From positions 1-64,000 of the forward strand of contig NZ_JACAAX010000003.1 of assembly GCF_013377085.1 (NCBI RefSeq): a DNA stretch of 64,000 nt, in the 5' to 3' direction. The stretch is from Rhodoplanes sp. (GTDB taxonomy: Bacteria > Pseudomonadota > Alphaproteobacteria > Rhizobiales > Xanthobacteraceae). A model generated the notes under the pieces. It did no database searches and was not told the DNA's origin. It worked only from the letters and a program-made list of their open reading frames with translations. Both the position numbers and the translations under genes were made by a program. Every line of letters starts with the position of its first letter. Positions within the stretch are counted from its first letter, which is position 1. Below are positions 1 to 64,000 of the stretch, piece by piece.

Positions 1-60
1 ACTGCTTCGCAACAGTCTCGGAATCCTCCGAGTCAATCACCCGGAAACCGTATGACGTCT

Positions 61-200
61 GCGCGCGGGGCTTCCCCCCACCCCCGACCCCTCCCCGCCG
101 CTTCGCGGGGGGAGGGGAGCCGCAGCGCCGTCTTCTCCCCTCCCCCCGCTCGCGAAGCGAGTGGCGGGGAGGGGTCGGGGGTGGGGGGCTGCAGCCGAGC
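61..200. repeat. C-rich palindromic intergenic repeat
   Basis: A long stem is visible. A run of C-rich blocks around CCCCACCCCCGACCCCTCC is mirrored about 100 bases later by GGAGGGGTCGGGGGTGGGG, with smaller nested hairpins around GCTTCGCGGG and CTCGCGAAGCGAG. It lies just downstream of mntH and could act as an mRNA 3' stabiliser or weak terminator. Related C-rich or hairpin-rich elements occur near 2358 and 51005. Confidence 0.7.
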
Positions 201-256
201 TGACCAGCTAAAACGCGGATGACATGCGGGCCGCCCGGGCGCGTGCCCGAACGCCG

Positions 257-1573
257 TCAGCCCGGCAGCCAGCCGTCGAGCGCCCCGAAAGTCTGCAGCA
301 GCAGCACGACGTTGAGGAGCGACACCGCGACGGCGCCGACGATCGCGGCGGTCTGCAGCACCCGCCCGTTGGCGTGCTCGCCCATGATGTCGTGACGGCC
401 CGTGAACCACACCAGCGCCACCATCGGGATCGGCAGAGCGAGGCTGAGCACCACTTGGCTCATCACCAGCGCATCGGTGGCGTTGGCGCCGAGCGCCACC
501 ACGACGAAGGCCGGGATCATGGTGACGAGCCGACGCAGCCACAGCGGAATCGAGAAGCCGACGAAGCCCTGCATGATGAGCTGGCCCGCCATGGTGCCGA
601 CCACCGAGGAGGAGATGCCCGAGGTGATCAGCGAGATCAGGAACACGGCGGCGGCCGCGGCGCCGAGCAGCGGCGTCAGGGTCTTGTAGGCGGTCTCGAT
701 CTCGCCGACGTCGCTGTGGCCGAGATGGAAGGCGGCCGAGGCCATCATAACCATGGCCATGTTGACCAGCCCGGCGATGCCGAGCGCGATCACCACCTCG
801 CGGTTAGACCAGCGTAACAGAGCGCGACGCTCACGCGTGTCGCGGGCCGGGGCGCGGGCCTGGGTCAGCCCCGAATGGAGGTAGATGGCGTGCGGCATCA
901 CGGTGGCACCGATGATGCCGACCGAGATGGTCAGCGCCTCGGCCGACGGGATGCTCGGCGTCACCAGGCCGACCAGCGCCTCGCCCCAGGCTATGGGCGC
1001 GATGAACACCTCGGCCAGGTAGCAGAGGCCGATGATCGCCACCATGGCGCCGATGATGATCTCCATGGCGCGAAAGCCGACCCGCTCGAACAGCAGGATG
1101 CCGTAGGTGATCACCGCCGTCAGCGCCATGCCGGCCATCAACGGCATGCCGAACAGCAGCGACAGGCCGATGGCGCCGCCCAGAAACTCGGCCAGATCGG
1201 TCGCCATGGCGGCGATCTCGCCGACCACCCACATGCCCCACACCACCGGCTTGGGGAAATGGTCGCGCGAGATCTCGGCGAGGTTCCGGTTGGTGATGAT
1301 GCCGAGCTTGGCGGACAGGCCCTGGAACACCATGGCGACCAGGTTGGCGAGCAGCACCACCCACAGGAGCGTGTAGCCGTATTTGGCGCCGGCCTGGATG
1401 TTGGTGGCGAAATTGCCGGGGTCCATGTAGGCGATGGACGAGATCACGGCCGGGCCGGCGAACAGCAGGAACGACAAGCCGCCGCGCCGTCGCCCCGCCA
1501 GCACGTCCCGGATCGCATCGGTCGTGCGGTCGGACGGCTGGTCGCCGGTTGCTTCTCTGGAGCCGATCACCAT
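257..1573 (-). CDS. mntH: NRAMP-family divalent metal (Mn2+/H+) transporter
   Basis: 438 residues, close to the usual length of bacterial NRAMP proteins (about 410-440). It is a proton-coupled importer of Mn2+ (and to some degree Fe2+) in the inner membrane. The family signature DPGN is at residues 51-54 (transmembrane segment 1) and MPH is near residue 225 (segment 6). These carry the metal-binding Asp, Asn and Met. Multiple hydrophobic segments cover the rest. The ATG at 1573 sits 29 bases from a palindromic operator candidate at 1602-1617, and a DtxR/MntR-type regulator is transcribed divergently. That supports manganese rather than iron as the main substrate. The substrate assignment is by family and context. 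Confidence 0.93.
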   Translation of the reverse strand: MVIGSREATGDQPSDRTTDAIRDVLAGRRRGGLSFLLFAGPAVISSIAYMDPGNFATNIQAGAKYGYTLLWVVLLANLVAMVFQGLSAKLGIITNRNLAEISRDHFPKPVVWGMWVVGEIAAMATDLAEFLGGAIGLSLLFGMPLMAGMALTAVITYGILLFERVGFRAMEIIIGAMVAIIGLCYLAEVFIAPIAWGEALVGLVTPSIPSAEALTISVGIIGATVMPHAIYLHSGLTQARAPARDTRERRALLRWSNREVVIALGIAGLVNMAMVMMASAAFHLGHSDVGEIETAYKTLTPLLGAAAAAVFLISLITSGISSSVVGTMAGQLIMQGFVGFSIPLWLRRLVTMIPAFVVVALGANATDALVMSQVVLSLALPIPMVALVWFTGRHDIMGEHANGRVLQTAAIVGAVAVSLLNVVLLLQTFGALDGWLPG

Positions 1574-1601
1574 GGGGCGCCCCGAATGTTCACGCTCGCA
1601 T

Positions 1602-1617
1602 TATAGCCGTTGCTATA
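1602..1617. promoter_or_regulatory. candidate MntR operator
   Basis: TATAGC-CGTT-GCTATA is a perfect 6-bp inverted repeat with a 4-base spacer, 29 bases upstream of the mntH start and in the divergent mntH-mntR spacer. Its arms resemble the ATAGC/GCTAT core of known MntR boxes. A second, poorer repeat (GTATTGCTAA near 1626-1635) follows. Binding by the neighbouring MntR is inferred. Confidence 0.55.
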
Positions 1618-1658
1618 CATTGGGGGTATTGCTAATTCGTCAAGGGTGCCATCCGGTC

Positions 1659-1702
1659 GCGCCATACCGGCGCGATCGACGCGCCATACCGGCGCGGGGA
1701 TC
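1659..1702. repeat. 22-bp tandem repeat, two copies
   Basis: GCGCCATACCGGCGCG occurs at 1659-1674 and again at 1681-1696, a period of 22 bases. Each copy is itself a partial palindrome. It lies between the operator candidate and mntR. A 22-bp tandem repeat sharing the CATACCGGCG core occurs upstream of purA (34844 onward). Confidence 0.6.
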
Positions 1703-1814
1703 CCCGCCCCTGTCGGCGGCGTGGCCGGGCTGCCGAGACGCGGGGTGGTCCCGCCGGCCGGCAGCGGTAGAATGAGCCTGGATCACGCACCGGCGACTTG
1801 CGGATGACGGCCCG

Positions 1815-2312
1815 ATGACGATCAAAAGACGACAGCCCCGGGACGGGCGGGACGACCCGACCGCGTCGGCCGGTCCGCTGCAGCCCGAGGCCCGTGCCGA
1901 AAGCTTCCGGCAGGCCCGGCACGCGCGCCGCATCGAGCTGTCCGAGGACTATGTCGAGCTGATCGCCGACCTGATCCGGGCGGCCGGCGAGGCCCGCCAG
2001 GTCGACATCGCGGCCCGGCTGGGGGTCGCCCAGCCGACGGTCGCCAAGATGCTCAAGCGGCTCGCCGAGGAGGGGCTGGTGCAGCAGCGCCCCTATCGCG
2101 GCGTCTTTCTCACCGAGGCTGGCGAGGCGCTCGCCGACCGCAGCCGCTCGCGCCACCGGGTGGTGGAAGCCTTCCTTTGCGCGCTCGGGGTCAGCCCGGA
2201 GACGGCGCGGCTCGATTCGGAGGGGATCGAGCACCATGTCAGCGACGAGACGCTGACCGCGATGCGCCGCTTCACCGAGCGGGCCCGCAAGGCCGGGCCG
2301 GCGAAGGGGTGA
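1815..2312 (+). CDS. mntR: manganese-responsive transcriptional regulator, DtxR/MntR family
   Basis: 165 residues. A winged helix-turn-helix occupies about residues 45-105 (the stretch [22 protein letters not shown] is the typical DtxR recognition helix). A dimerisation/metal-binding helix region follows to the end, with His residues around 120 and 142-143. There is no C-terminal SH3-like domain, as in MntR rather than DtxR/IdeR. It is divergent from mntH with a palindromic operator candidate between them, so it probably represses mntH when Mn2+ is plentiful. The basic N-terminal extension of about 30 residues is typical of proteobacterial MntR. Confidence 0.88.
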
Positions 2313-2357
2313 CAAGGGGGGCCGGCGCCGATGGCCGGCTCCCACTCCCCCTCACCC

Positions 2358-2398
2358 GGATCGCTGACGCGATCCGACCTCTCCCCGTCGGGGAGAGG
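2358..2398. repeat. double hairpin between mntR and lutA
   Basis: Two perfect stems stand side by side: GGATCGC-TGAC-GCGATCC (2358-2375) and CCTCTCCCC-GTC-GGGGAGAGG (2378-2398). No T-run follows, so this is more likely a repeat element than a canonical terminator, although it may slow read-through from mntR. Confidence 0.55.
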
Positions 2399-2485
2399 CG
2401 AAAAGAGCGCTCGCTCGCTCCGTTGCGCCCGGAAGTCCTTTCCGCCATCCTGCCGGAAAACCAACTCTCCCGAGGAGCCGGCAGC

Positions 2486-3283
2486 ATGGCCGTGTCGAAA
2501 CGCGTCGGCCTCCTGGTCACGTGCCTGGTCGATCTGATCCGCCCATCGGTCGGTTTCGCCGCCGTGGGGCTCCTCGAGCACGCCGGCTGCACCGTCGAGG
2601 TGCCGCCGCAGACCTGCTGCGGTCAGCCGGCCTTCAACTCCGGCGACCGCGCGACGGCGCGAAAACTCGCCGAGCAGGTGATTTCGGCGTTCGAGCCGTT
2701 CGACTATGTGGTGGTGCCGTCCGGCTCCTGCGCGGGGCAGGTGCGGGTGCATTATCCCGAGCTGTTTCAGGGCGATCCCAACTGGCAGCCGCGCGCCGAC
2801 GCGGTCGCCGCCAAGACCTACGAGCTGACCCAGTTTCTGGTCGACGTGCTGGGCGTCAGCGGCGTCGAGGCGCGCGTGCCCGGCGCCGCGACCTATCACG
2901 ACTCCTGCTCCAGCCTCCGCGAGCTGGGCGTTCGCCTGCAGCCGCGAAAGCTGCTCGCCACGGTCGAGAGCCTGAGCGTGACCGAGCTCGCCGACAGCGA
3001 CGTCTGCTGCGGCTTCGGCGGCACCTTCTGCGTCAAGTATCCGGAGATTTCCGACCGCATGGTCGGCAAGAAGGCCGCGGCCGTGACGGCGACCGGCGCC
3101 GGCCTGCTGCTCTCCGCCGATCTCGGCTGCCTCCTCAACATCGCCGGCAAGCTTCTACGCGACGGCGCTGCGGTCCAGGTCCGCCACATCGCCGAGGTGT
3201 TGGCCGGCGATCTCGACGCGCCGCCGATCGGGATGCCTGCCGCCGCGCCAGCGCCTACACCTACTGCGGAGGCAAAGCGATGA
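2486..3283 (+). CDS. lutA: lactate utilization protein A, CCG-domain Fe-S oxidoreductase subunit
   Basis: 265 residues from the ATG at 2486. An open frame extends further upstream but crosses the hairpin region and lacks family similarity. LutA is part of the LutABC complex, which oxidises L-lactate to pyruvate. Two cysteine-rich CCG motifs are visible: TCCGQPAFN near residue 44 and VCCGFGGTFC near residue 173. These are the hallmark of the heterodisulfide-reductase/LutA family. It is followed by lutB and lutC in the same direction, the classical order. A palindromic repeat (3307-3410) separates it from lutB, so expression of the downstream genes may be partly uncoupled. Confidence 0.9.
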   Translation: MAVSKRVGLLVTCLVDLIRPSVGFAAVGLLEHAGCTVEVPPQTCCGQPAFNSGDRATARKLAEQVISAFEPFDYVVVPSGSCAGQVRVHYPELFQGDPNWQPRADAVAAKTYELTQFLVDVLGVSGVEARVPGAATYHDSCSSLRELGVRLQPRKLLATVESLSVTELADSDVCCGFGGTFCVKYPEISDRMVGKKAAAVTATGAGLLLSADLGCLLNIAGKLLRDGAAVQVRHIAEVLAGDLDAPPIGMPAAAPAPTPTAEAKR

Positions 3284-3306
3284 GCCGCGCCGCTCACATG
3301 CGCCGG

Positions 3307-3410
3307 TCATTCCGGGGCGCCGCGCAGCGACGAACCCGGAATCCAGCCACGTGCACCGAAATCGCCGCTGGATTCCGGATCGCCTCGCTGCGCGAGGCGT
3401 CCGGAATGAC
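3307..3410. repeat. mosaic palindromic repeat, GTCATTCCGG type
   Basis: It begins GGTCATTCCGGGGC and ends GTCCGGAATGAC, with internal stems around AACCCGGAATCCA and TGGATTCCGG. Two other copies of this type lie at 5688-5790 and 29430-29545. This copy sits inside the lut operon, between lutA and lutB. Confidence 0.75.
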
Positions 3411-3434
3411 GACCGTTGATCATGGAGGCGCCGC

Positions 3435-4967
3435 ATGAGCCGCGCCGCGACGTCGGAAAAATTCGACGACAACGCCAGGCGCGCGCTCGCCGATCCGGCC
3501 CTGCAGGGCGCGCTCGCCTTCGTCGAGGCCAATTTTCCGGCGCGCCGCCGCGCCGTGGTCGACGCGCTGCCCGAGTTCGACGCGCTGCGGGATTCCGCGC
3601 GCGACATCAAAGCCCACACGCTCGCCCATCTCGACCTCTATCTGGAGGCCTGGGAGGCGCGCGTGAAGGAGCAGGGCGGCCACGTGCACTACGCGCCGAC
3701 CGCCGCCGACGCCAACCGCATCGTCCTCGACATCTGCCGTGCGGAAAACGCCCGCACGGTCACCAAAGGCAAGTCGATGGTGGGCGAGGAGATCGGCATC
3801 AACGAGCATCTCGAGCAGCACGGCATCGTGCCGGTCGAGACCGATCTGGGCGAGTACATCATTCAGATCCGCGACGAGCTGCCGTCGCACATCATCATGC
3901 CGGCCGTGCATCTCAACCGCCAGCAGATCGCCGCCGACTTCCGCCGCGTCCACACCGACCTGCCGAAGGACCGCGACCTCGACACCGCGATGGCGCTGCT
4001 GTCGGAGGCCCGCACGACGTTGCGCAAGAAGTTTCTGGCGGCCGATGTCGGCATCACGGGCGCGAACTTTCTCATTGCCGAGACCGGCTCCTCGGTGATC
4101 GTCACCAACGAGGGCAATGGCGATCTCACCTGCACGCTGCCGCGCGTCCACATCGTGCTCGCCTCGATCGAGAAGCTGGTGCCGACCATGGAGGACATGG
4201 CCCAGCTCCTGCGCGTGCTGGCGCGCTCGGCGACGGCCCAAGAAATGTCGGTCTACACCACCATCACGACCGGCCCGCGCCGGGGCGAGGATCAGGACGG
4301 ACCGGACCAGTATCACGTCGTCATCGTCGACAACGGCCGCTCCGCCATGCTGGCCGGCGAGTTCCGCGACATGCTCCGCTGCATCCGCTGTGGCGCCTGC
4401 ATGAACCACTGCCCGGTCTATCACGCGGTCGGCGGCCATGCGTATGGCTTCGTCTATCCGGGGCCGATGGGCGCCGTGCTCACCCCGAGCCTGCTCGGCG
4501 TGGACCGGGCCGGTCGCCTGCCCAACGCCTCCACGTTCTGCGGCCGCTGCGAGGAGGTGTGCCCGGTCAGGATTCCGCTGCCGCGGCTGATGCGCTTTTG
4601 GCGCGACCGCGAGTTTTCACGTCAGCTCTCGTCGCCGGTTTCTCGCGCAGGCCTCGCGGCCTGGGGCTTTTTCGCGCGACGCCCGTGGCTTTATGGCGCC
4701 GTCACCGGAATTGGCGTGCGGGCACTCGCCTGGGTCGGCCGCGCACGCGGAAAATTCGGCTGGCTGCCCCTCGCCGGCGGCTTTACGGCGACGCGCGACA
4801 TCGCCGCCCCGCAGGGCCCGACGTTCCAGGCGCAATGGCGGCGACGCGCGGGGACGCAGGGCGTGGCGGAGCATGCCCGCACGGTTCCGTCCGGAAACCC
4901 GCACGGCCGCGGCAGCGAGCCGCAACTCACCGAGCCCGCTGCGTCCGATCCGGAGTCCCGGCCATGA
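3435..4967 (+). CDS. lutB: lactate utilization protein B, LUD domain and 4Fe-4S ferredoxin
   Basis: 510 residues. LutB is the Fe-S subunit of the LutABC lactate oxidation complex. An N-terminal LUD domain spans roughly residues 70-300 (TKGKSMVGEEIGIN and TGANFLIAETGS are family signatures). A ferredoxin-type pair of clusters follows: CIRCGACMNHCPVY near residue 316 and CGRCEEVCPV near residue 367. The C-terminal tail carries a hydrophobic LutB-type extension ending in a Pro/Ala-rich segment. GGAGG precedes the ATG at 3435. The stop codon overlaps the lutC start (ATGA at 4964-4967), which implies translational coupling. Confidence 0.92.
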   Translation: MSRAATSEKFDDNARRALADPALQGALAFVEANFPARRRAVVDALPEFDALRDSARDIKAHTLAHLDLYLEAWEARVKEQGGHVHYAPTAADANRIVLDICRAENARTVTKGKSMVGEEIGINEHLEQHGIVPVETDLGEYIIQIRDELPSHIIMPAVHLNRQQIAADFRRVHTDLPKDRDLDTAMALLSEARTTLRKKFLAADVGITGANFLIAETGSSVIVTNEGNGDLTCTLPRVHIVLASIEKLVPTMEDMAQLLRVLARSATAQEMSVYTTITTGPRRGEDQDGPDQYHVVIVDNGRSAMLAGEFRDMLRCIRCGACMNHCPVYHAVGGHAYGFVYPGPMGAVLTPSLLGVDRAGRLPNASTFCGRCEEVCPVRIPLPRLMRFWRDREFSRQLSSPVSRAGLAAWGFFARRPWLYGAVTGIGVRALAWVGRARGKFGWLPLAGGFTATRDIAAPQGPTFQAQWRRRAGTQGVAEHARTVPSGNPHGRGSEPQLTEPAASDPESRP

Positions 4968-5659
4968 GCGCCCGCGACCAGATCTTCGGAAGCATCCGTC
5001 GTGCGCTCGCCGTCACGGGCGAGGAAGCGTCGCGCAAGAAAATCGTCGCCGATCGGATTGCCGACCATCCGCGCGGCGTCATCCCGGCGCGGGGCCAGTT
5101 GCCGGACGCCGAGCGCCTCGCGCTCCTGGTCGGCAAGATCGAGGCGGCGGCCGGCAGTGTCGTGCGGCTGGCGACGATCGAGGAGGTGCCGGCCGCGGTC
5201 GCCGACTATCTGCGCACCGACGGGCTGCCGCTCGCGGCTCGGCGCGGCGCCGATGCGCGGCTCGCCGCGCTGCCCTGGGAGCGCGAGCCGGCCCTCGCCG
5301 TGACGGTCGGCGCCTCGAGCGGCGACGACCTCGTCGGCCTTTCGCATGCGACCGCGGCGGTCGCCGAGACCGGCACGCTGGTGCTCCTGTCCGGCCCCGA
5401 CAACCCGACGACGCTGAATTTCCTGCCCGACCATCATCTCGTGGTGGTCGCGGCCGCGACGGTGGTCGGGGATCTGGAGACCGCCCTGGCACGGCTTCGC
5501 GAGGAGCGGGGGGCGGGCGGCACGCCGCCCAGCGGGCTGCCGCGCGCCGTGCATCTGATCACCGGGCCGTCGCGCACCGCCGACATCGAGCAGACGCTGA
5601 TTCTGGGCGCCCACGGCCCGCGGCGGCTGCACGTGATGCTGGTGGGTGGGCCGGCCTGA
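4964..5659 (+). CDS. lutC: lactate utilization protein C, LUD domain
   Basis: 231 residues. The ATG at 4964 overlaps the lutB stop, and this start fits the family length. LutC is a LUD-domain protein (DUF162) that completes the LutABC lactate dehydrogenase complex. The second half carries the conserved patterns GLSHATAAVAETGTLVLLSG, then LPDHHLVVV, then ITGPSRTADIEQTLILGAHGP. These are strongly conserved in LutC/YkgG proteins. It is the last gene of the operon and is followed by a palindromic repeat. Confidence 0.92.
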   Translation: MSARDQIFGSIRRALAVTGEEASRKKIVADRIADHPRGVIPARGQLPDAERLALLVGKIEAAAGSVVRLATIEEVPAAVADYLRTDGLPLAARRGADARLAALPWEREPALAVTVGASSGDDLVGLSHATAAVAETGTLVLLSGPDNPTTLNFLPDHHLVVVAAATVVGDLETALARLREERGAGGTPPSGLPRAVHLITGPSRTADIEQTLILGAHGPRRLHVMLVGGPA

Positions 5660-5687
5660 CAGCACCCGAATCTGAAAGCAACTCTCA

Positions 5688-5790
5688 GTCATTCCGGGGC
5701 GCCGCGAAGCGGCGAGCCCGGAATCCATATCCCCTGTCTGTGAGTATGGATTCCAGGCTCGCGGGCCTGCGGCCCGCGCCCCGGAATGAC
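5688..5790. repeat. mosaic palindromic repeat, GTCATTCCGG type
   Basis: It begins GTCATTCCGGGGCGCCGCGA and ends CGCCCCGGAATGAC, with paired inner arms GGAATCCATA and TATGGATTCC. It follows lutC and could form the 3' end of that transcript. It matches the copies at 3307 and 29430. Confidence 0.8.
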
Positions 5791-5928
5791 GGACTTCTTC
5801 GAGAACCCGGCCTCCCAAAGCCGCACCACGAAACCATGATCCTCCGCCGGCGTTGAGGTCCGGACATCCCGCACGCGCGCCGCCCCCGCGGCGTGCCCTG
5901 TCGCGCGGAAACCCCCGAGGAGCCGTCC

Positions 5929-6114
5929 ATGCCCAACGCCGCCGAGAAGAAGCCCGCCGTCGAAACGAAGCGCCGCGAGAAGCTGCCGCTCGGCAAGTCC
6001 AAGGAGGCCCTGGACCGCAAGCTCGACGAGGCTCTGGAGGAGAGCTTTCCGGGGTCCGACCCGGTCTCGATGAGCCAACCGGCCCCGAGCCCGGCCGACA
6101 AGGAGGAGACGTGA
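5929..6114 (+). CDS. small conserved hypothetical protein
   Basis: 61 residues, very rich in Lys and Glu. The motif LDEALEESFPGSDPVSMSQP resembles a group of small alphaproteobacterial proteins carrying an S-F-P-x-S-D-P-x-S signature, whose function I do not know. GAGGAG at 5917-5922 is a good ribosome-binding site for the ATG at 5929. It is probably soluble and disordered, with no signal peptide or membrane segment. Confidence 0.7.
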   Translation: MPNAAEKKPAVETKRREKLPLGKSKEALDRKLDEALEESFPGSDPVSMSQPAPSPADKEET

Positions 6115-6483
6115 CGCCCCAAAACCTCAAGTTATTGTGCTTGTTGATGTTATCGGCCCCGCCCCGGGTCCGGTGAGCAGCGGCCGGGTCGAGCACCGCA
6201 GCCTCTCCTCCGTCGTGCTCCGCGAAGGCGGAGCACCCGGGACGCCGCAGCGGTTCGAGTGACACGATGGAGTCCGGTGGACACTGGATCGTCTGCCTTC
6301 GCGGGCGATGACGACCGAGAGGGCGATGGCCGCGCCGGATGCGCCGTGACGGACCCTCGCCGCATTCACGATAAGACAATTTTCTTAAAGCGCGCCCGGC
6401 CCCGAAGCCCTACAATCCGCCCAAACCCGGCCGCGCGAAAAGCCGCGCCGCCGGAACGATTCACGATTCTTCCCAGGGGCCTC
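6115..6483. other. intergenic region with palindromic repeat
   Basis: No gene is supported. It contains a mosaic repeat at 6211-6313 that starts GTCGTGCTCCGCGAAGGCGG and ends in a GGATCGTCTGCC...GGGCGATGAC arm. The same ending occurs at 13445-13542. The remaining 170 bases before glmM presumably carry its promoter. Confidence 0.55.
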
Positions 6484-7836
6484 ATGTCTCGCAAATATTT
6501 CGGCACCGACGGTATCCGTGGGCGGGCCAACGGCGTCATCACGGCGGACTTGGCGTTGCGGGTCGGCCAGGCGACCGGTCTCGTCTTCCGGCGCGGCGAG
6601 CATCGCCACCGGGTGGTGATCGGCAAGGACACCCGCCTGTCCGGCTACATGATCGAGACCGCCATGGTGGCGGGCTTCACCTCGGTCGGCTTCGACGTGC
6701 TGCTGCTCGGCCCGATGCCGACGCCGGCCGTCGCCATGCTGACCCGCTCGATGCGGGCCGATCTCGGGGTGATGATCTCGGCCTCGCACAACCCCTACGA
6801 CGACAACGGCATCAAGCTGTTCGGCCCGGACGGCTACAAGCTCTCGGACGACGACGAGCGCGAGATCGAGCAGATGATCGACGCCGATCTCACCAAAAAG
6901 TTCGCCAAGTCGGCGGCGCTCGGCCGCGCCAAGCGCATCGAGGGCGTGCACGACCGCTACATCGAGTTCGCCAAGCGCACGCTGCCGCGCAACATGTCGC
7001 TCGACGGATTGCGGGTGGTGGTCGATTGCGCCAACGGGGCGGCCTACAAGGTGGTGCCCGAGGCCCTGTGGGAGCTCGGCGCCGAGGTGATCCCGGTCGG
7101 GGTCGACCCCGACGGCCTCAACATCAACCACGAATGCGGGAGCACGTCTCCCGAGGCGTTGCGCGCAAAAGTGCGCGAGATGCGTGCCGATGTCGGCATC
7201 GCGCTCGACGGAGACGCCGACCGGGTCGTGATGGTGGACGAGCAGGGGCACCTGGTCGACGGCGACCAGCTCCTCGCCGTCATCGCCGAGAGCTGGCAGG
7301 AGGACGGCCGGCTGTCGAAGCCCGGCATCGTCGCCACCGTCATGACCAATCTCGGGCTCGAGCGGCATCTCGCCGGCCTCGGCCTGTCGCTGGTGCGCAC
7401 CGCGGTCGGCGACCGCTACGTGCTCGAGCAGATGCGCGAGCAGGGCTACAATGTCGGCGGCGAGCCGTCCGGCCACATCATCCTGTCGGACTATGCGACG
7501 ACCGGCGACGGCTTCGTCGCGGCCCTGCAGGTGCTGGCGGTGCTCAAGAAGCTCGACCAGCCGCTGTCGAAGGTGTGCCACCGTTTCGATCCGCTGCCGC
7601 AGGTGACCAAGAACGTCCGCTACAAGAGCGCCGGCGGCAGGCCGACCGAGCACGCCAAGGTCCTGGGCGCCATCGCCGACGCCGAGCAGCGCCTCAACGG
7701 CCACGGCCGGCTGATCGTGCGCCCCTCCGGCACCGAGCCGGTGATCCGCGTCACCGGCGAGGGCGACGACCCGGACCTGATCGAGGAGGTGGTCGACGAG
7801 ATCGCCGCCGCCATCACCGAGGTCTCGGCCGGCTGA
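6484..7836 (+). CDS. glmM: phosphoglucosamine mutase
   Basis: 450 residues, the usual length. It converts glucosamine-6-phosphate to glucosamine-1-phosphate in the UDP-GlcNAc pathway for peptidoglycan and lipid A. The start [13 protein letters not shown] is the standard GlmM N-terminus. The catalytic phosphoserine is S101 in ISASHNP, the metal-binding loop DGDADR is near residue 242, the sugar-binding GGEPSGH is near residue 325, and the phosphate-binding [11 protein letters not shown] is near the C-terminus. In-frame codons upstream of 6484 are not expected to be translated. The gene stands alone, without ftsH or folP. Confidence 0.96.
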
Positions 7837-7917
7837 TTTTTTCGCGCATCGCGCTTCGACGGGCGGACGAGCAGCCGGCGCACCCGGCGCACCCTCTATT
7901 CATTTCTCCCGGCGCGC

Positions 7918-8130
7918 CGGAGAGGGATGCACAGATCTCGTTTTGTCGAGACGATCCGGTGGTGAGGCAAGGCGCGCGCCTTTCCCGCCGTCGTCATCGC
8001 TGGGCTTGACCCGGCGATCCATCGTCCTGCGACCAAGCCGTTTTTGCGAAGCTCGAGGGATGCGTGGGTCGAGCCCGCGCATGACGGCTCCCATGCATGG
8101 CAAGCGAGATGTGCATGCGGTAGCCAGCGT
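7918..8130. repeat. MITE-like element, degenerate copy
   Basis: It shares most of about 200 bases with 34257-34463, including GGATGCACAGATCTCG at its left end, the inner arms GGCTTGACCCGGCGATCCAT and GGGTCGAGCCCGCGCATGAC, and CATGCATGGCAAG near the right end. The left GGATGCACA and right TGTGCAT arms are retained, but the outermost inverted-repeat bases have decayed. Confidence 0.75.
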
Positions 8131-8386
8131 GCGGGGAGAGGCGAAACGCAGCCGCGCCGCGCCCGAGACAGCGATTCGCTGCGGTGCGGCGGCCCGTTCT
8201 GCAACCCCCACGATCATGCCGCGTGGCCCGGATCGGCGTCGCCGCGGGCCGCGGGCGGGTGTCTTCGCGACGCCGCCCGGCGCACCGCCGAATCCGCGTT
8301 TTTCGTTCCGGGGCAGGCGCTTGTCACCCGTGTTAAGCTTTCATAAATGCTTAATTCTCATTAATCATTAGGGTTAAGTTTTAGGG

Positions 8387-8401
8387 TTAAGCCCCTTTTA
8401 A
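8387..8401. promoter_or_regulatory. candidate CtrA box (TTAA-N7-TTAA)
   Basis: TTAAGCCCCTTTTAA matches the full TTAA-N7-TTAAC CtrA consensus (the next base is C). It lies in the AT-rich stretch 83 bases upstream of the outer-membrane gene at 8484. CtrA is the alphaproteobacterial cell-cycle regulator; its use here is inferred from the motif alone. Confidence 0.45.
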
Positions 8402-8483
8402 CCGTTGGTTGTCAGGATGGTCCGGCCAGTGAGTAACAAGTTGGGTCGCGTCCTCGCGCCCTGCCACACGGAAGGACGAAGTC

Positions 8484-9344
8484 ATGGCAAGCGTGAAAAT
8501 CTCAGCAGTCGCGGGGGCGGCCGTGCTCCTCTCCCTGAACGCGGCCGGCGCCGCGGACCTCCCCCTCGCACCGCCTCCGATGCCGATTCCTCAGGAGTAC
8601 TCGGGCTGGTATCTGCGCGGCGACATCGGCTTCAGCAACCAGCAGGTCAAGAGCATCGACAACGCCAACTATCATGGGGCGTCGATCACCGGGGTCAACG
8701 TCAACAACAAGAGCTTCGATGCGGCGCCGTTCTTCGGCCTCGGCGTCGGCTATCAGTTCAACAGCTGGCTGCGCTTCGATGCGACCGGCGAATATCGGGC
8801 CAATGCCAACTTCCACGGCTCCGACATCATCACCAACACCTCCTACGGGCTCCCGAGCTGGGAAAGCAACACGTTCACGGCGAGCAAGTCCGAGTGGCTG
8901 GTGATGGCCAACGCCTATGTCGACCTCGGAACGTGGTGGTGCGTGACGCCGTTCATCGGCGCCGGTATCGGTGCGTCGTACAATCGCATCAGCAACTTCC
9001 AGGACCACTCGACGTCGCTGCAGTACTATGGACCGAGCATCGGATACGCCACGGGCGTCGGTGCCGCCTTCGGCGCGGACACCGGCAAGTGGAACCTCGC
9101 CTGGGCCCTGCACGCCGGTCTCGCCTACAAGGTGACGCCCAACTTCACGGTCGAGCTCGCCTACCGCTATCTCAATCTGGGCGATGGCCTCGCGGGCGAC
9201 CTGTACACCTACACGGGCGGCAACAGCTATTATAACCCGACGGAGTTCAAGACGATCACGTCGCAGGACCTGAAGCTCGGCCTGCGTTGGATGCTGCAGC
9301 CGCCGGAGCCCGTCTATCAGGCCCCGCTGATCCGCAAGGGCTGA
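8484..9344 (+). CDS. outer membrane beta-barrel protein
   Basis: 286 residues. There is a signal peptide (about 1-24, ending NAAGAADLP), then a periplasmic proline-rich stretch and alternating amphipathic strands typical of the Omp25/31-type (OmpA-like transmembrane) family. These include GWYLRGDIGFSNQQ and FFGLGVGYQFNSWLRFDATGEYR. The C-terminal strand is DLKLGLRWML, followed by a short tail. GGAAGGA precedes the ATG at 8484. It probably sits in the outer membrane with a structural or surface role. The CtrA-type box upstream hints at cell-cycle control. Confidence 0.82.
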   Translation: MASVKISAVAGAAVLLSLNAAGAADLPLAPPPMPIPQEYSGWYLRGDIGFSNQQVKSIDNANYHGASITGVNVNNKSFDAAPFFGLGVGYQFNSWLRFDATGEYRANANFHGSDIITNTSYGLPSWESNTFTASKSEWLVMANAYVDLGTWWCVTPFIGAGIGASYNRISNFQDHSTSLQYYGPSIGYATGVGAAFGADTGKWNLAWALHAGLAYKVTPNFTVELAYRYLNLGDGLAGDLYTYTGGNSYYNPTEFKTITSQDLKLGLRWMLQPPEPVYQAPLIRKG

Positions 9345-9425
9345 GCGGTCCGGACGTCCGAGCTCTCGAGAATTCTCTTCCGCCGGGCCGTATAAGGTCT
9401 CGCGTAACGGCACCGGCGGCGACAA

Positions 9426-9453
9426 ACGGCGCGGAGCGATCCGCGCCGTTTTT
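9426..9453 (+). terminator. rho-independent terminator
   Basis: A perfect 10-bp stem ACGGCGCGGA / TCCGCGCCGT with a GCGA loop is followed by TTTTTATGTTT. It terminates the outer-membrane gene ending at 9344. Confidence 0.88.
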
Positions 9454-9603
9454 ATGTTTGTCCGACCCTTTTTCGACGCGCATGAAATGCTTTTTGCGTG
9501 CATCTCCCATAAGCCCCGCACGGGCCAGTAACCGCGCATTAAGGTTAATGCCCGATGATGGGCGTGGTCGCGGGAGTGCGCGGCCCGGACAGAGGATCAG
9601 TCC

Positions 9604-10428
9604 ATGCGTATCGCCGGCCTGTGCGGCCTCGGGCTCGTCGCCCTCACCACCTCGTCTTTCGCCGCCGACATGCCGACTCTGCGCGGCTCGCAGGCATTTG
9701 CCCCGGCCGAGCCGGTCTATTTCCGCTGGCAGGGCGTCTATTTCGGCGGGCACGCGGGCTATTCGACCGGCAGCGCGGACCTGTCGCAGGGGACCAAGGA
9801 CCTGGTCGCCTACATCATGCGCAACACGATGGAAGAGGAGCAGATGAACGTGTCGTCGTGGACGACGCTGCCGACGCACAACGGCGTGTCCGGCGCCGGC
9901 TGGGGCGGCTTCATCGGCTACAATGCGCAGTGGGACGACGCGGTCCTCGGCGTCGAGCTCAACTACACGCGCGTCAACATGCAGGCGAACGCCAGCGATT
10001 CGATGTCGCGCTACATGATGCTGACCGACGGCTACTATCACGCGGTCAGCGTCTCCACCAATGCCGGCATCAACCTCACGGATCTCGGCACGGCACGGCT
10101 GCGCGGCGGCTGGGCGGCGTCGTGGTTCATGCCCTATGCCTTCATCGGCGTGGCGGTCGGGCGCGCCGACGTGACACGATCGGCGACCGTGTCGGAGCGG
10201 GTCTCCGATGCGAACTGGAACCTGCTCTACACCGTCGCGCCACAGACCGCGTCCGACAACCGCACCGCCGCCTACGCGTTCGGCTACACGGCCGGCCTCG
10301 GCATCGACGTCGCAATGACGAGCAACGTGTTCCTGCGGGCCGAGTACGAATACGTCAATTTCAGCGACTTCCAGAGCCTGAAGCTCAACGTCAACACGGT
10401 CCGGGCCGGCCTCGGCGCGAAATTCTAG
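9604..10428 (+). CDS. outer membrane beta-barrel protein
   Basis: 274 residues. A short signal peptide (about 1-19, MRIAGLCGLGLVALTTSSFAADMP) precedes a barrel domain with the family openings VYFRWQGVYFGGHAGYS and GFIGYNAQWDDAVLGVELNY. A typical C-terminal strand follows (LNVNTVRAGLGAKF, ending in Phe, the usual outer-membrane assembly signal). AGAGGA precedes the ATG. It belongs to the same broad Omp25/31-like group as the gene at 8484 but has its own upstream region. Its specific ligand or role is unknown. Confidence 0.82.
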   Translation: MRIAGLCGLGLVALTTSSFAADMPTLRGSQAFAPAEPVYFRWQGVYFGGHAGYSTGSADLSQGTKDLVAYIMRNTMEEEQMNVSSWTTLPTHNGVSGAGWGGFIGYNAQWDDAVLGVELNYTRVNMQANASDSMSRYMMLTDGYYHAVSVSTNAGINLTDLGTARLRGGWAASWFMPYAFIGVAVGRADVTRSATVSERVSDANWNLLYTVAPQTASDNRTAAYAFGYTAGLGIDVAMTSNVFLRAEYEYVNFSDFQSLKLNVNTVRAGLGAKF

Positions 10429-10750
10429 AGCGCTTTTCGGCAATCTCGATCCACCCTCCGCGCATTCCCGCGCATGCGGGAATTTAGGGGCCACGCCCGG
10501 GGCTTCGGGTCCCCGCTGTCGCGTCACGGGATGCGCACATCTCGGCCCACGCCTTCGGAAACTCCGACCCGTCATGGCCGCGCTCGTCGCGGCCATCCAC
10601 GTCTCGAGCGCTCGTCGGAAGAAAGGTCGTGGATGGCCGGGACAAGCCCGGCCATGACCAGGGAGGCGAGTCGGCGCAAATGACGGGAGGCTGGTCGTGG
10701 CGCCTATGGGGCTCGACCCTCTGGTGACGGCCCCGCGTCGATCGCGGGAC
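10429..10750. other. intergenic region with two palindromic elements
   Basis: A hairpin ATTCCCGC-GCAT-GCGGGAAT (10464-10483) follows the barrel gene and may terminate it, although only TTTA follows. A mosaic repeat of the GTCATGGCCG type occupies 10571-10658. No gene is supported. Confidence 0.55.
10571..10658. repeat. mosaic palindromic repeat, GTCATGGCCG type
   Basis: It begins GTCATGGCCGCGCTCGTCGC and ends GACAAGCCCGGCCATGAC, with inner arms GGCCATCCACG and CGTGGATGGCC. Relatives lie at 15179-15268 and 20460-20544. Confidence 0.8.
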
Positions 10751-11587
10751 TCAGGTCAGCCGATTGAGCGCCCCTGATCCCGCCGTCGTGCCGGACGTCT
10801 GTGCGATCATCTGGGATTGCAGCTTGATCAGTTGCTCGAGCATGTTCCAGGTGTTGGTGGTCGAGGCGGCCGTGCCGGTGGTCGACTGGCCGGTCGACGA
10901 CGAGGCCGGGACGTTCATCGTGACGGTCGACCCGTCGGCGAACGTGATCGTGGTCGATGTCGCGCCGTCGGTACCGGTCGCGCTGCTGCTGCTGGCGCCC
11001 TGCGCGGCGGCCATCAGTTGGGCGAGAGGATCGCCGCCGCCGGACCCGTCTCCGTCCTGGTGACGATGGTGGCGATGCCGCGCGTGGCTCTGCTGGGCCG
11101 CCGACGTCAGCTCGGCTTGGCTGATCGACCCGTCCGCGTCGGCATCGAGGGCGGAAAACAGCCCGTCGACCTTGGTCGTGTCGGCGCCGGAGCCGAACGC
11201 CGCTTCGAGCTCCGACTTGTTCACCGCCCCGTCGCCGTCGGCGTCGAGCTGAGAAAAGATCGACTGGGACCGCGCCGTGATCCGATCGACTCCCGATCCC
11301 GCGCTCTGCATCGACAGCATGGCGCCGTACATGTCGGGGCTGAACGCCACGCCGCCGCTCGACGATCCCGACGTCGTGCCGGTGCCGGACGCGCCGGTGC
11401 CGGACGCGCTCGTGCCCGACGATCCCGCGCCTGATTTTCCGTTCGGATAGAACGCATCGAGCAGCGTCTGGATCGGATTGGCTCCGGCCTTCGACGATTG
11501 CTGCTGCTGCTGCAGGAGGGATCTCAGATACGCATAGGCTCCGCCGGAGCCGACGGCTGACGTCGACACGGTACGCTCCCTTGCCAT
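10751..11587 (-). CDS. EF-hand domain protein, low complexity
   Basis: 278 residues from the ATG at 11587; the open frame extends upstream to 11710, but MARERTVSTS is the more natural start. Two EF-hand calcium loops are visible, DADGDGAVNKSE and DADADGSISQAE, in the middle of the protein. A Ser/Gly/Thr-rich segment precedes them, and a His-rich patch (HARHRHHRHQDGDGSGGGD) and an Ala/Ser/Thr-rich tail follow. There is no signal peptide, so it is probably cytosolic or exported by a non-classical route. Similar XopAW-like EF-hand proteins occur in Bradyrhizobium relatives. Calcium binding is inferred from the loops. The exact role is unknown. Confidence 0.72.
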   Translation of the reverse strand: MARERTVSTSAVGSGGAYAYLRSLLQQQQQSSKAGANPIQTLLDAFYPNGKSGAGSSGTSASGTGASGTGTTSGSSSGGVAFSPDMYGAMLSMQSAGSGVDRITARSQSIFSQLDADGDGAVNKSELEAAFGSGADTTKVDGLFSALDADADGSISQAELTSAAQQSHARHRHHRHQDGDGSGGGDPLAQLMAAAQGASSSSATGTDGATSTTITFADGSTVTMNVPASSSTGQSTTGTAASTTNTWNMLEQLIKLQSQMIAQTSGTTAGSGALNRLT

Positions 11588-11761
11588 CGACACGACCGGA
11601 ACGGTCTGTCCGAGACAGGCAATGCAAGCGGCGGGCCGCGCCGAAGCCGTTGAAATAATGAGATGTCGACGCGGCGACGGGAGTCGATGCGGCGAAATCG
11701 ACCGACACACTGGGAAATATTTGCTGGCCTGCGCGCCTGCACCGGACCGGCGGGGAAGTTG

Positions 11762-11959
11762 CTAGCGATCCTGCTGCTCGGGGCGCCCCGCGGCGGCCTC
11801 GGTCGGCCGCGACGCGTCGCCGGATCGGTGCCGCAGCGCGTAGACGGCCTGGACCAGATATCCGAGTTGCCGAGCGCTGACGGCCGCGCCGACCTCGCGT
11901 TTGATCAGCATCGCGAGCGCGACGGGGCGGGCGGGCATGTCGTCCGACAGAGTCGGCAT
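11762..11959 (-). CDS. possible small hypothetical protein
   Basis: 65 residues from the ATG at 11959 (an in-frame start at 11986 is also possible). The helical segment RPVALAMLIKREVGAAVSARQLGYLVQAVYALRHRS looks like real protein, and its N-terminus lies in a spacer of lower GC. I do not recognise a family. It is divergent from serC. Confidence 0.4.
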   Translation of the reverse strand: MPTLSDDMPARPVALAMLIKREVGAAVSARQLGYLVQAVYALRHRSGDASRPTEAAAGRPEQQDR

Positions 11960-12246
11960 GAATGCGATTCCTTCGACTGATCGCAATCTTGTCAGATCAT
12001 GCCAGCTTGCCTGACGTCATCAGGAAGGTCCGATTAAATCTTGTTAATATTTCGCTCCGGCCGGTCCGGCGACAGCTCGGTGACGGCTAGGCGACAGTCG
12101 GCGCCGAGCGGCATCAGGCGCGGGTCGCATCGATTTATTCGCGCGTGAAGGGCGACCGAGGGTTGACTCGCGCGGCCCGCTCTCATATTCCCGGCGGCGG
12201 GACACCCCTCCCCACCGAGGGGCGCCTATCTGAAAGGGTAGACACC

Positions 12247-13416
12247 ATGACAGACGCTCCTGCCGCGCGCCCGCGCGTGCCGAATTTCTCGTCCGGCCCC
12301 TGCGCCAAACGGCCCGGCTGGTCCCTCCAAAACCTCGCAGACGCTCCGCTCGGACGCTCGCACCGTGCCAAGATCGGCAAGGCGAAGCTCGAGCGCGCCA
12401 TCGAGCTGACCCGCTCGGTGCTCGGCGTTCCCGCCGACTATCGCATCGGCATCGTGCCGGCCTCCGACACCGGCGCCGTCGAGATGGCGCTGTGGTCGCT
12501 GCTCGGCGCCCGCCCGGTCACCATGCTGGCCTGGGAGTCGTTCGGCGAGGGCTGGGTCACCGACGTGACCAAGCAGCTCAAGCTGAAGGACGTGACGGTA
12601 TCGACCGCCGCCTACGGCACGCTGCCCGATCTCTCCAAGGTCGACTGGTCGACCGACGTGGTCTTCACCTGGAACGGCACCACCTCGGGCGTCCGTGTCC
12701 CGAACGGCGACTGGATCGCCGCCGACCGCCAGGGCCTTTCGATCTGCGACGCCACCTCGGCGGCGTTCGCGCAGCCGCTCGATTGGCAAAAGCTCGATGT
12801 CGTGACGTTCTCCTGGCAGAAGGTGCTGGGCGGCGAGGCCGCGCACGGCATGCTGATCCTGTCGCCCCGCGCCGTCGAGCGTCTGGTCACCTACAAGCCG
12901 GCCTGGCCGCTGCCGAAGATTTTCCGGATGACCTCGGGCGGCAAGCTCAACGAGGGCATCTTCAAGGGCGAGACCATCAACACGCCGTCGATGCTGTGCG
13001 TCGAGGACTATCTCGATGCGCTCGACTGGGCCGTGTCGATCGGCGGCCTCGACGCCCTGATGGCACGCGCGAACGCCAATGCCGGGGCCATCGCCGACTG
13101 GGTGGCGAAGACGCCGTGGGTCGACTTCCTCGCCGTCGACCCGGCGATCCGCTCCAACACGTCGGTTTGCCTGAAGGTGGTCGATCCGCAGATCGCGGCC
13201 CTGTCGGCGGATGCCCAGGCGGCGTTCGCGAAATCGCTCGCCTCGGCAGTGGAAAAGGAGGGGGTCGGCTACGACCTCGGCGCCTATCGCGACGCCCCTC
13301 CGGGCCTGCGCATCTGGTGCGGCGCGACGGTCGAGCGCGACGACGTCGTCGCGTTGACGGCCTGGCTCGACTGGGCCTTTGCCAAGACCAAGTCCGCGCT
13401 CGCCAAGGCGGCGTGA
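12247..13416 (+). CDS. serC: phosphoserine aminotransferase (alphaproteobacterial type)
   Basis: 389 residues. It converts 3-phosphohydroxypyruvate and glutamate to phosphoserine, the second step of serine biosynthesis, and also acts in pyridoxal phosphate synthesis. The start [26 protein letters not shown] is typical of the longer alphaproteobacterial SerC group. The PLP lysine lies in [17 protein letters not shown] near residue 197. It is followed in the same direction by serA after a repeat-containing 154-base gap. The pair covers the first two steps of the pathway. Confidence 0.94.
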
Positions 13417-13444
13417 GAGTCGCGTCGCATCCTGTAGACGCCGG

Positions 13445-13542
13445 TCATGCCCCGCGCAGGCGGGGCATCCAGTCATCACCGAGCCTCGCTTCGAACCGAG
13501 ACGTCACGGACTACTGGATCGTCCGCCTTCGCGGACGATGAC
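13445..13542. repeat. mosaic palindromic repeat between serC and serA
   Basis: It begins GGTCATGCCCCGCGCAGGCG and ends GGATCGTCCGCC...GCGGACGATGAC. The right arm matches the repeat at 6211-6313. It fills nearly all of the serC-serA spacer. Confidence 0.7.
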
Positions 13543-13570
13543 GGCGGCAAAGCAAACGATTGGACATCCC

Positions 13571-15157
13571 ATGGCTCCTCGCGTTCTCATCTCCGATGCG
13601 CTGTCACCCGCCGCCGTGCAGATCTTCAAGGATCGCGGCATCGAGGTCGACTTCCAGCCGAATCTCGGCAAGGACAAGGACAAGCTCGCCGCCATCATCG
13701 GCGACTATGACGGGCTCGCCATCCGCTCGGCCACCAAGGTGACGCCGAAGATCATCGAGCAGGCCAAGAACCTGAAGGTGATCGGCCGCGCCGGCATCGG
13801 GGTCGACAATGTCGACATCCCGGCCGCGACCGCCAAGGGCATCATCGTGATGAACACGCCCTTCGGCAACTCGATCACCACGGCCGAGCACGCCATCACG
13901 CTGATGCTGGCCTTGGCGCGCGAGATTCCCCAGGCCGATGCCTCGACCCAGGCCGGCAAGTGGGAGAAGAACCGCTTCATGGGCGTCGAGATCACCGGCA
14001 AGACGCTGGGCGTGATCGGCTGCGGCAATATCGGCTCGATCGTCGCCGACCGCGGCCACGGCCTGAAGATGAAGGTCATCGCCTTCGACCCGTTCCTGTC
14101 GCCGGAGCGTGCCGTGGCGCTCGGCGTCGAGAAGGTCGAGCTCGCCGATCTCTTCCGCCGCGCCGACTTCATCACGCTGCACACGCCGCTGACCGACAAG
14201 ACCCGCAACATCATCAGCGCCGAGGCGCTCGCCACCACCAAGAAGGGCGTGCGCATCGTCAACTGCGCCCGCGGCGGCCTGGTCGACGAGGTTGCGCTGC
14301 GCGCCGCGCTCGATTCCGGCCATGTCGCCGGCGCCGCCTTCGACGTGTTCACCGAGGAGCCGGCGACCAAGAACGCGCTGTTCGGCCATCCCAACGTGAT
14401 CTGCACGCCGCATCTCGGCGCCTCGACCTCGGAGGCGCAGGAGAACGTCGCCCTGCAGGTCGCCGAGCAGATGTCCGACTATCTGCTGCAGGGGGCGATC
14501 TCCAACGCCGTGAACTTCCCCAGCATCACGGCGGAAGAAGCGCCGCGCCTGAAACCGATGGTCGAGCTCGCCGAGAAGCTCGGCTCGTTCGCCGGCCAGC
14601 TCACCGAGACCGGTCTCACCAAGGTGCAGATCGTCTACGAGGGCGAGGTCGCCACCATGAACACCAAGGCGCTCACCTCCGCGGCGATCGCCGGGCTGCT
14701 GCGCCCCATGCTGCAGGACGTCAACTTCGTCTCGGCTCCGGTGATGGCGCGCGAGCGCGGCATCGTGGTCGAGGAGGTCACCCGTGAGCACGAAGGCGAC
14801 TACGAGAGCCTGATCACCGTCACGGTCGTCACCGAGAGGCGCACCCGCTCGGTCTGCGGCACGGTGTTCGCCGACGGGCGGCCCCGCATCGTCAACATCA
14901 AGGGCATCCGGGTCGACGCCGAGTTCGGCAAGTCGATGCTCTACGTCACCAACGACGACGCGCCTGGCTTCATCGGCCGCTTCGCCTCGCTGCTCGGCGA
15001 GGCCGGCATCAACATCGCCACCTTCAATCTCGGCCGCGACGCGCCGGGCGGCAACGCCATCGCGCTGGTCGAGGTCGACGGCGAGGTGCCGCAGGCCGTG
15101 CTCGACAAGGTCGGCGCGCTGCCGAACGTGCAGCAGGCCCGCGCCCTGCGGTTCTGA
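13571..15157 (+). CDS. serA: D-3-phosphoglycerate dehydrogenase
   Basis: 528 residues, the long SerA form. It oxidises 3-phosphoglycerate to 3-phosphohydroxypyruvate with NAD, the first committed step of serine synthesis. Domains run in this order: substrate-binding (1-100), Rossmann NAD-binding domain with GVIGCGNIGS near residue 150, substrate-binding completion with the catalytic His in CTPHLGAST near residue 280, an intervening domain (about 320-450), and a C-terminal ACT domain (FGKSMLYVTNDDAPGFIGRFAS onward) for serine feedback. The ATG at 13571 fits the usual start MAPRVLISDALS, although its ribosome-binding site is weak. Confidence 0.96.
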   Translation: MAPRVLISDALSPAAVQIFKDRGIEVDFQPNLGKDKDKLAAIIGDYDGLAIRSATKVTPKIIEQAKNLKVIGRAGIGVDNVDIPAATAKGIIVMNTPFGNSITTAEHAITLMLALAREIPQADASTQAGKWEKNRFMGVEITGKTLGVIGCGNIGSIVADRGHGLKMKVIAFDPFLSPERAVALGVEKVELADLFRRADFITLHTPLTDKTRNIISAEALATTKKGVRIVNCARGGLVDEVALRAALDSGHVAGAAFDVFTEEPATKNALFGHPNVICTPHLGASTSEAQENVALQVAEQMSDYLLQGAISNAVNFPSITAEEAPRLKPMVELAEKLGSFAGQLTETGLTKVQIVYEGEVATMNTKALTSAAIAGLLRPMLQDVNFVSAPVMARERGIVVEEVTREHEGDYESLITVTVVTERRTRSVCGTVFADGRPRIVNIKGIRVDAEFGKSMLYVTNDDAPGFIGRFASLLGEAGINIATFNLGRDAPGGNAIALVEVDGEVPQAVLDKVGALPNVQQARALRF

Positions 15158-15657
15158 TCTTCGCGTTGCCCCCGAGGCCGTGATGGCCGGGCCCGTCCCG
15201 GCCATCCACGTCTTTCTTCACGGAAACTCGGACAAGACGTGGATGCCCGCGACAAGCGCGGGCATGACTGCGCTCACCGGACGGCACCGCCTCTCTCACG
15301 CCGCTCGCCGCATCCGCCGCCAGGCGCCGGGCGTCTCGCCGGTGGTGCGGACGAAGACGCGCGCGAACCGGCTCCCGCCGGCGGCCGCTCGGCGTCGTGT
15401 CTCGATGATCGCAACAACCCCCCCGCACCCCCTGCGAAAGTCGAGGGCGCGCGCCGCGCCGTCATGACAAAACGCAAAGTCGCCGGTTGCAGGATCTGAT
15501 CGGATCGCAACCGTGTCGTGCTCGCATGCAAGCTCACCAATGAAGTGAAGCCTCGAGCGCCGTTCGGACAAGATCGATTCCGGAATTGCGTCCGGACGCG
15601 CTCTGAACGTTCAGAACTCGCCGCTCCGGCGGCCGAGACCAGGGGGAAGACGTTGCG
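15158..15657. other. intergenic region upstream of the acetate transporter genes
   Basis: A mosaic repeat occupies 15179-15268. The remaining 390 bases show only short competing open frames with no recognisable protein, so I call no gene. The 60 bases before 15658 probably carry the promoter of the DUF485/actP operon. Confidence 0.5.
15179..15268. repeat. mosaic palindromic repeat, GTCATGGCCG type
   Basis: It begins CGTGATGGCCGGGCCCGTCC and ends GACAAGCGCGGGCATGAC, with inner arms CATCCACGTCTT and AAGACGTGGATG. It lies just after serA and is related to the copies at 10571 and 20460. Confidence 0.8.
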
Positions 15658-16008
15658 ATGAGTGAAGCAGTCTATGCGCGGATCCGCGCCAATCCGAAGT
15701 TCGTCGAGCTGGTGACCCGGCGCGGCCGGCTGGCCTGGGCGCTCGCCTGGGTCGTCTGGGTCCTGTTCTACGCATTGGTCCTGACGGTGGCCTTCGCGCC
15801 GACCGTCATCGGCATGCGGGTGATGGAGGGGTCGACCCTGTCGGTCGGCATCGCGGCGGGCCTGTTCCAGTTCGTCTTCTTCTGGATCCTGACGGCCTTC
15901 TACGTGAACAAGGCCAACACCGATTACGACGCGCTCACGGCCGAGGTGATCGAGGACGCGCTCGCCGCCGGGGCCGCCGAAAGGGGCTCGGGGAGGGCGG
16001 CGCGATGA
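15658..16008 (+). CDS. DUF485 inner membrane protein (YjcH-like)
   Basis: 116 residues with two hydrophobic segments, about 25-50 and 60-85 ([20 protein letters not shown] and [20 protein letters not shown]). The spacing and the tail [18 protein letters not shown] are the DUF485 signature. Proteins of this family are encoded directly upstream of ActP-type acetate symporters and are thought to accompany them. Its stop overlaps the next start (ATGA, 16005-16008), implying translational coupling to actP. GGGGGAAG lies upstream of the ATG. Confidence 0.9.
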
Positions 16009-17708
16009 CCCGCACGACCTCTCGCACGCCCGTGCGCATGGCCATCCGTACGCTGCTCGGCGCCTGTGCCGGCGTCGCGCTCGCCGCCCCGGCGCTGGCG
16101 GCCGGCCCGGCCCTCGGGGCCGAGGCCAAGTCGTCGATCAACATCCACGCCATCTCGATGTTCGTCGCCTTCGTGCTGCTGACGCTCGGCATCACCTATT
16201 GGGCGGCCAAGCGCACCCGCTCGACGGCGCATTTCTACACGGCCGGCGGCGGCATCACGGGCCTGCAGAACGGGCTCGCCATCGCCGGCGACTACATGTC
16301 GGCGGCGACGCTGCTGGGCCTCACCGCCATGGTCTACACGACCGGCTACGACGGCTACATCTACATGATCGCCTTCTTCGTCGGCTGGCCCATCATCCTG
16401 TTCCTGATGGCGGAGCGGCTGCGCAATCTCGGCCGCTACACCTTCGCCGACATCACCTCCTACCGGCTCGATCAGGGCAAGGTCCGCACCATGGCGGCGG
16501 TCTCCTCGCTCACCGTCGTGTGCTTCTACCTGGTCGCCCAGATGGTCGGCGCCGGCCAGCTCATCAAGCTCTTGTTCGGGCTCGACTACGTGTTCGCGTT
16601 GTTCATCGTCGGCGGCCTGATGATGATCTACGTCACCTTCGGCGGCATGATCGCCACCACCTGGGTGCAGATCATCAAGGCCGGCATGCTCTTGTGCGGC
16701 GGCACCTTCGCCATGGTGCTGGCGATGAGCCATTTCGGCTTCAGCTACGCCACCGTGGTCAACGAGGCCACCGCCGTGCACAAGCTCGGCTTCAAGCTGT
16801 TCCAGCCAGGCGCGCTTCTGGCCGATCCGGTCAACGCGGTGTCGCTCGGCGTCGGCCTGATGTTCGGCACGGCCGGCCTGCCGCACATCCTGATGCGGTT
16901 CTTCACGGTGTCCGATGCGAAAGCGGCGCGAAAATCGGTGCTCTACGCCTCCGCCTTCGTCGGCTACTTCTTCAACGTGATCTTCCTGATGGGCCTGTGC
17001 GCCATCGTCATCGTCGGCACCAATCCGGAGTTCTTCGAGGGCGGGCAGGTCGGCGGCCGCATCATCGGCGGCGGCAACATGGTGGTGATGCATCTCGCCA
17101 AGGCGGTGGGCGGCGATCTGCTGCTCGGCTTCCTGGCGGCCGTCGCCTTCGCCACCATCCTGGCGGTGGTGTCGGGGCTGGCGCTCGCCGGCGCCTCGGC
17201 GATCAGCCACGACCTCTACTCGCGGGTGATCATGAAGGGCAAGGCGACCGAGACGTCGGAGCTGCGCGTCTCCAAGATCGCCTCGATCGGGCTCGGCATC
17301 GTCGCCATCACGCTCGGCATCCTGTTCGAGCGGATGAACGTCGCCTTCATGGTCGGGCTGGCCTTCGGCATCGCGGCCTCGGCCAACTTCCCGGTGCTGA
17401 TCCTGTCGATGTACTGGCGCGGCCTCACCACGCTCGGTGCGCTCGCCGGCGGCTATGCCGGGCTCGTCTGCGCCGTCGTGCTGGTGGTGCTGTCGAAGCT
17501 GGTGTGGGTGTCGGTGCTGGGCTTCGCCCAGCCGATCTTCCCCTACGACCAGCCGGCGCTGTTCTCGATGCCGCTCGCCTTCCTGGTCACCATCGTGGTG
17601 TCAATGCTCGACACCAGCCGGACCGCGACGGCCGAGAAGAAGGCCTTCGAGGACCAGTGGGTCCGCGCCCAGACGGGCTTCGGCGCCGCCGGCGCGTCCT
17701 CGCACTGA
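16005..17708 (+). CDS. actP: cation/acetate symporter, SSS family
   Basis: 567 residues. It is a sodium:solute symporter that imports acetate and probably other short monocarboxylates. A cleavable-looking N-terminal segment ([19 protein letters not shown]) precedes about 13 transmembrane segments. The family stretch [20 protein letters not shown] is near residue 85, and [12 protein letters not shown] is near residue 289. It is coupled to the upstream DUF485 gene and followed by a clear terminator. Together with lutABC it suggests use of small monocarboxylates as carbon sources. Confidence 0.93.
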
Positions 17709-17743
17709 GGCGCAACGCCGGTTCGGTCACGCACGAACAAGAC

Positions 17744-17780
17744 AAAGCCCCGGAGCCGTCGCTCCGGGGCTTCTTCTTCT
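17744..17780 (+). terminator. rho-independent terminator after actP
   Basis: The 12-bp stem AAGCCCCGGAGC / GCTCCGGGGCTT with a CGTC loop is followed by CTTCTTCT. It ends the DUF485-actP operon. Confidence 0.85.
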
Positions 17781-17845
17781 ACGGCCTCATCCCTTCCGGC
17801 TGTTCTCCTCATGCCAAGGGCGAGGGACGACGACCCGTCCGGACC

Positions 17846-17932
17846 GTCACCGCCGGACTTGATCCGGCGGTCCATCTCTTCGAAACAAAGCGTTATGAGA
17901 TGATGGATTCGCGGGTCGAGCCCGCGAATGAC
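17846..17932. repeat. mosaic palindromic repeat, CTTGACCCGGC type
   Basis: It begins CGTCACCGCCGGACTTGATC and ends GGGTCGAGCCCGCGAATGAC. It lies between the convergent actP and chemotaxis receptor genes. Related copies are at 7993, 22450, 23891 and 34331. Confidence 0.75.
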
Positions 17933-17957
17933 GAGTCGAGAGCTCCCGGTCTCCGCC

Positions 17958-20108
17958 TCAGCCGGCGCGGACCGAGCCGAGGAACTTGCCGACCTCGGTC
18001 TTGAGCCGGTTGCTGTCCTGCGACAGCGATCGGGCCGCGGACAGAACCTGCGAGGAGGCCGATCCGGTCTCGGCGGCGCCGCGCTGGACGTCGGCGATGC
18101 GGGTGCTCACCTGGATGGTCCCCTGCGCCGCCTGCTGGACGTTGCGGGAGATCTCCCGCGTCGCGGCGCCCTGTTCCTCGACGGCGGCCGCGATGCTCGA
18201 CGAGATCTCGGACAGCCGGCCGATGGTGTCGCCGATCTCCTTGATGGCGGCGACCGAGCCCTGGGTCGCCTGCTGCATGCCGGCGATCTGCGCCGCGATG
18301 TCGCCAGTCGCCTTGGCGGTCTGGGACGCCAGTGCCTTGACCTCCGAGGCCACCACGGCGAAGCCGCGCCCGGCCTCGCCGGCGCGGGCGGCCTCGATGG
18401 TGGCGTTGAGCGCCAGCAGGTTGGTCTGCTCGGCGACCGCCGTGATCAGCTTGACGACGTCGCCGATGCGGCTCGCCGCCTGCGACAGCTCGGCGATGCG
18501 CTCGTTGGTGTGGCGGGCCTGCTCGACGGCGCCGTCGGCGAGTTTCGCCGAGTCCTGCACCTGGCGGCTGATCTCGTCGACCGACGACGACATCTCCTCG
18601 CTCGCCGAGGCGACCGACTGCACGTTGGCGGAGGCCTGCTCGGACGCCGCCGCGACCGTCGTGGTGGCCTCCTGGGTGTGCTCCGCCGTCGACGCCAGCG
18701 TGTGGGCGGACGCTTCCAGCTCGGTCGACGCCGACGACACGGTCTCGATGATCTCGCCGAGCGCGTTCTCGAAGTCGCCGGCGAGCTGGAGCATCGCCTG
18801 CCTGCGCTGGGCGGCCGCGCGCTTCTCCAGGTCTTTCTGGGACTCCCGGTCGAAACCGAGCTTCGATTGCATCGCCTGGACGTTGCGCAGCGCCGTGCCG
18901 ATCTCGTCGTCGCGCTGGATCAGGATGCGGCCGTTGAACTCGCCGCGGGCGATCCGGTTCATGGCGGCGTTCAGGCCTTCGAGCGGCCGGACCACGGCCC
19001 GGATGGTCAGAACGCCGAGCCAGCCGCCGTAGAGGAGGCCGAGCAGCAGCATGACGGCGACGAAGCCCACCACATAGGCGTATCGGCTCTGCGCGGCGTC
19101 GAACTCCGACTTGGCCTCCGTGACCTGGATGGCGACGAGCTTGTCCAGATCCTGCTTCGCGGCGCCGAACAGAGTGGCCCCGGTGCCGGACAGGAGATTC
19201 GCCAGCTCGTCGTACTTGCGGTCGGCGAGCAGGGCCAGCCCGGGCGTGACGGCTTCCGCGGCGTATTTCTGACGCTTCGGCGCGAACGAGTCGGCGACCG
19301 CCTTCTCCTCCGGGGTGAGATAGGTCGCGAGGTATTCGCCCCAAATCTTGGTGACCGTCGCGATGTTGGTCCCGACGCGCCCGGCGACGTCCCCGGTCGG
19401 CGCGCCGGCGCGGCCCTTGGCGATCGCGTCGTACATCGCGATCAAATTGTCCTTCATGCGGTCGTTGATCTCGAACAGTTGCTCGAGCGGGACCGCGCGA
19501 TCCTCGTAGAGCGACTTGAGCCGCGCATTGCTGTCGCGGGTCGCGAGCACGCCGGCGAGGCCGACGACCACCAGGACCGTCGCCATCACCGCGGTCAGGG
19601 TGGTCAGGCGCGCCTTCAGGGTGCCGGTGAAGATGGAGAGGCGGTCGGCCAGCGAGCGTTTGCGTATGAGGCCGCCCGTGACCGCGTAGGCGCCCGCCTT
19701 CTTGGCGCGCAGCAGCGCAGAGACGTGCTCGGCCTCGGCGCGTTGCTCGGCGGGCAGCTTGGTGCGGACCGACATGTAGCCGGTGACGGTGCCGTTCTCG
19801 AAGATCGGCGTGGCGCTCGCCAGCACCCAGTAGAAGTCACCGTTCTTGCGGCGGTTCTTCACCGCGCCGGCCCACGGCTTGCCCGCCTTCAAGGTGTCCC
19901 ACAGATCCGCGAACGCCTCCGGCGGCATGTCGGGATGCCGCACGATGTTGTGCGGCTGGCCCATCAGCTCCTCATCGGTGAAGCCCGAGGCCAGGACGAA
20001 CTGATCGTTGAAATAGGTGAGCTTTCCCTTGGTGTCCGTCTTGGACACGATCAGCGTGTCGTCGGAGAGCGGATACTCGACGCTGGTCACCGGGAGATTC
20101 ATGCGCAT
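17958..20108 (-). CDS. methyl-accepting chemotaxis protein with PAS domain
   Basis: 716 residues from the ATG at 20108 ([14 protein letters not shown]); an upstream in-frame ATG at 20183 is less likely. Domains in order are an N-terminal PAS sensor of the Aer type (about 10-125, with [14 protein letters not shown] and [13 protein letters not shown]), a membrane segment near 195-215, a helical periplasmic or linker domain, a second membrane segment near 360-380, HAMP, and a long coiled-coil signalling domain with the hairpin [31 protein letters not shown]. It signals to CheA/CheW; no che genes are in the window. The PAS architecture suggests redox or small-ligand sensing. The exact stimulus is unknown. 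Confidence 0.9.
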
Positions 20109-20459
20109 CGGGTTGTTCCATGCAGTTTGCAAACTGCCTCGCCCGAGCGGCGCCCGGACATCTGGCGACACGTGGAGACGCACGGCATCATCCGGCGGAT
20201 ACGCCGTGCCGTGGAACGACGGAGCTGATCAGCAGGCCTGAGAGGGCACGTCGAAATGAAGCCCGACCAGAAGCGATGACGCGACGTTGCGCCGTCCGGG
20301 CTCAATTTTGCGTTAAACTGTATATATAAATGACCGACCGAATACTCGTACGTGTAATGCAATCGTTCAGGTGATCCAATCGACCCTAGTCGCTTCTGGT
20401 TGGTCGGACTCAATTCTCGTAAATTCGGGTGATGACGGCCTCCACAAACGCGGACTTCT

Positions 20460-20544
20460 CATGACCGCGCTCGTCGTGGCCAGCCACATCTTGAAAGCCT
20501 TCGGAAGAGAGACCGTGGAGGGCCGGGACAAGCGCAGCCGTGAT
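20460..20544. repeat. mosaic palindromic repeat, degenerate GTCATGGCCG type
   Basis: The arms CATGACCGCGCTCGTCGTGG and GGCCGGGACAAGCGCAGCCG show several mismatches relative to the copies at 10571 and 15179, so this copy appears old. Confidence 0.6.
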
Positions 20545-21156
20545 CCGGAGGGTGAGCCTGCGCAAAAGACGGTTGGGACGGGACGCGGCGCGGGGCGGTG
20601 AGAACAGCGTCAACGGGCTCTCGCCGCGATCGCCGAAAACCACACCTGACGACGGACGGTGCGGCGCGGGCTGCGGCGGACGCGGCAGCACGGCGCGTGC
20701 GGATCGGCTGGTCGCCGATCGTCGCGAGTTTGGCGATCATCACATGGATCACGAACCACGGCCGGGCGCCCCGATCGTGTCGACTCCGTGTTCGGCGTGG
20801 TGCAGTCGCCGCTCGCGCTATACGCGATGAACGGCTGAACCAACGTGCTGCCGACCTCGTGCGATCCTGCTCGCCGGCGAACGACCAGATATGATGGACC
20901 AGAGCGCCAGCGGACCACGGGCCGGTTTCTGCGGCGCATCGCCGGTCCCTGCCGGCTGTCGGCCGTCGGGAACGCCGTGCCGACGAATGACCGGGACGAT
21001 GGCGTGCACCACGCGCGGCCCATGAGTGTCGGGCCTGAACGGAACCACCGGCCGTGGGGTCGGGGGCGATTTTGAATCCGTTCTCCAGCGGTCCGATCGT
21101 CACGCCGTCATTGACCGGGACCGTTCTGCTGAACGCAAGGTTCTGCTGAAATCAAA

Positions 21157-21189
21157 GAGGACCCCAGGGGGGCTCCGCCCGGGGTCCTC
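21157..21189 (-). terminator. rho-independent terminator of the porin-like gene
   Basis: The stem GAGGACCCC / GGGGTCCTC encloses a GC-rich loop. Read on the minus strand it is followed by TTTGATTT. It ends the gene at 21250-22002. Confidence 0.75.
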
Positions 21190-21249
21190 TTCTCAATCCT
21201 CACCTATCGGAGTTCCTTGCTGGGACTCCGGTTCTCCGAATAAGAAGGA

Positions 21250-22002
21250 TCAGTAGCGTGCGACCATCGGAGCACCGCCGCCGAAGCGGTAGTTGAGGCC
21301 GATCTTGGCGGTCGAGATGCCCGGCAAATCATGGCTGTTGCAGCCGTAGACACCGACGCGAACATAATTGCCGCATGTCTGGATGGTGTCGTTCATGCCG
21401 ATATACATGTACTCGGCCTTGACGCTCCAGTTCATGTCGAGCGCGTATTCGAGGCCGCCGCCGACCGTCCAGGTCGTCACCGTCTCGCTCGCGGAGATGC
21501 CCACGCCCGTCACGGTGCTGTAGATCGACGCTTCGGCATTCACGAAAGCCGCGCCGCCCTTCACGTAGATCATGGCGCGGTCGAAAGTGTAGCCGACGCG
21601 GCCGGTGATCATCCCATACCAGTCGCCGACCTTGCTGTTCGCAGCCAGCGTGGTCAGCCAAGGCGCGTAGGCGTTGCCTTCCAGATTGAGGTAGCCGAAC
21701 TCGCCCTCGAGGCCGAGCACGAACGGCGAGCCGACCGGCTGCCAGTTGCATCCGACGGTGCCGCCGCCGGTGAAGCTGGCGTCGTTCTTGTAGCTCCAGT
21801 TGTTGAGATAATAGCTGTCGGTCGCCGTGTAGTTGCCGGCCCATGCCGCGCCGACGTAAGCACCGACGTAGCAGCCGGTCCACGAGAACACGGGCGCGTA
21901 CACGGGCGGCGCCTTCACGGGCATCCGTGTCGACAGGTCGGCCGCAGCAGCAACGCCGGTCATGGCGAGCGTCGCGATCGTCGCAAGCAGGATCTTCTTC
22001 AC
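21250..22002 (-). CDS. outer membrane porin-like beta-barrel protein (Omp25/31 type)
   Basis: 250 residues. The signal peptide MKKILLATIATLAMTGVAAAADL is followed by a Pro-rich linker (PVKAPPVYAPVFSWTGCYVGAYVGAAW) characteristic of Hyphomicrobiales Omp25/31-type proteins, then barrel strands to a C-terminal KIGLNYRFGGG segment. A Cys pair (TGCYVG and GCNWQP) and two more Cys near the end (TCGNY, GCNSH) could form disulfides in the loops. It probably stabilises the outer membrane. It has its own promoter region and a strong terminator, which suggests high expression. Confidence 0.88.
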   Translation of the reverse strand: MKKILLATIATLAMTGVAAAADLSTRMPVKAPPVYAPVFSWTGCYVGAYVGAAWAGNYTATDSYYLNNWSYKNDASFTGGGTVGCNWQPVGSPFVLGLEGEFGYLNLEGNAYAPWLTTLAANSKVGDWYGMITGRVGYTFDRAMIYVKGGAAFVNAEASIYSTVTGVGISASETVTTWTVGGGLEYALDMNWSVKAEYMYIGMNDTIQTCGNYVRVGVYGCNSHDLPGISTAKIGLNYRFGGGAPMVARY

Positions 22003-22640
22003 GTGAGTTCCCCCTCAGCAGAGTTTTACCGTCGTGGCTACCCCTACGCCGGGTCCTTTCTTCAGTGGTTGCAAATCTGCCACACTCGATAGATGACGCC
22101 GCCAATTTGCAGCGTATTCGCTCCGCACCTTCGTTGGAAATTCCGCCATTCGCGGCCGAAACGGGTGCTGTGCACATTGAGATAAACTATTGAAAAATAA
22201 TATTAAATAGCATTGTCAGGGCGATCCTTGGCTGCCCGCTAGGGCCGGTGCTCGCCCGCGCTTTGGGGCGCGGGTACTTGAAGCTTGAAGTTAAAACAAG
22301 GTTAGCGGCCAGTTAATTCGTACGGCGGCCGTTTCGGCGGCTCCGGCCGCCGCCGGGGATATATGCCATGACCTGCCGGATCTTGGTCTTCACCGGATAA
22401 ATGCCGGGCAACGCCGATATACCAGTCTTCGTCGGCTTCGACCTTCACCGTCATTGCCGGGCTCGACCCGGCAATCCATCGATCTTCGAAAGAAGCTCAA
22501 TTTCAAGCGATGGATGCGCGGGTCGAGCCCGCGCATGACGAGTCGGAGTTTGTGAAGACAGGTATTATGTCTCGACCGAATCGCCGACGATGCCGGCGAC
22601 GGCAGACCCGGCGTGAACCGACCCGGCGTGGAAGACTGCG
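22003..22640. other. intergenic region with porin promoter and one repeat
   Basis: The stretch 22170-22320 is locally AT-rich (for example TGAAAAATAATATTAAATAG near 22191), consistent with the promoter and 5' region of the minus-strand porin gene. A mosaic repeat lies at 22450-22539. No gene is supported. Confidence 0.5.
22450..22539. repeat. mosaic palindromic repeat, CTTGACCCGGC type
   Basis: It begins GTCATTGCCGGGCTCGACCC and ends GGGTCGAGCCCGCGCATGAC. The centre holds CTTCGAAAGAAG. Confidence 0.8.
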
Positions 22641-23744
22641 TTACTTCTTGAGGCTCGACGTGGCGTCGATGCCCTTCGGATACGGCAGGTCGGCAATCGG
22701 GATCGTGGCCGGCTTGTCCTGGGCGAAAATGGTGTTCAGGTCGAGCGTCAGGTAGGTCAGCCGGTGATTGTAGTCCGTGATCATCAGGCGGTTGTTGGTG
22801 AGATCCTTGATCGCGACGAACTGCGTGTAATCGGAGACCAGTTGGTTGCCGTCGCGGCTCTGGGCGATGCCGAGGGGGATGTCCACGGTGTTGAGGATAT
22901 GCCCGACGGCCTGCACCGCGTCGGCGCCGGTGGCCGGCTGCGTCGCATGGTGGCGCAGGAAGGTCGCCCGCACGAAGCGCGACGGCGGCGTGTAGTCGCC
23001 GGGGATGCCGACCATGCCGCCGCCCTGGCCCAGCGCCGTGACGTTCGCCGTGCCGATGCGGACGCTCTGCACGCCGACCGTGGAGACGTTCAGATAATTT
23101 CGGACGTTCAGCAGTTGCCAGTCGTAGGTAGGCGCGTTGGTGAGCACGTGCGTCGCATTGTCGTAGAGCCGCAGCTCGCCCGCCACATACTCGACGACGA
23201 CGCTCGCGCCGGTCTTGTCGGTGAAGACGAAATGCAGGGTCGTGGGCGTGTCGCCGGTGCCCAGCGCGGCGGCGTCGAACCACACCTTGGTGCTCTGCAG
23301 CGCCGCTTTCAGCTCGGCGACGGTCGCATAGCTGCCGAGACTCCAGGTGCCGAACGACAGCACCGACACGTAGTTCCGGTCCTGCGGCGTCACCGTCTGG
23401 TACTGGGTGAAGCCCGGGAGAAAATTGGCGCTCATGCCGAGGCCGGCCGAGTTCTGCCCCTCCAGCAGGGCGTTGCCGGGGATGACACCGGGCGCGACGC
23501 CGACCACCGCGTATTTCGTCGTGATGGTGCGGGCCGGCAGGCCGAGGCTCGGCGGCGCCGACATCGTCAGCGACGTGCCGACCGGCTGGCTCACCAGGGT
23601 CCATTTCATGTCGACGGCCCACTCCATGGTGCGGCCGGCGACGACGGTGCCGTCACCGGCGACCACGTCCACGGCCGTGCAGGCGAGCGAGGCATTCAAT
23701 GTCGCGAGAACGCAGACGGAACTGAGCAACGTTCGCAGCACCAT
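22641..23744 (-). CDS. choloylglycine hydrolase-family N-terminal nucleophile amidase
   Basis: 367 residues from the ATG at 23744. A signal peptide ends at ASLA, directly before Cys (SLA|CTAVDVV), so that cleavage would expose the catalytic N-terminal Cys of an Ntn hydrolase. GRTMEW shortly after matches the conserved Arg region of linear C-N amide hydrolases (penicillin V acylase / bile salt hydrolase family). LNTVD and TDYNHR occupy the usual later active-site regions. Export with the nucleophile revealed by signal peptidase is typical of Gram-negative members. Some relatives cleave acyl-homoserine lactones. The substrate here cannot be decided. It stands alone between repeats. Confidence 0.87.
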   Translation of the reverse strand: MVLRTLLSSVCVLATLNASLACTAVDVVAGDGTVVAGRTMEWAVDMKWTLVSQPVGTSLTMSAPPSLGLPARTITTKYAVVGVAPGVIPGNALLEGQNSAGLGMSANFLPGFTQYQTVTPQDRNYVSVLSFGTWSLGSYATVAELKAALQSTKVWFDAAALGTGDTPTTLHFVFTDKTGASVVVEYVAGELRLYDNATHVLTNAPTYDWQLLNVRNYLNVSTVGVQSVRIGTANVTALGQGGGMVGIPGDYTPPSRFVRATFLRHHATQPATGADAVQAVGHILNTVDIPLGIAQSRDGNQLVSDYTQFVAIKDLTNNRLMITDYNHRLTYLTLDLNTIFAQDKPATIPIADLPYPKGIDATSSLKK

Positions 23745-24147
23745 GGGGAGGCTCCCGGCGTCGGTTTGAAATTTCGCTCGGTGTTTAGCTGAGTCGTCCC
23801 ATCCCCGCTCGCGAAACATGCGGGTGGCCGGGCGGCACCCGACCCGAGCCGATCGAGCGGGATCATACGACCTCTCAGAAGCTCCGACCCGTCATGCGCG
23901 GGCTCGACCCGCGCATCCATCTAAACGTGAGATGCAGTTGTCTTCTCTTGATGGATACGCGGGTCAAGCCCGCGTATGACGGCCCAGAAGCTTCGCCTAT
24001 CGCCTATCTTAGCGCCTATGGGGGCGAGCCCGGCAATGACGGTGAAGGTCGAGGTCGCCGGAACATGCATCAGCCCGGTTCATCGGCGTGGCTGGTCGAG
24101 CGCGCCCCCGGGGCTGTGGCGCGGCGCGGGTCAGCTCAGGCGCGGCG
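23745..24147. other. intergenic region with palindromic repeat
   Basis: No gene is seen. A mosaic repeat lies at 23891-23980. The remainder carries the promoter of the minus-strand hydrolase and the 3' end of the patatin gene. Confidence 0.5.
23891..23980. repeat. mosaic palindromic repeat, CTTGACCCGGC type
   Basis: It begins GTCATGCGCGGGCTCGACCC and ends GGGTCAAGCCCGCGTATGAC, the same outer arms as at 22450 and 34331 with a different centre. Confidence 0.8.
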
Positions 24148-25326
24148 TCAGCGGTCGTAGGCGGCGTCGTCCGGATAGCGGCCGACATTCGGCCATGCGT
24201 CGAGCCAGCCGCGGCCGACCTTGCGGCCCTCGGCCCGCAGCGTGTCGATGAAGATGCGGCTGCGGTCGTATTTCGACGACACGCGCAGCCCGAACGCCGT
24301 CTCCCTGGTCATCTTGATGGTGCGTACCGTGACGGGCTTATAGGTGTGCGCGACGCCGTCGCCGAAGCGGGCGATCATGCTGTTGACGATCAGCAGGAAG
24401 TCGAGCTCCTTGTTGAGCGAGAGATTGCCCATCAGCTCGTTCTCGCGGTCGATGATATCGGCATTGGAGACCGGCACGGTCGGGGTCTGCTGCGGGTTGA
24501 TGCGGATCACCCAGATCTCGTCCGGCACCGCCTCCTTGCGCACGCCGGAGAAGAACTCGCGCACCGGCGGGTTCTGCGAGTAGAGGCCGTCCCAGTAGAA
24601 GCCGCCGTCGACCTCCTCGGCCTCGCGCACGCCCGGCAGCGTGCCGGAGGCGGCGGCGCCGCGCAGCGACAGCGGCTTGCGCGTGCGCCAGCGGTTCTCG
24701 ATCGAGGTGGGGGCGTGCTTCTCGGCCGTCGTCGCCGCCGTCGTCTCGGCCGCGGCGTTGCAGTCGGAGTCGAACACGGTCTCGATGCCGTCGACGATCT
24801 CGGAGGCGCCGAGCAGGAGGCGCGTCGGCGCGCTCGTCCAGTCGATCGCGTCGAAGCCCGGGAACGCCGTCTGCAGCAGCACGTCGAAATCGAAATACGT
24901 CTCGCGCACGCCGAGCTGCCGGAACGTCGTGATCAGCGCGTGACTGAACAGGCCGCGCGGTGTCAAGCCGAAGCCCGGCAAAGTGAGGCCGAGCAGCGGC
25001 ACCTCCTGCTCCTGCGCCCTGATCGCGAACTGCGCCGTGCTGTTCTGAAGGATCTCGGCCGGGGTGACGGCGGCGAAGCCGTCCCAGAATCCGTTGAGGG
25101 TTCTGATCGCCTCGTCCGGCGATCCGGGCTTGCCGTCCTTGCCGACCAGGCCGTACCAGGCGGCGAGCGCGCACAGGGCGCCGGCCGAGGTGCCCGAGAG
25201 CCCGGTCAGCCTGAACCGTCCCGCCGACAGGTCGCCCAAGATTTCGGTCAGCACGCCGGCCTCGAAGGCCGCATGGGTTCCGCCGCCCTGGCAGGCGACC
25301 GCCACCGTCGGAATGCCGTCGTCCAC
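24148..25326 (-). CDS. patatin-like phospholipase
   Basis: 392 residues. It is an alpha/beta hydrolase-like lipid acyl hydrolase with a Ser-Asp dyad. The nucleophile elbow is GTSAG near residue 45, and the Asp is probably in WDGLYSQNPP near residue 250. The oxyanion loop, usually GGGxRG, reads GGGTHA, so the Arg is replaced by His. There is no signal peptide or membrane segment, so it is cytosolic or a secreted effector by another route. A variable Ala/Thr-rich insert (AAAETTAATTAEKHAP) lies in the middle. The physiological substrate is unknown. It is monocistronic. Confidence 0.88.
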   Translation of the reverse strand: MDDGIPTVAVACQGGGTHAAFEAGVLTEILGDLSAGRFRLTGLSGTSAGALCALAAWYGLVGKDGKPGSPDEAIRTLNGFWDGFAAVTPAEILQNSTAQFAIRAQEQEVPLLGLTLPGFGLTPRGLFSHALITTFRQLGVRETYFDFDVLLQTAFPGFDAIDWTSAPTRLLLGASEIVDGIETVFDSDCNAAAETTAATTAEKHAPTSIENRWRTRKPLSLRGAAASGTLPGVREAEEVDGGFYWDGLYSQNPPVREFFSGVRKEAVPDEIWVIRINPQQTPTVPVSNADIIDRENELMGNLSLNKELDFLLIVNSMIARFGDGVAHTYKPVTVRTIKMTRETAFGLRVSSKYDRSRIFIDTLRAEGRKVGRGWLDAWPNVGRYPDDAAYDR

Positions 25327-26180
25327 GCTCGCGTCCCTCCGATCGCCCGAGACGAGTCAGATTACGTGGATCGTGCCGTCGCGGCCAGCGCGTGATGCAC
25401 TCTCGGGGCAGCGACGATCCGGATCGGACGCACGGGATGGCGTCGAGAACAATTTCGAGGCCTACGCATGTGTGCGTACGCGGAGATGCGGCGTCGTGCT
25501 TAGGTTGACGACATCGGTGCTGCGGATGGGTGCGAGCGAACAGGCCCCTCGGCGCGCTCGAGAGTCACCTCCGTGGAACTGCCAGTTCCAGCGTCACACT
25601 CGACATCGACATCGACATCCGCGTTCGTCGACGGCCGCTGATCGCACGCGCGATCGCGTCGACCGCCGCGTCGTGCGTGTCCATGCTGTTGCAGTTGGTT
25701 CTGTTGCAGTCGGCACGTGCGCGACGCCGCGCATGTCGGTCCATCACGCCCGCCTCGGCGGCTCGCGCGCATCAGACGAGAGGACAGGCCATGCAAGCCC
25801 CAATCGGAAACCGACACGTGTCGACGGGAGCATCATCGGACCAGACCTCGTACGAGGTCACGGCATCGGGTCCGACGAACCCGGGAGCGTGGGCGGAGAG
25901 CGACGATCGCGGCGCGCCGCGAGAGGCGTTATATGTCGACGACATGTCCTGGTACACGGCGCCCGTCTGTGCTGCGCCCCCGAACGGGGCCGCGTGCTGG
26001 CCCGGACGGCATCCCCTCTTCAGGCAATGACGAGCGGGGACTCGGGACGCCGCGGCGATCCCGAGTCCCGCTCGCACGGAAACGGCGGGAGCCTTGGGCC
26101 GCCCTCGGGCCCGGGCCTCGCCATAGCAGGGCTTCGGCCCGGCCGCCGGCGGTTTCACGCGGGCGGCGGCACGGCGGCGC
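25327..26180. other. intergenic region without a supported gene
   Basis: One plus-strand frame (25530-26030) is open but its product looks like translated non-coding DNA. A GACATC triplet-like repeat lies near 25608. A strong palindrome (26031-26074, arms GAGCGGGGACTCGGG and CCCGAGTCCCGCTC) lies close to the convergent end of the chrA-like genes and may function as a transcript end, although no T-run follows. Confidence 0.45.
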
Positions 26181-26729
26181 TCAGCGCCACGAACAGCTCA
26201 GCGCGACGAACATCAGGGCGCCGACGGCGAGCAGCACCAGCGGGTGCAGCCGCGGCCAGCGGAACTGCAGCGCCGCGACCCCGAGTGCCGTCGCCCAGCC
26301 GGCGATGCCGGCGTCCTCGTCGCCCGCCAGGATCGTGTAGCCGCCGGCCAGCACCAGCCCGGCGGCGACCGGCGCCAGCGCGTCCTCGATCAGGCGGTGC
26401 CAGGCGGAGCCGCGCCATCGGTTCCACACCTGCGAGGTGACGTAGACCAGCACCGACGACGGCCCGAAGAAGGCGAGCGAGACGGCGACCGCCCCCTGCC
26501 ATCCGGCCGCCTGCCAGCCGATCAGGGGGGCGAGCAGCGAGCCGGGGCCGGGCGCCGCCCGCGCGATGGCGAACAGGTCGGCGAACTCGCGCTGCGTCAT
26601 CCAGCCGTGCACCGCCACGGCCTGATGCTGCATCTCGGAAAACACCGACGGCCCGCCGCCGATCGAGACCAGCGAGAGCTGGACGAAGACGACGACCAGC
26701 GCCGCCAGGGTCGCGTCGTGGTCACTCAT
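26181..26729 (-). CDS. chromate transporter family protein, C-terminal-type subunit
   Basis: 182 residues with about five hydrophobic segments. FVQLSLVSIGGGPSVFSEMQH and FADLFAIARAAPGPGSLLAPLIGW are the signatures of the CHR (ChrA) family. It is a half-length ChrA of the short-chain type, which works as a pair with its neighbour. Its start overlaps the upstream subunit's stop by 8 bases (26722-26729), so the two are translationally coupled. The family exports chromate in some members. Whether this pair does so is unknown. Confidence 0.86.
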   Translation of the reverse strand: MSDHDATLAALVVVFVQLSLVSIGGGPSVFSEMQHQAVAVHGWMTQREFADLFAIARAAPGPGSLLAPLIGWQAAGWQGAVAVSLAFFGPSSVLVYVTSQVWNRWRGSAWHRLIEDALAPVAAGLVLAGGYTILAGDEDAGIAGWATALGVAALQFRWPRLHPLVLLAVGALMFVALSCSWR

Positions 26730-27387
26730 CGGGCGCCTCGCCGCCGGCCTTGGCGGTCGCCCGCCGGGTCAACAGCACGCTGACCGGCACCAGGCACAGC
26801 ACCGCGGGGACGAGCGGCACCCGCAGCACGCCGACCACCACGAAGGTGCCGGCGAGCACCAGCCAGCCGGTGCGCCCGTTGCCGCTTCGCATCTCCGACC
26901 GGATCGCCATGACGATCAAAAGCCCGACGGCGGCCGCCGCGGCGCCGCCGAACAGCGCGTGCAACAGCGTCGCGCCGGCGACCCGGCGGTAGGCGGCCGC
27001 GATGGCGATCACCAGCAGGGTCGGCCCGAGCAGCAGGCCGAGCAGCGCCGCGGCGGCGCCGGCAAGCCCGCGCGAGCGCTGGCCGATCAGCACCGCGAGG
27101 TTCGCCACATTGGTGCCGGGCAGCACCCGGCAGATCGCCAGCATGGCGGCAAAATCCTTCTCGCCGATCCAGCCGCGGTGCTCGACGAAGGCCCGGTGCA
27201 CCCAGGCCGACACCCCGCCGCCGAAGCTCGACAGGCCGAGCTGGGAAAAGATCAGAAACAGCCGCAGCGCCGTGGGGTTTTGCGGCGGGTCGACGGCGGC
27301 CGCGGCGTCGGCCGGCGGAAGGGCGGGATTTGGCGGGGCCGGCACCGCAGAACCCTGCGGGCCGGGGGAGGGGATGTCGGTGGCCAT
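26722..27387 (-). CDS. chromate transporter family protein, N-terminal-type subunit
   Basis: 221 residues from the ATG at 27387 (a longer frame to 27498 is possible but lacks family features). A Pro/Ala-rich N-terminal tail is followed by LFLIFSQLGLSSFGGGVSAWVHRAFVEHRGWIGEKDFAAMLAICRVLPGTNVANLAVLIG, cited here only as the classic ChrA half-domain region, residues about 42-100. Five to six membrane segments follow. It pairs with the overlapping downstream subunit to form a heteromeric carrier in the inner membrane. No chromate regulator (chrB) is nearby, so a general anion role is possible. Confidence 0.86.
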   Translation of the reverse strand: MATDIPSPGPQGSAVPAPPNPALPPADAAAAVDPPQNPTALRLFLIFSQLGLSSFGGGVSAWVHRAFVEHRGWIGEKDFAAMLAICRVLPGTNVANLAVLIGQRSRGLAGAAAALLGLLLGPTLLVIAIAAAYRRVAGATLLHALFGGAAAAAVGLLIVMAIRSEMRSGNGRTGWLVLAGTFVVVGVLRVPLVPAVLCLVPVSVLLTRRATAKAGGEAPDE

Positions 27388-27615
27388 CGTCGCGCCTCGT
27401 GTCGGACCGGGATCGCGGCGCCCCGATCGTCCGCCTATCGAGACCGGATTCTCGGGAAAACCAAGGCCGCCGCGCGCCGGCGTGGCATGCATCGCCATCC
27501 GCGCCGAGGAACTTGACGGCCGTCAATGCCATGCGCCCGAAAGCACGGTTCGAGCAGACCGGACAACTCCGGATGGGGGGAGGCACGAGCCGGCCGCCGT
27601 CGGAAGGAGGATGTC

Positions 27616-27987
27616 ATGCTCAGGACCTTGTTGGTCGCCGTCACCGCCCTGGCCCTGGTGGTCGCCGCCACGCCGGCCGCGGCGCGTCCGCCCGGAACCG
27701 GGTCGGGGCGCGACTGCACCGGCGGGCGCCACTGGGATGCCGTGCAGGCGCGCTGCGTCTGCCGCAGCGGATCGGTGTGGAACGAGGCGCGGCAGCAGTG
27801 CATGCGCCCCGCCCCGGCGCCGCCGGCCTGCACGGGCGGTCGCGTCTGGAACGCCGCCGCCGGCCGCTGCATCTGCCCGCCGGACCGCCGCTACTGGGAC
27901 GGCAAGAGCGGGCGCTGCACGTCGACGCCGATCCCGCCGCAGCAGATCCCGCCGGGAGGTCGCCGGCAGCCGCAGCCGCCGCGGTAG
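27616..27987 (+). CDS. secreted cysteine-rich repeat protein
   Basis: 123 residues with a strong GGAAGGAGG ribosome-binding site 5 bases before the ATG at 27616. The signal peptide is MLRTLLVAVTALALVVAATPAAARP. The mature part has repeated modules of the form C-T-G-G-R-x-W-(x)n-R-C-x-C followed by a W/Y-x-(x)n-C half: DCTGGRHWDAVQARCVC, SVWNEARQQC, ACTGGRVWNAAAGRCIC, RYWDGKSGRC. The cysteines probably form disulfides within each module in the periplasm. The tail is Pro/Gln-rich. I know similar small proteins only as hypothetical. The role may be binding or structural. Confidence 0.78.
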   Translation: MLRTLLVAVTALALVVAATPAAARPPGTGSGRDCTGGRHWDAVQARCVCRSGSVWNEARQQCMRPAPAPPACTGGRVWNAAAGRCICPPDRRYWDGKSGRCTSTPIPPQQIPPGGRRQPQPPR

Positions 27988-28299
27988 CGGCATGGCGAAG
28001 CGTGACGGCCGACGGTCGTGATCTGGTCGTGAGATCGCGGGGTGCCGGCGCTTGCGCGCCGTTGCCCGCGTGGAGCGCGCTGCACTGCAACGCAGATCGC
28101 TGTGCTCGCACCGCCACGCACAAGCGAGATCAGAAACGATGAAGCGGGTGTTCAGGTGATTTGATTCTCGCCAAGTGACAGTTATGTGTCATCATTTGTC
28201 GATCCCATGCGGCTGAACGACATGGGACCAGGGGCGTCGTTGCCGCGACAGGGGCTGCGCTCGCGAAAAGTCAGGGAAGAAACTGAGAAGGAGGGGACC

Positions 28300-28479
28300 A
28301 TGCGAACCCAAGAGATGGGCGATCGTCGGACCTTGGACGCCCACTGCCGCGCCTGCGGCAGCGACGTCGAGGCGCCGCGCTTCTTCGACACCCGCGGCCA
28401 TCACTACTGCGCCCCCGAATGCTGGGAGACGGTCGGCGATCCCCGGCCGCTGGCCCGCGGCGGGGTGGAGCTGGTCTGA
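28300..28479 (+). CDS. small zinc-ribbon-like protein
   Basis: 59 residues with an excellent AAGGAGG site before the ATG at 28300. CRACGSDVEAP and HHYCAPECWETVG place four cysteines and nearby histidines as in small treble-clef or zinc-ribbon proteins. Zinc binding is inferred. It has no signal peptide. It is monocistronic, between a short AT-rich promoter region and a GC-rich spacer. The function is unknown. Confidence 0.72.
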   Translation: MRTQEMGDRRTLDAHCRACGSDVEAPRFFDTRGHHYCAPECWETVGDPRPLARGGVELV

Positions 28480-28880
28480 TCGCGCGTCGATCGCCGGCGT
28501 CGGCGACGCGTCCCCGCGTCGCCGGGCGAGATCGGAGTCCGGGCGCCCGCGCACGGACTCCGGCTGAAGCGGCGGCCCGGCGGATCGCGGCTTTCGCGGG
28601 GCCTCCCGCGACTCGAAAAACATTCGTCGGTGCGATGGAACCGATCGGCAAGAGCGGTGTTGTCCTCGCAGACGCGATCGCTGGTCCCCGACGGCCCCCC
28701 CTTCTGAGCCGGTGATGTCGTCTCCGAGAAAGCCGCAAGGCAAAGGGTCGCCCTTTTCCCAGGGCGACCCTTTTCGTGTGTGCGACCGACCGATGTGCGA
28801 CTGCCCGATGTGCGACGGGCCGGCATCCGGAGCCGGCCGCGGTCTGCACCGCGACTGTTCAGCGAACCCGAGGGCCCGTC
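28480..28880. other. intergenic region with strong terminator
   Basis: No gene is supported. The stem at 28745-28770 is the main feature. Short minus-strand frames here do not resemble proteins. Confidence 0.5.
28745..28774 (+). terminator. rho-independent terminator
   Basis: GGGTCGCCCT / AGGGCGACCC with a TTTCCC loop is followed by TTTT (and preceded by AAA, so it could work on both strands). It lies 265 bases downstream of the zinc-ribbon gene. Confidence 0.8.
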
Positions 28881-29405
28881 ATGACCATTCCGTGCAAATT
28901 CGAGAAGAGCGTTCTCAGCCACGACGAGCACGCCATCGTCGCGCGCAGCCATCACCCGGGCATCTACGAGGTCGGGCTCGACGCGCTGAAGGCGCTGCGC
29001 CTGCGGCTGCGCGACATGCGCGACCGGGAGCGGACGCTGGCGCGCGAAAAGCGCGGCGAGGTGCGCGGCAAGCGCGCGCCGCGCGGCGGCAGCTTTCCGG
29101 GCACGGCCGAGCATCCGCTGCAGCGCAAGCAGGTCTTCTCCGGCGCCCTCAAGCGGGTGAACAAGGAGATCGACCGCATGGAGAAGCTCGAGGTGCGCTC
29201 CGCCCATGTCGAGGCGGCGCGCCGCGCGCTGGCGCTGCGCCGCGCCGCCTGGTTCCCGTCGCCCCCGCCGGGCGGCCCGACGGCGAACCAGGGCATGCGG
29301 TCGCTGCCGAGCAGCCGGCGCAAGACCATCGTGCCGCCCTCCCGCATCGGCCGCGTCTCCCAGGCCACCAAGCGGGCGCAGGCCGCCCGCGACGCGCGGA
29401 CCTAG
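28881..29405 (+). CDS. hypothetical basic protein
   Basis: 174 residues from the ATG at 28881. It is highly basic (many Arg and Lys) with a helical, coiled-coil-like first half (LKALRLRLRDMRDRERTLAREKRGE and LKRVNKEIDRMEKLEVRSAHVEAARRAL). The second half is a Pro/Ser/Arg-rich tail, RTVPPSRIGRVSQATKRAQAARD-like. No signal peptide or membrane segment is visible. The charge suggests nucleic-acid association. I recall similar hypothetical proteins in Bradyrhizobium-type genomes but know no function. Confidence 0.7.
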   Translation: MTIPCKFEKSVLSHDEHAIVARSHHPGIYEVGLDALKALRLRLRDMRDRERTLAREKRGEVRGKRAPRGGSFPGTAEHPLQRKQVFSGALKRVNKEIDRMEKLEVRSAHVEAARRALALRRAAWFPSPPPGGPTANQGMRSLPSSRRKTIVPPSRIGRVSQATKRAQAARDART

Positions 29406-29737
29406 CAGGACGTCGAAACTCGGTTTCCGGTCGTTCCGGGGCCGGCCGAAGGCCGGAGCCCGGAACCCATAACCCCTGTCTTTCCGTAACAACGTCGACC
29501 GGGCTTATGGATTCCGGACAGCCGCTTCGCGGCTTCCGGAATGACGAGCAGGGCTTTTCAACGACCTGCCAGCGCTTGCTGGAGGCGCAGGGTGGGCCGA
29601 GCGCAGAGGCGTCGCAGAGGTGTAGGATGCGTCGAGCGCAGCGAAACCCATCATTCCGATCGGGGCGAGCAAGCGATGGGTTTCGCCTCCGGCTCGACCC
29701 ATCGACGGGCTCCGCAATCAGCACCAATCGTCGCGCT
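29406..29737. other. intergenic region before the RAYT element
   Basis: A mosaic palindromic repeat occupies 29430-29545. The rest (29546-29737) shows GTAGGATG and GGTTTCGC motifs but no gene. Confidence 0.5.
29430..29545. repeat. mosaic palindromic repeat, GTCATTCCGG type
   Basis: It begins GGTCGTTCCGGGGCCGGCCG and ends GGCTTCCGGAATGAC, with inner arms GAACCCATAA and TTATGGATTCC. It lies beside a RAYT-type transposase gene, the class of enzyme known to mobilise such repeats. Confidence 0.75.
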
Positions 29738-30510
29738 GCCGTAATTACGGTAATTACGGTGACAGTGCACTTTATTCCTGCTTTGGTTTAGGGCCGCGTT
29801 TGGCGGGGCGCAGCTTGCGGCCGGTCGAACGCTCGACGGCGGCCAGGAACATCTCGTCGCCGAGCGGCCGGCCGATGCTCTCCGCGGACCGTAGCCGCGC
29901 GAACGCTTCGGCGTCCTCGGCCCCGGCCAGGAACGCGGCGAAATCCGGAATGCGCTCTCGAACCGGGGCCGTCGCCGTGAGGCCGTCGTCGCGGCCGGTC
30001 AGTTGCGCGCGCGTGCTCGCCCACCGCCAGTCGCGCGCCCGCGCCACCAGCCGGGCGCGCACCGGATTGAGCGCCACATAGGCGAGCGCGGCGAAGAGAT
30101 GCGCCTCGTCCAGGGCGACGGCGCCGAACCGGCCCTGCCAGAAATGGCCGGTGCGCCGGCGGCGCGCCTGGACGATGCCGGCGTAGCGCCGGTGCACCGG
30201 CGCGAGCGCCCGACGCAGCCCGTCGGCGTCGGCGGGCACCAGGATCAGATGGACGTGATTTGGCATCAGGCACCACGCCCAGATGGCGACGCCGGCCGTC
30301 CGGCAGTGCTCGGCGAGCAGGTCGCGATAGAGGGCGTAGTCGTCGTCGCCGAAGAAGGTGCGGGCGCGGCCGTTGCCACGCTGGGTGACGTGATGCGGAT
30401 GATCCGGAACGACCACGCGGGCGAGACGAGCCATGCCGCATGATCACCGAAATCCATGCTCTCGTCAATTTAGTGCACTGTCACCGTAATTCGCCGTAAT
30501 TCGCGCTATG
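29738..30510. mobile_element. RAYT transposase element with inverted repeats
   Basis: The 20-base sequence AATTACGGTGACAGTGCACT at 29752-29771 recurs as its exact reverse complement at 30472-30491. Outside it, CCGTAATTACGGT on the left matches CCGTAATTCGC on the right imperfectly. The ends thus comprise nested GTAATT arms around one tyrosine-transposase gene. This is the organisation of a mobile unit of the REP-associated type. The unit borders the SIR2-HerA island. Confidence 0.8.
29772..30434 (-). CDS. REP-associated tyrosine transposase (RAYT, Y1-type HUH)
   Basis: 220 residues. It is an HUH endonuclease of the IS200/IS605-related Y1 group. HVH in MPNHVHLILVP (residues 60-62) is the metal-binding HUH pair. 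Tyr 119 in YVALNPVRARLV is the probable nucleophile, followed by the RAYT-specific motif N-P-V-R. A basic C-terminal tail (KLRPAKRGPKPKQE) ends exactly at the inverted repeat, the stop codon abutting it. RAYTs excise or nick REP palindromes. The host window is full of palindromic repeats, although those nearest the gene are a different sequence. Confidence 0.92.
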   Translation of the reverse strand: MARLARVVVPDHPHHVTQRGNGRARTFFGDDDYALYRDLLAEHCRTAGVAIWAWCLMPNHVHLILVPADADGLRRALAPVHRRYAGIVQARRRRTGHFWQGRFGAVALDEAHLFAALAYVALNPVRARLVARARDWRWASTRAQLTGRDDGLTATAPVRERIPDFAAFLAGAEDAEAFARLRSAESIGRPLGDEMFLAAVERSTGRKLRPAKRGPKPKQE

Positions 30511-30646
30511 CTCGCTGGCAGTTAATCTGTCAGAAAGCCCGCCGGGCGCTCCGATAGGTCTTGCGGGAGGAGGTGCCGAGGCCCAAAATTCCATTCAATA
30601 ACGTGCCGATTCTTAGCGCGGATCCTTACCACTCCCGGTGCTTGGC

Positions 30647-31669
30647 ATGGAAATAGATGCCATTGCGAGGCTTGCCCAAGCTTGTTTTACAAGCGGCCCT
30701 GTCGTTGTGTTGGGTAGCGGTGCGTCAGCTCCGCACGGCCTTCCCGGTATGGATGCTCTCAAAGATTGTTTGTTGGAAGAAGTTGTCCCAGCCGGCCCGG
30801 AAGAAGAAGCCGCATGGTTGCTTGTTAGAACCGCTCTTGCCAATGGTGACCATCTTGAGCAAGCGCTCGTCGGAAAGGTGCTCCCCCACTCTTTGATCAA
30901 AAAAATAGTTGCCTCTACGTGGGCGTGCATAAATAGCAAAGATCGTACGCTTTTTTTTAGAGCGGTACAGCTACAGGAGCGGTTTCCTGTCGGCGATTTG
31001 ATGAAAGCATTGTTCCAAAGCAACCAGAAAACGGTTGATGTCGTGACGACGAATTACGATCGGGCTGCAGAATATGCATGTAATTCGATGGAAATCGTTC
31101 ATTCGGTGGGGTTTCTGCCAGGCTACATACAATCACGTGAAGGAACTGCCCCCATCTCATTCCATCGAAGCGGGAAGCCGCTGCGAACCGTCCGAATCTG
31201 GAAGGTCCATGGCTCTCTTGATTGGTTTGAACGGCCAGATGGAACGACAGTCTCAGGGCCATTTTTTGAGTTGCCTGCCTCAACTCTTGCGCCTCTAATC
31301 GTAACGCCTGGGTTTAATAAGTACGAACGAACACACGATGAGCCGTTTCGTTCGGCTATTCAAGGGGCCGACCGTGCACTTGAAGGTGCGGAAGGCTATC
31401 TTTGTGTTGGATTCGGATTCCGAGATTTTCATATCGAACCTAAGATGCTTGAGCGCTGCCGCCGGAAGAATATACCGATCGCCGTAATCGCTCGCACATT
31501 GACGGATGAAGCTAAAGCATTTCTTAAAGGGAAGGCAGGCTCGAAGTACGTTGGCTTGGAGGCGACCTCGGCCGGCTCTCGAGCCTATATCGCGGAAAGA
31601 CCGGATGGGATCGACTTGCCGGTTCGTAACCTATGGTCTCTCGATGGTTTTCTCAAACTTGTCACGTAG
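30647..31669 (+). CDS. SIR2-domain protein of a SIR2-HerA defence module
   Basis: 340 residues from the ATG at 30647 (a GTG at 30638 is an alternative). It is a SIR2_2-type NADase-like Rossmann protein. VVLGSGASAPHGLPG (residues 20-34) is the nucleotide loop, TTNYD (134-138) carries the catalytic Asn and Asp, WKVHGSLDW (185-193) contains the probable active-site His, and GFGFRDFHIEP (255-265) is the typical downstream strand. The C-terminal region is unique. The next gene is a HerA ATPase 6 bases downstream. SIR2-HerA pairs protect bacteria from phages by degrading NAD+ on infection (also called Nezha in published work). The gene is much lower in GC than its surroundings, which points to horizontal acquisition. 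Confidence 0.9.
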   Translation: MEIDAIARLAQACFTSGPVVVLGSGASAPHGLPGMDALKDCLLEEVVPAGPEEEAAWLLVRTALANGDHLEQALVGKVLPHSLIKKIVASTWACINSKDRTLFFRAVQLQERFPVGDLMKALFQSNQKTVDVVTTNYDRAAEYACNSMEIVHSVGFLPGYIQSREGTAPISFHRSGKPLRTVRIWKVHGSLDWFERPDGTTVSGPFFELPASTLAPLIVTPGFNKYERTHDEPFRSAIQGADRALEGAEGYLCVGFGFRDFHIEPKMLERCRRKNIPIAVIARTLTDEAKAFLKGKAGSKYVGLEATSAGSRAYIAERPDGIDLPVRNLWSLDGFLKLVT

Positions 31670-31675
31670 GTTAAC

Positions 31676-33424
31676 ATGTCTATATTTGACTATACAGATG
31701 ATGAGACCCTTGGCTGTGTGATCTCTGTTGATACCGCGACCGTGACTATTCGGGTCGATGCGATCGAGCGACTGAGGCGGATCCAAGTTAATCGACTGGC
31801 CGTTTTACAAAGCAGTAGGGCGGGCCAACATTTGATCGGTGTTGTGACCCGCATAACCCGTCGAGCGGATGATGAGCGCGAAGTTCAAGCGAGCTCTATT
31901 GGCCCGGATGAAGAAGCTCCGCCGAAAAATAATCTCGTTCGCATTACATTGATAGGAACGCTGCTCGATCGTGTTGGAATGCAAGAAAATGTCTTTCGTC
32001 GGACGCTTGAGACCGTTCCAGAAATCGACGCAAACTGTTTTTCTATGGAAGGGGGGCGCCTTACGAAGTTTATGCAAGTTATATCCAACGTCGGGGCGGG
32101 CGGACCCAGATTATCGTTGGGTGCATTTACTATCGACGAAGAAGCTGAAGCTTTTTTAAATGGAAATAAGTTATTCCAGAGACATGCAGTTATCGTTGGT
32201 AGCACAGGCTCCGGAAAATCATGGACGACCGCTCGCTTGCTCGATCAGGTAGCCCAACTTCCGCAAGCCAATGCAATTCTGTTTGATATTCATGGCGAAT
32301 ACAAGCCCTTGGATGGCGATGAGTTTCGGCACATCAGGATAGCTGGGCCTGTCGATATCGAGCGAGGGGTCGGCCTTGCGGATGGGGTTCTCCATTTGCC
32401 TTATTGGCTGCTGGGGTATGAGGCATTATTATCTTTATTCGTGGATCGCAGCGATCAAAACGCACCTAATCAAGCTATGATGATGACTCGCTGTGTTACC
32501 GATGCGAAGAAGGCAACACTTGCCGATCCGGCCCACAAAGACATCCTTGCAAATTTTACAATAGATAGCCCGGTTCCCTTCGATATAGGCTCGGTGCTGG
32601 CGGAGCTGGAACGTTTAAATAGCGAGATGGTCCAAGGTGCTCGCGGCGACAAGCAAGGGCCTTATTTCGATAAGCTGAGCCGACTGATCGCGCGATTGGA
32701 GGCGAAGCGACAGGACCGCCGTCTTGGCTTCCTGTTTCAGCCGCCAGTCGAGTGTATGGACATGGGCTGGCTGGAGAAAATTGTTCACATCCTCATCGGC
32801 GGGCGCGGCTCTCAACCAGACAGTAAGGGCGGCATCAAAATCGTTGATTTTTCTGAAGTTCCGTCGGATGTCCTGCCGCTTATGGTCAGCTTGTTAGCAA
32901 GACTTATCTTCACGACAAATCAGTGGACTGAGCTTTCAAAACGACACCCGATCGCTTTGCTTTGTGATGAGGCACATCTCTACATTCCCGAGCGCGCAAA
33001 CGCGGACAGCAGTGATGCCGTTTCTGTTCAAATCTTCGAACGGATTGCTAAGGAAGGTCGAAAATATGGTATTGGTCTTGTTGTTATAAGTCAAAGACCA
33101 GCGGAGGTTAACAGAACAGTTCTCAGCCAGTGCAATAACGTGATTGCGATGCGTTTGACAAACGGAGACGATCAAAGTGTTATTCGTAGATTATTGCCGG
33201 ACAGTCTTGGAAGCTTTGGCGATCTTTTGCCTGTACTTGATATTGGGGAGGCGCTAGTTGTGGGTGATGCGAGTTTACTACCAACGCGCGTGCGCGTCGC
33301 TGAACCTCGTAGGAAGCCCAACAGTCAGACGGTCGCATTCTGGGATTGCTGGAACGAAGATACTCCAAAGTCGGACACCCCTAACGCCGTGAAGACTTGG
33401 CGGAGGCAGAGTTTCCAAAAGTAA
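31676..33424 (+). CDS. HerA-type DNA-translocase ATPase of a SIR2-HerA module
   Basis: 582 residues. The N-terminal HAS-barrel domain (about 1-110; RVDAIERLRRIQVNRLAVLQ and GVVTRITRRADD) is followed by the RecA-like motor. Walker A is GSTGSGKS (175-182), Walker B is ALLCDEAHLYIPE near residue 425, and a Gln/Arg sensor lies in VISQRPAEVNRTVLSQCNN near residue 465. HerA forms hexameric rings and in defence modules carries the SIR2 partner. The 6-base gap after the SIR2 gene implies an operon. No NurA nuclease gene is present, unlike the archaeal HerA-NurA repair pair. GC content is low throughout. Confidence 0.9.
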   Translation: MSIFDYTDDETLGCVISVDTATVTIRVDAIERLRRIQVNRLAVLQSSRAGQHLIGVVTRITRRADDEREVQASSIGPDEEAPPKNNLVRITLIGTLLDRVGMQENVFRRTLETVPEIDANCFSMEGGRLTKFMQVISNVGAGGPRLSLGAFTIDEEAEAFLNGNKLFQRHAVIVGSTGSGKSWTTARLLDQVAQLPQANAILFDIHGEYKPLDGDEFRHIRIAGPVDIERGVGLADGVLHLPYWLLGYEALLSLFVDRSDQNAPNQAMMMTRCVTDAKKATLADPAHKDILANFTIDSPVPFDIGSVLAELERLNSEMVQGARGDKQGPYFDKLSRLIARLEAKRQDRRLGFLFQPPVECMDMGWLEKIVHILIGGRGSQPDSKGGIKIVDFSEVPSDVLPLMVSLLARLIFTTNQWTELSKRHPIALLCDEAHLYIPERANADSSDAVSVQIFERIAKEGRKYGIGLVVISQRPAEVNRTVLSQCNNVIAMRLTNGDDQSVIRRLLPDSLGSFGDLLPVLDIGEALVVGDASLLPTRVRVAEPRRKPNSQTVAFWDCWNEDTPKSDTPNAVKTWRRQSFQK

Positions 33425-33503
33425 TATGTGGAACGTTTCTGATTAAAGTCATATTGCGACCAATGATCTGGGCGCATCACCCGCGTCCGCCTGTGGCGCC
33501 GGT

Positions 33504-33860
33504 TCAGCTCCGGTCGATCTCTCCCTCCAGCGCCGCCTCGAGGGGCGGGAGCGCGCGTAAAACCGTATCCCACACGAATTGCGCCGCCACGTCCTCGTAG
33601 TCGTGACGATACACGTTGCCGGCGCCCGCCATCTGCTTCCATGCGATGTCGGGGTGGCGGGCCTTCAAGGCGTCCGGCAGGCGGCGCGAGGCTTCGGAGA
33701 TGATTTCCAGGCAGCGGGTCACGGCATAGATCGTGCGCAGGTCCTGCTTGAACGTCGCGGCCGTGAAGCCGCGCGTAAATTCGGTCGCGAGGTCGATTTG
33801 ATGCAGGATGTCGCGCAGCGCGGCTTGCGCCGATTTAGAAGGCGCCGAATTAGAAGGCAT
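33504..33860 (-). CDS. HEPN-domain protein of an MNT/HEPN toxin-antitoxin pair (HepT-like, DUF86)
   Basis: 118 residues from the ATG at 33860. It is an all-helical DUF86 protein: LRDILHQIDLATEFTRGF, TIYAVTRCLEIISEASRRLP and the C-terminal VAAQFVWDTVLRALPPLEAAL match the HepT fold. HepT toxins are RNases or are neutralised by AMP transfer to a Tyr. The segment AGAGNVYRHDYEDV (about 78-91) aligns with the active-site loop, with Arg-His-Asp-Tyr at 85-88, and the usual R-x4-H-x-Tyr spacing is not obvious. It overlaps the antitoxin gene by 11 bases and is convergent to the HerA gene, 79 bases away. Confidence 0.86.
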   Translation of the reverse strand: MPSNSAPSKSAQAALRDILHQIDLATEFTRGFTAATFKQDLRTIYAVTRCLEIISEASRRLPDALKARHPDIAWKQMAGAGNVYRHDYEDVAAQFVWDTVLRALPPLEAALEGEIDRS

Positions 33861-34146
33861 AGTGCGCGTCGGCGGTCGCGGCCGGCCCGACATGGGGCTT
33901 GAGGCTGTCGCGGTTCACCACGTCGACGGGGCCGTCGAACAGGCTGGCGATGTAATCCTTGAGGTCGACGTAATCGTAAACCGTCAGGTGCGCCTCGGGA
34001 TCGATTTCGACCATGATGTCGAGGTCGCTGCCGGGCCGGTTGTCGCCGCGCGCGACCGAGCCGAACACGGCGGCGCGCCGCACGCCGCGCGCGCGCAGAG
34101 CCGCCTCTGAATGCTTCAGGGTTTCGAGGGCATCGGCGCGGGTCAT
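33850..34146 (-). CDS. MNT-domain nucleotidyltransferase antitoxin (MntA-like)
   Basis: 98 residues from the ATG at 34146. It is a minimal nucleotidyltransferase. GSVARGDNRPGSDLDIMVEI (from residue 29) carries the G-S and D-x-D (Asp 41, Asp 43) metal-binding motif. A third acidic residue is in GPVDVVNRDSL. It is the first gene of the pair and overlaps the HEPN gene. MntA antitoxins AMPylate HepT to silence it. The pair sits beside the SIR2-HerA module, consistent with a defence island. Its GC content is that of the chromosome, so it may have arrived separately from SIR2-HerA. Confidence 0.88.
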   Translation of the reverse strand: MTRADALETLKHSEAALRARGVRRAAVFGSVARGDNRPGSDLDIMVEIDPEAHLTVYDYVDLKDYIASLFDGPVDVVNRDSLKPHVGPAATADAHYAF

Positions 34147-34256
34147 GAGACAAACATAACATGCAGCGCGCGGTTTTGGAGGTCGCACCCCGGTCGGCTC
34201 AGAGCGAATTCCGGTGATGAAGAATCGGATCCTATTTCCGTTCGTCCCCGCGAAAG

Positions 34257-34463
34257 CGCTACGGGATGCACAGATCTCGTTTTGTCGAGACCATCTGGTG
34301 GTACGGCAAAAAGAGCGCCTTCCCCACCGTCGTCATCGCCGGGCTTGACCCGGCGATCCATCATCCTGCGAACAAAGCATTTTTGCGAAAATCGATGGAT
34401 GCGCGGGTCGAGCCCGCGCATGACGCTCTCATGCATGGCAAGCCTTGTGTGCATCCCGTAGCG
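34257..34463. mobile_element. MITE-like element with 16-bp terminal inverted repeats
   Basis: CGCTACGGGATGCACA (34257-34272) and its exact reverse complement TGTGCATCCCGTAGCG (34448-34463) bound a 207-base element that encodes nothing. Inside lies a CTTGACCCGGC-type mosaic palindrome (34331-34424). A degenerate second copy is at 7918-8130. Confidence 0.8.
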
Positions 34464-34843
34464 CGAAAGCGGGGACCCAGGAGCGGCTCGACGTGTGGGA
34501 CCTGGATTCCCGCTTTCGCGGGAATGAGCGGAGGGTGGGGCGAGTCAACGGAAATGGCTCCAATTGGCGCGACCACGAGGTCCGGAATCGGTGATTTTGT
34601 CCCGGACTTACAGCCCTGCGCCCGCCATTCCGGTTCCACCAACCCCGCTCGACCAATTCCTCCCTCTCCGTCATCCCCCACTCGACCGCCCCCTCCCGAA
34701 GCGGTAAACACCCGCCGGCGGCTCGGACTCGGTCCGGGGGCTGGATTTCCTCGAAAATCCGGCGCCAAGGCGGGCCGGGCGGTTTTGGCGTGCCGCAATC
34801 TCGGCACGGCGAGGGTGCAGGGGTCCGGGACGGCACCGGCGAA

Positions 34844-34953
34844 GCCGGCAAGGCATACCGGCGAAGCCGGCAAAGCATACCGGCGAAGCCGGCAAGGCAT
34901 ACCGGCGGAGCCGGCGAGACATACCGGCGAGAGGCCGGCGAGACACACCAGCG
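34844..34953. repeat. 22-bp tandem repeat upstream of purA
   Basis: The unit GCCGGCAAGGCATACCGGCG plus two bases is repeated at 34844, 34866, 34888 and 34910. A fifth, partly decayed unit runs to about 34953. Only single-base changes separate the first three. It ends 17 bases before the purA ATG, so it would lie in the 5' leader. Confidence 0.85.
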
Positions 34954-34970
34954 AGACAAGAAGGCAGCAC

Positions 34971-36263
34971 ATGGCGAACGTCGTGGTCGTCGGCTCCCAG
35001 TGGGGCGACGAGGGGAAGGGCAAGATCGTCGATTGGCTGTCCGAGCAGGCCGACGTGGTGGTGCGGTTCCAGGGCGGCCACAATGCCGGCCACACGCTGG
35101 TGATCGACGGCAAGACCTACAAGATGTCGCTGCTGCCCTCCGGGGTGGTGCGCGGAAAGCTCTCCGTCATCGGCAACGGTGTGGTCTTGGACCCGCGCGC
35201 GCTGGTGGAGGAGATCGAGCGGCTGGCCGGGCAGGGGGTGGCGATCAGCCCCGAGACGCTGCGGATCGCGGAAAACACCTCGCTCATCCTGTCGCTGCAC
35301 CAGGAGCTCGACGCCAACCGGGAGGCGGCGGCGAGCGAAAAAGCGCGGCTCGGCACCACCAAGCGCGGCATCGGCCCGGCCTACGAGGACAAGGTGGGGC
35401 GGCGCGCCATCCGGCTGATGGACCTCGCCGACCTCGACTCGCTGCCTCCAAAAATCGAGCGGCTGCTGGTGCACCACAACGCGCTGCGGCGCGGCCTCGG
35501 ACTGCCCGAATACGACCCGAAGAATCTCTATGACGAGCTCGCCGCGGTGGCCCCGAAAGTGCTGCCCTACATGGATTCGGTGTGGGTGCTGCTCGATCAC
35601 GTGCGGCGCGAGGGAAAGCGCATCCTGTTCGAGGGCGCGCAGGGCGCGCTCCTGGACATCGACCACGGCACCTATCCGTTCGTCACCTCGTCCAACACGG
35701 TGGCGGGCCAGGCGGCCACCGGCTCCGGCATGGGGCCGTCGGCGATCGGCTATGTGCTGGGCATCTGCAAGGCCTACACGACCCGGGTCGGCGCCGGGCC
35801 GTTCCCGACCGAGCAGGACAACGAGATCGGCCGGCTGATCGGCGACCGCGGCCACGAGTTCGGCACCGTCACGGGACGCCGGCGGCGCTGCGGCTGGTTC
35901 GACGCCGTGCTGGTGCGCCAGACCGTGCGCACCAGCGGCATCCACGGGCTGGCCTTGACAAAGCTCGACATTCTGGACGGGCTCGACGAGATCCAGGTCT
36001 GCACCGGCTACCGCCTCGACGGCCGCACCATCGACTACCTGCCGGCCAGCGAGCACGCGCAGGCGCAGGTGGAGCCGATCTACGAGACCATCCCGGGGTG
36101 GAAGGACAAGACCGCGGGCGCCCGCTCGTGGGCGGAGCTGCCGGCCCAGGCGATCAAATACGTGCGGTGGATCGAGGAATTGGTCGGCTGCCCGGTCGCT
36201 CTGCTCTCGACGAGCCCGGAACGCGATGACACTATCCTGGTGCACAATCCCTTCGAAAGCTGA
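34971..36263 (+). CDS. purA: adenylosuccinate synthetase
   Basis: 430 residues, the normal length. It joins IMP and aspartate using GTP to give adenylosuccinate in AMP synthesis. [19 protein letters not shown] (residues 4-22) contains the GTP-binding P-loop variant GDEGKGK and the catalytic Asp 13. GGHNAGHT (His in NAGHT), [22 protein letters not shown] (cited as the region near 222-243) and the later TKLD GTP-specificity motif are all in place. The frame is open far upstream, but the ATG at 34971 gives the standard [15 protein letters not shown] start. AAGAAGG precedes it. It is followed after 39 bases by an unrelated membrane protein gene. Confidence 0.96.
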
Positions 36264-36302
36264 GCCTCGGGGGCGAGGATCGCTCGAGAACTGCTGAACC
36301 TG

Positions 36303-38099
36303 ATGGCTGACTACTATCCCCTGATCGCCAAGGCGGTCGCCGGCCTCGAGAAGAACACCGGGGAAGCGCGCCGCATTCTCTACGAGCGGGCCCGCAACGC
36401 ACTGGTCACCCAGTTGCGCGGCGTGACGCCGGCGTTGGGTGAATCCGAGATCACCCGCGAGCGGCTGGCGCTCGAGGAGGCGATCCGCAAGGTCGAGGCC
36501 GACGCGGCCCGAAAGGCGCGCAGCGATTCGATGCCCGGCCGGGCCGAGCGGGCCGAGCGCACCGAGCGGGAGCGGGCGGAGCGGGCCGAGCGCACCGCCG
36601 AGCGGGCCGAGCGGACCGCGCTGGGGTCGCCGGCTTCGAGTAGCGCAGTCGACAGGGCGGGTGCCGACAAGCCGGCCGAGAAGCCCGCCGACAAGTCGGC
36701 CGACAAGTCGCCCGATCGGCCGGGCGACCGGCCGGGCGGTCTCGGCGCGGCGCCGTCCGCGCCCGATCGGCCCGTCGGCGCCGGAATCGAGGGGCGCAAC
36801 GAGGGGCGCGAGGCGGGGCGCGAGGGGCGCAACGAGGGGCGCGAGGCGCGGCGGCCGCTCGGCCCGTCGCTCACCGACCGTGGCCTCAAGGGCTTTCGCG
36901 ATGTCGTCGCGGAGGCCGAGAGCCTCGGCGAAGCTACTGCCCAGGCTTCGAAAACCGCCCGCGAGGCGTTCGCCGCCACGGCCCCGAGCCGCGACGGCAC
37001 CAGGATCGAGCCGCATGTCGAGCCGGAGGGCCTGCGCCCGTCCGGCAAGCGCGGCTCGCCGGCCCCGCTGACGCGCGAGAACCCGCCGTTTTCTCGTGAT
37101 ATTCCAAAGCGTTCGCCGCCGGCCTCGGAGGCGCCGCCGCGCTCCCCCGGAGGCTCCGACAGCGGCCGTGGCGACAGCGCGGATCTCGACTTCAGCACCA
37201 AGTCCGGGGTGCGTCCGTATCTCGACGACCACGATTATCGCGAGACCTCGGGACGCCCGTTTCCCCTGCAGCCAGAGGCACTTCCGCGCGGCGAGGAGGA
37301 TCTCGGCTCACCCCTGCGGATGCCGATCGGCGGCAAGCTGATCAAGGGCGCGGTGGCGCTCGTCGCCGTGCTGGCCGTGGTCGGCCTCGGCTGGTTCGCC
37401 TGGCCGACCCTGTCCGGCCTGTTCGGCCCATCCAAGTCCGTGGTGACGGCGCCGGCCCAAACCCCCTCGGGCGAGCCCGGCCGCGGCGGCAAGATCACCG
37501 ACCGGGTCGGATCGCAGCAGCCGGGGGCCGGCGCGCGGCCTCAGCAGGACGCCCCGGCGGTCGCCCAACGCGTTGTTCTGTATGAGGAAGATCCTGCCGA
37601 CCCGGGCGGCAAGCGCTCTGTCGGCACGGCGGTCTGGCGGACCGAGACGATCGTCGCGGCGCCCGGACAGGCGCCCGACATGGTGGTGCGCGCCGACATC
37701 GAGATCCCCGAGCGCAACACCTCGGTGCGCTGGTCGCTGCGCCGAAACTCCGACCGCTCGCTGCCGGCGAGCCACACGATCGAGATCATGTTCACCTTGC
37801 CGCCGGACTTTCCGAACGGCGGAATCTCCAACATTCCCGGCATCTTGATGAAGCAGGCCGAGCAGACCCGCGGGGTGCCGCTGGCCGGCCTCGCCGTCAA
37901 GGTGACGACCGGCTTCTTCCTGATCGGCCTGTCGTCGACCGACACCGACATGCAGCGCAACATCCAGCTCCTCAAGGAGCGGGCCTGGTTCGACGTGCCG
38001 GTGGTCTTCGGCAACGGCCGCCGCGCCATCATGGCGATCGAGAAGGGCACCCCGGGCGAGCGCGCCTTCGCCGAGGCCTTCGCCGCCTGGGGCGAGTAA
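36303..38099 (+). CDS. conserved hypothetical membrane protein with low-complexity linker
   Basis: 598 residues. A helical N-terminal part (MADYYPLIAKAVAGLEKNTGEARRILYERARNALVTQL, residues 1-38) is known from hypothetical Hyphomicrobiales proteins encoded beside purA. A long disordered segment with Arg/Glu repeats (ERAERTERERAERAERTAER) and GRNEGREAGREGRNEGREAR follows. A transmembrane segment is near 352-372 (LIKGAVALVAVLAVVGLGWF). The ordered C-terminal domain (about 440-598) has IVAAPGQAPDMVVRADIEIP and FTLPPDFPNGGISNIPGILM. The topology suggests a cytosolic N-part and periplasmic C-part. The function is unknown. Confidence 0.82.
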   Translation: MADYYPLIAKAVAGLEKNTGEARRILYERARNALVTQLRGVTPALGESEITRERLALEEAIRKVEADAARKARSDSMPGRAERAERTERERAERAERTAERAERTALGSPASSSAVDRAGADKPAEKPADKSADKSPDRPGDRPGGLGAAPSAPDRPVGAGIEGRNEGREAGREGRNEGREARRPLGPSLTDRGLKGFRDVVAEAESLGEATAQASKTAREAFAATAPSRDGTRIEPHVEPEGLRPSGKRGSPAPLTRENPPFSRDIPKRSPPASEAPPRSPGGSDSGRGDSADLDFSTKSGVRPYLDDHDYRETSGRPFPLQPEALPRGEEDLGSPLRMPIGGKLIKGAVALVAVLAVVGLGWFAWPTLSGLFGPSKSVVTAPAQTPSGEPGRGGKITDRVGSQQPGAGARPQQDAPAVAQRVVLYEEDPADPGGKRSVGTAVWRTETIVAAPGQAPDMVVRADIEIPERNTSVRWSLRRNSDRSLPASHTIEIMFTLPPDFPNGGISNIPGILMKQAEQTRGVPLAGLAVKVTTGFFLIGLSSTDTDMQRNIQLLKERAWFDVPVVFGNGRRAIMAIEKGTPGERAFAEAFAAWGE

Positions 38100-38163
38100 T
38101 ATCGGCGTTTCGATGAACCGATGTCGGCGCCCTCGTTTCGAGGGCGGGGCTCGTCGTGCCGGA

Positions 38164-38979
38164 TCAGATTCGATCGTCGGCGAGCACCGCAGTGGCCGTG
38201 ATCGCAATGTGGTCGCGAAGCGTCGCGACGGCCTTCTCGACATCGCCGTCGAGCACGAGTGACATGATCTCTTCGTGCTGGCTGCTGCCGATCTGTTCGG
38301 AAAACCCCATCTCCTTGAGCATGCGGCGGTATCGCGTCATCTGCGTGTAGAGATCCTCGCAGAACTGCTTCAGCGCGGTGAGCGGGCACGCGGCGATCAG
38401 GGCGAGATGGAAGCGGCGATGGCGCTCCTCGTATGCATCCAGCCATTCCTCGGAACGAGAGTCGCGCCGATCGATCTCCCATTTGAGCAACTGGAAGCTG
38501 GTGAAGATCTCTTCCTCCCACGCCTCGGTGCGGTTGGCGATGGCGTGACGCAGAGCCTCTCCCTCGACGATCTGGCGCGTCTGGGTGATGTCCACCAGAT
38601 GGGAGCGGCTGACCGGCGCGACGCGAAAGCCCTTGTTGGATTCGATGTTGACGAACCCGCCCGAGGCCAGTTGTGCCAGCGCCTCCCGCATCGGGCTCGC
38701 GCCGATGCCGTAGCGCTCGGTCAACTCGCGAATCTTGAGCTTCCGGCCCGACGGAAGCACGCCGCGGATGAGGTCGCGCTTCAATCTCTTGAGCGCCGCC
38801 TCCGTGGCCGTCGACGGGGTGTCGTCGTCCGCCTCGTCCGGCCGGAACAACCGAGACGCCGGTTCCGCCACCGGACACGATCCTGATTTCACGTCCACGC
38901 TCCGATTGGCTCGTCGTTCCACGATGACCGTCGTTTCTGCTGGCCGATTCCTTGACCGTTCGATCCGGGCCCCCGGCAT
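38164..38979 (-). CDS. GntR-family transcriptional regulator, FadR/FCD subfamily
   Basis: 271 residues. The winged helix-turn-helix is at about 60-130 (LIRGVLPSGRKLKIRELTERYGIGASPMREALAQLASGGFV). An FCD ligand-binding domain follows (about 145-265) with the metal-liganding pattern of Asp/His residues, including DAYEERHRRFHLALIAACP and SSQHEEIMSLVLDGD. The N-terminus up to residue 55 is not conserved-looking and the true start may be later. It is divergent from the cyclase-BKACE-dctA genes, with a perfect palindrome between, so it probably controls that cluster in response to the substrate or an intermediate. Confidence 0.9.
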   Translation of the reverse strand: MPGARIERSRNRPAETTVIVERRANRSVDVKSGSCPVAEPASRLFRPDEADDDTPSTATEAALKRLKRDLIRGVLPSGRKLKIRELTERYGIGASPMREALAQLASGGFVNIESNKGFRVAPVSRSHLVDITQTRQIVEGEALRHAIANRTEAWEEEIFTSFQLLKWEIDRRDSRSEEWLDAYEERHRRFHLALIAACPLTALKQFCEDLYTQMTRYRRMLKEMGFSEQIGSSQHEEIMSLVLDGDVEKAVATLRDHIAITATAVLADDRI

Positions 38980-39041
38980 CCGTCATCGTACTTATACGCC
39001 CACAGGGTCGTTGCCGGTAGCCAAAAATAGCGATAAACACA

Positions 39042-39057
39042 TTTTTATCGATAAAAA
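39042..39057. promoter_or_regulatory. candidate GntR operator palindrome
   Basis: TTTTTATCGATAAAAA is a perfect 16-bp palindrome, 11 bases before the ATG of the cyclase gene and just before AGAGGGCGAGCC. It lies in the divergent spacer with the GntR gene. A regulator bound here would block the start of the catabolic operon. Confidence 0.55.
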
Positions 39058-39068
39058 GAGGGCGAGCC

Positions 39069-39845
39069 ATGCCTCCTGTCCTGATCGACCTGTCAGTCGC
39101 ATTGCAGAACGATCTGCCCGTGGACAGACCCGGAAATGGGCCTTCCATCAGATACTTCAACCACCAGGAGACGTTCGCCGCGCTGGCCAAGCCATTTGCC
39201 GGGCTGCAGTCATCCGACCTTCCGGACGGAGAAGCCTGGGCGGTGGAACGCGTCGATCTTTCGACCCACAACGGCACTCACCTCGATGCGCCGTGGCACT
39301 TCGCGTCCACCATGAACGGTGGCGAGCGCGCCGCCACGATCGACGAGGTGCCGCTCGAGTGGTGCTTCTGCCCCGGCGTGAAGCTCGACTTTCGCCGCTA
39401 TGCCGACGGCTACGTGGTGACTGCCACCGACGTCGAAGCCGAATTGAAGCGGATCGGTCATGTTCTGAAGCCGCTCGATATCGTGCTGATCAACACGTCC
39501 GCAGCAGCACGATATGGCGAGCAGGACTATCTCGACTCCGGCTGCGGAATGGGGCGGGACGCCACCCTGTATCTCACCGAGCGCGGTGTTCGCGTTACCG
39601 GCACCGACGCTTGGTCGTGGGACGCTCCGTTCGTATCGACTGCCAAACGCTATGCCGCGACCAAGGACCCTTCCATCATCTGGGAGGGCCACAAGGCCGG
39701 GCGCACCATTGGGTACTGCCATCTGGAGAAGCTGCACAATCTCGAGCAGCTCCCTCCCACGGGCTTCACCGTCGTCTGCTTTCCGGTGAAGATCCACGCG
39801 GCTTCCGCGGGCTGGACGCGGGCCGTCGCCATTCTCGAACAATGA
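39069..39845 (+). CDS. cyclase-family metal-dependent hydrolase (kynurenine formamidase-like)
   Basis: 258 residues. HNGTHLDAPWHF (about 76-87) is the defining metal-binding motif of the cyclase/arylformamidase family. Other members hydrolyse N-formylkynurenine or isatin or form cyclic products. The GDSDVVLINTSAAARYGE-type stretch and the later EGHKAGRTIGYCHLEKLHNLEQLP segment (about 202-227) with a conserved Glu/His complete the family pattern. AGAGGG precedes the ATG. It is the first gene of the GntR-controlled cluster. Substrate unknown; a ring or amide hydrolysis is expected. Confidence 0.85.
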   Translation: MPPVLIDLSVALQNDLPVDRPGNGPSIRYFNHQETFAALAKPFAGLQSSDLPDGEAWAVERVDLSTHNGTHLDAPWHFASTMNGGERAATIDEVPLEWCFCPGVKLDFRRYADGYVVTATDVEAELKRIGHVLKPLDIVLINTSAAARYGEQDYLDSGCGMGRDATLYLTERGVRVTGTDAWSWDAPFVSTAKRYAATKDPSIIWEGHKAGRTIGYCHLEKLHNLEQLPPTGFTVVCFPVKIHAASAGWTRAVAILEQ

Positions 39846-39855
39846 GGTGCATCGC

Positions 39856-40311
39856 ATGTCCCCTCCCTTCGCAGCAGGGCGGCTCGACGCCGCCCGATTT
39901 CTCGGCGCCTGGAAGCTCCACACGTGGGACATTCTGTACGCGGACGGGCGCGCGCCGACCTATCCGTTCGGCGCCGATGCGGCCGGATGGATCATGTACA
40001 CGCCCGACGGGCGTATGTCGGTGACCATCTGCCGGCCGAAGCGAGCGCACCTCGCCACCGAGAACGTGCGCAAGGCGCCCGTGGAGGAGAGGTTGGCCGC
40101 GTTCGACAGCTACTTCACCTATTCGGGCCCCTACACGATCGAGGATACCGACGTGGTGCATCACGTCGAGTTCTCGCTCAATCCGAACTTCTGCAATACC
40201 GAGCAGCGGCGCCACGTGACCTTCGAAGGCCGCCGTCTGACACTTTCCACAGACGACGAGGTCGGCGGGGTTCGCCGCACGCACCGGCTTGTCTGGGAAA
40301 GGCCCGACTGA
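39856..40311 (+). CDS. lipocalin-like domain protein
   Basis: 151 residues from the ATG at 39856, preceded by TGAGGTG; a GTG at 39847 is the other possible start. It resembles the lipocalin-like domain (PF13924 type) common in fungal and bacterial catabolic clusters. FLGAWKLHTWDILYADGR and PFGADAAGWIMYTPDGRMSVTIC form the N-terminal strands, and GRRLTLSTDDEVGGVRRTHRLVWER ends it. It is 10 bases after the cyclase gene. It is probably an auxiliary binding protein or an isomerase-like enzyme for the pathway intermediate; the reaction is unknown. Confidence 0.82.
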   Translation: MSPPFAAGRLDAARFLGAWKLHTWDILYADGRAPTYPFGADAAGWIMYTPDGRMSVTICRPKRAHLATENVRKAPVEERLAAFDSYFTYSGPYTIEDTDVVHHVEFSLNPNFCNTEQRRHVTFEGRRLTLSTDDEVGGVRRTHRLVWERPD

Positions 40312-40479
40312 TCCCCGTCCTCGAGCTCTCGGGCGACGCGACAAGGCCCTACTCACGGCGCGCGACGACCGTCATCGCGCAAGGCTGACGATCGCGGCTG
40401 CGGAGTCCCGAGTCCGCCTCGACCCCAGGCCATCCAACAATCCCTGCGCACGGCCGCTCGCGGCCGAAGGAGAACTATT

Positions 40480-41430
40480 GTGTCGCAAGCGTCCAAACCC
40501 GCGGCCAACTCACGGGCCGTCATCATCACCTGCGCGATCACCGGTGGCGGCGACACCGTCGGCAAGCATCCCGCGATCCCGGTCACGCCCGAGCAGATCG
40601 CGGCCTCGGCGCTCGAGGCAGCCGATGCGGGTGCAGCGATCGTGCACATTCATGTCCGCGATCCGAAGACCGGCAAGCCGAGCTCCGAGCTGGAGCTTTA
40701 CCGCGAGGTCGTCGATCGCATCCGATCCGTCAACGACGACGTCATCGTCAATCTCACCACGGGCGCGGGCGCCCGGTTCGTTCCGTCGCAAGACCATCCT
40801 CACATCGGCGGCGAAGGCACGACCATGGCGTCTCCCGAAAACCGGGTTCGCCACATCCAGGCCCTGACACCCGAGATCTGCACGCTCGACATCACCACGA
40901 TGAACTTCGGCGAGTTCGTGTTCATCAACACCCCGAGCCACCTTCGCATCATGGGCAAGGCGGTCGCCGACGTCGGCGTGTTGCCCGAGCTCGAGTGCTT
41001 CGACACCGGCAATGTGCGGCTCGCCCTGCGCCTGATCGAGGAAGGCGTGATTCTCGCACCGGCGATGTTCCAGATCTGCCTTGGTGTGCCGTGGGGCGCC
41101 CCTGCAACGACCGAGGCGATGATGTTCATGCGCGACATGCTTCCCGAAGGCAGCTTCTGGACCGGCTTCGGTATCGGCAGCGCACAGTTCCCGATGGTCG
41201 CGCAGGCGGTTCTGCTGGGAGGCCATGTCCGCGTCGGCCTCGAGGACAATCTCTATCTCGGCCCTGGTGTGCAGGCACCTTCGAACGCCAGGCTCGTCGA
41301 CAAGGCGGCCGCCATCGTGCGTGCTCTCGACCGCGAGCCGGCGACACCGTCCGAAGCCCGCCGCTTCCTCGCGCTTCCGCGACCTGCGGCCGGCCTCGCC
41401 TCCCATTCGACCATGACGGCCGGCGCGTAG
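40480..41430 (+). CDS. beta-keto acid cleavage enzyme (BKACE, DUF849)
   Basis: 316 residues starting with GTG at 40480, preceded by GAAGGAGA. BKACE enzymes use zinc and acetyl-CoA to split beta-keto acids into acetoacetate and a CoA ester (the best-known member acts on 3-keto-5-aminohexanoate). The zinc-binding HIHVRDP (about 58-64) and the strongly conserved FVPSQDHPH, LDITTMNFGEFVF and GHVRVGLEDNLYLGPG regions are visible. It follows the cyclase and lipocalin-like genes and precedes a dicarboxylate carrier, which suggests a short degradation route ending in CoA esters. The specific beta-keto acid is unknown. Confidence 0.92.
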   Translation: MSQASKPAANSRAVIITCAITGGGDTVGKHPAIPVTPEQIAASALEAADAGAAIVHIHVRDPKTGKPSSELELYREVVDRIRSVNDDVIVNLTTGAGARFVPSQDHPHIGGEGTTMASPENRVRHIQALTPEICTLDITTMNFGEFVFINTPSHLRIMGKAVADVGVLPELECFDTGNVRLALRLIEEGVILAPAMFQICLGVPWGAPATTEAMMFMRDMLPEGSFWTGFGIGSAQFPMVAQAVLLGGHVRVGLEDNLYLGPGVQAPSNARLVDKAAAIVRALDREPATPSEARRFLALPRPAAGLASHSTMTAGA

Positions 41431-41467
41431 AGCGTCGGCGCGAGACAACCGAAACGGGCGAGCTGCC

Positions 41468-42796
41468 ATGGGAAAGAAACCGCTCTACAAGACGTTGTAT
41501 TTCCAGGTCATCGTCGGACTGATCCTCGGCGCGATCTTCGGATATCTCTATCCGAGCTACGGCGCGCAGATGAAGCCGCTCGGCGACATGTTCGTGAAGT
41601 GCATCAAGATGCTGATCGCGCCGCTGGTGTTCGTCGTCCTGGCGGTCGGTATCGCCCAGCTCGGCGATCTCAAGCGAGTAGGACGCGCCGGCGCGAAGGC
41701 GGTCGTCTATTTCGAGATCGTCACTACGCTGGCGATGATCATCGGCATCGCCGCAATGTATCTGACGCAGCCCGCGGCCGGCATGAACATCGATCCCGCG
41801 TCGCTGGATTCGTCCTCGGTCAAGATGTACATGGCGCCCGGATCGATGCCGACCTTCTTCGGCGTCGTCCTCGGCCTGATCCCCAACACCTTCGTCGGCG
41901 CGTTCGCCGAGGGCAACAGCCTGCAGGTCGTGGTCCTCGCCTGTCTGTTCGGCGTGGTTCTTGGCAATTCGGGAGCCGTCGGCAAGCGAACGACCGACAT
42001 GTTGAACGACTTCGTGATCATCCTGTTCCGAGTCATCAACATCATCATGTACCTGGCGCCGATCGCCGCGTTCGGCGGCATCGCCTTCACGGTCGGTCGC
42101 TTCGGTCTCGGGTCGCTCATGTCGCTCGGCAAGATGGTGGCTGTCGTCTATCTGACGAACATCATCTACGTCGCCGTCGTGCTGGGCGGGAGCTGCTGGC
42201 TCGCCGGCGTCAGCCTGTGGAAGTACATCAAGTACATCCGCGAGGAGATCCTGATCGTCTTCGCCACCTGCTCGACGGAGCCGGTGTTCCCGCAGATGAT
42301 GCGGAAGCTCGAGAAGCTCGGCTGCCAGCGCTCGATCATCGGGCTTGTTCTGCCGGCCGGCTATTCCTTCAATCTCTGCGGCACGGTCCTCTATGTGGCG
42401 ATGGGCGTCCTGTTCATCTCTCAGGCCGTGAACAAGCCGTTGAGCCTCCAGGACCTGCTCATGCTCATCGCCATCATGACCGTGACGACCAAGGGCGTCG
42501 CCGGAGTAGCGGGCATCGGCTTCATCACTTTGGCGCTGACGCTGTCGACCCTCGACGGTCTGCTCCCGATCGAAGGCCTGGCCCTGCTGATCGGCGTCGA
42601 CCGCTTCATGTCGGAGGCGCGTGCCCTCACCAGCCTGATCGCCAACGGCGTCGCGGTGCTGACCGTCGCCCGGTGGGAGAACGCGATCGACCTGACCGTG
42701 GCGCGCCGCGAGCTCGACCGCGGTCCGCAGCCGGACCTGGTGGTGGCCGAAGCCGGCGCCGGGTCTGCGAACACCCAGATGGCGACGAGCCACTGA
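41468..42796 (+). CDS. dctA: dicarboxylate/amino acid:cation symporter
   Basis: 442 residues. It is a DAACS-family carrier (DctA/GltP type) for C4-dicarboxylates, driven by H+ or Na+. IAPLVFVVLAVGIAQLGDL and VLPAGYSFNLCGTVLYVAMGVLF (the conserved re-entrant and substrate region) are visible, as are GVAGVAGIGFITLALTLS and DRFMSEARALTSLIANGVA. It is 37 bases after the BKACE gene, with a good terminator following (42884). DctA is the closest named match, but the clustering implies it may carry the pathway's own acid. Confidence 0.88.
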   Translation: MGKKPLYKTLYFQVIVGLILGAIFGYLYPSYGAQMKPLGDMFVKCIKMLIAPLVFVVLAVGIAQLGDLKRVGRAGAKAVVYFEIVTTLAMIIGIAAMYLTQPAAGMNIDPASLDSSSVKMYMAPGSMPTFFGVVLGLIPNTFVGAFAEGNSLQVVVLACLFGVVLGNSGAVGKRTTDMLNDFVIILFRVINIIMYLAPIAAFGGIAFTVGRFGLGSLMSLGKMVAVVYLTNIIYVAVVLGGSCWLAGVSLWKYIKYIREEILIVFATCSTEPVFPQMMRKLEKLGCQRSIIGLVLPAGYSFNLCGTVLYVAMGVLFISQAVNKPLSLQDLLMLIAIMTVTTKGVAGVAGIGFITLALTLSTLDGLLPIEGLALLIGVDRFMSEARALTSLIANGVAVLTVARWENAIDLTVARRELDRGPQPDLVVAEAGAGSANTQMATSH

Positions 42797-42883
42797 CCGG
42801 CGGGATCACGATACGAAACCGCCGTGGAACAAAGACCGTCCCGGACGCCGTCGTCCGGGACGTCGATACCGTGAGCCGCTACG

Positions 42884-42915
42884 AAAAACCGCCACTCGAA
42901 CGAGCGGCGGTTTTT
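42884..42915 (+). terminator. rho-independent terminator
   Basis: AAAAACCGCC / GGCGGTTTTT with a 12-base loop. It serves dctA and, on the other strand, may also help end rpoH. Confidence 0.85.
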
Positions 42916-42965
42916 ACTTTTGCCAAGGCGGCGTGCCCGGAGGCTGCGCCAGGCGGCACCGTGCC

Positions 42966-43892
42966 TCAGTGGGCTGACGCTGCCGCCGCCGATATCGTCT
43001 CGCGGGCGGCCGCCGGCTGCTCCATGGTGGCAATGCGGTTGCGCACCGCCTTCTGGACCTTCTCGAACGCCCGCACCTCGATCTGCCGGACGCGCTCGCG
43101 CGATACGCCGAACTCCTCGGCGAGCTCTTCCAGCGTCACCGGGTCGTCCGCCAAACGGCGGGCCTGAAAGATGCGCCGCTCGCGGTCGTTGAGCACGTCC
43201 ATCGCCTCGGACAGCGCCTTGCGGCGGTTGCCGAGCTCCTCGCTCTCGGCGAGCCGCGTCTCCTGGCTGTCGCTGTCGTCGACCAGCCAATCCTGCCATT
43301 CGCCGGAATCGCCGTCGTCGCGGATCGGGGCGTTGAGCGAGGCGTCGCCGCCGAGGCGGCGGTTCATGTCGATGACGTCCTGCTCGCCGACGCCGAGACG
43401 CTTGGCGATGATCTTCACCTGGTCGGGCCGCAGATCGCCTTCCTCGAGGGCGGAGATCTTGCTCTTGGCCTTGCGCAGGTTGAAGAACAGCTTCTTCTGG
43501 TTGGCCGTTGTGCCCATCTTCACCAGCGACCATGACCGCAGGATGTACTCTTGAATTGCGGCCTTGATCCACCACATCGCGTAGGTTGCGAGGCGGAAGC
43601 CCTTGTCCGGCTCGAACCGCTTCACGGCCTGCATGAGGCCGACATTGCCTTCCGAGATCACCTCGGCGATCGGCAGGCCGTAGCCGCGATAGCCCATGGC
43701 GATCTTGGCGACGAGCCGGAGATGGCTGGTGACGAGCTGCTGGGCTGCGGTACGGTCGCCGTGCTCACGCCACCGCTTGGCGAGCATGAATTCCTGCTGC
43801 GGCTCCAGCATCGGGAACCGGCGGATCTCGTCGAGATAGCGGGCGAGGCCGGATTCGGCGGTGATCAGCGGCAACGCTGAGGTTTGGGCCAT
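42966..43892 (-). CDS. rpoH: RNA polymerase sigma-32 factor
   Basis: 308 residues with an AAGGAGGG site before the ATG at 43892. It directs heat-shock and stress transcription. Region 1.2-2 includes LARYLDEIRRFPMLEPQQEFMLAKRW and the DNA-melting and -10-recognition helix YAMWWIKAAIQEYILRSWSLVK. The RpoH box QKKLFFNLRKAKSKI lies just after. Region 4 ends with DPVTLEELAEEFGVSRERVRQIEVRAFEKVQ, the -35 recognition helix. Alphaproteobacteria often have two RpoH copies; which one this is cannot be decided here. Confidence 0.95.
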   Translation of the reverse strand: MAQTSALPLITAESGLARYLDEIRRFPMLEPQQEFMLAKRWREHGDRTAAQQLVTSHLRLVAKIAMGYRGYGLPIAEVISEGNVGLMQAVKRFEPDKGFRLATYAMWWIKAAIQEYILRSWSLVKMGTTANQKKLFFNLRKAKSKISALEEGDLRPDQVKIIAKRLGVGEQDVIDMNRRLGGDASLNAPIRDDGDSGEWQDWLVDDSDSQETRLAESEELGNRRKALSEAMDVLNDRERRIFQARRLADDPVTLEELAEEFGVSRERVRQIEVRAFEKVQKAVRNRIATMEQPAAARETISAAAASAH

Positions 43893-44137
43893 GGAAGCGC
43901 CCTCCTTGTTTTGCCCCCGTGTCGCGGCGGGCGGTTCGGCGCCGCCGCTCCAGGAGCCGACGACGCCCTGCTGTGCGCGACCACTTCGGTCGATCGCGCA
44001 GTGCAGCATACACGGGTGGGTCCTTCGAAGAAACACGTAGGGCCGTCACTGTGGCGTGACGACCCTGTGACCAATCGCCATACGAATGATGACGCGCTGG
44101 GCGCTGTCGCTCGTCCGAATAATCGGCGCACGCAGCA

Positions 44138-45160
44138 TCAACGCCGCGCAAGGTCGATGGTTCCCCCACCCAGCACCTTATGTAGGTGGGCCAGGTCGGA
44201 AGGCAAGCCGGCGCGGTAAACCAAGTGTTTCTTCGTCTTGGGGTGCTGTATTCCAAGCAGATAGGCGTGCAGGGCCTGTCTGCCAAGCTCCTCGAGGACC
44301 GCCTGCGCCTCGGCCTGAAGCAGCGCCGCCTTGGTGCGGAAGCCGGGCCCATAGACCGGATCGCCCATCAGCGGATGGCCGATCGAGGCGAGATGCACGC
44401 GTATCTGGTGTGTGCGGCCGGTCTCCAGCCGGCAGGCGAGCAGGGCGGCGATCGGCTCGCCGGCCTTCCCACGATACCGCTCGACCACCTCCCAGTGCGT
44501 GATCGCCTCGCGCCCGTCGGCCCGGACGGACATTTTGTCGCGGGCCTGCGGGTGGCGGCCGATCGGCTTGTCGATGGTCCCGCGCGGCCGATCCGGCGCG
44601 CCCCAGACGAAGGCGAGATAGCCGCGCTCCAGCGGCCCGCTGCGGCCGTGGTCGGCGAACTGGCGGGCGAGCGAGCGGTGGGCGCGGTCGGTCTTGGCCA
44701 CGACCATCAAGCCCGTGGTGTCCTTGTCGAGCCGGTGGACGATGCCGGGCCGCGCCACCCCACCGATCCCCGACAGTGAGTCACCGCAATGGGCGATCAG
44801 CGCGTTCACCAGGGTCCCGCTCCAGTGGCCGGCGGCCGGATGCACGACCAGGCCGGACGGCTTGTTGATCAGCAGGAGGTCCTCGTCCTCGTAGACGACG
44901 TCGAGGTCGATCGGCTCGGGCTGCGGCTCCGGCGGCTCCGGCGGCGGCACCGTCACGCGCACGCGGTCGTTCGCATTGACGCGCTGACCGGGATCGCGGA
45001 TCGTGCGCTCGCCGATCGCGACGTGTCCGCCCAGGATCAGGCTCTTGAGGCGGGAGCGGGAGAAATCGGCGAGGCGGGCGGCGAGCACACGGTCGAGCCG
45101 GTCGCCGGCCTCGGCAGGCGCCACGACGACCGTCTCGATCCGGCGATCCTCCTCAGTCAT
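44138..45160 (-). CDS. rluD: ribosomal large subunit pseudouridine synthase D
   Basis: 340 residues from the ATG at 45160. It modifies uridines 1911, 1915 and 1917 (E. coli numbering) of 23S rRNA. The N-terminal S4 domain (DRLDRVLAARLADFSRSRLKSLILGGHVAIGER, about 20-52) is followed by the catalytic domain with HRLDKDTTGLMV, the active-site Asp being residue 145. RTHQIRVHLASIGHPLMGDPVYG is the other family signature. Its start codon overlaps that of the divergent small gene (45159). It is in the common alphaproteobacterial rpoH-rluD neighbourhood. Confidence 0.94.
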   Translation of the reverse strand: MTEEDRRIETVVVAPAEAGDRLDRVLAARLADFSRSRLKSLILGGHVAIGERTIRDPGQRVNANDRVRVTVPPPEPPEPQPEPIDLDVVYEDEDLLLINKPSGLVVHPAAGHWSGTLVNALIAHCGDSLSGIGGVARPGIVHRLDKDTTGLMVVAKTDRAHRSLARQFADHGRSGPLERGYLAFVWGAPDRPRGTIDKPIGRHPQARDKMSVRADGREAITHWEVVERYRGKAGEPIAALLACRLETGRTHQIRVHLASIGHPLMGDPVYGPGFRTKAALLQAEAQAVLEELGRQALHAYLLGIQHPKTKKHLVYRAGLPSDLAHLHKVLGGGTIDLARR

Positions 45161-45515
45161 GGTCTCTCCGCAGTCTCCCGTCGACAAACCCGGCCCCGAC
45201 GACAAGCCGCTTGACCCCGAGCAGGCGAGCTTCATGGCGCGGGTCAAGCTGCTGATGGCGTTGTCGGGGGTCGCCACCTTCCTCGGCATCGCCGTGGTGC
45301 TCGGTGTCGTGGGCTACCGCGTTTCCCGCAGCGGGGGAAGCGCCGAGACCGACGCCACTGTGCTGCTGCCCAAGGGGGGCCGGGTGGTGGCGACCGCGGT
45401 CGCCGGCGACCGCATCGTCGTCACGGTCGAATCGGGCGCCGGGCTGGAGATTCGCACCTTCGACGCCCAGACGCTGAAACCGGCCGGCCGCCTGCGCTTC
45501 GCGGTCGAGCCCTGA
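45159..45515 (+). CDS. small membrane protein, DUF6476-like
   Basis: 118 residues if the ATG at 45159 is used; an alternative ATG is at 45234. One transmembrane segment (LLMALSGVATFLGIAVVLGVVGYRV) follows an acidic, Pro-rich N-terminus. The C-terminal domain (LLPKGGRVVATAVAGDRIVVTVESGAGLEIRTFDAQTLKPAGRLRF) would be periplasmic. It resembles the small proteins conventionally encoded divergently from rluD in Hyphomicrobiales (DUF6476 by my recollection). The two start codons share bases (CATG at 45158-45161), so promoters must overlap the opposite coding sequence. Confidence 0.72.
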   Translation: MVSPQSPVDKPGPDDKPLDPEQASFMARVKLLMALSGVATFLGIAVVLGVVGYRVSRSGGSAETDATVLLPKGGRVVATAVAGDRIVVTVESGAGLEIRTFDAQTLKPAGRLRFAVEP

Positions 45516-45662
45516 GGTCGGGCAGGGCGGCCGGGAAGGTGTGCCCGCGGGCACGCGGCGCGGCGGTCTTTTGCAGGCGCGTGCGGGTTCGCGCCGGGCC
45601 GCCCGGACAGCGTGCTCAGCCGACTTGCGCTCCGGAACGATCGAGGCTATGTCGAGCGCCAC

Positions 45663-45738
45663 GCTCCCTTCGTCTAGCGGCCCAGGACGTCGCCCTCTCA
45701 CGGCGAAAACAGGGGTTCGAGTCCCCTAGGGAGCGCCA
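45663..45738 (+). tRNA. tRNA-Glu (CTC)
   Basis: A complete cloverleaf is visible: acceptor stem GCTCCCT / AGGGAGC with encoded CCA, D-arm in CGTCTAGCGGCCCAGGACG, an anticodon stem around CCCTCTCAC giving anticodon CTC, and T-arm CAGGGGTTCGAGTCCCCTA. Its 3' end is duplicated at 48458-48469, and an integrase remnant lies immediately downstream, so it has served as an integration site. Confidence 0.96.
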
Positions 45739-45739
45739 A
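45728..45739. repeat. attachment-site core in tRNA-Glu 3' end (attL candidate)
   Basis: AGGGAGCGCCAA, the tRNA-Glu acceptor 3' end, is repeated exactly at 48458-48469 in direct orientation. An integrase remnant lies between them, next to the tRNA. Confidence 0.55.
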
Positions 45740-45750
45740 CCGGCTGCTCT

Positions 45751-45948
45751 TCAATTTGATTTCCCTACAGAATTGGCGTGATTCCCCAAACCGGTCGACG
45801 CGGTTTGGGTGGACCTGTTCGCCTTGTGGGCTTCTCCGCGCGCGATCGTCACGCGGCCGGTGCGGCGCCGGTCCGCCTCGCGGGTGTACCGCTCGGCCCC
45901 GGCCTGGGTTGTGTGGCCGAGCACGGCCATAATTCCGAGAGCAGAAGA
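45751..45948 (-). pseudogene. tyrosine recombinase (integrase) C-terminal fragment
   Basis: Translated on the minus strand from 45948, the peptide reads SSALGIMAVLGHTTQAGAER and continues YTREADRRR. The pattern IMAVLGH-(x)8-ERYTREAD is the C-terminal box III of phage-type integrases, with the His and the nucleophilic Tyr. A stop codon closes the frame just upstream, and the N-terminal and core domains are absent. It lies 13 bases past tRNA-Glu, where integrase genes normally sit. Only this tail remains. Confidence 0.75.
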
Positions 45949-46214
45949 TCAGCCCCCCAAACTGCATCGATCTCCTGCCAAGTCTTTTTGTGCACGTCGA
46001 CGCGGGCTGTTCCGGCGCAGAGCATCAAGACTCGTGTGTGACGGCGCTCGCTGTCCCGCGGCGACGCTCACCGCAAGTCGGGCGAGGCTCGACGCTCCGT
46101 GTTCGGCACAGGCGATCGAAGCGTCGGCCAGCTCGCCGAACACGCGGCGCAAATCGATCAGAGATGTATGCGGCCGGCGGCAGAGCCACAGAATGACCCG
46201 GCTCGGTGCAGCGA
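45949..46214. other. spacer between integrase remnant and kinase gene
   Basis: No gene is supported. A short minus-strand frame (45949-46152) does not resemble a known protein. Confidence 0.4.
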
Positions 46215-48044
46215 TCAGCCGATGATCATCCCCTCGACTTTGGCCGCGAGCGCGTCCAGTGCGAACGGCTTCGTCATGACCTCCATGCCCTGTTCCATTC
46301 GGCCGTTGCCGACGGCGGTTGCATACTCGGCGTATCCGGTGAGAAACAGAACCTTGAGGCCGGGACGATGCTCCCGCGCCGCATCGGCGAGCTGACGTCC
46401 GTTCATTCCGCCGGGCATGCCGACATCGGTGAGGAGGAGATCGATGCGGGCGCGGGACCTCACGATATTCAATCCCGACTGCCCGTTTTCAGACTCCAAC
46501 ACCTTGTAGCCGAGATCCGAGAGCGCGTCGGCGACGACCATCCGCACCGCACGCTCGTCGTCGACCAGCAGCACGACCGCATCCGTCTTCGCCTCCGGCG
46601 GCTTGTTCCGGGCGTTGGCCTTCTCCACTTCGACCACCAACCCGATATGCCGCGGCAGGTAGACAGACACCGTGGTGCCCCGCCCCTCTTCGCTGCTCAG
46701 GAGCACGTGGCCACCCGACTGCTGGACAAAGCCGTACGTCATCGACAGGCCGAGGCCCGTGCCTTGCCCGATCGGCTTCGTCGTGAAGAAAGGATCGAAG
46801 GCGCGCGCGATCACGTCCGGGGGCATTCCGATGCCTGTGTCGGTGACGAACAGACCGATGTATTCACCGGCGGGCATTTTGCCCGCCGGCGTATCGTTTG
46901 CCCCGCCGTGCCATGCGGGGAGGACACTGTTTCTGGTCTCTATCAGCAAATGCCCGCCATCGGACATTGCGTCACGGGCGTTGATGACAAGATTGAGCAG
47001 CACGTTTTCGAGTTGGTTCGAGTCGCACAGGGCCGGCCACGGGTTGCCTGCCAGCTTGGTCTGGATCTGAATTCCCGGCCCTACCGTGCGCCTGAACAGG
47101 TCCTCCATTCCGCCGATCAACTTGTTTACGTCGGTCGGCTTGGGGTCGAGCGTCTGGCGGCGCGAGAAGGCGAGCAGCCGGTGGGTCAGTGCGGCTGCGC
47201 GGTTGACCGAGGTCGTCGCAATCTCGATTTAGCGGCCGATTTCCGCCGCGCGCCCCTGGCTTATACGGTTGCGGATCATCTCCAGGCTTCCGGACATGCC
47301 GGTCAACAGGTTGTTGAAGTCGTGCGCCAGTCCCCCGGTCAGCTTGCCGACGGCCTCCATCTTGAGCGACTGGCGCAGCGTCTCCTCGACTTGCCTGCGC
47401 TCCTCGGCCTCGGCGTGCAGTTTGGCGTTGGCGGCGGTCAGTTCGCGGGTGCGTTCAGCCACCCGATCCTCTAAGGCGGTTCGGAGCCGTGCCTCGCTGT
47501 CGCGCACCTCCTCGATAACGCGGATGCGGTCCACTGCGGCAGCCAACAGATTGGCGTAGCTGCGCAGGAACAGCGTGTCGCTTTCGGTGAACTGGCGAGG
47601 GATGTGGCTGTCGATCTGCAGGACGCCGAACGGCGGTTTTCCGTGTCCGCCGATGATGACGACGTTGGCGACCGCTCTGACATTGTTGTCGATCAGGAAC
47701 TGCGCGTACTTGAATCGCGTCTCGGTCGCGATGTCGGGGGAGATCATCGGTTCCCCGGTCCGGAGTGCGTGGCCTTCCGAGGTGTCGCTCTCGGCCGTGA
47801 TGGTGGCCGCTCCGACGACACCCGGCTTCCACCCGACCCCCGCGCGCACCAACAGGGTCTTGCCGTCCGCTTGCAGTTCCACAACCTTGGCGAGATCGGT
47901 GCCCAAGGCTTCCCCCGCCAGACGGCACGCCTCGGTCAGGATCTCGTCCAGGTCGTCGGACCTCAGGGCGAGTTCCCCGAATCGGGCGAGGGTGGTCTGC
48001 TGCCGCAGCAGTTCGTTGTCTCCGCCTGCCACTGCTTTGCCCAA
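46215..48044 (-). pseudogene. hybrid histidine kinase interrupted by one stop codon
   Basis: The full frame (610 codons) encodes GAF sensor (about 20-170), coiled coil, HisKA with phospho-His in [21 protein letters not shown], HATPase and a C-terminal receiver with phospho-Asp in DLLLTDVGMPG. A TAA at 47229-47231 splits it after the HisKA helix (EIGR-stop). The sequence continues in the same frame with IEIATTSVNRAAALTHRLLAFSRRQ before an ATG at 47120. In homologues this position reads G-R-Tyr-I-E, so a single Tyr-to-stop change is likely. Two separate products are possible in principle: a GAF/HisKA part (47229-48044) and an ATPase/receiver part (46215-47120). Confidence 0.8.
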
Positions 48045-48570
48045 GTACCCACTCCACTGCGGCCACGGCGAAGCACTTGGAGCATCGCTTTCGGCGATAG
48101 AAGGTTCAGTTCCGACCCGCCTTGGGGTTCAGGAACTCTCACGGCATTAAGTGCGCCCTTGAAGGCTGGGTCTGTGCAGAACCGCTCATCGCCCCGGCAC
48201 ATTCGCTCGCCCTGGAAACAGATGCCCGGCGAAAAGGTTCAGTGCTCGCCTCGCCGCGGGCGGTGAGCGTTGCTGATTTCGGCTTCGGCAGGGGACGGGC
48301 CGAAGTCCGCTCCGATCGAAGGTCTGGACGGATCGGCGGCGGGGAGACCGTGATTCGGTTTGGGGTGGCCGAGAGATAGCTCTTATGCGGCACCGCGCGC
48401 TCGTCTACCCAAATTCTCTACTAAAAGATTGATACAATGGAGAATATAGGCGCCGCCAGGGAGCGCCAATTTACTCTTCGAGATCAGAGCCCTTTGTCTT
48501 CGGTGGCCGCTCCGCGGGACCTTGTCCACGGTGCGGATGCGACCGTAGATCGCCACGACGGTTTGTCGGC
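48045..48570. other. spacer with attachment-site copy
   Basis: It probably holds the kinase promoter. No gene is supported. A second copy of the tRNA-Glu 3' end lies at 48458-48469, preceded by a locally AT-rich stretch (48410-48450). The FecR-like gene ends at 48571. Confidence 0.5.
48458..48469. repeat. attachment-site core copy (attR candidate)
   Basis: AGGGAGCGCCAA matches 45728-45739 exactly, in direct orientation, 2.7 kb away. With the integrase remnant it would delimit a decayed element of 45.74-48.47 kb. Confidence 0.55.
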
Positions 48571-49680
48571 TCAAACCTTGGGATGGCATGCGGTCCGGAT
48601 GGCCTGCCGGTCGAGGGCCTTCAGGCGACCGAGCGGATCCTGGGTGGGCCGCGCGCGGCGCAGGCCCGGCCGGCGGTCGGACGTTCCGTCCGGCCGGCGC
48701 CGACGGATCGACGGCTGCGCGCCGAGGGACTTGCGCATCAGATGGTGCAGCACCCCGACGACGAGCGCGACCAGGAGGCCGACCCCGGCCGCGACCGCGA
48801 TCGTGATCATCGTGTCGTCCTCGGCGGCGCCGCGCCGCGCCCTGAGCCCGATCGACTCGCCGAGAATCTCGAAGGCCCGGCGCAGCGGATTGTCCCATCC
48901 GCGCGGTTGGGCCGACAGCGGCGGCAGCGGCTCGACGGTCCGCGGCGCGTCCGGTTCGGACAACGGGTCGCGCGCATCCTGAGTCGGCGTCGATAGACCC
49001 GCTGCCCGGCTCTCTGCCGCTGTGGTCGAAGGCCGGCTGTCCCTGGTCAGGATCGGGCTGAGCGACCCGCTGCCGCTCAAGGACAAGCCGCCGAACTCGA
49101 CCGTCGGCACGCTCGCCCGCTGGTGCGGGAGGACGAGCGCATGCTGCCCGGAGCGTAGGTCCGTCACCTCGATCTGTCCGCGCACGACGTCCACGCTGGA
49201 TCGGAGATCGCCGAGCGTCACCCGAAACTCGGCGTCGCCGCCGACCGCGGCGAGATAGGGCGTCCTGATCGCGAGCGACCGTGTGAGGCTTTTCTCGGCC
49301 TTGACGAGAATCGAGCCGGCACGATGGAGGATCGTCGAGGTCGTGTCGGGGTTGGCCGCGGCTGGAATCGCGACGACGGAGTCCGGCGCGATCAGGATCG
49401 ACTCGTCCCCCTCGCCATGGACGAGGAGAACCCTGCCGTTTCGGCCGGTCGACGCGGTCTCGCCGGGGCCGACGACGGTGTCGGCCGTCAACACCGCGGT
49501 CCGCGCCGCCGGCGTCGTCAGACGGGCGTCGCCCGACACTTTGGCGACGCGCCACATCGGCTCGGCGGCCATCGACGACGTTCCGACGCTCGTGGTCGCG
49601 ACGAGCGGCAGGAGCGCGAACCAGAGGATTTGCGATGCACGGCCCACGACGACCTCGTCGATACAGGCGGCTCGGGTCAA
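48571..49680 (-). CDS. FecR-domain protein
   Basis: 369 residues. A signal-anchor-like N-terminus (ASQILWFALLPLVATTSVGTSSMAAEPMWRVAKV) precedes a FecR-type beta-rich domain (about 45-190: VSGDARLTTPAARTAVLTADTVVGPGETASTGRNGRVLLVHGEGDESILIAPDS, cited as the region of the fold). A Ser/Pro-rich linker, a transmembrane segment near 293-315 (ITIAVAAGVGLLVALVVGVL) and a basic tail follow. FecR domains sense envelope or transport signals. No sigma factor gene is beside it, so it is not a classical FecIR pair. Confidence 0.78.
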   Translation of the reverse strand: MTRAACIDEVVVGRASQILWFALLPLVATTSVGTSSMAAEPMWRVAKVSGDARLTTPAARTAVLTADTVVGPGETASTGRNGRVLLVHGEGDESILIAPDSVVAIPAAANPDTTSTILHRAGSILVKAEKSLTRSLAIRTPYLAAVGGDAEFRVTLGDLRSSVDVVRGQIEVTDLRSGQHALVLPHQRASVPTVEFGGLSLSGSGSLSPILTRDSRPSTTAAESRAAGLSTPTQDARDPLSEPDAPRTVEPLPPLSAQPRGWDNPLRRAFEILGESIGLRARRGAAEDDTMITIAVAAGVGLLVALVVGVLHHLMRKSLGAQPSIRRRRPDGTSDRRPGLRRARPTQDPLGRLKALDRQAIRTACHPKV

Positions 49681-50067
49681 CCAGAGACGCCGAAACGACT
49701 TCCGGGGCGCATCCTAGACAAAAGAACCGAAAAATCGCTTAGCGGTATTCTGGTCCATCCGAGCGATCGACGCTGTGTTTCGTTGACCACGTTTAGTCGA
49801 CAGCGTGCGGTTGACGGTCGGCGAGAGCCGCTGGTTCCGGTCGCGGCGAACGCCGGCCGCCTCGCACAAGCGGGTCTCGCGCAAGAAAAAAGGGCGGCCC
49901 GCGAAGGACCGCCCATTTCATCGCGCACCGCTCACCCCCGTGAAGCGGCGCGAGGAGAACCGTAGGGCGCCGGCCATGGTCACGCCTTGACCTATGTCAG
50001 TCGGATCACAAAAGTCGACCCGGAGTCCGCCCGTCGGTCCGGGCACGCTCGGTGCCGGCGCGGGTCC
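49681..50067. other. intergenic region with terminator-like hairpin
   Basis: No gene is supported. The hairpin AAAGGGCGG...CCGCCCATTT near 49889-49916 could terminate transcription on either strand. Confidence 0.5.
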
Positions 50068-50979
50068 TCACGCCTGCGCCGCATAGTCGGCGAGGTGCGT
50101 GCGCAGCACGGCCAGCATGGCGTCGCGGACGGGATCGCGCGAGCCGCGCATCCAGGCGGCGGCGAGCGGCAGCCTGGTCATCGGCCCGGCGCCGAGATCG
50201 AGCCGGATGTAGCGCACGCCGGGCGCCGCCATCCGGGAGGTCCAGCGCGGCACGATCGCCACCCCGAGCTCGGCCGCGACCAGGTTGACGATGGTCTGCT
50301 TCTCGTCGGCGACCTGGGCGACCGTCGGATGCAGTCCGGCCTCGGCGAACAGCTTCATGGTGAGGTCGTGGCTGTGCGGGCGCGAGCGGCGCTCCGGCAC
50401 GATCAGGGGCGCATCGGCGAGGTCGCGGATCTTCAGGCGCTTGCGGGCGGCGAGCGGGTGATGGCTCGACACCGCGACGACCGCCGTCTCGTTGAACAGG
50501 AACATGAGCTCGACGGCGGGGCCGGTGTTTTCCGGCGGGCGCACGAAGGCGAGGTCGAGGCGGCCCGAGATCAGCCGCGGCAGCAGCCGCACGGTCTTGT
50601 CCTCGACGAGCTGCACCGCCACCTCGGGGTGGTCGCTGCGAAAATCGCGCAGCAGCAGCGGGACGAGACCGGCGGCGGCGCTGTCGATCGCGCCGATGCG
50701 CAGCGTCGCGGCGTGATCGCGGCCGCGCGCCTGAAACCGCGCCGCGAGCAGATCGGCCTGCGTCAGCAGGCGGCGTGCCTCCTCGACGAAGGCGGTGCCG
50801 TCGTTCGTGAGCGCGACATTGCGGGTGGTGCGTGCCAGGAGCCGGGTGCCGAGCTCCTCCTCGAGCAGGCGGACATGGCGCCCGAGCGCCGACGGCAGCA
50901 TGCCGAGCCGCTGCGCCGCGCGGCCGAAATGCAGCTCGTCCGCCACCGCCACGACACAGCGCAACTGGTGCAGGTCCAT
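50068..50979 (-). CDS. LysR-family transcriptional regulator
   Basis: 303 residues. The N-terminal winged helix-turn-helix ([44 protein letters not shown], residues 1-44) is followed by the periplasmic-binding-like effector domain (about 90-295). It is divergent from an MFS carrier and a tartrate dehydrogenase gene, with 336 bases between, so it probably activates that pair when the substrate acid is present. Confidence 0.92.
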
Positions 50980-51315
50980 GACCCTTTTCGCAGACCTCCG
51001 CGCTCACCCTCCGCTGGAGGGGGAGGGTCGGGCGTCCGCGAGGCGGACGACCGGGGTGGGGTGAAGCCGCAAACGCCGGCTTCGCCGAACACCCCCTCCC
51101 GACCGACCTGCGGCCGGTCGACCTTCCCCCTCCTGGGGGAGATAAGACTCACGGTATGCCGGACGGCGACCGTGGATTTCAATTATTATATCAAAAATTT
51201 GTACAATCCAACGACGATTGAACCCGCGTCGGGATCGGGCGGAAGCTCCCGGTCCGGCGCATCCGTCGCGGTGCGCGGACAAAACATAAAAAGACCCCCG
51301 GGACCGGAGACTCCA
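50980..51315. promoter_or_regulatory. divergent promoter region with repeat
   Basis: The part nearest LysR (51005-51145) is a C-rich repeat with paired arms GGTCGGGCGTCCGCGAGGCG and GACCTGCGGCCGGTC. The last 150 bases contain AT-rich DNA (TTATTATATCAAAAATTTG at about 51183) with the palindrome TTGTACAA, a plausible operator for the carrier gene. Confidence 0.5.
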
Positions 51316-52638
51316 ATGGCCAGCGAGCTCGAGACGCGCGTGCTGCGCAAGATCAGCCTGCGCATCGTTCCCTTCATCATGCTCCTGTACTTCATCGCCT
51401 TCATCGACCGCGTGAACATCGGTTTCGCGGCGCTGACGATGAACAAGGACTTGGGCTTCTCCCCGACCGTGTTCGGCTTCGGTGCCGGTATCTTCTTCTT
51501 CGGCTATTTCCTGTTCGAGGTGCCGTCCAACCTGGTGCTCAACAAGGTCGGGGCGCGCCTCTGGATCGCCCGGGTGATGATCACCTGGGGGCTGATCTCC
51601 GGCGCCATGGCGTTCGTCCAGGGCCAGACGAGCTTCTACACCTTGCGCTTTTTGCTCGGCGCCGCCGAGGCCGGCTTCTTCCCCGGCATCATCCTGTATC
51701 TCAGCTTCTGGTTTCCGGCCCGCAAGCGTGCCGCCGTGACGGCGATCTTCATGGCGGCGGCGCCGCTCTCCGTCGTGCTCGGCTCGCCGGTCTCGGCCGC
51801 GCTGCTGGAGATGAACGGCATCCTCGGGCTTACCGGCTGGCAGTGGATGTTCATCATCGAGGCGGTACCGGCGCTGGTGCTCGGCGTCGTCGTGTTGTTC
51901 TACATGACCGACCGGCCCGAGCTGGCCACCTGGCTGAAGGACGACGAGCGGCAATGGCTGGTCGACGCCATGGCGGCCGAGCAGGCCGGCAAGGCGGCGG
52001 TGGCGAGCCATTCGATCTGGCGTGGCCTCGCCGATCTGCGGGTGCTGGCGCTGGCGCTGGTCTATTTCGGCACCTCGGCCGGCCTCTACACGCTCGGCAT
52101 CTGGGCGCCGCAGATCATCAAGCAGCTCGGCCTCTCCTCCATGACGGTGGGATTCCTCAACTCGATCCCGCCGACCGTCGCCGTCATCGTCACCATCCTG
52201 TACTCGCGGCATTCCGACGTCACCGGCGAGCGCACCTGGCACGTGGTCGCCGCCTGCCTGTTCGCCTCCGCCGGGCTCGTGTTCGCCGGCAATGCGGCAT
52301 CGGTCGTCTCGGTGATGGCGGCGCTGACCATCGTCAACGTCGGCATCACGTCGGCCAAGCCGCCGCTGTGGAGCATGCCGACCCTGTTCCTGTCCGGCCC
52401 CGCCGCGGCGGCCGGCATCGCCACCATCAACTCGATCGGCAATCTCGGCGGCTTCGTCGGACCCGCCATGATCGGCTGGATCAAGGATCTGACCGGCAGC
52501 TTCATGGGGGGCCTTTACTTCGTGGCCGGCCTCCTGGTTCTGTCGGCCGTGCTCACCTTGGTGCTCGCCGGCACCGGACGCAGGGCTGCTGCTGCCGCCG
52601 CCGCCGCTGCCGAGTCGAAGCCGGCTGCCCAACACTGA
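51316..52638 (+). CDS. MFS transporter, anion:cation symporter (tartrate/sugar-acid type)
   Basis: 440 residues with 12 membrane segments. The start MASELETRVLRKISLRIVPFIMLLYFIAFIDRVNIGFAAL and the motif RFLLGAAEAGFFPGIILYLSFWFP are typical of the ACS subfamily (GudP/TtuB-like carriers for glucarate, tartrate and similar acids). An Ala-rich cytosolic tail closes it. The ATG at 51316 is chosen from homology, although a longer open frame runs upstream. It is 27 bases before the tartrate dehydrogenase gene, so the two form an operon for uptake and oxidation of one acid. Confidence 0.88.
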   Translation: MASELETRVLRKISLRIVPFIMLLYFIAFIDRVNIGFAALTMNKDLGFSPTVFGFGAGIFFFGYFLFEVPSNLVLNKVGARLWIARVMITWGLISGAMAFVQGQTSFYTLRFLLGAAEAGFFPGIILYLSFWFPARKRAAVTAIFMAAAPLSVVLGSPVSAALLEMNGILGLTGWQWMFIIEAVPALVLGVVVLFYMTDRPELATWLKDDERQWLVDAMAAEQAGKAAVASHSIWRGLADLRVLALALVYFGTSAGLYTLGIWAPQIIKQLGLSSMTVGFLNSIPPTVAVIVTILYSRHSDVTGERTWHVVAACLFASAGLVFAGNAASVVSVMAALTIVNVGITSAKPPLWSMPTLFLSGPAAAAGIATINSIGNLGGFVGPAMIGWIKDLTGSFMGGLYFVAGLLVLSAVLTLVLAGTGRRAAAAAAAAAESKPAAQH

Positions 52639-52665
52639 CATCGAACGAACAGACGGAGACGCACC

Positions 52666-53739
52666 ATGCGTGAATATTCGATCGCGGCCATTCCGGCCGA
52701 CGGCATCGGCCCCGAGGTGATCGCGGCCGGCCTGAAGGTTCTCGACGGGCTGCAGCAGCGCACGGGCGAGATGAAGTTCAACGTCACCAGCTTCGACTGG
52801 GGGTCCGCCTATTATCGCAAGCACGGCCTGATGATGCCGGCCGACGGGCTGGCGACGCTGAAAAAGTTCGACGCGATCTATTTCGGCGCCGTCGGCGCAC
52901 CGGACGTGCCGGACCACATCACCCTGTGGGGTCTGCGGCTGCCGATCTGCCAGGGTTTTGATCAATACGCCAATGTGCGGCCGACCAAGATCCTGAAAGG
53001 CATCACCTCGCCGCTGCGCAATGTCGGCCCCGGCGATCTCGACTGGGTGATCGTGCGCGAGAATTCCGAGGGCGAGTATTCCGGGAACGGCGGGCGCGCC
53101 CATCGCGGCCTGCCCGAAGAGGTGGGCACCGAGGTCGCGATCTTCACCCGGGTCGGCGTCACCCGCATCATGCGCTACGCCTTCCGCATGGCGCAGTCGC
53201 GGCCGCGAAAGCTGCTGACCGTGGTGACCAAGTCGAACGCCCAGCGCTTCGGCATGGTGATGTGGGACGAGATCGCGGCCGAGGTGGCCGACGAGTTTCC
53301 CGACGTCACCTGGGACAAGATGCTGGTCGACGCCATGACGGTGCGCATGACCCTCAAGCCGCAGAGCATCGACACCGTCGTCGCCACCAACCTGCACGCC
53401 GATATTCTGTCGGATCTCGCCGGTGCGCTCGCCGGCAGCCTCGGCGTGGCGCCGACCGGAAACATCGATCCCGAGCGGCGCTTCCCCTCGATGTTCGAGC
53501 CGATCCACGGCTCGGCCTTCGACATCACCGGCAAGGGCATCGCCAATCCGGTGGCGAGCTTCTGGACCGCCGCCCAGATGCTCGATCATCTCGGCGAGGC
53601 CGAGGCCTCGATCCGTCTGATGCGGGCCGTCGAGCAGGTCACCGGTGCCGGCATTCTCACGCCGGACGTCGGCGGCACCGCCACCACCAAGGAGGTCACC
53701 GACGCCGTCGTCGATGCGATCTTCAGCTCGAACGTGTGA
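52666..53739 (+). CDS. tartrate dehydrogenase / D-malate dehydrogenase family
   Basis: 357 residues of the isocitrate/isopropylmalate dehydrogenase fold. These NAD enzymes oxidise tartrate, meso-tartrate or D-malate. The N-terminus MREYSIAAIPADGIGPEV, the substrate-binding ENSEGEYSG near residue 127, the catalytic Lys/Asp in VTKSNAQ and DAMTVRMTLKP, and NLHADILSDLAGALAGSLG are all in place. Position 2 of the operon after the MFS carrier matches TtuB-TtuC in Agrobacterium tartrate plasmids. The substrate is inferred from family and context; D-malate remains possible. Confidence 0.87.
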   Translation: MREYSIAAIPADGIGPEVIAAGLKVLDGLQQRTGEMKFNVTSFDWGSAYYRKHGLMMPADGLATLKKFDAIYFGAVGAPDVPDHITLWGLRLPICQGFDQYANVRPTKILKGITSPLRNVGPGDLDWVIVRENSEGEYSGNGGRAHRGLPEEVGTEVAIFTRVGVTRIMRYAFRMAQSRPRKLLTVVTKSNAQRFGMVMWDEIAAEVADEFPDVTWDKMLVDAMTVRMTLKPQSIDTVVATNLHADILSDLAGALAGSLGVAPTGNIDPERRFPSMFEPIHGSAFDITGKGIANPVASFWTAAQMLDHLGEAEASIRLMRAVEQVTGAGILTPDVGGTATTKEVTDAVVDAIFSSNV

Positions 53740-53875
53740 GGTTGCCGGGCGTCGGCGGTCATATCCCCCGGGCGTGTGTCGAGGATACGTCGTACGGAGA
53801 ATCGGCAGACGATCCCGCGGGTTCTGAAATCTCGACGCCGACCTGCGGACGACCCCGAAACGTCAGGGCAAGACG

Positions 53876-54721
53876 ATGCGTTGCGATTGTCACGTTCATG
53901 TCGTCGACCCGATTGGGCAAAGCGCCCAGGTTCCGCAACGGACCTATCTCGCGGCGCCCGCGCCTCTCGAGACGCTCGTTCGGCTCGGCGGAGCACGGGG
54001 CATCGACCGCTTCGTGATCGTGCAGCCGAGCTTCTATGGTGACGACAACTCCGTGCTCCTGAGGGCGTTGACCGATCTGAACGGGAGAGGGCGTGGCGTG
54101 GCGGTGCTGCATGCCGGCTCGGCGCGCAGTCTCGACCTCGTCGCCCTGCGCAGGCAGGGCGTACGCGGATTACGGGTGAACCTGTACAGTCCCGCGGCGG
54201 GGCGCAATCACCAGCCGTCGTCCGTCATGTTCGGCCAGGCGGCCACCATTGCCGAAAGCATGCAGTGGCATGTCGAGATCGTCGCGTCGCTGCAGGTTCT
54301 CCTCGACAACGAAAGCGAGATCGTGCGCTCGCCCGTGGCCGTGGTGATCGACCACTACGGACTGTACGGGAACGCCAGGCCGACGAGCCCCGAGGGGCGA
54401 CGCCTGCTCGACCTGGTCGGAGCGGGCCATGTCTGGATGAAGCTGTCCGCTCCTTATCGTCACGACAAGGGGCCACTGGCCGTCGAGCCGGACACGGAGT
54501 GGCTGCGGGCCCTGTTGTCTGCGGCGCCGGACCGATGCGTCTGGGGAAGCGACTGGCCGCATCCTCCGCCACACGACACCCACACGGGTCCGGACGTGAT
54601 CACGGCCTACCGGCAGATCGCTTACGGCGCGCTCGTGGATCGGTTCGTCGACGCGATCGGGTCGCCATCGACGATCGATGCCGTCTTCGGAGGCAATGCT
54701 GCTCGTCTCTACGGGTTCTGA
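53876..54721 (+). CDS. amidohydrolase-family protein (2-pyrone-dicarboxylate-hydrolase-like)
   Basis: 281 residues. A TIM-barrel hydrolase of the Amidohydro_2 type: CDCHVHV (residues 3-9) gives the H-x-H metal ligands, VIDHYG (about 158) and WGSDWPHP (about 221-228) the later His and Asp. Related enzymes hydrolyse lactone or pyrone dicarboxylates (LigI type) or decarboxylate. It lies between tartrate dehydrogenase and the Bug-type binding protein, so a sugar-acid lactone substrate is plausible. No direct substrate information is visible. Confidence 0.83.
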   Translation: MRCDCHVHVVDPIGQSAQVPQRTYLAAPAPLETLVRLGGARGIDRFVIVQPSFYGDDNSVLLRALTDLNGRGRGVAVLHAGSARSLDLVALRRQGVRGLRVNLYSPAAGRNHQPSSVMFGQAATIAESMQWHVEIVASLQVLLDNESEIVRSPVAVVIDHYGLYGNARPTSPEGRRLLDLVGAGHVWMKLSAPYRHDKGPLAVEPDTEWLRALLSAAPDRCVWGSDWPHPPPHDTHTGPDVITAYRQIAYGALVDRFVDAIGSPSTIDAVFGGNAARLYGF

Positions 54722-54920
54722 GGCCGCTCGGGCGGCTGCCCCTTCGAACAGGCAGACGACGTCCGAGCGTCGATGAGACGCCGGCCGTGGTCGTCACGGC
54801 CGGACCGGACAAGGGGTGTTCCGTGACCCTGTGATCACGGCGGAAGTCGTCACGGCAGAAGACATAAAGCCGTTCCGTGCCGGCCGGCATCAGGGACGGG
54901 CCAATCGGTGGGAGGCATCC

Positions 54921-55946
54921 ATGCGACACACGTCGTCCAAGATCCGTCGCCGGCTATCTGCGATCTGCTCGTCTTCACTGGTGCATGCGCTCGCTGTCGT
55001 CGGCATGATCGGCGGAATGCCCGCGCACGCATCGTCTTTCCCCACTCGGAACATCACGATCGTCGTGCCGTTCGCTGCCGGCGGAGCCGCGGATACGACG
55101 GCCCGCATCATGGCGGATGCCATGTCGAAGAGGCTGGGGACGTCGATCACGGTCGAGAACATCGGCGGAGCGGGTGGGGCGATCGGCACGATCCGGGTCA
55201 AGGCGTCCGATCCGACCGGCTACACAATCGGTCTCGGCCATATGGGCACGCTCGCCGCGGCGGTGCCGATCAACCGGAAGCTGGGCTACAACCCGCGTAC
55301 GGACTTCGAGTATCTGGGGCTCGTCAGCGTGAGCCCGAACGTCGTCTATGTGAGGAAGGGGTTTCCGGCGAACGACCTGCAGGAGTTCATCCTCTATGCG
55401 AGGAAGAACGGGTCCAAACTGACGATGGGGCACGGAGGGATCGGCGCCGCGTCCCATGTGACATGTGTCATGCTGTTTCAGCTCATCGGAGTCGAGCCGA
55501 CGCTGGTCGCCTATCGTGGGTTTGGTCAGACCGTGAACGATCTGCTCGGCGGCACCATCGACGGCGGCTGCGATCTCCTCGCGTCGGTGAGCGCCCAGGC
55601 CCAGTCGGGCAACCTGAGGGTTCTCGCTGTCGCGGCGGACGAGCGGTCGCTGGTCTTGCCGAATGCCCCGACATCCACCGAAGCGGGCCTCGCGGCGTTC
55701 AAGACCAGCACATGGACCGGGCTGTTCGTCCCGGCGGGAACGCCGGCACCCGTCGTCGAAACCCTGAGGGGGGCGGTGCTCGACGCGCTCTCCGATGCCG
55801 CCGTCCAGAAGCGCCTCGCCGATATCGGTGCGGAGGCACCGAAGCCGGAACAGCGCGGCGGCCCTTACATGAAGCGGCTCGTCGACGACGAGGTCGCCCG
55901 CTGGACCGCGATCCTCACCAAGGCGAACATCGAGCTCAGGGATTAG
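54921..55946 (+). CDS. Bug-family periplasmic solute-binding protein (tripartite tricarboxylate transporter type)
   Basis: 341 residues from the ATG at 54921 with GTGGGAGG before it. The signal peptide ends at PAHAS (residue about 38). The mature protein has the Bug signatures ITIVVPFAAGGAADTTARIMADAMSKRLG and TVENIGGAGGAIGTIRVKASDPTGYTI, and VLDALSDAAVQKRLADIG near the end. It binds small carboxylates in the periplasm. No TctA/TctB membrane genes are in the window, so it is an orphan or works with a remote partner or a sensor kinase. It follows the amidohydrolase gene in the same direction. Confidence 0.9.
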   Translation: MRHTSSKIRRRLSAICSSSLVHALAVVGMIGGMPAHASSFPTRNITIVVPFAAGGAADTTARIMADAMSKRLGTSITVENIGGAGGAIGTIRVKASDPTGYTIGLGHMGTLAAAVPINRKLGYNPRTDFEYLGLVSVSPNVVYVRKGFPANDLQEFILYARKNGSKLTMGHGGIGAASHVTCVMLFQLIGVEPTLVAYRGFGQTVNDLLGGTIDGGCDLLASVSAQAQSGNLRVLAVAADERSLVLPNAPTSTEAGLAAFKTSTWTGLFVPAGTPAPVVETLRGAVLDALSDAAVQKRLADIGAEAPKPEQRGGPYMKRLVDDEVARWTAILTKANIELRD

Positions 55947-56031
55947 GGCGGCGAACGGACGCCGGGCCGTCCGGAGATCGATGATGCCCCAGACTGCCGG
56001 AGCCGGCCCGGCCGCGTCGCGCCGTGGTCCG

Positions 56032-56493
56032 TCAGCAACTGTAGACGCCCTGCAGATGCATGATGTGCTCCTGCAGCCGCATCTCGCGGATCACCTCGGC
56101 GTGGTGCCAGACGAGCTCGGCGAGCAGATCCGACCGCGACAGCAGATCGACCACCTGCCCGTCCGCCGTCACGGGCAGGTGGTCGAGTCTGTCCTGCAGC
56201 AAGGCCAATGCATCCGGGACGGTGGTGTCGAGCGTCGCGTGGACGGTCGTCGCCGTCATGGCATCGCGAACACGCAGATCGCGCGGCGCGCGGTCCGGAT
56301 GCCGGGCCGCGGCGGCGGCGAAGCTCCTTTCGGCCAGCACGCCGACCGGTCGATCGCGCTCCGGGTCGGCGACGCCGAGGACCACCACGGCGGCGACGGC
56401 ATGCGTCGCCATCAGGTGCGCCGCGTCGGCGAGCGGTGCGTCGGCCGAGATCGTGTGCACGGCCGGCTGCCGCAGGTCGAGCAGTCGTCGCAT
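56032..56493 (-). CDS. CBS-domain protein
   Basis: 153 residues from the ATG at 56493. Two CBS repeats are visible: about 1-62 (RQPAVHTISADAPLADAAHLMATHAVAAVVVL with VLAERSF) and about 75-130 (MTATTVHATLDTTVPDALALLQDRLDHLPVTADGQVVDLLSRSDLL). CBS pairs bind adenosyl ligands such as AMP or ATP and often regulate partners. The C-terminal helix REMRLQEHIMHLQGVYSC is typical of these stand-alone proteins. Neighbouring genes are unrelated. Confidence 0.85.
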   Translation of the reverse strand: MRRLLDLRQPAVHTISADAPLADAAHLMATHAVAAVVVLGVADPERDRPVGVLAERSFAAAAARHPDRAPRDLRVRDAMTATTVHATLDTTVPDALALLQDRLDHLPVTADGQVVDLLSRSDLLAELVWHHAEVIREMRLQEHIMHLQGVYSC

Positions 56494-56697
56494 CGTTCGA
56501 AACGGTCGGTCCACGCCGGCGCACCTCGGGATAGAGCCCACCCGATCGAAGCTTAGGGGCGTTCCGTGGCGCCGGGAAGGCCCGGCGCAGTCGATGCGCC
56601 GCGGCCGACGAGTCCGGCTGGACAAGGCCGGCCCGCATTGGCATGACGACGAGGTCCGCGGGCCGGGGCCCGCGGCCTGCCGCCTGCGCGAGACGCC

Positions 56698-57732
56698 ATG
56701 CCGTCCGACCAAGACATGATCCTCGTCACCGGCGCGGCCGGGTTCATCGGCTTCCATGTGGCGCGCCGCCTGCTGGAGCAGGGGTGCCGCGTCGTCGGCA
56801 TCGACAATCTCAATACCTATTACGACCCCGCCCTGAAGCAGGCGCGGCTCGACGCGCTCGCACGCTTCGAGGCGTTCCGCTTCGAGCGGCTCGACCTCGC
56901 CGACCGGCCCGCCGTCGCGAGCCTGTTCGCCCGCGAAAAATTCCCGGTGGTGATCCATCTGGCGGCGCAGGCCGGGGTGCGCCACTCGCTCACCGATCCG
57001 TTCGCCTATCTCGATTCGAACCTGGCGGGCTTCCTCGCCGTGCTGGAGGGCTGTCGGCACAACGGGTGCCGGCATCTCCTCTACGCCTCGTCGTCCTCGG
57101 TCTACGGCGCGAACACCCGGGTGCCCTTCGCCACCGACCAGAACGTCGACCATCCGCTCAGCCTCTACGGCGCCACCAAGAAGGCGAACGAGCTGATGGC
57201 GCACGCCTACAGCCACCTGTTCGCGTTGCCGGCGACGGGCCTGCGCTTCTTCACGGTCTACGGTCCCTGGGGCCGTCCCGACATGGCGATGTGGCTGTTC
57301 ACCGAGGCGATCGCCCGTGGCAAGCCGGTCCGCCTGTTCAACCACGGGCAAATGCGGCGCGACTTCACCTATGTGGACGATGTCGTCGAGGCGGTGGTGC
57401 GGCTCGTCGACCACGCGCCCGAAGGCGATCCGCATTGGTCCGGCGACGCGCCCGATCCGGCCGCGAGCCGGGCGCCGTGGCGGGTCTACAATATCGGCAA
57501 CAACCGGCCCGTCGACGTGCCCGAGGTGGTCCGCCTGATCGAGGAGGCACTCGGCAAGAAGGCTGTCCTCGAGATGCTGCCGATGCAGCCGGGCGACGTG
57601 CCGGAGACCTGCGCCGACGTCGATGACCTGATGAACGCCGTCGGCTTCCGCCCGGCGACCCCGATCGCGGAGGGCGTCGCGCGATTCGTCTCGTGGTGGC
57701 GGCGATTTTTCGACGAGCGATCCGGCGGCTGA
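56698..57732 (+). CDS. NAD-dependent epimerase, UDP-glucuronate 4-epimerase type
   Basis: 344 residues of the short-chain dehydrogenase fold. ILVTGAAGFIGFHVARRL (residues 8-25) is the NAD-binding GxxGxxG loop. SSSSVYGANT supplies the catalytic Ser, and YGATKK the Tyr-x-x-x-Lys pair. TVYGPWGRPDMAMWLFTEAIARGKPVRLFNHG is the region typical of UDP-GlcA/UDP-GalA 4-epimerases. It probably makes UDP-galacturonate for capsule or lipopolysaccharide. It is monocistronic here, although such genes are often in polysaccharide clusters. Confidence 0.87.
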   Translation: MPSDQDMILVTGAAGFIGFHVARRLLEQGCRVVGIDNLNTYYDPALKQARLDALARFEAFRFERLDLADRPAVASLFAREKFPVVIHLAAQAGVRHSLTDPFAYLDSNLAGFLAVLEGCRHNGCRHLLYASSSSVYGANTRVPFATDQNVDHPLSLYGATKKANELMAHAYSHLFALPATGLRFFTVYGPWGRPDMAMWLFTEAIARGKPVRLFNHGQMRRDFTYVDDVVEAVVRLVDHAPEGDPHWSGDAPDPAASRAPWRVYNIGNNRPVDVPEVVRLIEEALGKKAVLEMLPMQPGDVPETCADVDDLMNAVGFRPATPIAEGVARFVSWWRRFFDERSGG

Positions 57733-58148
57733 TGCGGCGCCGGAGTTTCCGCTTTGTGTCCGGTCGGCCCGCGCGCGTGCCGACCGTCGCGCGCGGCCAC
57801 GTCGAGCGGTTGCCGAACGCGTGGATTCGCGGGTGCGCAGCGGCTGGGAATCAGTAAAAGCGTTTACATCGGAAGCTGTTCGAGCGGAGCCGCTATTCCG
57901 GAATGGCAGTGCTTCCGGATATCCTCCCCGCCCTTTCGAGAGTAATCATCTTTCGGGTCACGAAAGAGGGCCTCCAAACCCGCCGCCGCCTTTCCGTTCA
58001 GCGAAAACCTTCGACGAAACGCGCTCCGCGGGTCGACGCCCGAGACGGCGCCGACCGGACAGGCTGGCCGTGCCCACGCCGACCCCCGAGCCCCGGGCGT
58101 CCTCACCGACGCCGCCTGGACAATCGAATAATCGACTCGGAGCAGGTC
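57733..58148. promoter_or_regulatory. kdgT upstream region with LacI-type operator candidate
   Basis: GTAAAAGCGTTTAC (57854-57867) is a 14-base near-palindrome (two central mismatches) resembling LacI-family operators. The rest of the 416 bases shows no gene. The KdgT permease starts at 58149, with AGGTC before its ATG. Confidence 0.45.
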
Positions 58149-59180
58149 ATGAGGATTCTGAAAGCCATCAACAAGGTCCCGGGTGGGCTGATGGTCGTGC
58201 CCCTGTTCATCGGCATGGTCATCAACACCTTCACGCCCAATCTGCTGAAGATCGGCGGCTTCACCGAAGCGCTGAGCGGCATCGGCTATCCGACCGTGCT
58301 GGGCATGTTCCTGTTCACGGCCGGCACCAAGATGACGCTGCGGACCGCGCCCCGCATGCTCAAGCGCGGCTTCGGCATCCTTCTCGCCAAGGTCGGCATC
58401 GCCACCACGATCGCCTTGTCGGTCGCCTATTTCCTCGGCGGCGACCTGTTCGGCCTGAGCACGCTCGCGCTGCTGGTCGCCATGAGCGACACCAATGGCG
58501 GCATGTTCCTCGCCCTCACCAGCGCCATGGGCGACAAGGAGGATGCCGGAACCTACGTGCCGCAGAGCATCGAGACGGGCCCGTTCCTGACCATGATCAT
58601 CCTGGTCGGCGCCGGCCTCGCCAACATCCCGTGGATGACCATGGTGTCGGTGATCGCCCCGATCTTCGCGGGCGCGCTGCTCGCCAATCTGGACGAGGAT
58701 CTGCGCGAGTTCTTCGGCTCGCACGAGCCCATCATCGTCCCCTTCATGGCCTTCACGCTCGGCCAGAACATCAACCTGATGAACGTCCTCACCGGCGGCC
58801 TGCCGGGCATCGTCCTCGGCATCATGACGCTGGTGATCACCGGCATCTGCTGCATCCTGGCCGACAAGCTCCTCGGCGGCTCGGGCATTGCCGGCGCGGC
58901 GGCGTCGAGCACGGCCGGCAACTCGGCGGCGGTTCCCAAGGCGGTCGCCATGGCCGACCCGACCTATGCGGCGATCGCCCCGATCGCGACCGTGCAGGTC
59001 GCGGCGTCGGTCATCGTCACGGCCGTGTTGACGCCTCTGCTCACCTCCTGGATGTTCAATCGCGTCCAGAAGCAGCGGGCAGCCGAAGCGGCGAGACGGC
59101 CGGTACCCGCCGCGGCCGCCGTTGCGGATTCCGTCCCGGTCGGCGCCTCCGATGCGCCCGCCGCGCCCGCCGCACGGTGA
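58149..59180 (+). CDS. kdgT: 2-keto-3-deoxygluconate permease
   Basis: 343 residues. KdgT-family carriers import 2-keto-3-deoxy-D-gluconate. KAINKVPGGLMVVPLFIGMVINTFTPNLLKIGGFTEAL (residues 5-42) and AMSDTNGGMFLALTSAMGDKEDAGTYV (about 112-138) are the diagnostic regions. About ten membrane segments are visible. The Ala/Pro-rich tail (about 300-343) is unusual. The downstream GlcG-like and hydroxyacid dehydrogenase genes follow in the same direction and probably form one pathway unit. Confidence 0.9.
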   Translation: MRILKAINKVPGGLMVVPLFIGMVINTFTPNLLKIGGFTEALSGIGYPTVLGMFLFTAGTKMTLRTAPRMLKRGFGILLAKVGIATTIALSVAYFLGGDLFGLSTLALLVAMSDTNGGMFLALTSAMGDKEDAGTYVPQSIETGPFLTMIILVGAGLANIPWMTMVSVIAPIFAGALLANLDEDLREFFGSHEPIIVPFMAFTLGQNINLMNVLTGGLPGIVLGIMTLVITGICCILADKLLGGSGIAGAAASSTAGNSAAVPKAVAMADPTYAAIAPIATVQVAASVIVTAVLTPLLTSWMFNRVQKQRAAEAARRPVPAAAAVADSVPVGASDAPAAPAAR

Positions 59181-59210
59181 TCATCGTCCAACAGACGAGG
59201 GCAGAACGTC

Positions 59211-59627
59211 ATGAACACCATCACGCTCGACACCGCCAGCAAGCTGATCGCCCGCGCCCTCAGCCAGGCGTCCGCCGACTACCAGCGCCCGATCTGCGTC
59301 GCGGTCTGCGACGGGACCGGGACCCTGATCGCCTTCGCCCGGGTCGACGGTGCGCCGCTGCGCAGCGTCCAGATCTCCATCGGCAAGGCGTATTCCTCCG
59401 CCCGGCTCGGGGTGCACACCGACGCGTTCCTCGAGCGGCTGCACCGTGAGAAGATCACGGCCAGCGACTTCTGCGACGACAAGATCACGTCGCTGCCCGG
59501 CGGCGCGGTGCTCAAGAGCCAATCCGGCGAGGTGATCGGCGCCGTCGGCGTCAGCGGCTTGAAGTCCGAGGAGGATCAGGCGATCGTCCACACGCTGGCA
59601 GGCCTCGTCGGGTCCGGAACGCTCTGA
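59211..59627 (+). CDS. GlcG/HbpS-family protein (DUF336)
   Basis: 138 residues. It is a haem-binding-protein-like family often encoded with glycolate or glyoxylate genes (GlcG). It opens with TLDTASKLIARALSQA and continues with ICVAVCDGTGTLIAFARVDGAPLRSVQISIGKAYSSARLG and the closing VIGAVGVSGLKSEEDQAIV. The function of these proteins is not firmly known. It sits 30 bases after kdgT and 185 bases before a hydroxyacid dehydrogenase. Confidence 0.87.
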   Translation: MNTITLDTASKLIARALSQASADYQRPICVAVCDGTGTLIAFARVDGAPLRSVQISIGKAYSSARLGVHTDAFLERLHREKITASDFCDDKITSLPGGAVLKSQSGEVIGAVGVSGLKSEEDQAIVHTLAGLVGSGTL

Positions 59628-59812
59628 GCCGGATCCGGACGACCGGTCTTTGTCGGTGAAGGCCCTGCACCCGGATTGCGCGGCGCGCGTCCGGGTGCGA
59701 GCCGTCTCTCCGGACGACGTCCGCGGTTCGCCGGCGCCGTCTCCGATCGTCGCCACTCGATCATCCGGTCCCGGATGAAAAATTCCATCGAACACAGAAC
59801 CCGAGATCTCCC

Positions 59813-60793
59813 ATGTCCAAGCCGAAAGTCCTCATCACGCGAATGATCCAGCAGGAGAACATCGATCGCCTGCGCGAGCATTTCGAGGTCGAGATCAACC
59901 CGGACGATCGCGCCTACTCGAAAGCCGAGTTGATGGCGAAGGTGAAAGGCAGGGACGGGGTTCTGTCCATGCTCACCGACACGATCGACGGCGAGGTGCT
60001 CGACGCCGCCGGATCGCAGTGTAAGATCGTCGCGAACTTCGCGGTCGGCTACAACAATTTCGACGTCGCCGCGGCGACCAGCCGCAAGGTGATCCTGACC
60101 AACACGCCCGGCGTTCTCGACGACGCCACCGCGACCCATACGATCACGCTGATGCTGTCGGTCGCCCGCCGCATCGTCGAGGCGGACAAGTTCGTCCGCG
60201 CCGGCAAATGGGGAAGCTGGGCGCCGCTGTTCTTCATGGGCCTCGACGTCGACGGGCAGACGCTCGGTCTCGCCGGGGCCGGACGGATCGGCAAGAACGT
60301 CGCCCGCAAGGCGGCGGCCTTCGGCATGAAGATCATCTACAGCGACGTGAAGCCCGACCCGGACTTCGAGAAGGCCCTCGGAGCCCGTTTCGTCGACAAG
60401 GCCACGCTGCTGCGCGAGTCGGATTTCGTCACGCTGCACGTACCGCTGATTCCCGAGACGCGTCACTACATCGGCGAGAAGGAGCTCGCTGCCATGAAGC
60501 CGACCGCCGTGCTGATCAATGCCAGCCGCGGTCCGGTGGTGGACGAAAAGGCGCTGGCGCGCGCCCTCAAGGACAAGGTGATCTGGGGCGCCGGCCTCGA
60601 CGTGTTCGAGAACGAGCCGGCCGTCGAGCCGGAGCTGCTCGGCCTCGACAACGTGATCGTGGTGCCTCACATCGCCTCGGCCACCCCGGAGACCCGGATG
60701 AACATGGGGCGGATCGCCGTGCGCAACATCGTCAAGGTGCTGACCGGCGAGGCGCCGGAGACCTGTGTCAATCCGGACGTCCTGAAGAAATAG
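59813..60793 (+). CDS. D-2-hydroxyacid dehydrogenase (glyoxylate/hydroxypyruvate reductase type)
   Basis: 326 residues. It reduces 2-keto acids such as glyoxylate or hydroxypyruvate with NAD(P)H. The substrate domain begins PKVLITRMIQQENIDRLREHF. The nucleotide-binding Rossmann motif is LGLAGAGRIGKNVARKA (residues about 148-164), the catalytic Arg is in NASRGPVVDEKAL, and the Glu/His pair is in ENEPAVEPELL and VVPHIASAT. With KdgT and the GlcG-like gene it suggests sugar-acid breakdown through glyoxylate or hydroxypyruvate intermediates. The specific substrate is not determinable. Confidence 0.9.
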   Translation: MSKPKVLITRMIQQENIDRLREHFEVEINPDDRAYSKAELMAKVKGRDGVLSMLTDTIDGEVLDAAGSQCKIVANFAVGYNNFDVAAATSRKVILTNTPGVLDDATATHTITLMLSVARRIVEADKFVRAGKWGSWAPLFFMGLDVDGQTLGLAGAGRIGKNVARKAAAFGMKIIYSDVKPDPDFEKALGARFVDKATLLRESDFVTLHVPLIPETRHYIGEKELAAMKPTAVLINASRGPVVDEKALARALKDKVIWGAGLDVFENEPAVEPELLGLDNVIVVPHIASATPETRMNMGRIAVRNIVKVLTGEAPETCVNPDVLKK

Positions 60794-60814
60794 GATCGTC
60801 GATCCCGACAGGCC

Positions 60815-60838
60815 GACGCCGGCGAAACCGCCGGCGTC
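60815..60838 (+). terminator. hairpin after the dehydrogenase gene
   Basis: GACGCCGGCG / CGCCGGCGTC with a loop of AAAC is a perfect 10-bp stem directly downstream of the stop at 60793. No T-run follows, so termination may be rho-dependent or weak. Confidence 0.5.
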
Positions 60839-60854
60839 CTGCCGCCCCGAGGCG

Positions 60855-61322
60855 TCAACGCACCGCGGTGGCGTCGAAGGGGACGAACTCCTGGTGGACG
60901 CAGCGGTCGGTGCCGATCGCCGTACGGGTGTCCACCACCTTCTCCTTCTGGATGAAGAACGCGTAGTACACCGCGCCGCTCGCCTTGGGCTCCGCCTTCA
61001 GGCAGACGATCCAGGCAGGGCCGCCGACCCGTTCGATCCAGCGAGGCTCGGCGATCTGCAGCCCGGCTGGGTCGATCGGGCTGCTCAGCGTCTTCATAGC
61101 GGCGGAGACCAGCTTCCGATAGGGCGGAACCGGCTCGGGCGAGAGCACCTGGCTCTTCTCGAAGCTGTCGTCGAAGAAGGGGCCGCTCAGGCTGCAGCCC
61201 GACAGGGTTAGCGAGAGCGCCAGCGCGGCCGTCGATCGGCGGCCACACGCGACGCGCGATTCCTTGCATGCCGCGTGGGCATGGTGGCTGGAGCTTCTGC
61301 CGGTCGTCGATACCGTACGCAA
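60855..61322 (-). CDS. probable lipoprotein
   Basis: 155 residues if the TTG at 61322 is used; the true start is uncertain because no ATG or GTG is well placed. The lipobox is LTLSGCS, preceded by a hydrophobic segment (STAALALSLTLSG), so the mature protein begins at Cys. The body PYRKLVSAAMKTLSSPIDPAGLQIAEPRWIERVGGPAWIVCLKAEP and VYYAFFIQKEKVVDTRTAIGTDRCVHQEF resembles an unnamed alphaproteobacterial lipoprotein group. It would be anchored in the membrane facing the periplasm. Confidence 0.65.
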   Translation of the reverse strand: MRTVSTTGRSSSHHAHAACKESRVACGRRSTAALALSLTLSGCSLSGPFFDDSFEKSQVLSPEPVPPYRKLVSAAMKTLSSPIDPAGLQIAEPRWIERVGGPAWIVCLKAEPKASGAVYYAFFIQKEKVVDTRTAIGTDRCVHQEFVPFDATAVR

Positions 61323-61447
61323 TACGCCCGTCCCGTCGATGCCGTCCCGCCTTTCCGGGTGCCGGAGAGTTGCGTCGAATTTGCGGTGGCCTTGTGAGGG
61401 ACTGCCGGATGCACGGCCGTGGCCACGGGGCCGGCCCCGGCCTCGCG

Positions 61448-62377
61448 TCACCCCCGCATCAGCGCCGTCACGTGGACGGCGACCGAGCGCGCCAGGCCCT
61501 GCAGGTCGTAGCCGCCCTCGAGCAGCGACACGACGCGGCCGCCGCAGCAGCCGTCGGCGACCTCCATCAGCCGCTTGGTGACCCAGGTGAAGTCGGATTC
61601 CAAGAGGTTGATGTTGGCCAGAGGATCGCGCATGTGGGCGTCGAAGCCGGCCGAGATGACCAGGAGGTCGGGGCGGAAGTCGACGAGGCGCGGGATGATG
61701 ACGCTCTCGAACGCCTCCTGGAACTCGTCGCCGCCGTCGCCGGCGCGCAGCGGCGCGTTGACGATGGTGCCGTGCTCGCCGCGCTCCGAGGCCGCACCCG
61801 TGCCGGGATAGAGCGGCATCTCGTGGGTCGAGCAGTACATGACGTTGCGGTCGGCCCACAGGATGTCCTGGGTGCCGTTGCCGTGGTGGACGTCGAAATC
61901 GATCACCGCGACCCGATCGGCGCCGTGCCGGTCGCGGGCGTGGCGGGCCGCGATCGCCGCGTTGTTGAAGAAGCAGAACCCCATCGGCTGGGTGATCTCG
62001 GCATGGTGGCCGGGCGGCCGCATGGCGCAGAAGGCGTTGGCGACCTTGCCGGTCATCACCTCGTCGACGGCCAGCACGGCGCCGCCGACCGCCCGCAGGG
62101 CGGCCTCGTAGGTGCCGGGCGACATCGAGGTGTCGGCGTCGAGCCTCACCATGCCCTCGGTCGGGCTCGCGTCACGGATCGCGTCGATATAGTCGGGCGT
62201 GTGGCACAGCGCGATGCGGTCGATCGCCGTCACCGGCGCCTGTTCCCGCGCGAGCGACTGGAACGCCTCCTGCTCGAGCACGCGGTCCACCACCCGAAGG
62301 CGGTCGGGCCGCTCGGGATGCCCGAGAGGGGGAATGTGATCGAGGCCGGCCGGATGGGTGATGTACAGTGTCGTCAT
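61448..62377 (-). CDS. histone deacetylase-family protein (AcuC/HDAC-like amidohydrolase)
   Basis: 309 residues. It is a zinc-dependent deacetylase of the arginase-like fold. MRPPGHHAE (about 118-126) gives the catalytic His pair, FDVHHGNGTQ (about 155-164) the Asp-x-His zinc ligands, and SAGFDAH with a later Asp the third ligand. Bacterial members act on acetylpolyamines or small acetylated compounds. It is monocistronic, upstream of tRNA-Gln on the other strand. Confidence 0.92.
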   Translation of the reverse strand: MTTLYITHPAGLDHIPPLGHPERPDRLRVVDRVLEQEAFQSLAREQAPVTAIDRIALCHTPDYIDAIRDASPTEGMVRLDADTSMSPGTYEAALRAVGGAVLAVDEVMTGKVANAFCAMRPPGHHAEITQPMGFCFFNNAAIAARHARDRHGADRVAVIDFDVHHGNGTQDILWADRNVMYCSTHEMPLYPGTGAASERGEHGTIVNAPLRAGDGGDEFQEAFESVIIPRLVDFRPDLLVISAGFDAHMRDPLANINLLESDFTWVTKRLMEVADGCCGGRVVSLLEGGYDLQGLARSVAVHVTALMRG

Positions 62378-62627
62378 TGGATGTATCGGTTATGGGAATT
62401 CAACCATATCGCGTCGTCCGCCCCCCGGTGTCAAAAAGAAATTGGGCGAAGGCGGCAGCCGGCCGCGGCCGGGGGGCGTGGGAGCCGGCCGCGCCGGCGC
62501 CCGGAGCGCCCGGTGCACGGCCCGGCAGGTGCCGAAACGGCCGGCTCGAATTCGGCGTGCCGTCCGCCCGCGCGTGTTGATCCCGGCCGACGGGGCACGT
62601 ATGGTCCGCCCGCGCGGCCCGCCGCCT

Positions 62628-62702
62628 TGGGGCGTAGCCAAGTGGTAAGGCAGCGGATTTTGATTCCGCCATTCCCTGGTTCGAATCCAGGCGCCCCAGC
62701 CA
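62628..62702 (+). tRNA. tRNA-Gln (TTG)
   Basis: The cloverleaf is complete: acceptor TGGGGCG / CGCCCCA with encoded CCA, D-arm AGCCAAGTGGTAAGGC, anticodon TTG in CGGATTTTGATTCCG, and T-arm CCTGGTTCGAATCCAGG. No repeat of its 3' end was noticed nearby. Confidence 0.96.
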
Positions 62703-63163
62703 GCCCTTTTCAAGTCTCTGTCAAGGCTTGCGAATCCTCGGCTGAAAATCCCGAATCGCGGTGATGCGCGGCGCTCCGACACACCGGTGGGCCGCGGGCG
62801 GGCGCACGCGCCGCTGGTGTCGTCTCGCGAGCGTGGCGATCCGCCGTCTCGCGTTCGCCCCGATGCCGTCGCGGAACGACGCGTCGTGCCGCCCTCGTCG
62901 GCCGAGCTCCGCCCCGCGCAGCCGACCGGCTGTTTCAGCAGGCATTCGTGGCTTGCCCTCCATCGCTGCTCGCGCCATGTTCGACGGCGACATCGCCAAC
63001 GACAGTGACGCTCGACGATCCGCGCGCCCCGCCAGTCCGTGCCTTCATGCAGAAAATTTCCGCGCAGGAGATCGGCCCTCACGGCCATCCTGTCGAAGAC
63101 CCTCCGCAAGGCGCGAGGCGCCCCGCCAGTGACTTCACCATCAGGGCCTGAGACCTGTTCGAG
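62703..63163. other. intergenic region before the CoA-transferase gene
   Basis: Short open frames exist on both strands but none resembles a protein. The last 100 bases presumably contain the promoter of the CoA-transferase gene. Confidence 0.4.
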
Positions 63164-64000
63164 ATGACGACATCCGACGAGGCATGCGAGGACAGCTACG
63201 CGTCGCAGGCGACGGGGCCGCTGACCGGCGTGCGTATCCTCGATCTGTCGCGGCTGTTCGCCGGCAATGTGCTGACCCAGGTGCTGGGCGATTTCGGCGC
63301 CGAGGTCGTCAAGGTCGAGCCGCCGGCCGGGGACACGCTGCGGGCCTGGCGCACGCGCGGCGTGTCCACCCACTGGAAGATATACGCACGCAACAAGAAG
63401 AGCCTGGCGCTCGAGCTGCGCCGGCCGGAGGCGCGCGAGCTGCTGTTGCGGCTGGTTCCGTCCGCCCGGATGCTGATCGAGAGCTTCCGGCCCGGTACGC
63501 TGGAGAAGATGGGGCTGGCGCCGGAGCTGCTGCTCGAGCGCAATCCCGGGCTCGTCATCGTCCGCATTTCCGGTTGGGGGCAGGACGGCCCCTACAGCCG
63601 GCGTCCCGGCTTCGGCACGCTGATCGAGGGCATGTCCGGCTTCGCCTCGATGAACGGCTTCGCCGATCGCGAGCCGGTGCTGCCGCCGATCTACCTGGCC
63701 GACGGCATTGCCGGCCTGTACGGGGCCTCGGCGGCCATGATCGCGCTGCGCGAGGTCGAGGTGAACGGTGGCCGCGGCCAGGTGATCGACCTGCCGCTGC
63801 TCGATCCGCTGTTCTCCGTGCTCGGGCCGCATGCCGCCAATCACCGGCTCACCGGCAAGGTCAAGCAGCGCACCGGCAGCCGGTCGACCAATTCGGCGCC
63901 GCGCAACGCCTTCCTGTGCCGCGACGGCCGCTATGTCGGGCTGTCGGCCTCGACCGAGAAGATGGCCCGCCGGCTGTTCGAGGCGATCGGCCGCCCGGAG
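63164..64000 (+). CDS. class III CoA-transferase (CaiB/BaiF family), truncated by window end
   Basis: 279 codons are visible and the frame is open at position 64000. LTGVRILDLSRLFAGNVLTQVLGDFGAEVVKVEPPAGDTLR (residues 20-60) is the N-terminal family core. ARNKKSLALELRRPEAREL, the region after LIESFRPGTLEKMGL, and GWGQDGPYSRRPGFGTLIEGMSG are classic CaiB/BaiF blocks. The catalytic Asp is probably Asp 182 in IYLADGIAGLYGA. These enzymes transfer CoA between carboxylates. The acid used here is unknown. The ATG at 63164 gives a plausible start. Confidence 0.9.
   Translation, partial: MTTSDEACEDSYASQATGPLTGVRILDLSRLFAGNVLTQVLGDFGAEVVKVEPPAGDTLRAWRTRGVSTHWKIYARNKKSLALELRRPEARELLLRLVPSARMLIESFRPGTLEKMGLAPELLLERNPGLVIVRISGWGQDGPYSRRPGFGTLIEGMSGFASMNGFADREPVLPPIYLADGIAGLYGASAAMIALREVEVNGGRGQVIDLPLLDPLFSVLGPHAANHRLTGKVKQRTGSRSTNSAPRNAFLCRDGRYVGLSASTEKMARRLFEAIGRPE

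Follow-up and report, generated by a model that had tools for sequence, protein, structure and literature searches.

A low-GC SIR2-HerA gene pair in Rhodoplanes sp. whose HerA is nearest to that of DUF4297-HerA

Introduction

Two described systems come closest to the locus reported here. SIR2-HerA, solved from E. coli (8su9, 8sub, 8j4u) and as PsSIR2 (8w9l, 8wld) with the HerA of 8wiv, consists of a SIR2 gene followed by a HerA gene in one operon; both the E. coli system (title of 8j4u) and that of V. cholerae have been called Nezha. In V. cholerae Nezha, mutating N168 or H227, or deleting herA, abolished or reduced immunity (PMC11559045). PMC11263360 gives the pocket of DSR2 as N133/Y134/D135/H171 and describes it as conserved in the Sir2 of Sir2-HerA. 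In DUF4297-HerA (8XAU series, 8ziq, 9c1m), HerA is partnered by a DUF4297 nuclease; 8XAU itself is the HerA of that system (PMC11291478).

Here we describe a gene pair within a 64,000-nucleotide stretch of Rhodoplanes sp. DNA (the window) that is very probably, judging from its sequence, relatives and predicted folds, an imported system of two genes, of the SIR2-HerA type, that acts by abortive infection. The pairing is mixed, with a SIR2 as in SIR2-HerA and a HerA nearest to DUF4297-HerA, and it is this that deserves a specialist's time. SIR2-HerA is defined by a 12:6 complex, NAD+ hydrolysis and phage defence, and the present pair is known from sequence and models.

Results

A SIR2 gene followed by a HerA gene

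The pair and the DNA that holds it comprise the following features.

30638..31669, + strand: SIR2 effector, predicted NADase (ORF, Pfam SIR2_2, PADLOC PDLC04087, conserved N139/Y140/D141/H191, model fold)
31676..33424, + strand: HerA-type ATPase/translocase, 582 aa (ORF, Pfam DUF87 and HerA_C, PADLOC PDLC04105, PDB sequence and fold matches, Walker residues)
30500..33500, no strand: low-GC patch around the pair, probably marking how far the imported DNA reaches (GC and GC3; edges approximate)

As in the characterised SIR2-HerA operons, the two genes are adjacent on the same strand, here with an intergenic gap of 6 bp. The SIR2 frame can start at GTG 30638 (343 aa) or at ATG 30647 (340 aa) and, in the 343-aa numbering, carries GSGAS at residues 26-30, TTNYD at 137-141 and KVHGSLDW at 189-196, while HerA carries a Walker A motif, GSTGSGKS (175-182), and a Walker B motif, CDEAH (430-434). 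A sequence-only reading of this DNA had named these motifs, the 6-base spacing and a complete SIR2_2-type protein of 340 aa, and all of them were recovered, the SIR2 protein being 340 aa long from the ATG and matching Pfam SIR2_2 at 3.6e-8. HerA matched Pfam DUF87 (7.9e-28) and HerA_C (4.8e-6). Its N-terminal region is presumably a HAS barrel, as that reading had it; the HerA model has beta strands across the first ~100 residues, as such a barrel would give.

In PADLOC-DB, the SIR2 protein matched PDLC04087 (E 7.6e-119) and HerA matched PDLC04105 (E 2.1e-239), with nearly the whole of protein and profile aligned in both cases, and the pair is thus already covered by PADLOC's models. Chance open reading frames are ruled out by the Pfam and PADLOC matches, which lie far beyond chance. 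Since PDLC04105 also matches one 8wiv-type HerA and one DUF4297-type HerA, it cannot tell HerA lineages apart. The NCBIfam equivalogs for antiphage SIR2 and HerA scored far under their cut-offs (21.3/500, 164.4/800 and 292.3/850 bits), which counts against a SIR2-HerA assignment; these models would appear to rest on other lineages.

Conserved active sites and predicted folds

The NAD-site residues N139, Y140, D141 and H191 and the GSGxS loop are identical in 21/21 aligned SIR2 rows, so the loss of the catalytic Asn, Asp or His that the sequence-only reading had named as fatal to it did not appear. The same four residues and the loop are also identical in the 12 rows of a second alignment (A3; window, L012 and 10 viral rows, with the window and L012 common to both alignments). 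N168 and H227 of V. cholerae are the equivalents of the catalytic Asn and His in the window SIR2. HerA residues K181, S182, D431, E432 and H434, which belong to the Walker A and B sites, are likewise identical in 21/21 rows. Across whole proteins, the window HerA keeps 145/145 columns that are invariant among the 20 other rows and the window SIR2 keeps 33/34; the one departure, Val at position 157 where all 20 other rows have Thr, counts against an intact SIR2-HerA.

An AlphaFold2 model built on the 12 SIR2 rows reached a mean pLDDT of 82.4 and a pTM of 0.84. When it was compared with the PDB using Foldseek, the first 36 hits were all SIR2 chains of SIR2-HerA systems, at TM 0.47-0.62 to the query (E. 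coli 8sub, 8su9, 8suw, 8uae, 8sxx and 8j4u; PsSIR2 8wld and 8w9l; and 8yhx, an entry titled trimeric HerA that was matched through a chain of the SIR2 family), and sirtuins ranked after these. The structural comparison that the earlier reading had proposed thus bears it out on the SIR2 side, in fold as in catalytic pocket. The solved SIR2 chains that were matched by sequence differ in being longer (381-428 aa versus 340-343 here), and similarity to them is weak, the best PDB match standing at E 3.9e-6.

Confidence is lower for the model of HerA (pLDDT 72.1, pTM 0.63). Its first 24 Foldseek hits are HerA chains from the work on DUF4297-HerA (in 8xau and 8zis, HerA alone), and a HerA of SIR2-HerA first appears at rank 25; because rmsd values over 20 reflect poorly placed domains, this ranking serves as backing for the evidence from sequence.

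SIR2 and HerA stay together in relatives

A search of 397 genomes of the order recovered HerA at an identity of at least 65% in 8, the own genome among them, and SIR2 lies immediately upstream in 8/8 of these loci (the window and L014-L020; L014 has the same scores as L012 and looks to be that locus). Queries with SIR2 gave the reciprocal picture. HerA is immediately downstream in 12/12 loci on viral contigs, two of which (L101 and L102) have identical scores. Matches came from 91 plasmid records; 11 of these loci were opened, and HerA directly follows SIR2 in 11/11. A HerA whose relatives lack a SIR2 partner, the other outcome that the sequence-only reading had held to be damaging, is therefore not what these genomes and viral contigs contain. 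On genome contigs the SIR2 query found two relatives, with HerA downstream in one. The other, L013 (Bradyrhizobium cytisi, 7980-9197), is the sole exception to the partnership and counts against the SIR2-HerA reading: no HerA match was found in its 16.9-kb locus. Its SIR2 frame enters unrelated sequence after residue ~320, and it is probably a decayed copy.

In the 19 closest pairs, the gap between the two genes lies between -4 and +13 bp when measured from longest-ORF starts. Pairwise identities of SIR2 and HerA correlate across 20 pairs (r 0.94; 0/5000 permutations as high), although this is not specific to partnership, since common descent alone would also yield a correlation.

The SIR2 relatives on the 91 plasmid records cover at least 80% of the SIR2 length in 77 cases, and 70 of the 91 records are typed conjugative or mobilizable. 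Those on viral contigs were found by alignment scans, single-sequence scans having found none, and the INPHARED phages held no SIR2 match at E 1e-5. Despite this spread over 91 plasmid records and 12 viral-contig loci, neither protein has a close solved structure.

Three further observations concern individual loci. On one viral contig (L097), genes for terminase and a major head protein lie near SIR2-HerA, which is possibly carried there by a phage or prophage as defence cargo. In three HerA operons with a long SIR2 (L077, L078, L080), annotation places a small KTSC-domain gene directly after HerA. A congener (L092, G001:C14) carries a different SIR2-HerA, of the 8wiv type.

HerA lineage

By sequence, the best PDB matches of the window HerA are 9c1m (238 bits), 8ziq (228) and 8xau (211), all HerA of DUF4297-HerA, followed by 8wiv (161). 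For comparison, the HerA beside a DUF4297 relative at L086 matches 9c1m, 8ziq and 8xau at 759, 729 and 437 bits, and the long-SIR2 HerA of L092 matches 8wiv at 584 bits.

In a midpoint-rooted tree of 46 HerA rows, the 21 HerA proteins with a short SIR2 partner, window included, form one side of a branch (100/100). A larger branch (100/98) unites them with seven DUF4297 HerA and with L090, which is partnered by another SIR2 (346 aa, PDLC04081); the 10 other long-SIR2 HerA fall outside it. The 8wiv-type HerA is thus separated from the window HerA, a difference from SIR2-HerA that is not a usual criterion of membership. Within the shared branch, the short-SIR2 HerA are sister to DUF4297-HerA and not nested within it. 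Seven rows of other HerA form a separate branch that does not include the window HerA. Kept out of the tree were 15 low-identity HerA resembling kept rows (L025-L027, L029-L035, L037, L039-L042), together with L003, L008, L011 and the viral loci; L005, L006, L007, L009, L010 and L021 gave way to longer versions of the same places (L089, L091-L094, L090). At L083, DUF4297 is present and no ORF matched HerA.

A constraint placing all SIR2-partnered HerA together, as a single origin of SIR2-HerA would require, was rejected on the 46 rows (p-AU 0.0089), also when L090 and L022 were left out of the constrained group (p 0.0099). After six long-branch rows were dropped, the constraint was no longer rejected (p 0.083), and support for the branch of DUF4297 and short-SIR2 HerA stood at 91/86. 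In the window HerA, the tail can be aligned with the C-termini of the HerA chains of DUF4297-HerA, where a hook is described, but also with 8wiv.

Given this grouping and these constraint tests, a HerA stock common to the short-SIR2 lineage and DUF4297-HerA is likely, and separate assembly of SIR2-HerA more than once is plausible but unproven. A broader statement, in which HerA is an exchangeable motor, NADase and nuclease having been swapped on one scaffold, and the name "SIR2-HerA" takes in two or more systems that were assembled separately, strikes us as evenly balanced. If it is true, this lineage would have its docking face and trigger in common with DUF4297-HerA and not with E. coli Nezha. 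If this HerA truly belongs with DUF4297-HerA, comparing the complexes would separate the parts of HerA that sense infection from those that hold the effector, and these natural pairs would make it testable whether motor or effector sets the trigger. The label SIR2-HerA (Nezha) given by the sequence-only reading accordingly fits in part: gene pair, NAD site and partnership agree with it, while HerA is closer to that of DUF4297-HerA than to those of characterised SIR2-HerA systems. Titles and abstract openings in the openly licensed literature yielded no description of the short-SIR2 sub-lineage, and the excerpt of PMC10853773 names neither Sir2 nor DUF4297.

Base composition and import

GC content is 0.50-0.52 in the five 1-kb windows that span 30501-33500 and 0.60-0.75 in those not overlapping the pair. 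GC3 is 0.482 for SIR2 and 0.498 for HerA against a mean of 0.879 (sd 0.044) for 35 host-like ORFs of the window, a z of about -9 that is somewhat inflated because the host-like ORFs were chosen by their high-GC3 pattern. Profile and third codon position thus agree with the earlier impression of a GC content far below the surroundings. Among 19 carriers, this pair (GC 0.507) shows the largest difference from its flanks, 0.136 under them; the other 18 range from 0.271 to 0.634 and stay within 0.09 of their own flanks (flank lengths differ), so that a fairly recent import is suggested.

A SIR2 search of 100 genomes, including the own, gave matches in seven, at 100% identity in the own genome and at 32% in the next best (G054). 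None of the five congeners searched has a close SIR2 match; G001 alone has a weak one, which is part of a different SIR2-HerA. Import, as proposed by the earlier reading, is supported by GC content, by the third codon position and by this lack of a close match in congeners. Direct repeats marking the ends of the island were sought and none was convincing. Sigma-70-like sites numbered four, against 2.7 +/- 1.4 expected from shuffles, and are not clearly above chance.

Proposed mechanism and alternative readings

By analogy with the characterised relatives, we infer that the two proteins form a complex, hydrolyse NAD+ and defend against phage by depleting it. HerA would be a ring-shaped DNA motor that probably controls the NADase. 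SIR2 subunits would form an oligomer, quiet or weakly active alone, which would bind to the HerA hexamer on its HAS side. Infection would provide a cue, perhaps in the form of DNA that HerA has engaged, and so turn the complex on; SIR2 would then hydrolyse NAD+ through N139/Y140/D141/H191, and the infected cell would halt before phage mature.

Other readings share some of this evidence. The grouping of the window HerA with those of DUF4297-HerA in sequence, tree and fold counts against a plain SIR2-HerA and would suit a pair that acts mainly by DNA translocation and degradation, with NAD+ loss secondary. We think this unlikely, as the partner is not DUF4297 but belongs to SIR2_2 and has its NAD pocket intact, family and fold searches found no nuclease domain in it, and NADase-site mutants abolish defence in the homologous V. 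cholerae system (PMC11559045). A DNA end-resection module of the HerA-NurA type, with SIR2 an unrelated neighbour, draws on the matches of HerA to HerA_C and to repair HerA models, the latter far under cut-off. This is highly improbable and we reject it: the window HerA stands apart from the seven other-HerA rows, the clustering with repair-type HerA feared by the earlier reading being absent, and no NurA match was found in the whole genome, in agreement with that reading, by a search that was positive in 7/14 control genomes. The conserved neighbour of HerA is SIR2, and 4d2i HERA, which we take to be an archaeal repair HerA, scores 88 bits against 238 for 9c1m.

There is also a small chance that the pair is a decayed or silent remnant whose defence no longer works. 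Only 147 bp separate the SIR2 ORF from the end of a repeat element that bears a transposase gene, the relative L013 is decayed, no clear promoter is seen, and SIR2 position 157 departs from a conserved column; against this, both ORFs are full length and keep the invariant columns counted above, all but that one. A working system of the SIR2-HerA kind remains the reading we prefer.

Surroundings of the pair and the purA neighbourhood

The flanks hold the following features.

29752-30491: element around a transposase gene, bounded by 25-bp inverted repeats
29772-30434, - strand: IS200-like/REP-associated transposase gene (Pfam Y1_Tnp over cut-off; NCBIfam REP_Tyr_transpos 69.5 of 80, just below)
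33504-34188, - strand: HepT-like and MntA-like genes of toxin-antitoxin type in overlapping frames (over Pfam cut-offs, below NCBIfam equivalog cut-offs)
34971-36263: purA, right of the pair

The 20-base core of the inverted repeat has 22 matches in the genome at up to two mismatches, clustered on contigs C9 and C33, and none for the reversed control. The transposase gene is unsupported as the carrier of the pair, its inverted repeats enclosing that gene only. The HepT-like and MntA-like genes were considered as a further part of the system and set aside: they lie on the opposite strand, have a host-like composition (GC3 0.81 and 0.88) and are not listed beside the pair in 11 annotated plasmid regions, whose gene tables are incomplete.

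The stretch from ~29.4 kb to purA is not common to the four congeners compared and differs in all four, so no clean empty site is available. Upstream of purA, G001 has a gene with AAA_15/AAA_21 domains, OLD-like by reading, in DNA of GC 0.40-0.50, and G002 has a gene with NACHT and Mrr_cat domains, without a PADLOC match, in DNA of GC 0.42-0.52. The stretches seen near purA in G003 (3.3 kb), G004 (2.4 kb) and G005 (2.46 kb) hold no low-GC insert. A different low-GC insert of defence type thus lies within about 1.6 kb of purA in three of six genomes of the genus (window 30500-34970; L073, L074), and as these inserts are unrelated, the region upstream of purA is a possible defence hotspot. Published accounts of a hotspot at purA were sought, and none came up. 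Just upstream of purA, at 34835-34956, the window also carries a short tandem array of a 22-bp unit.
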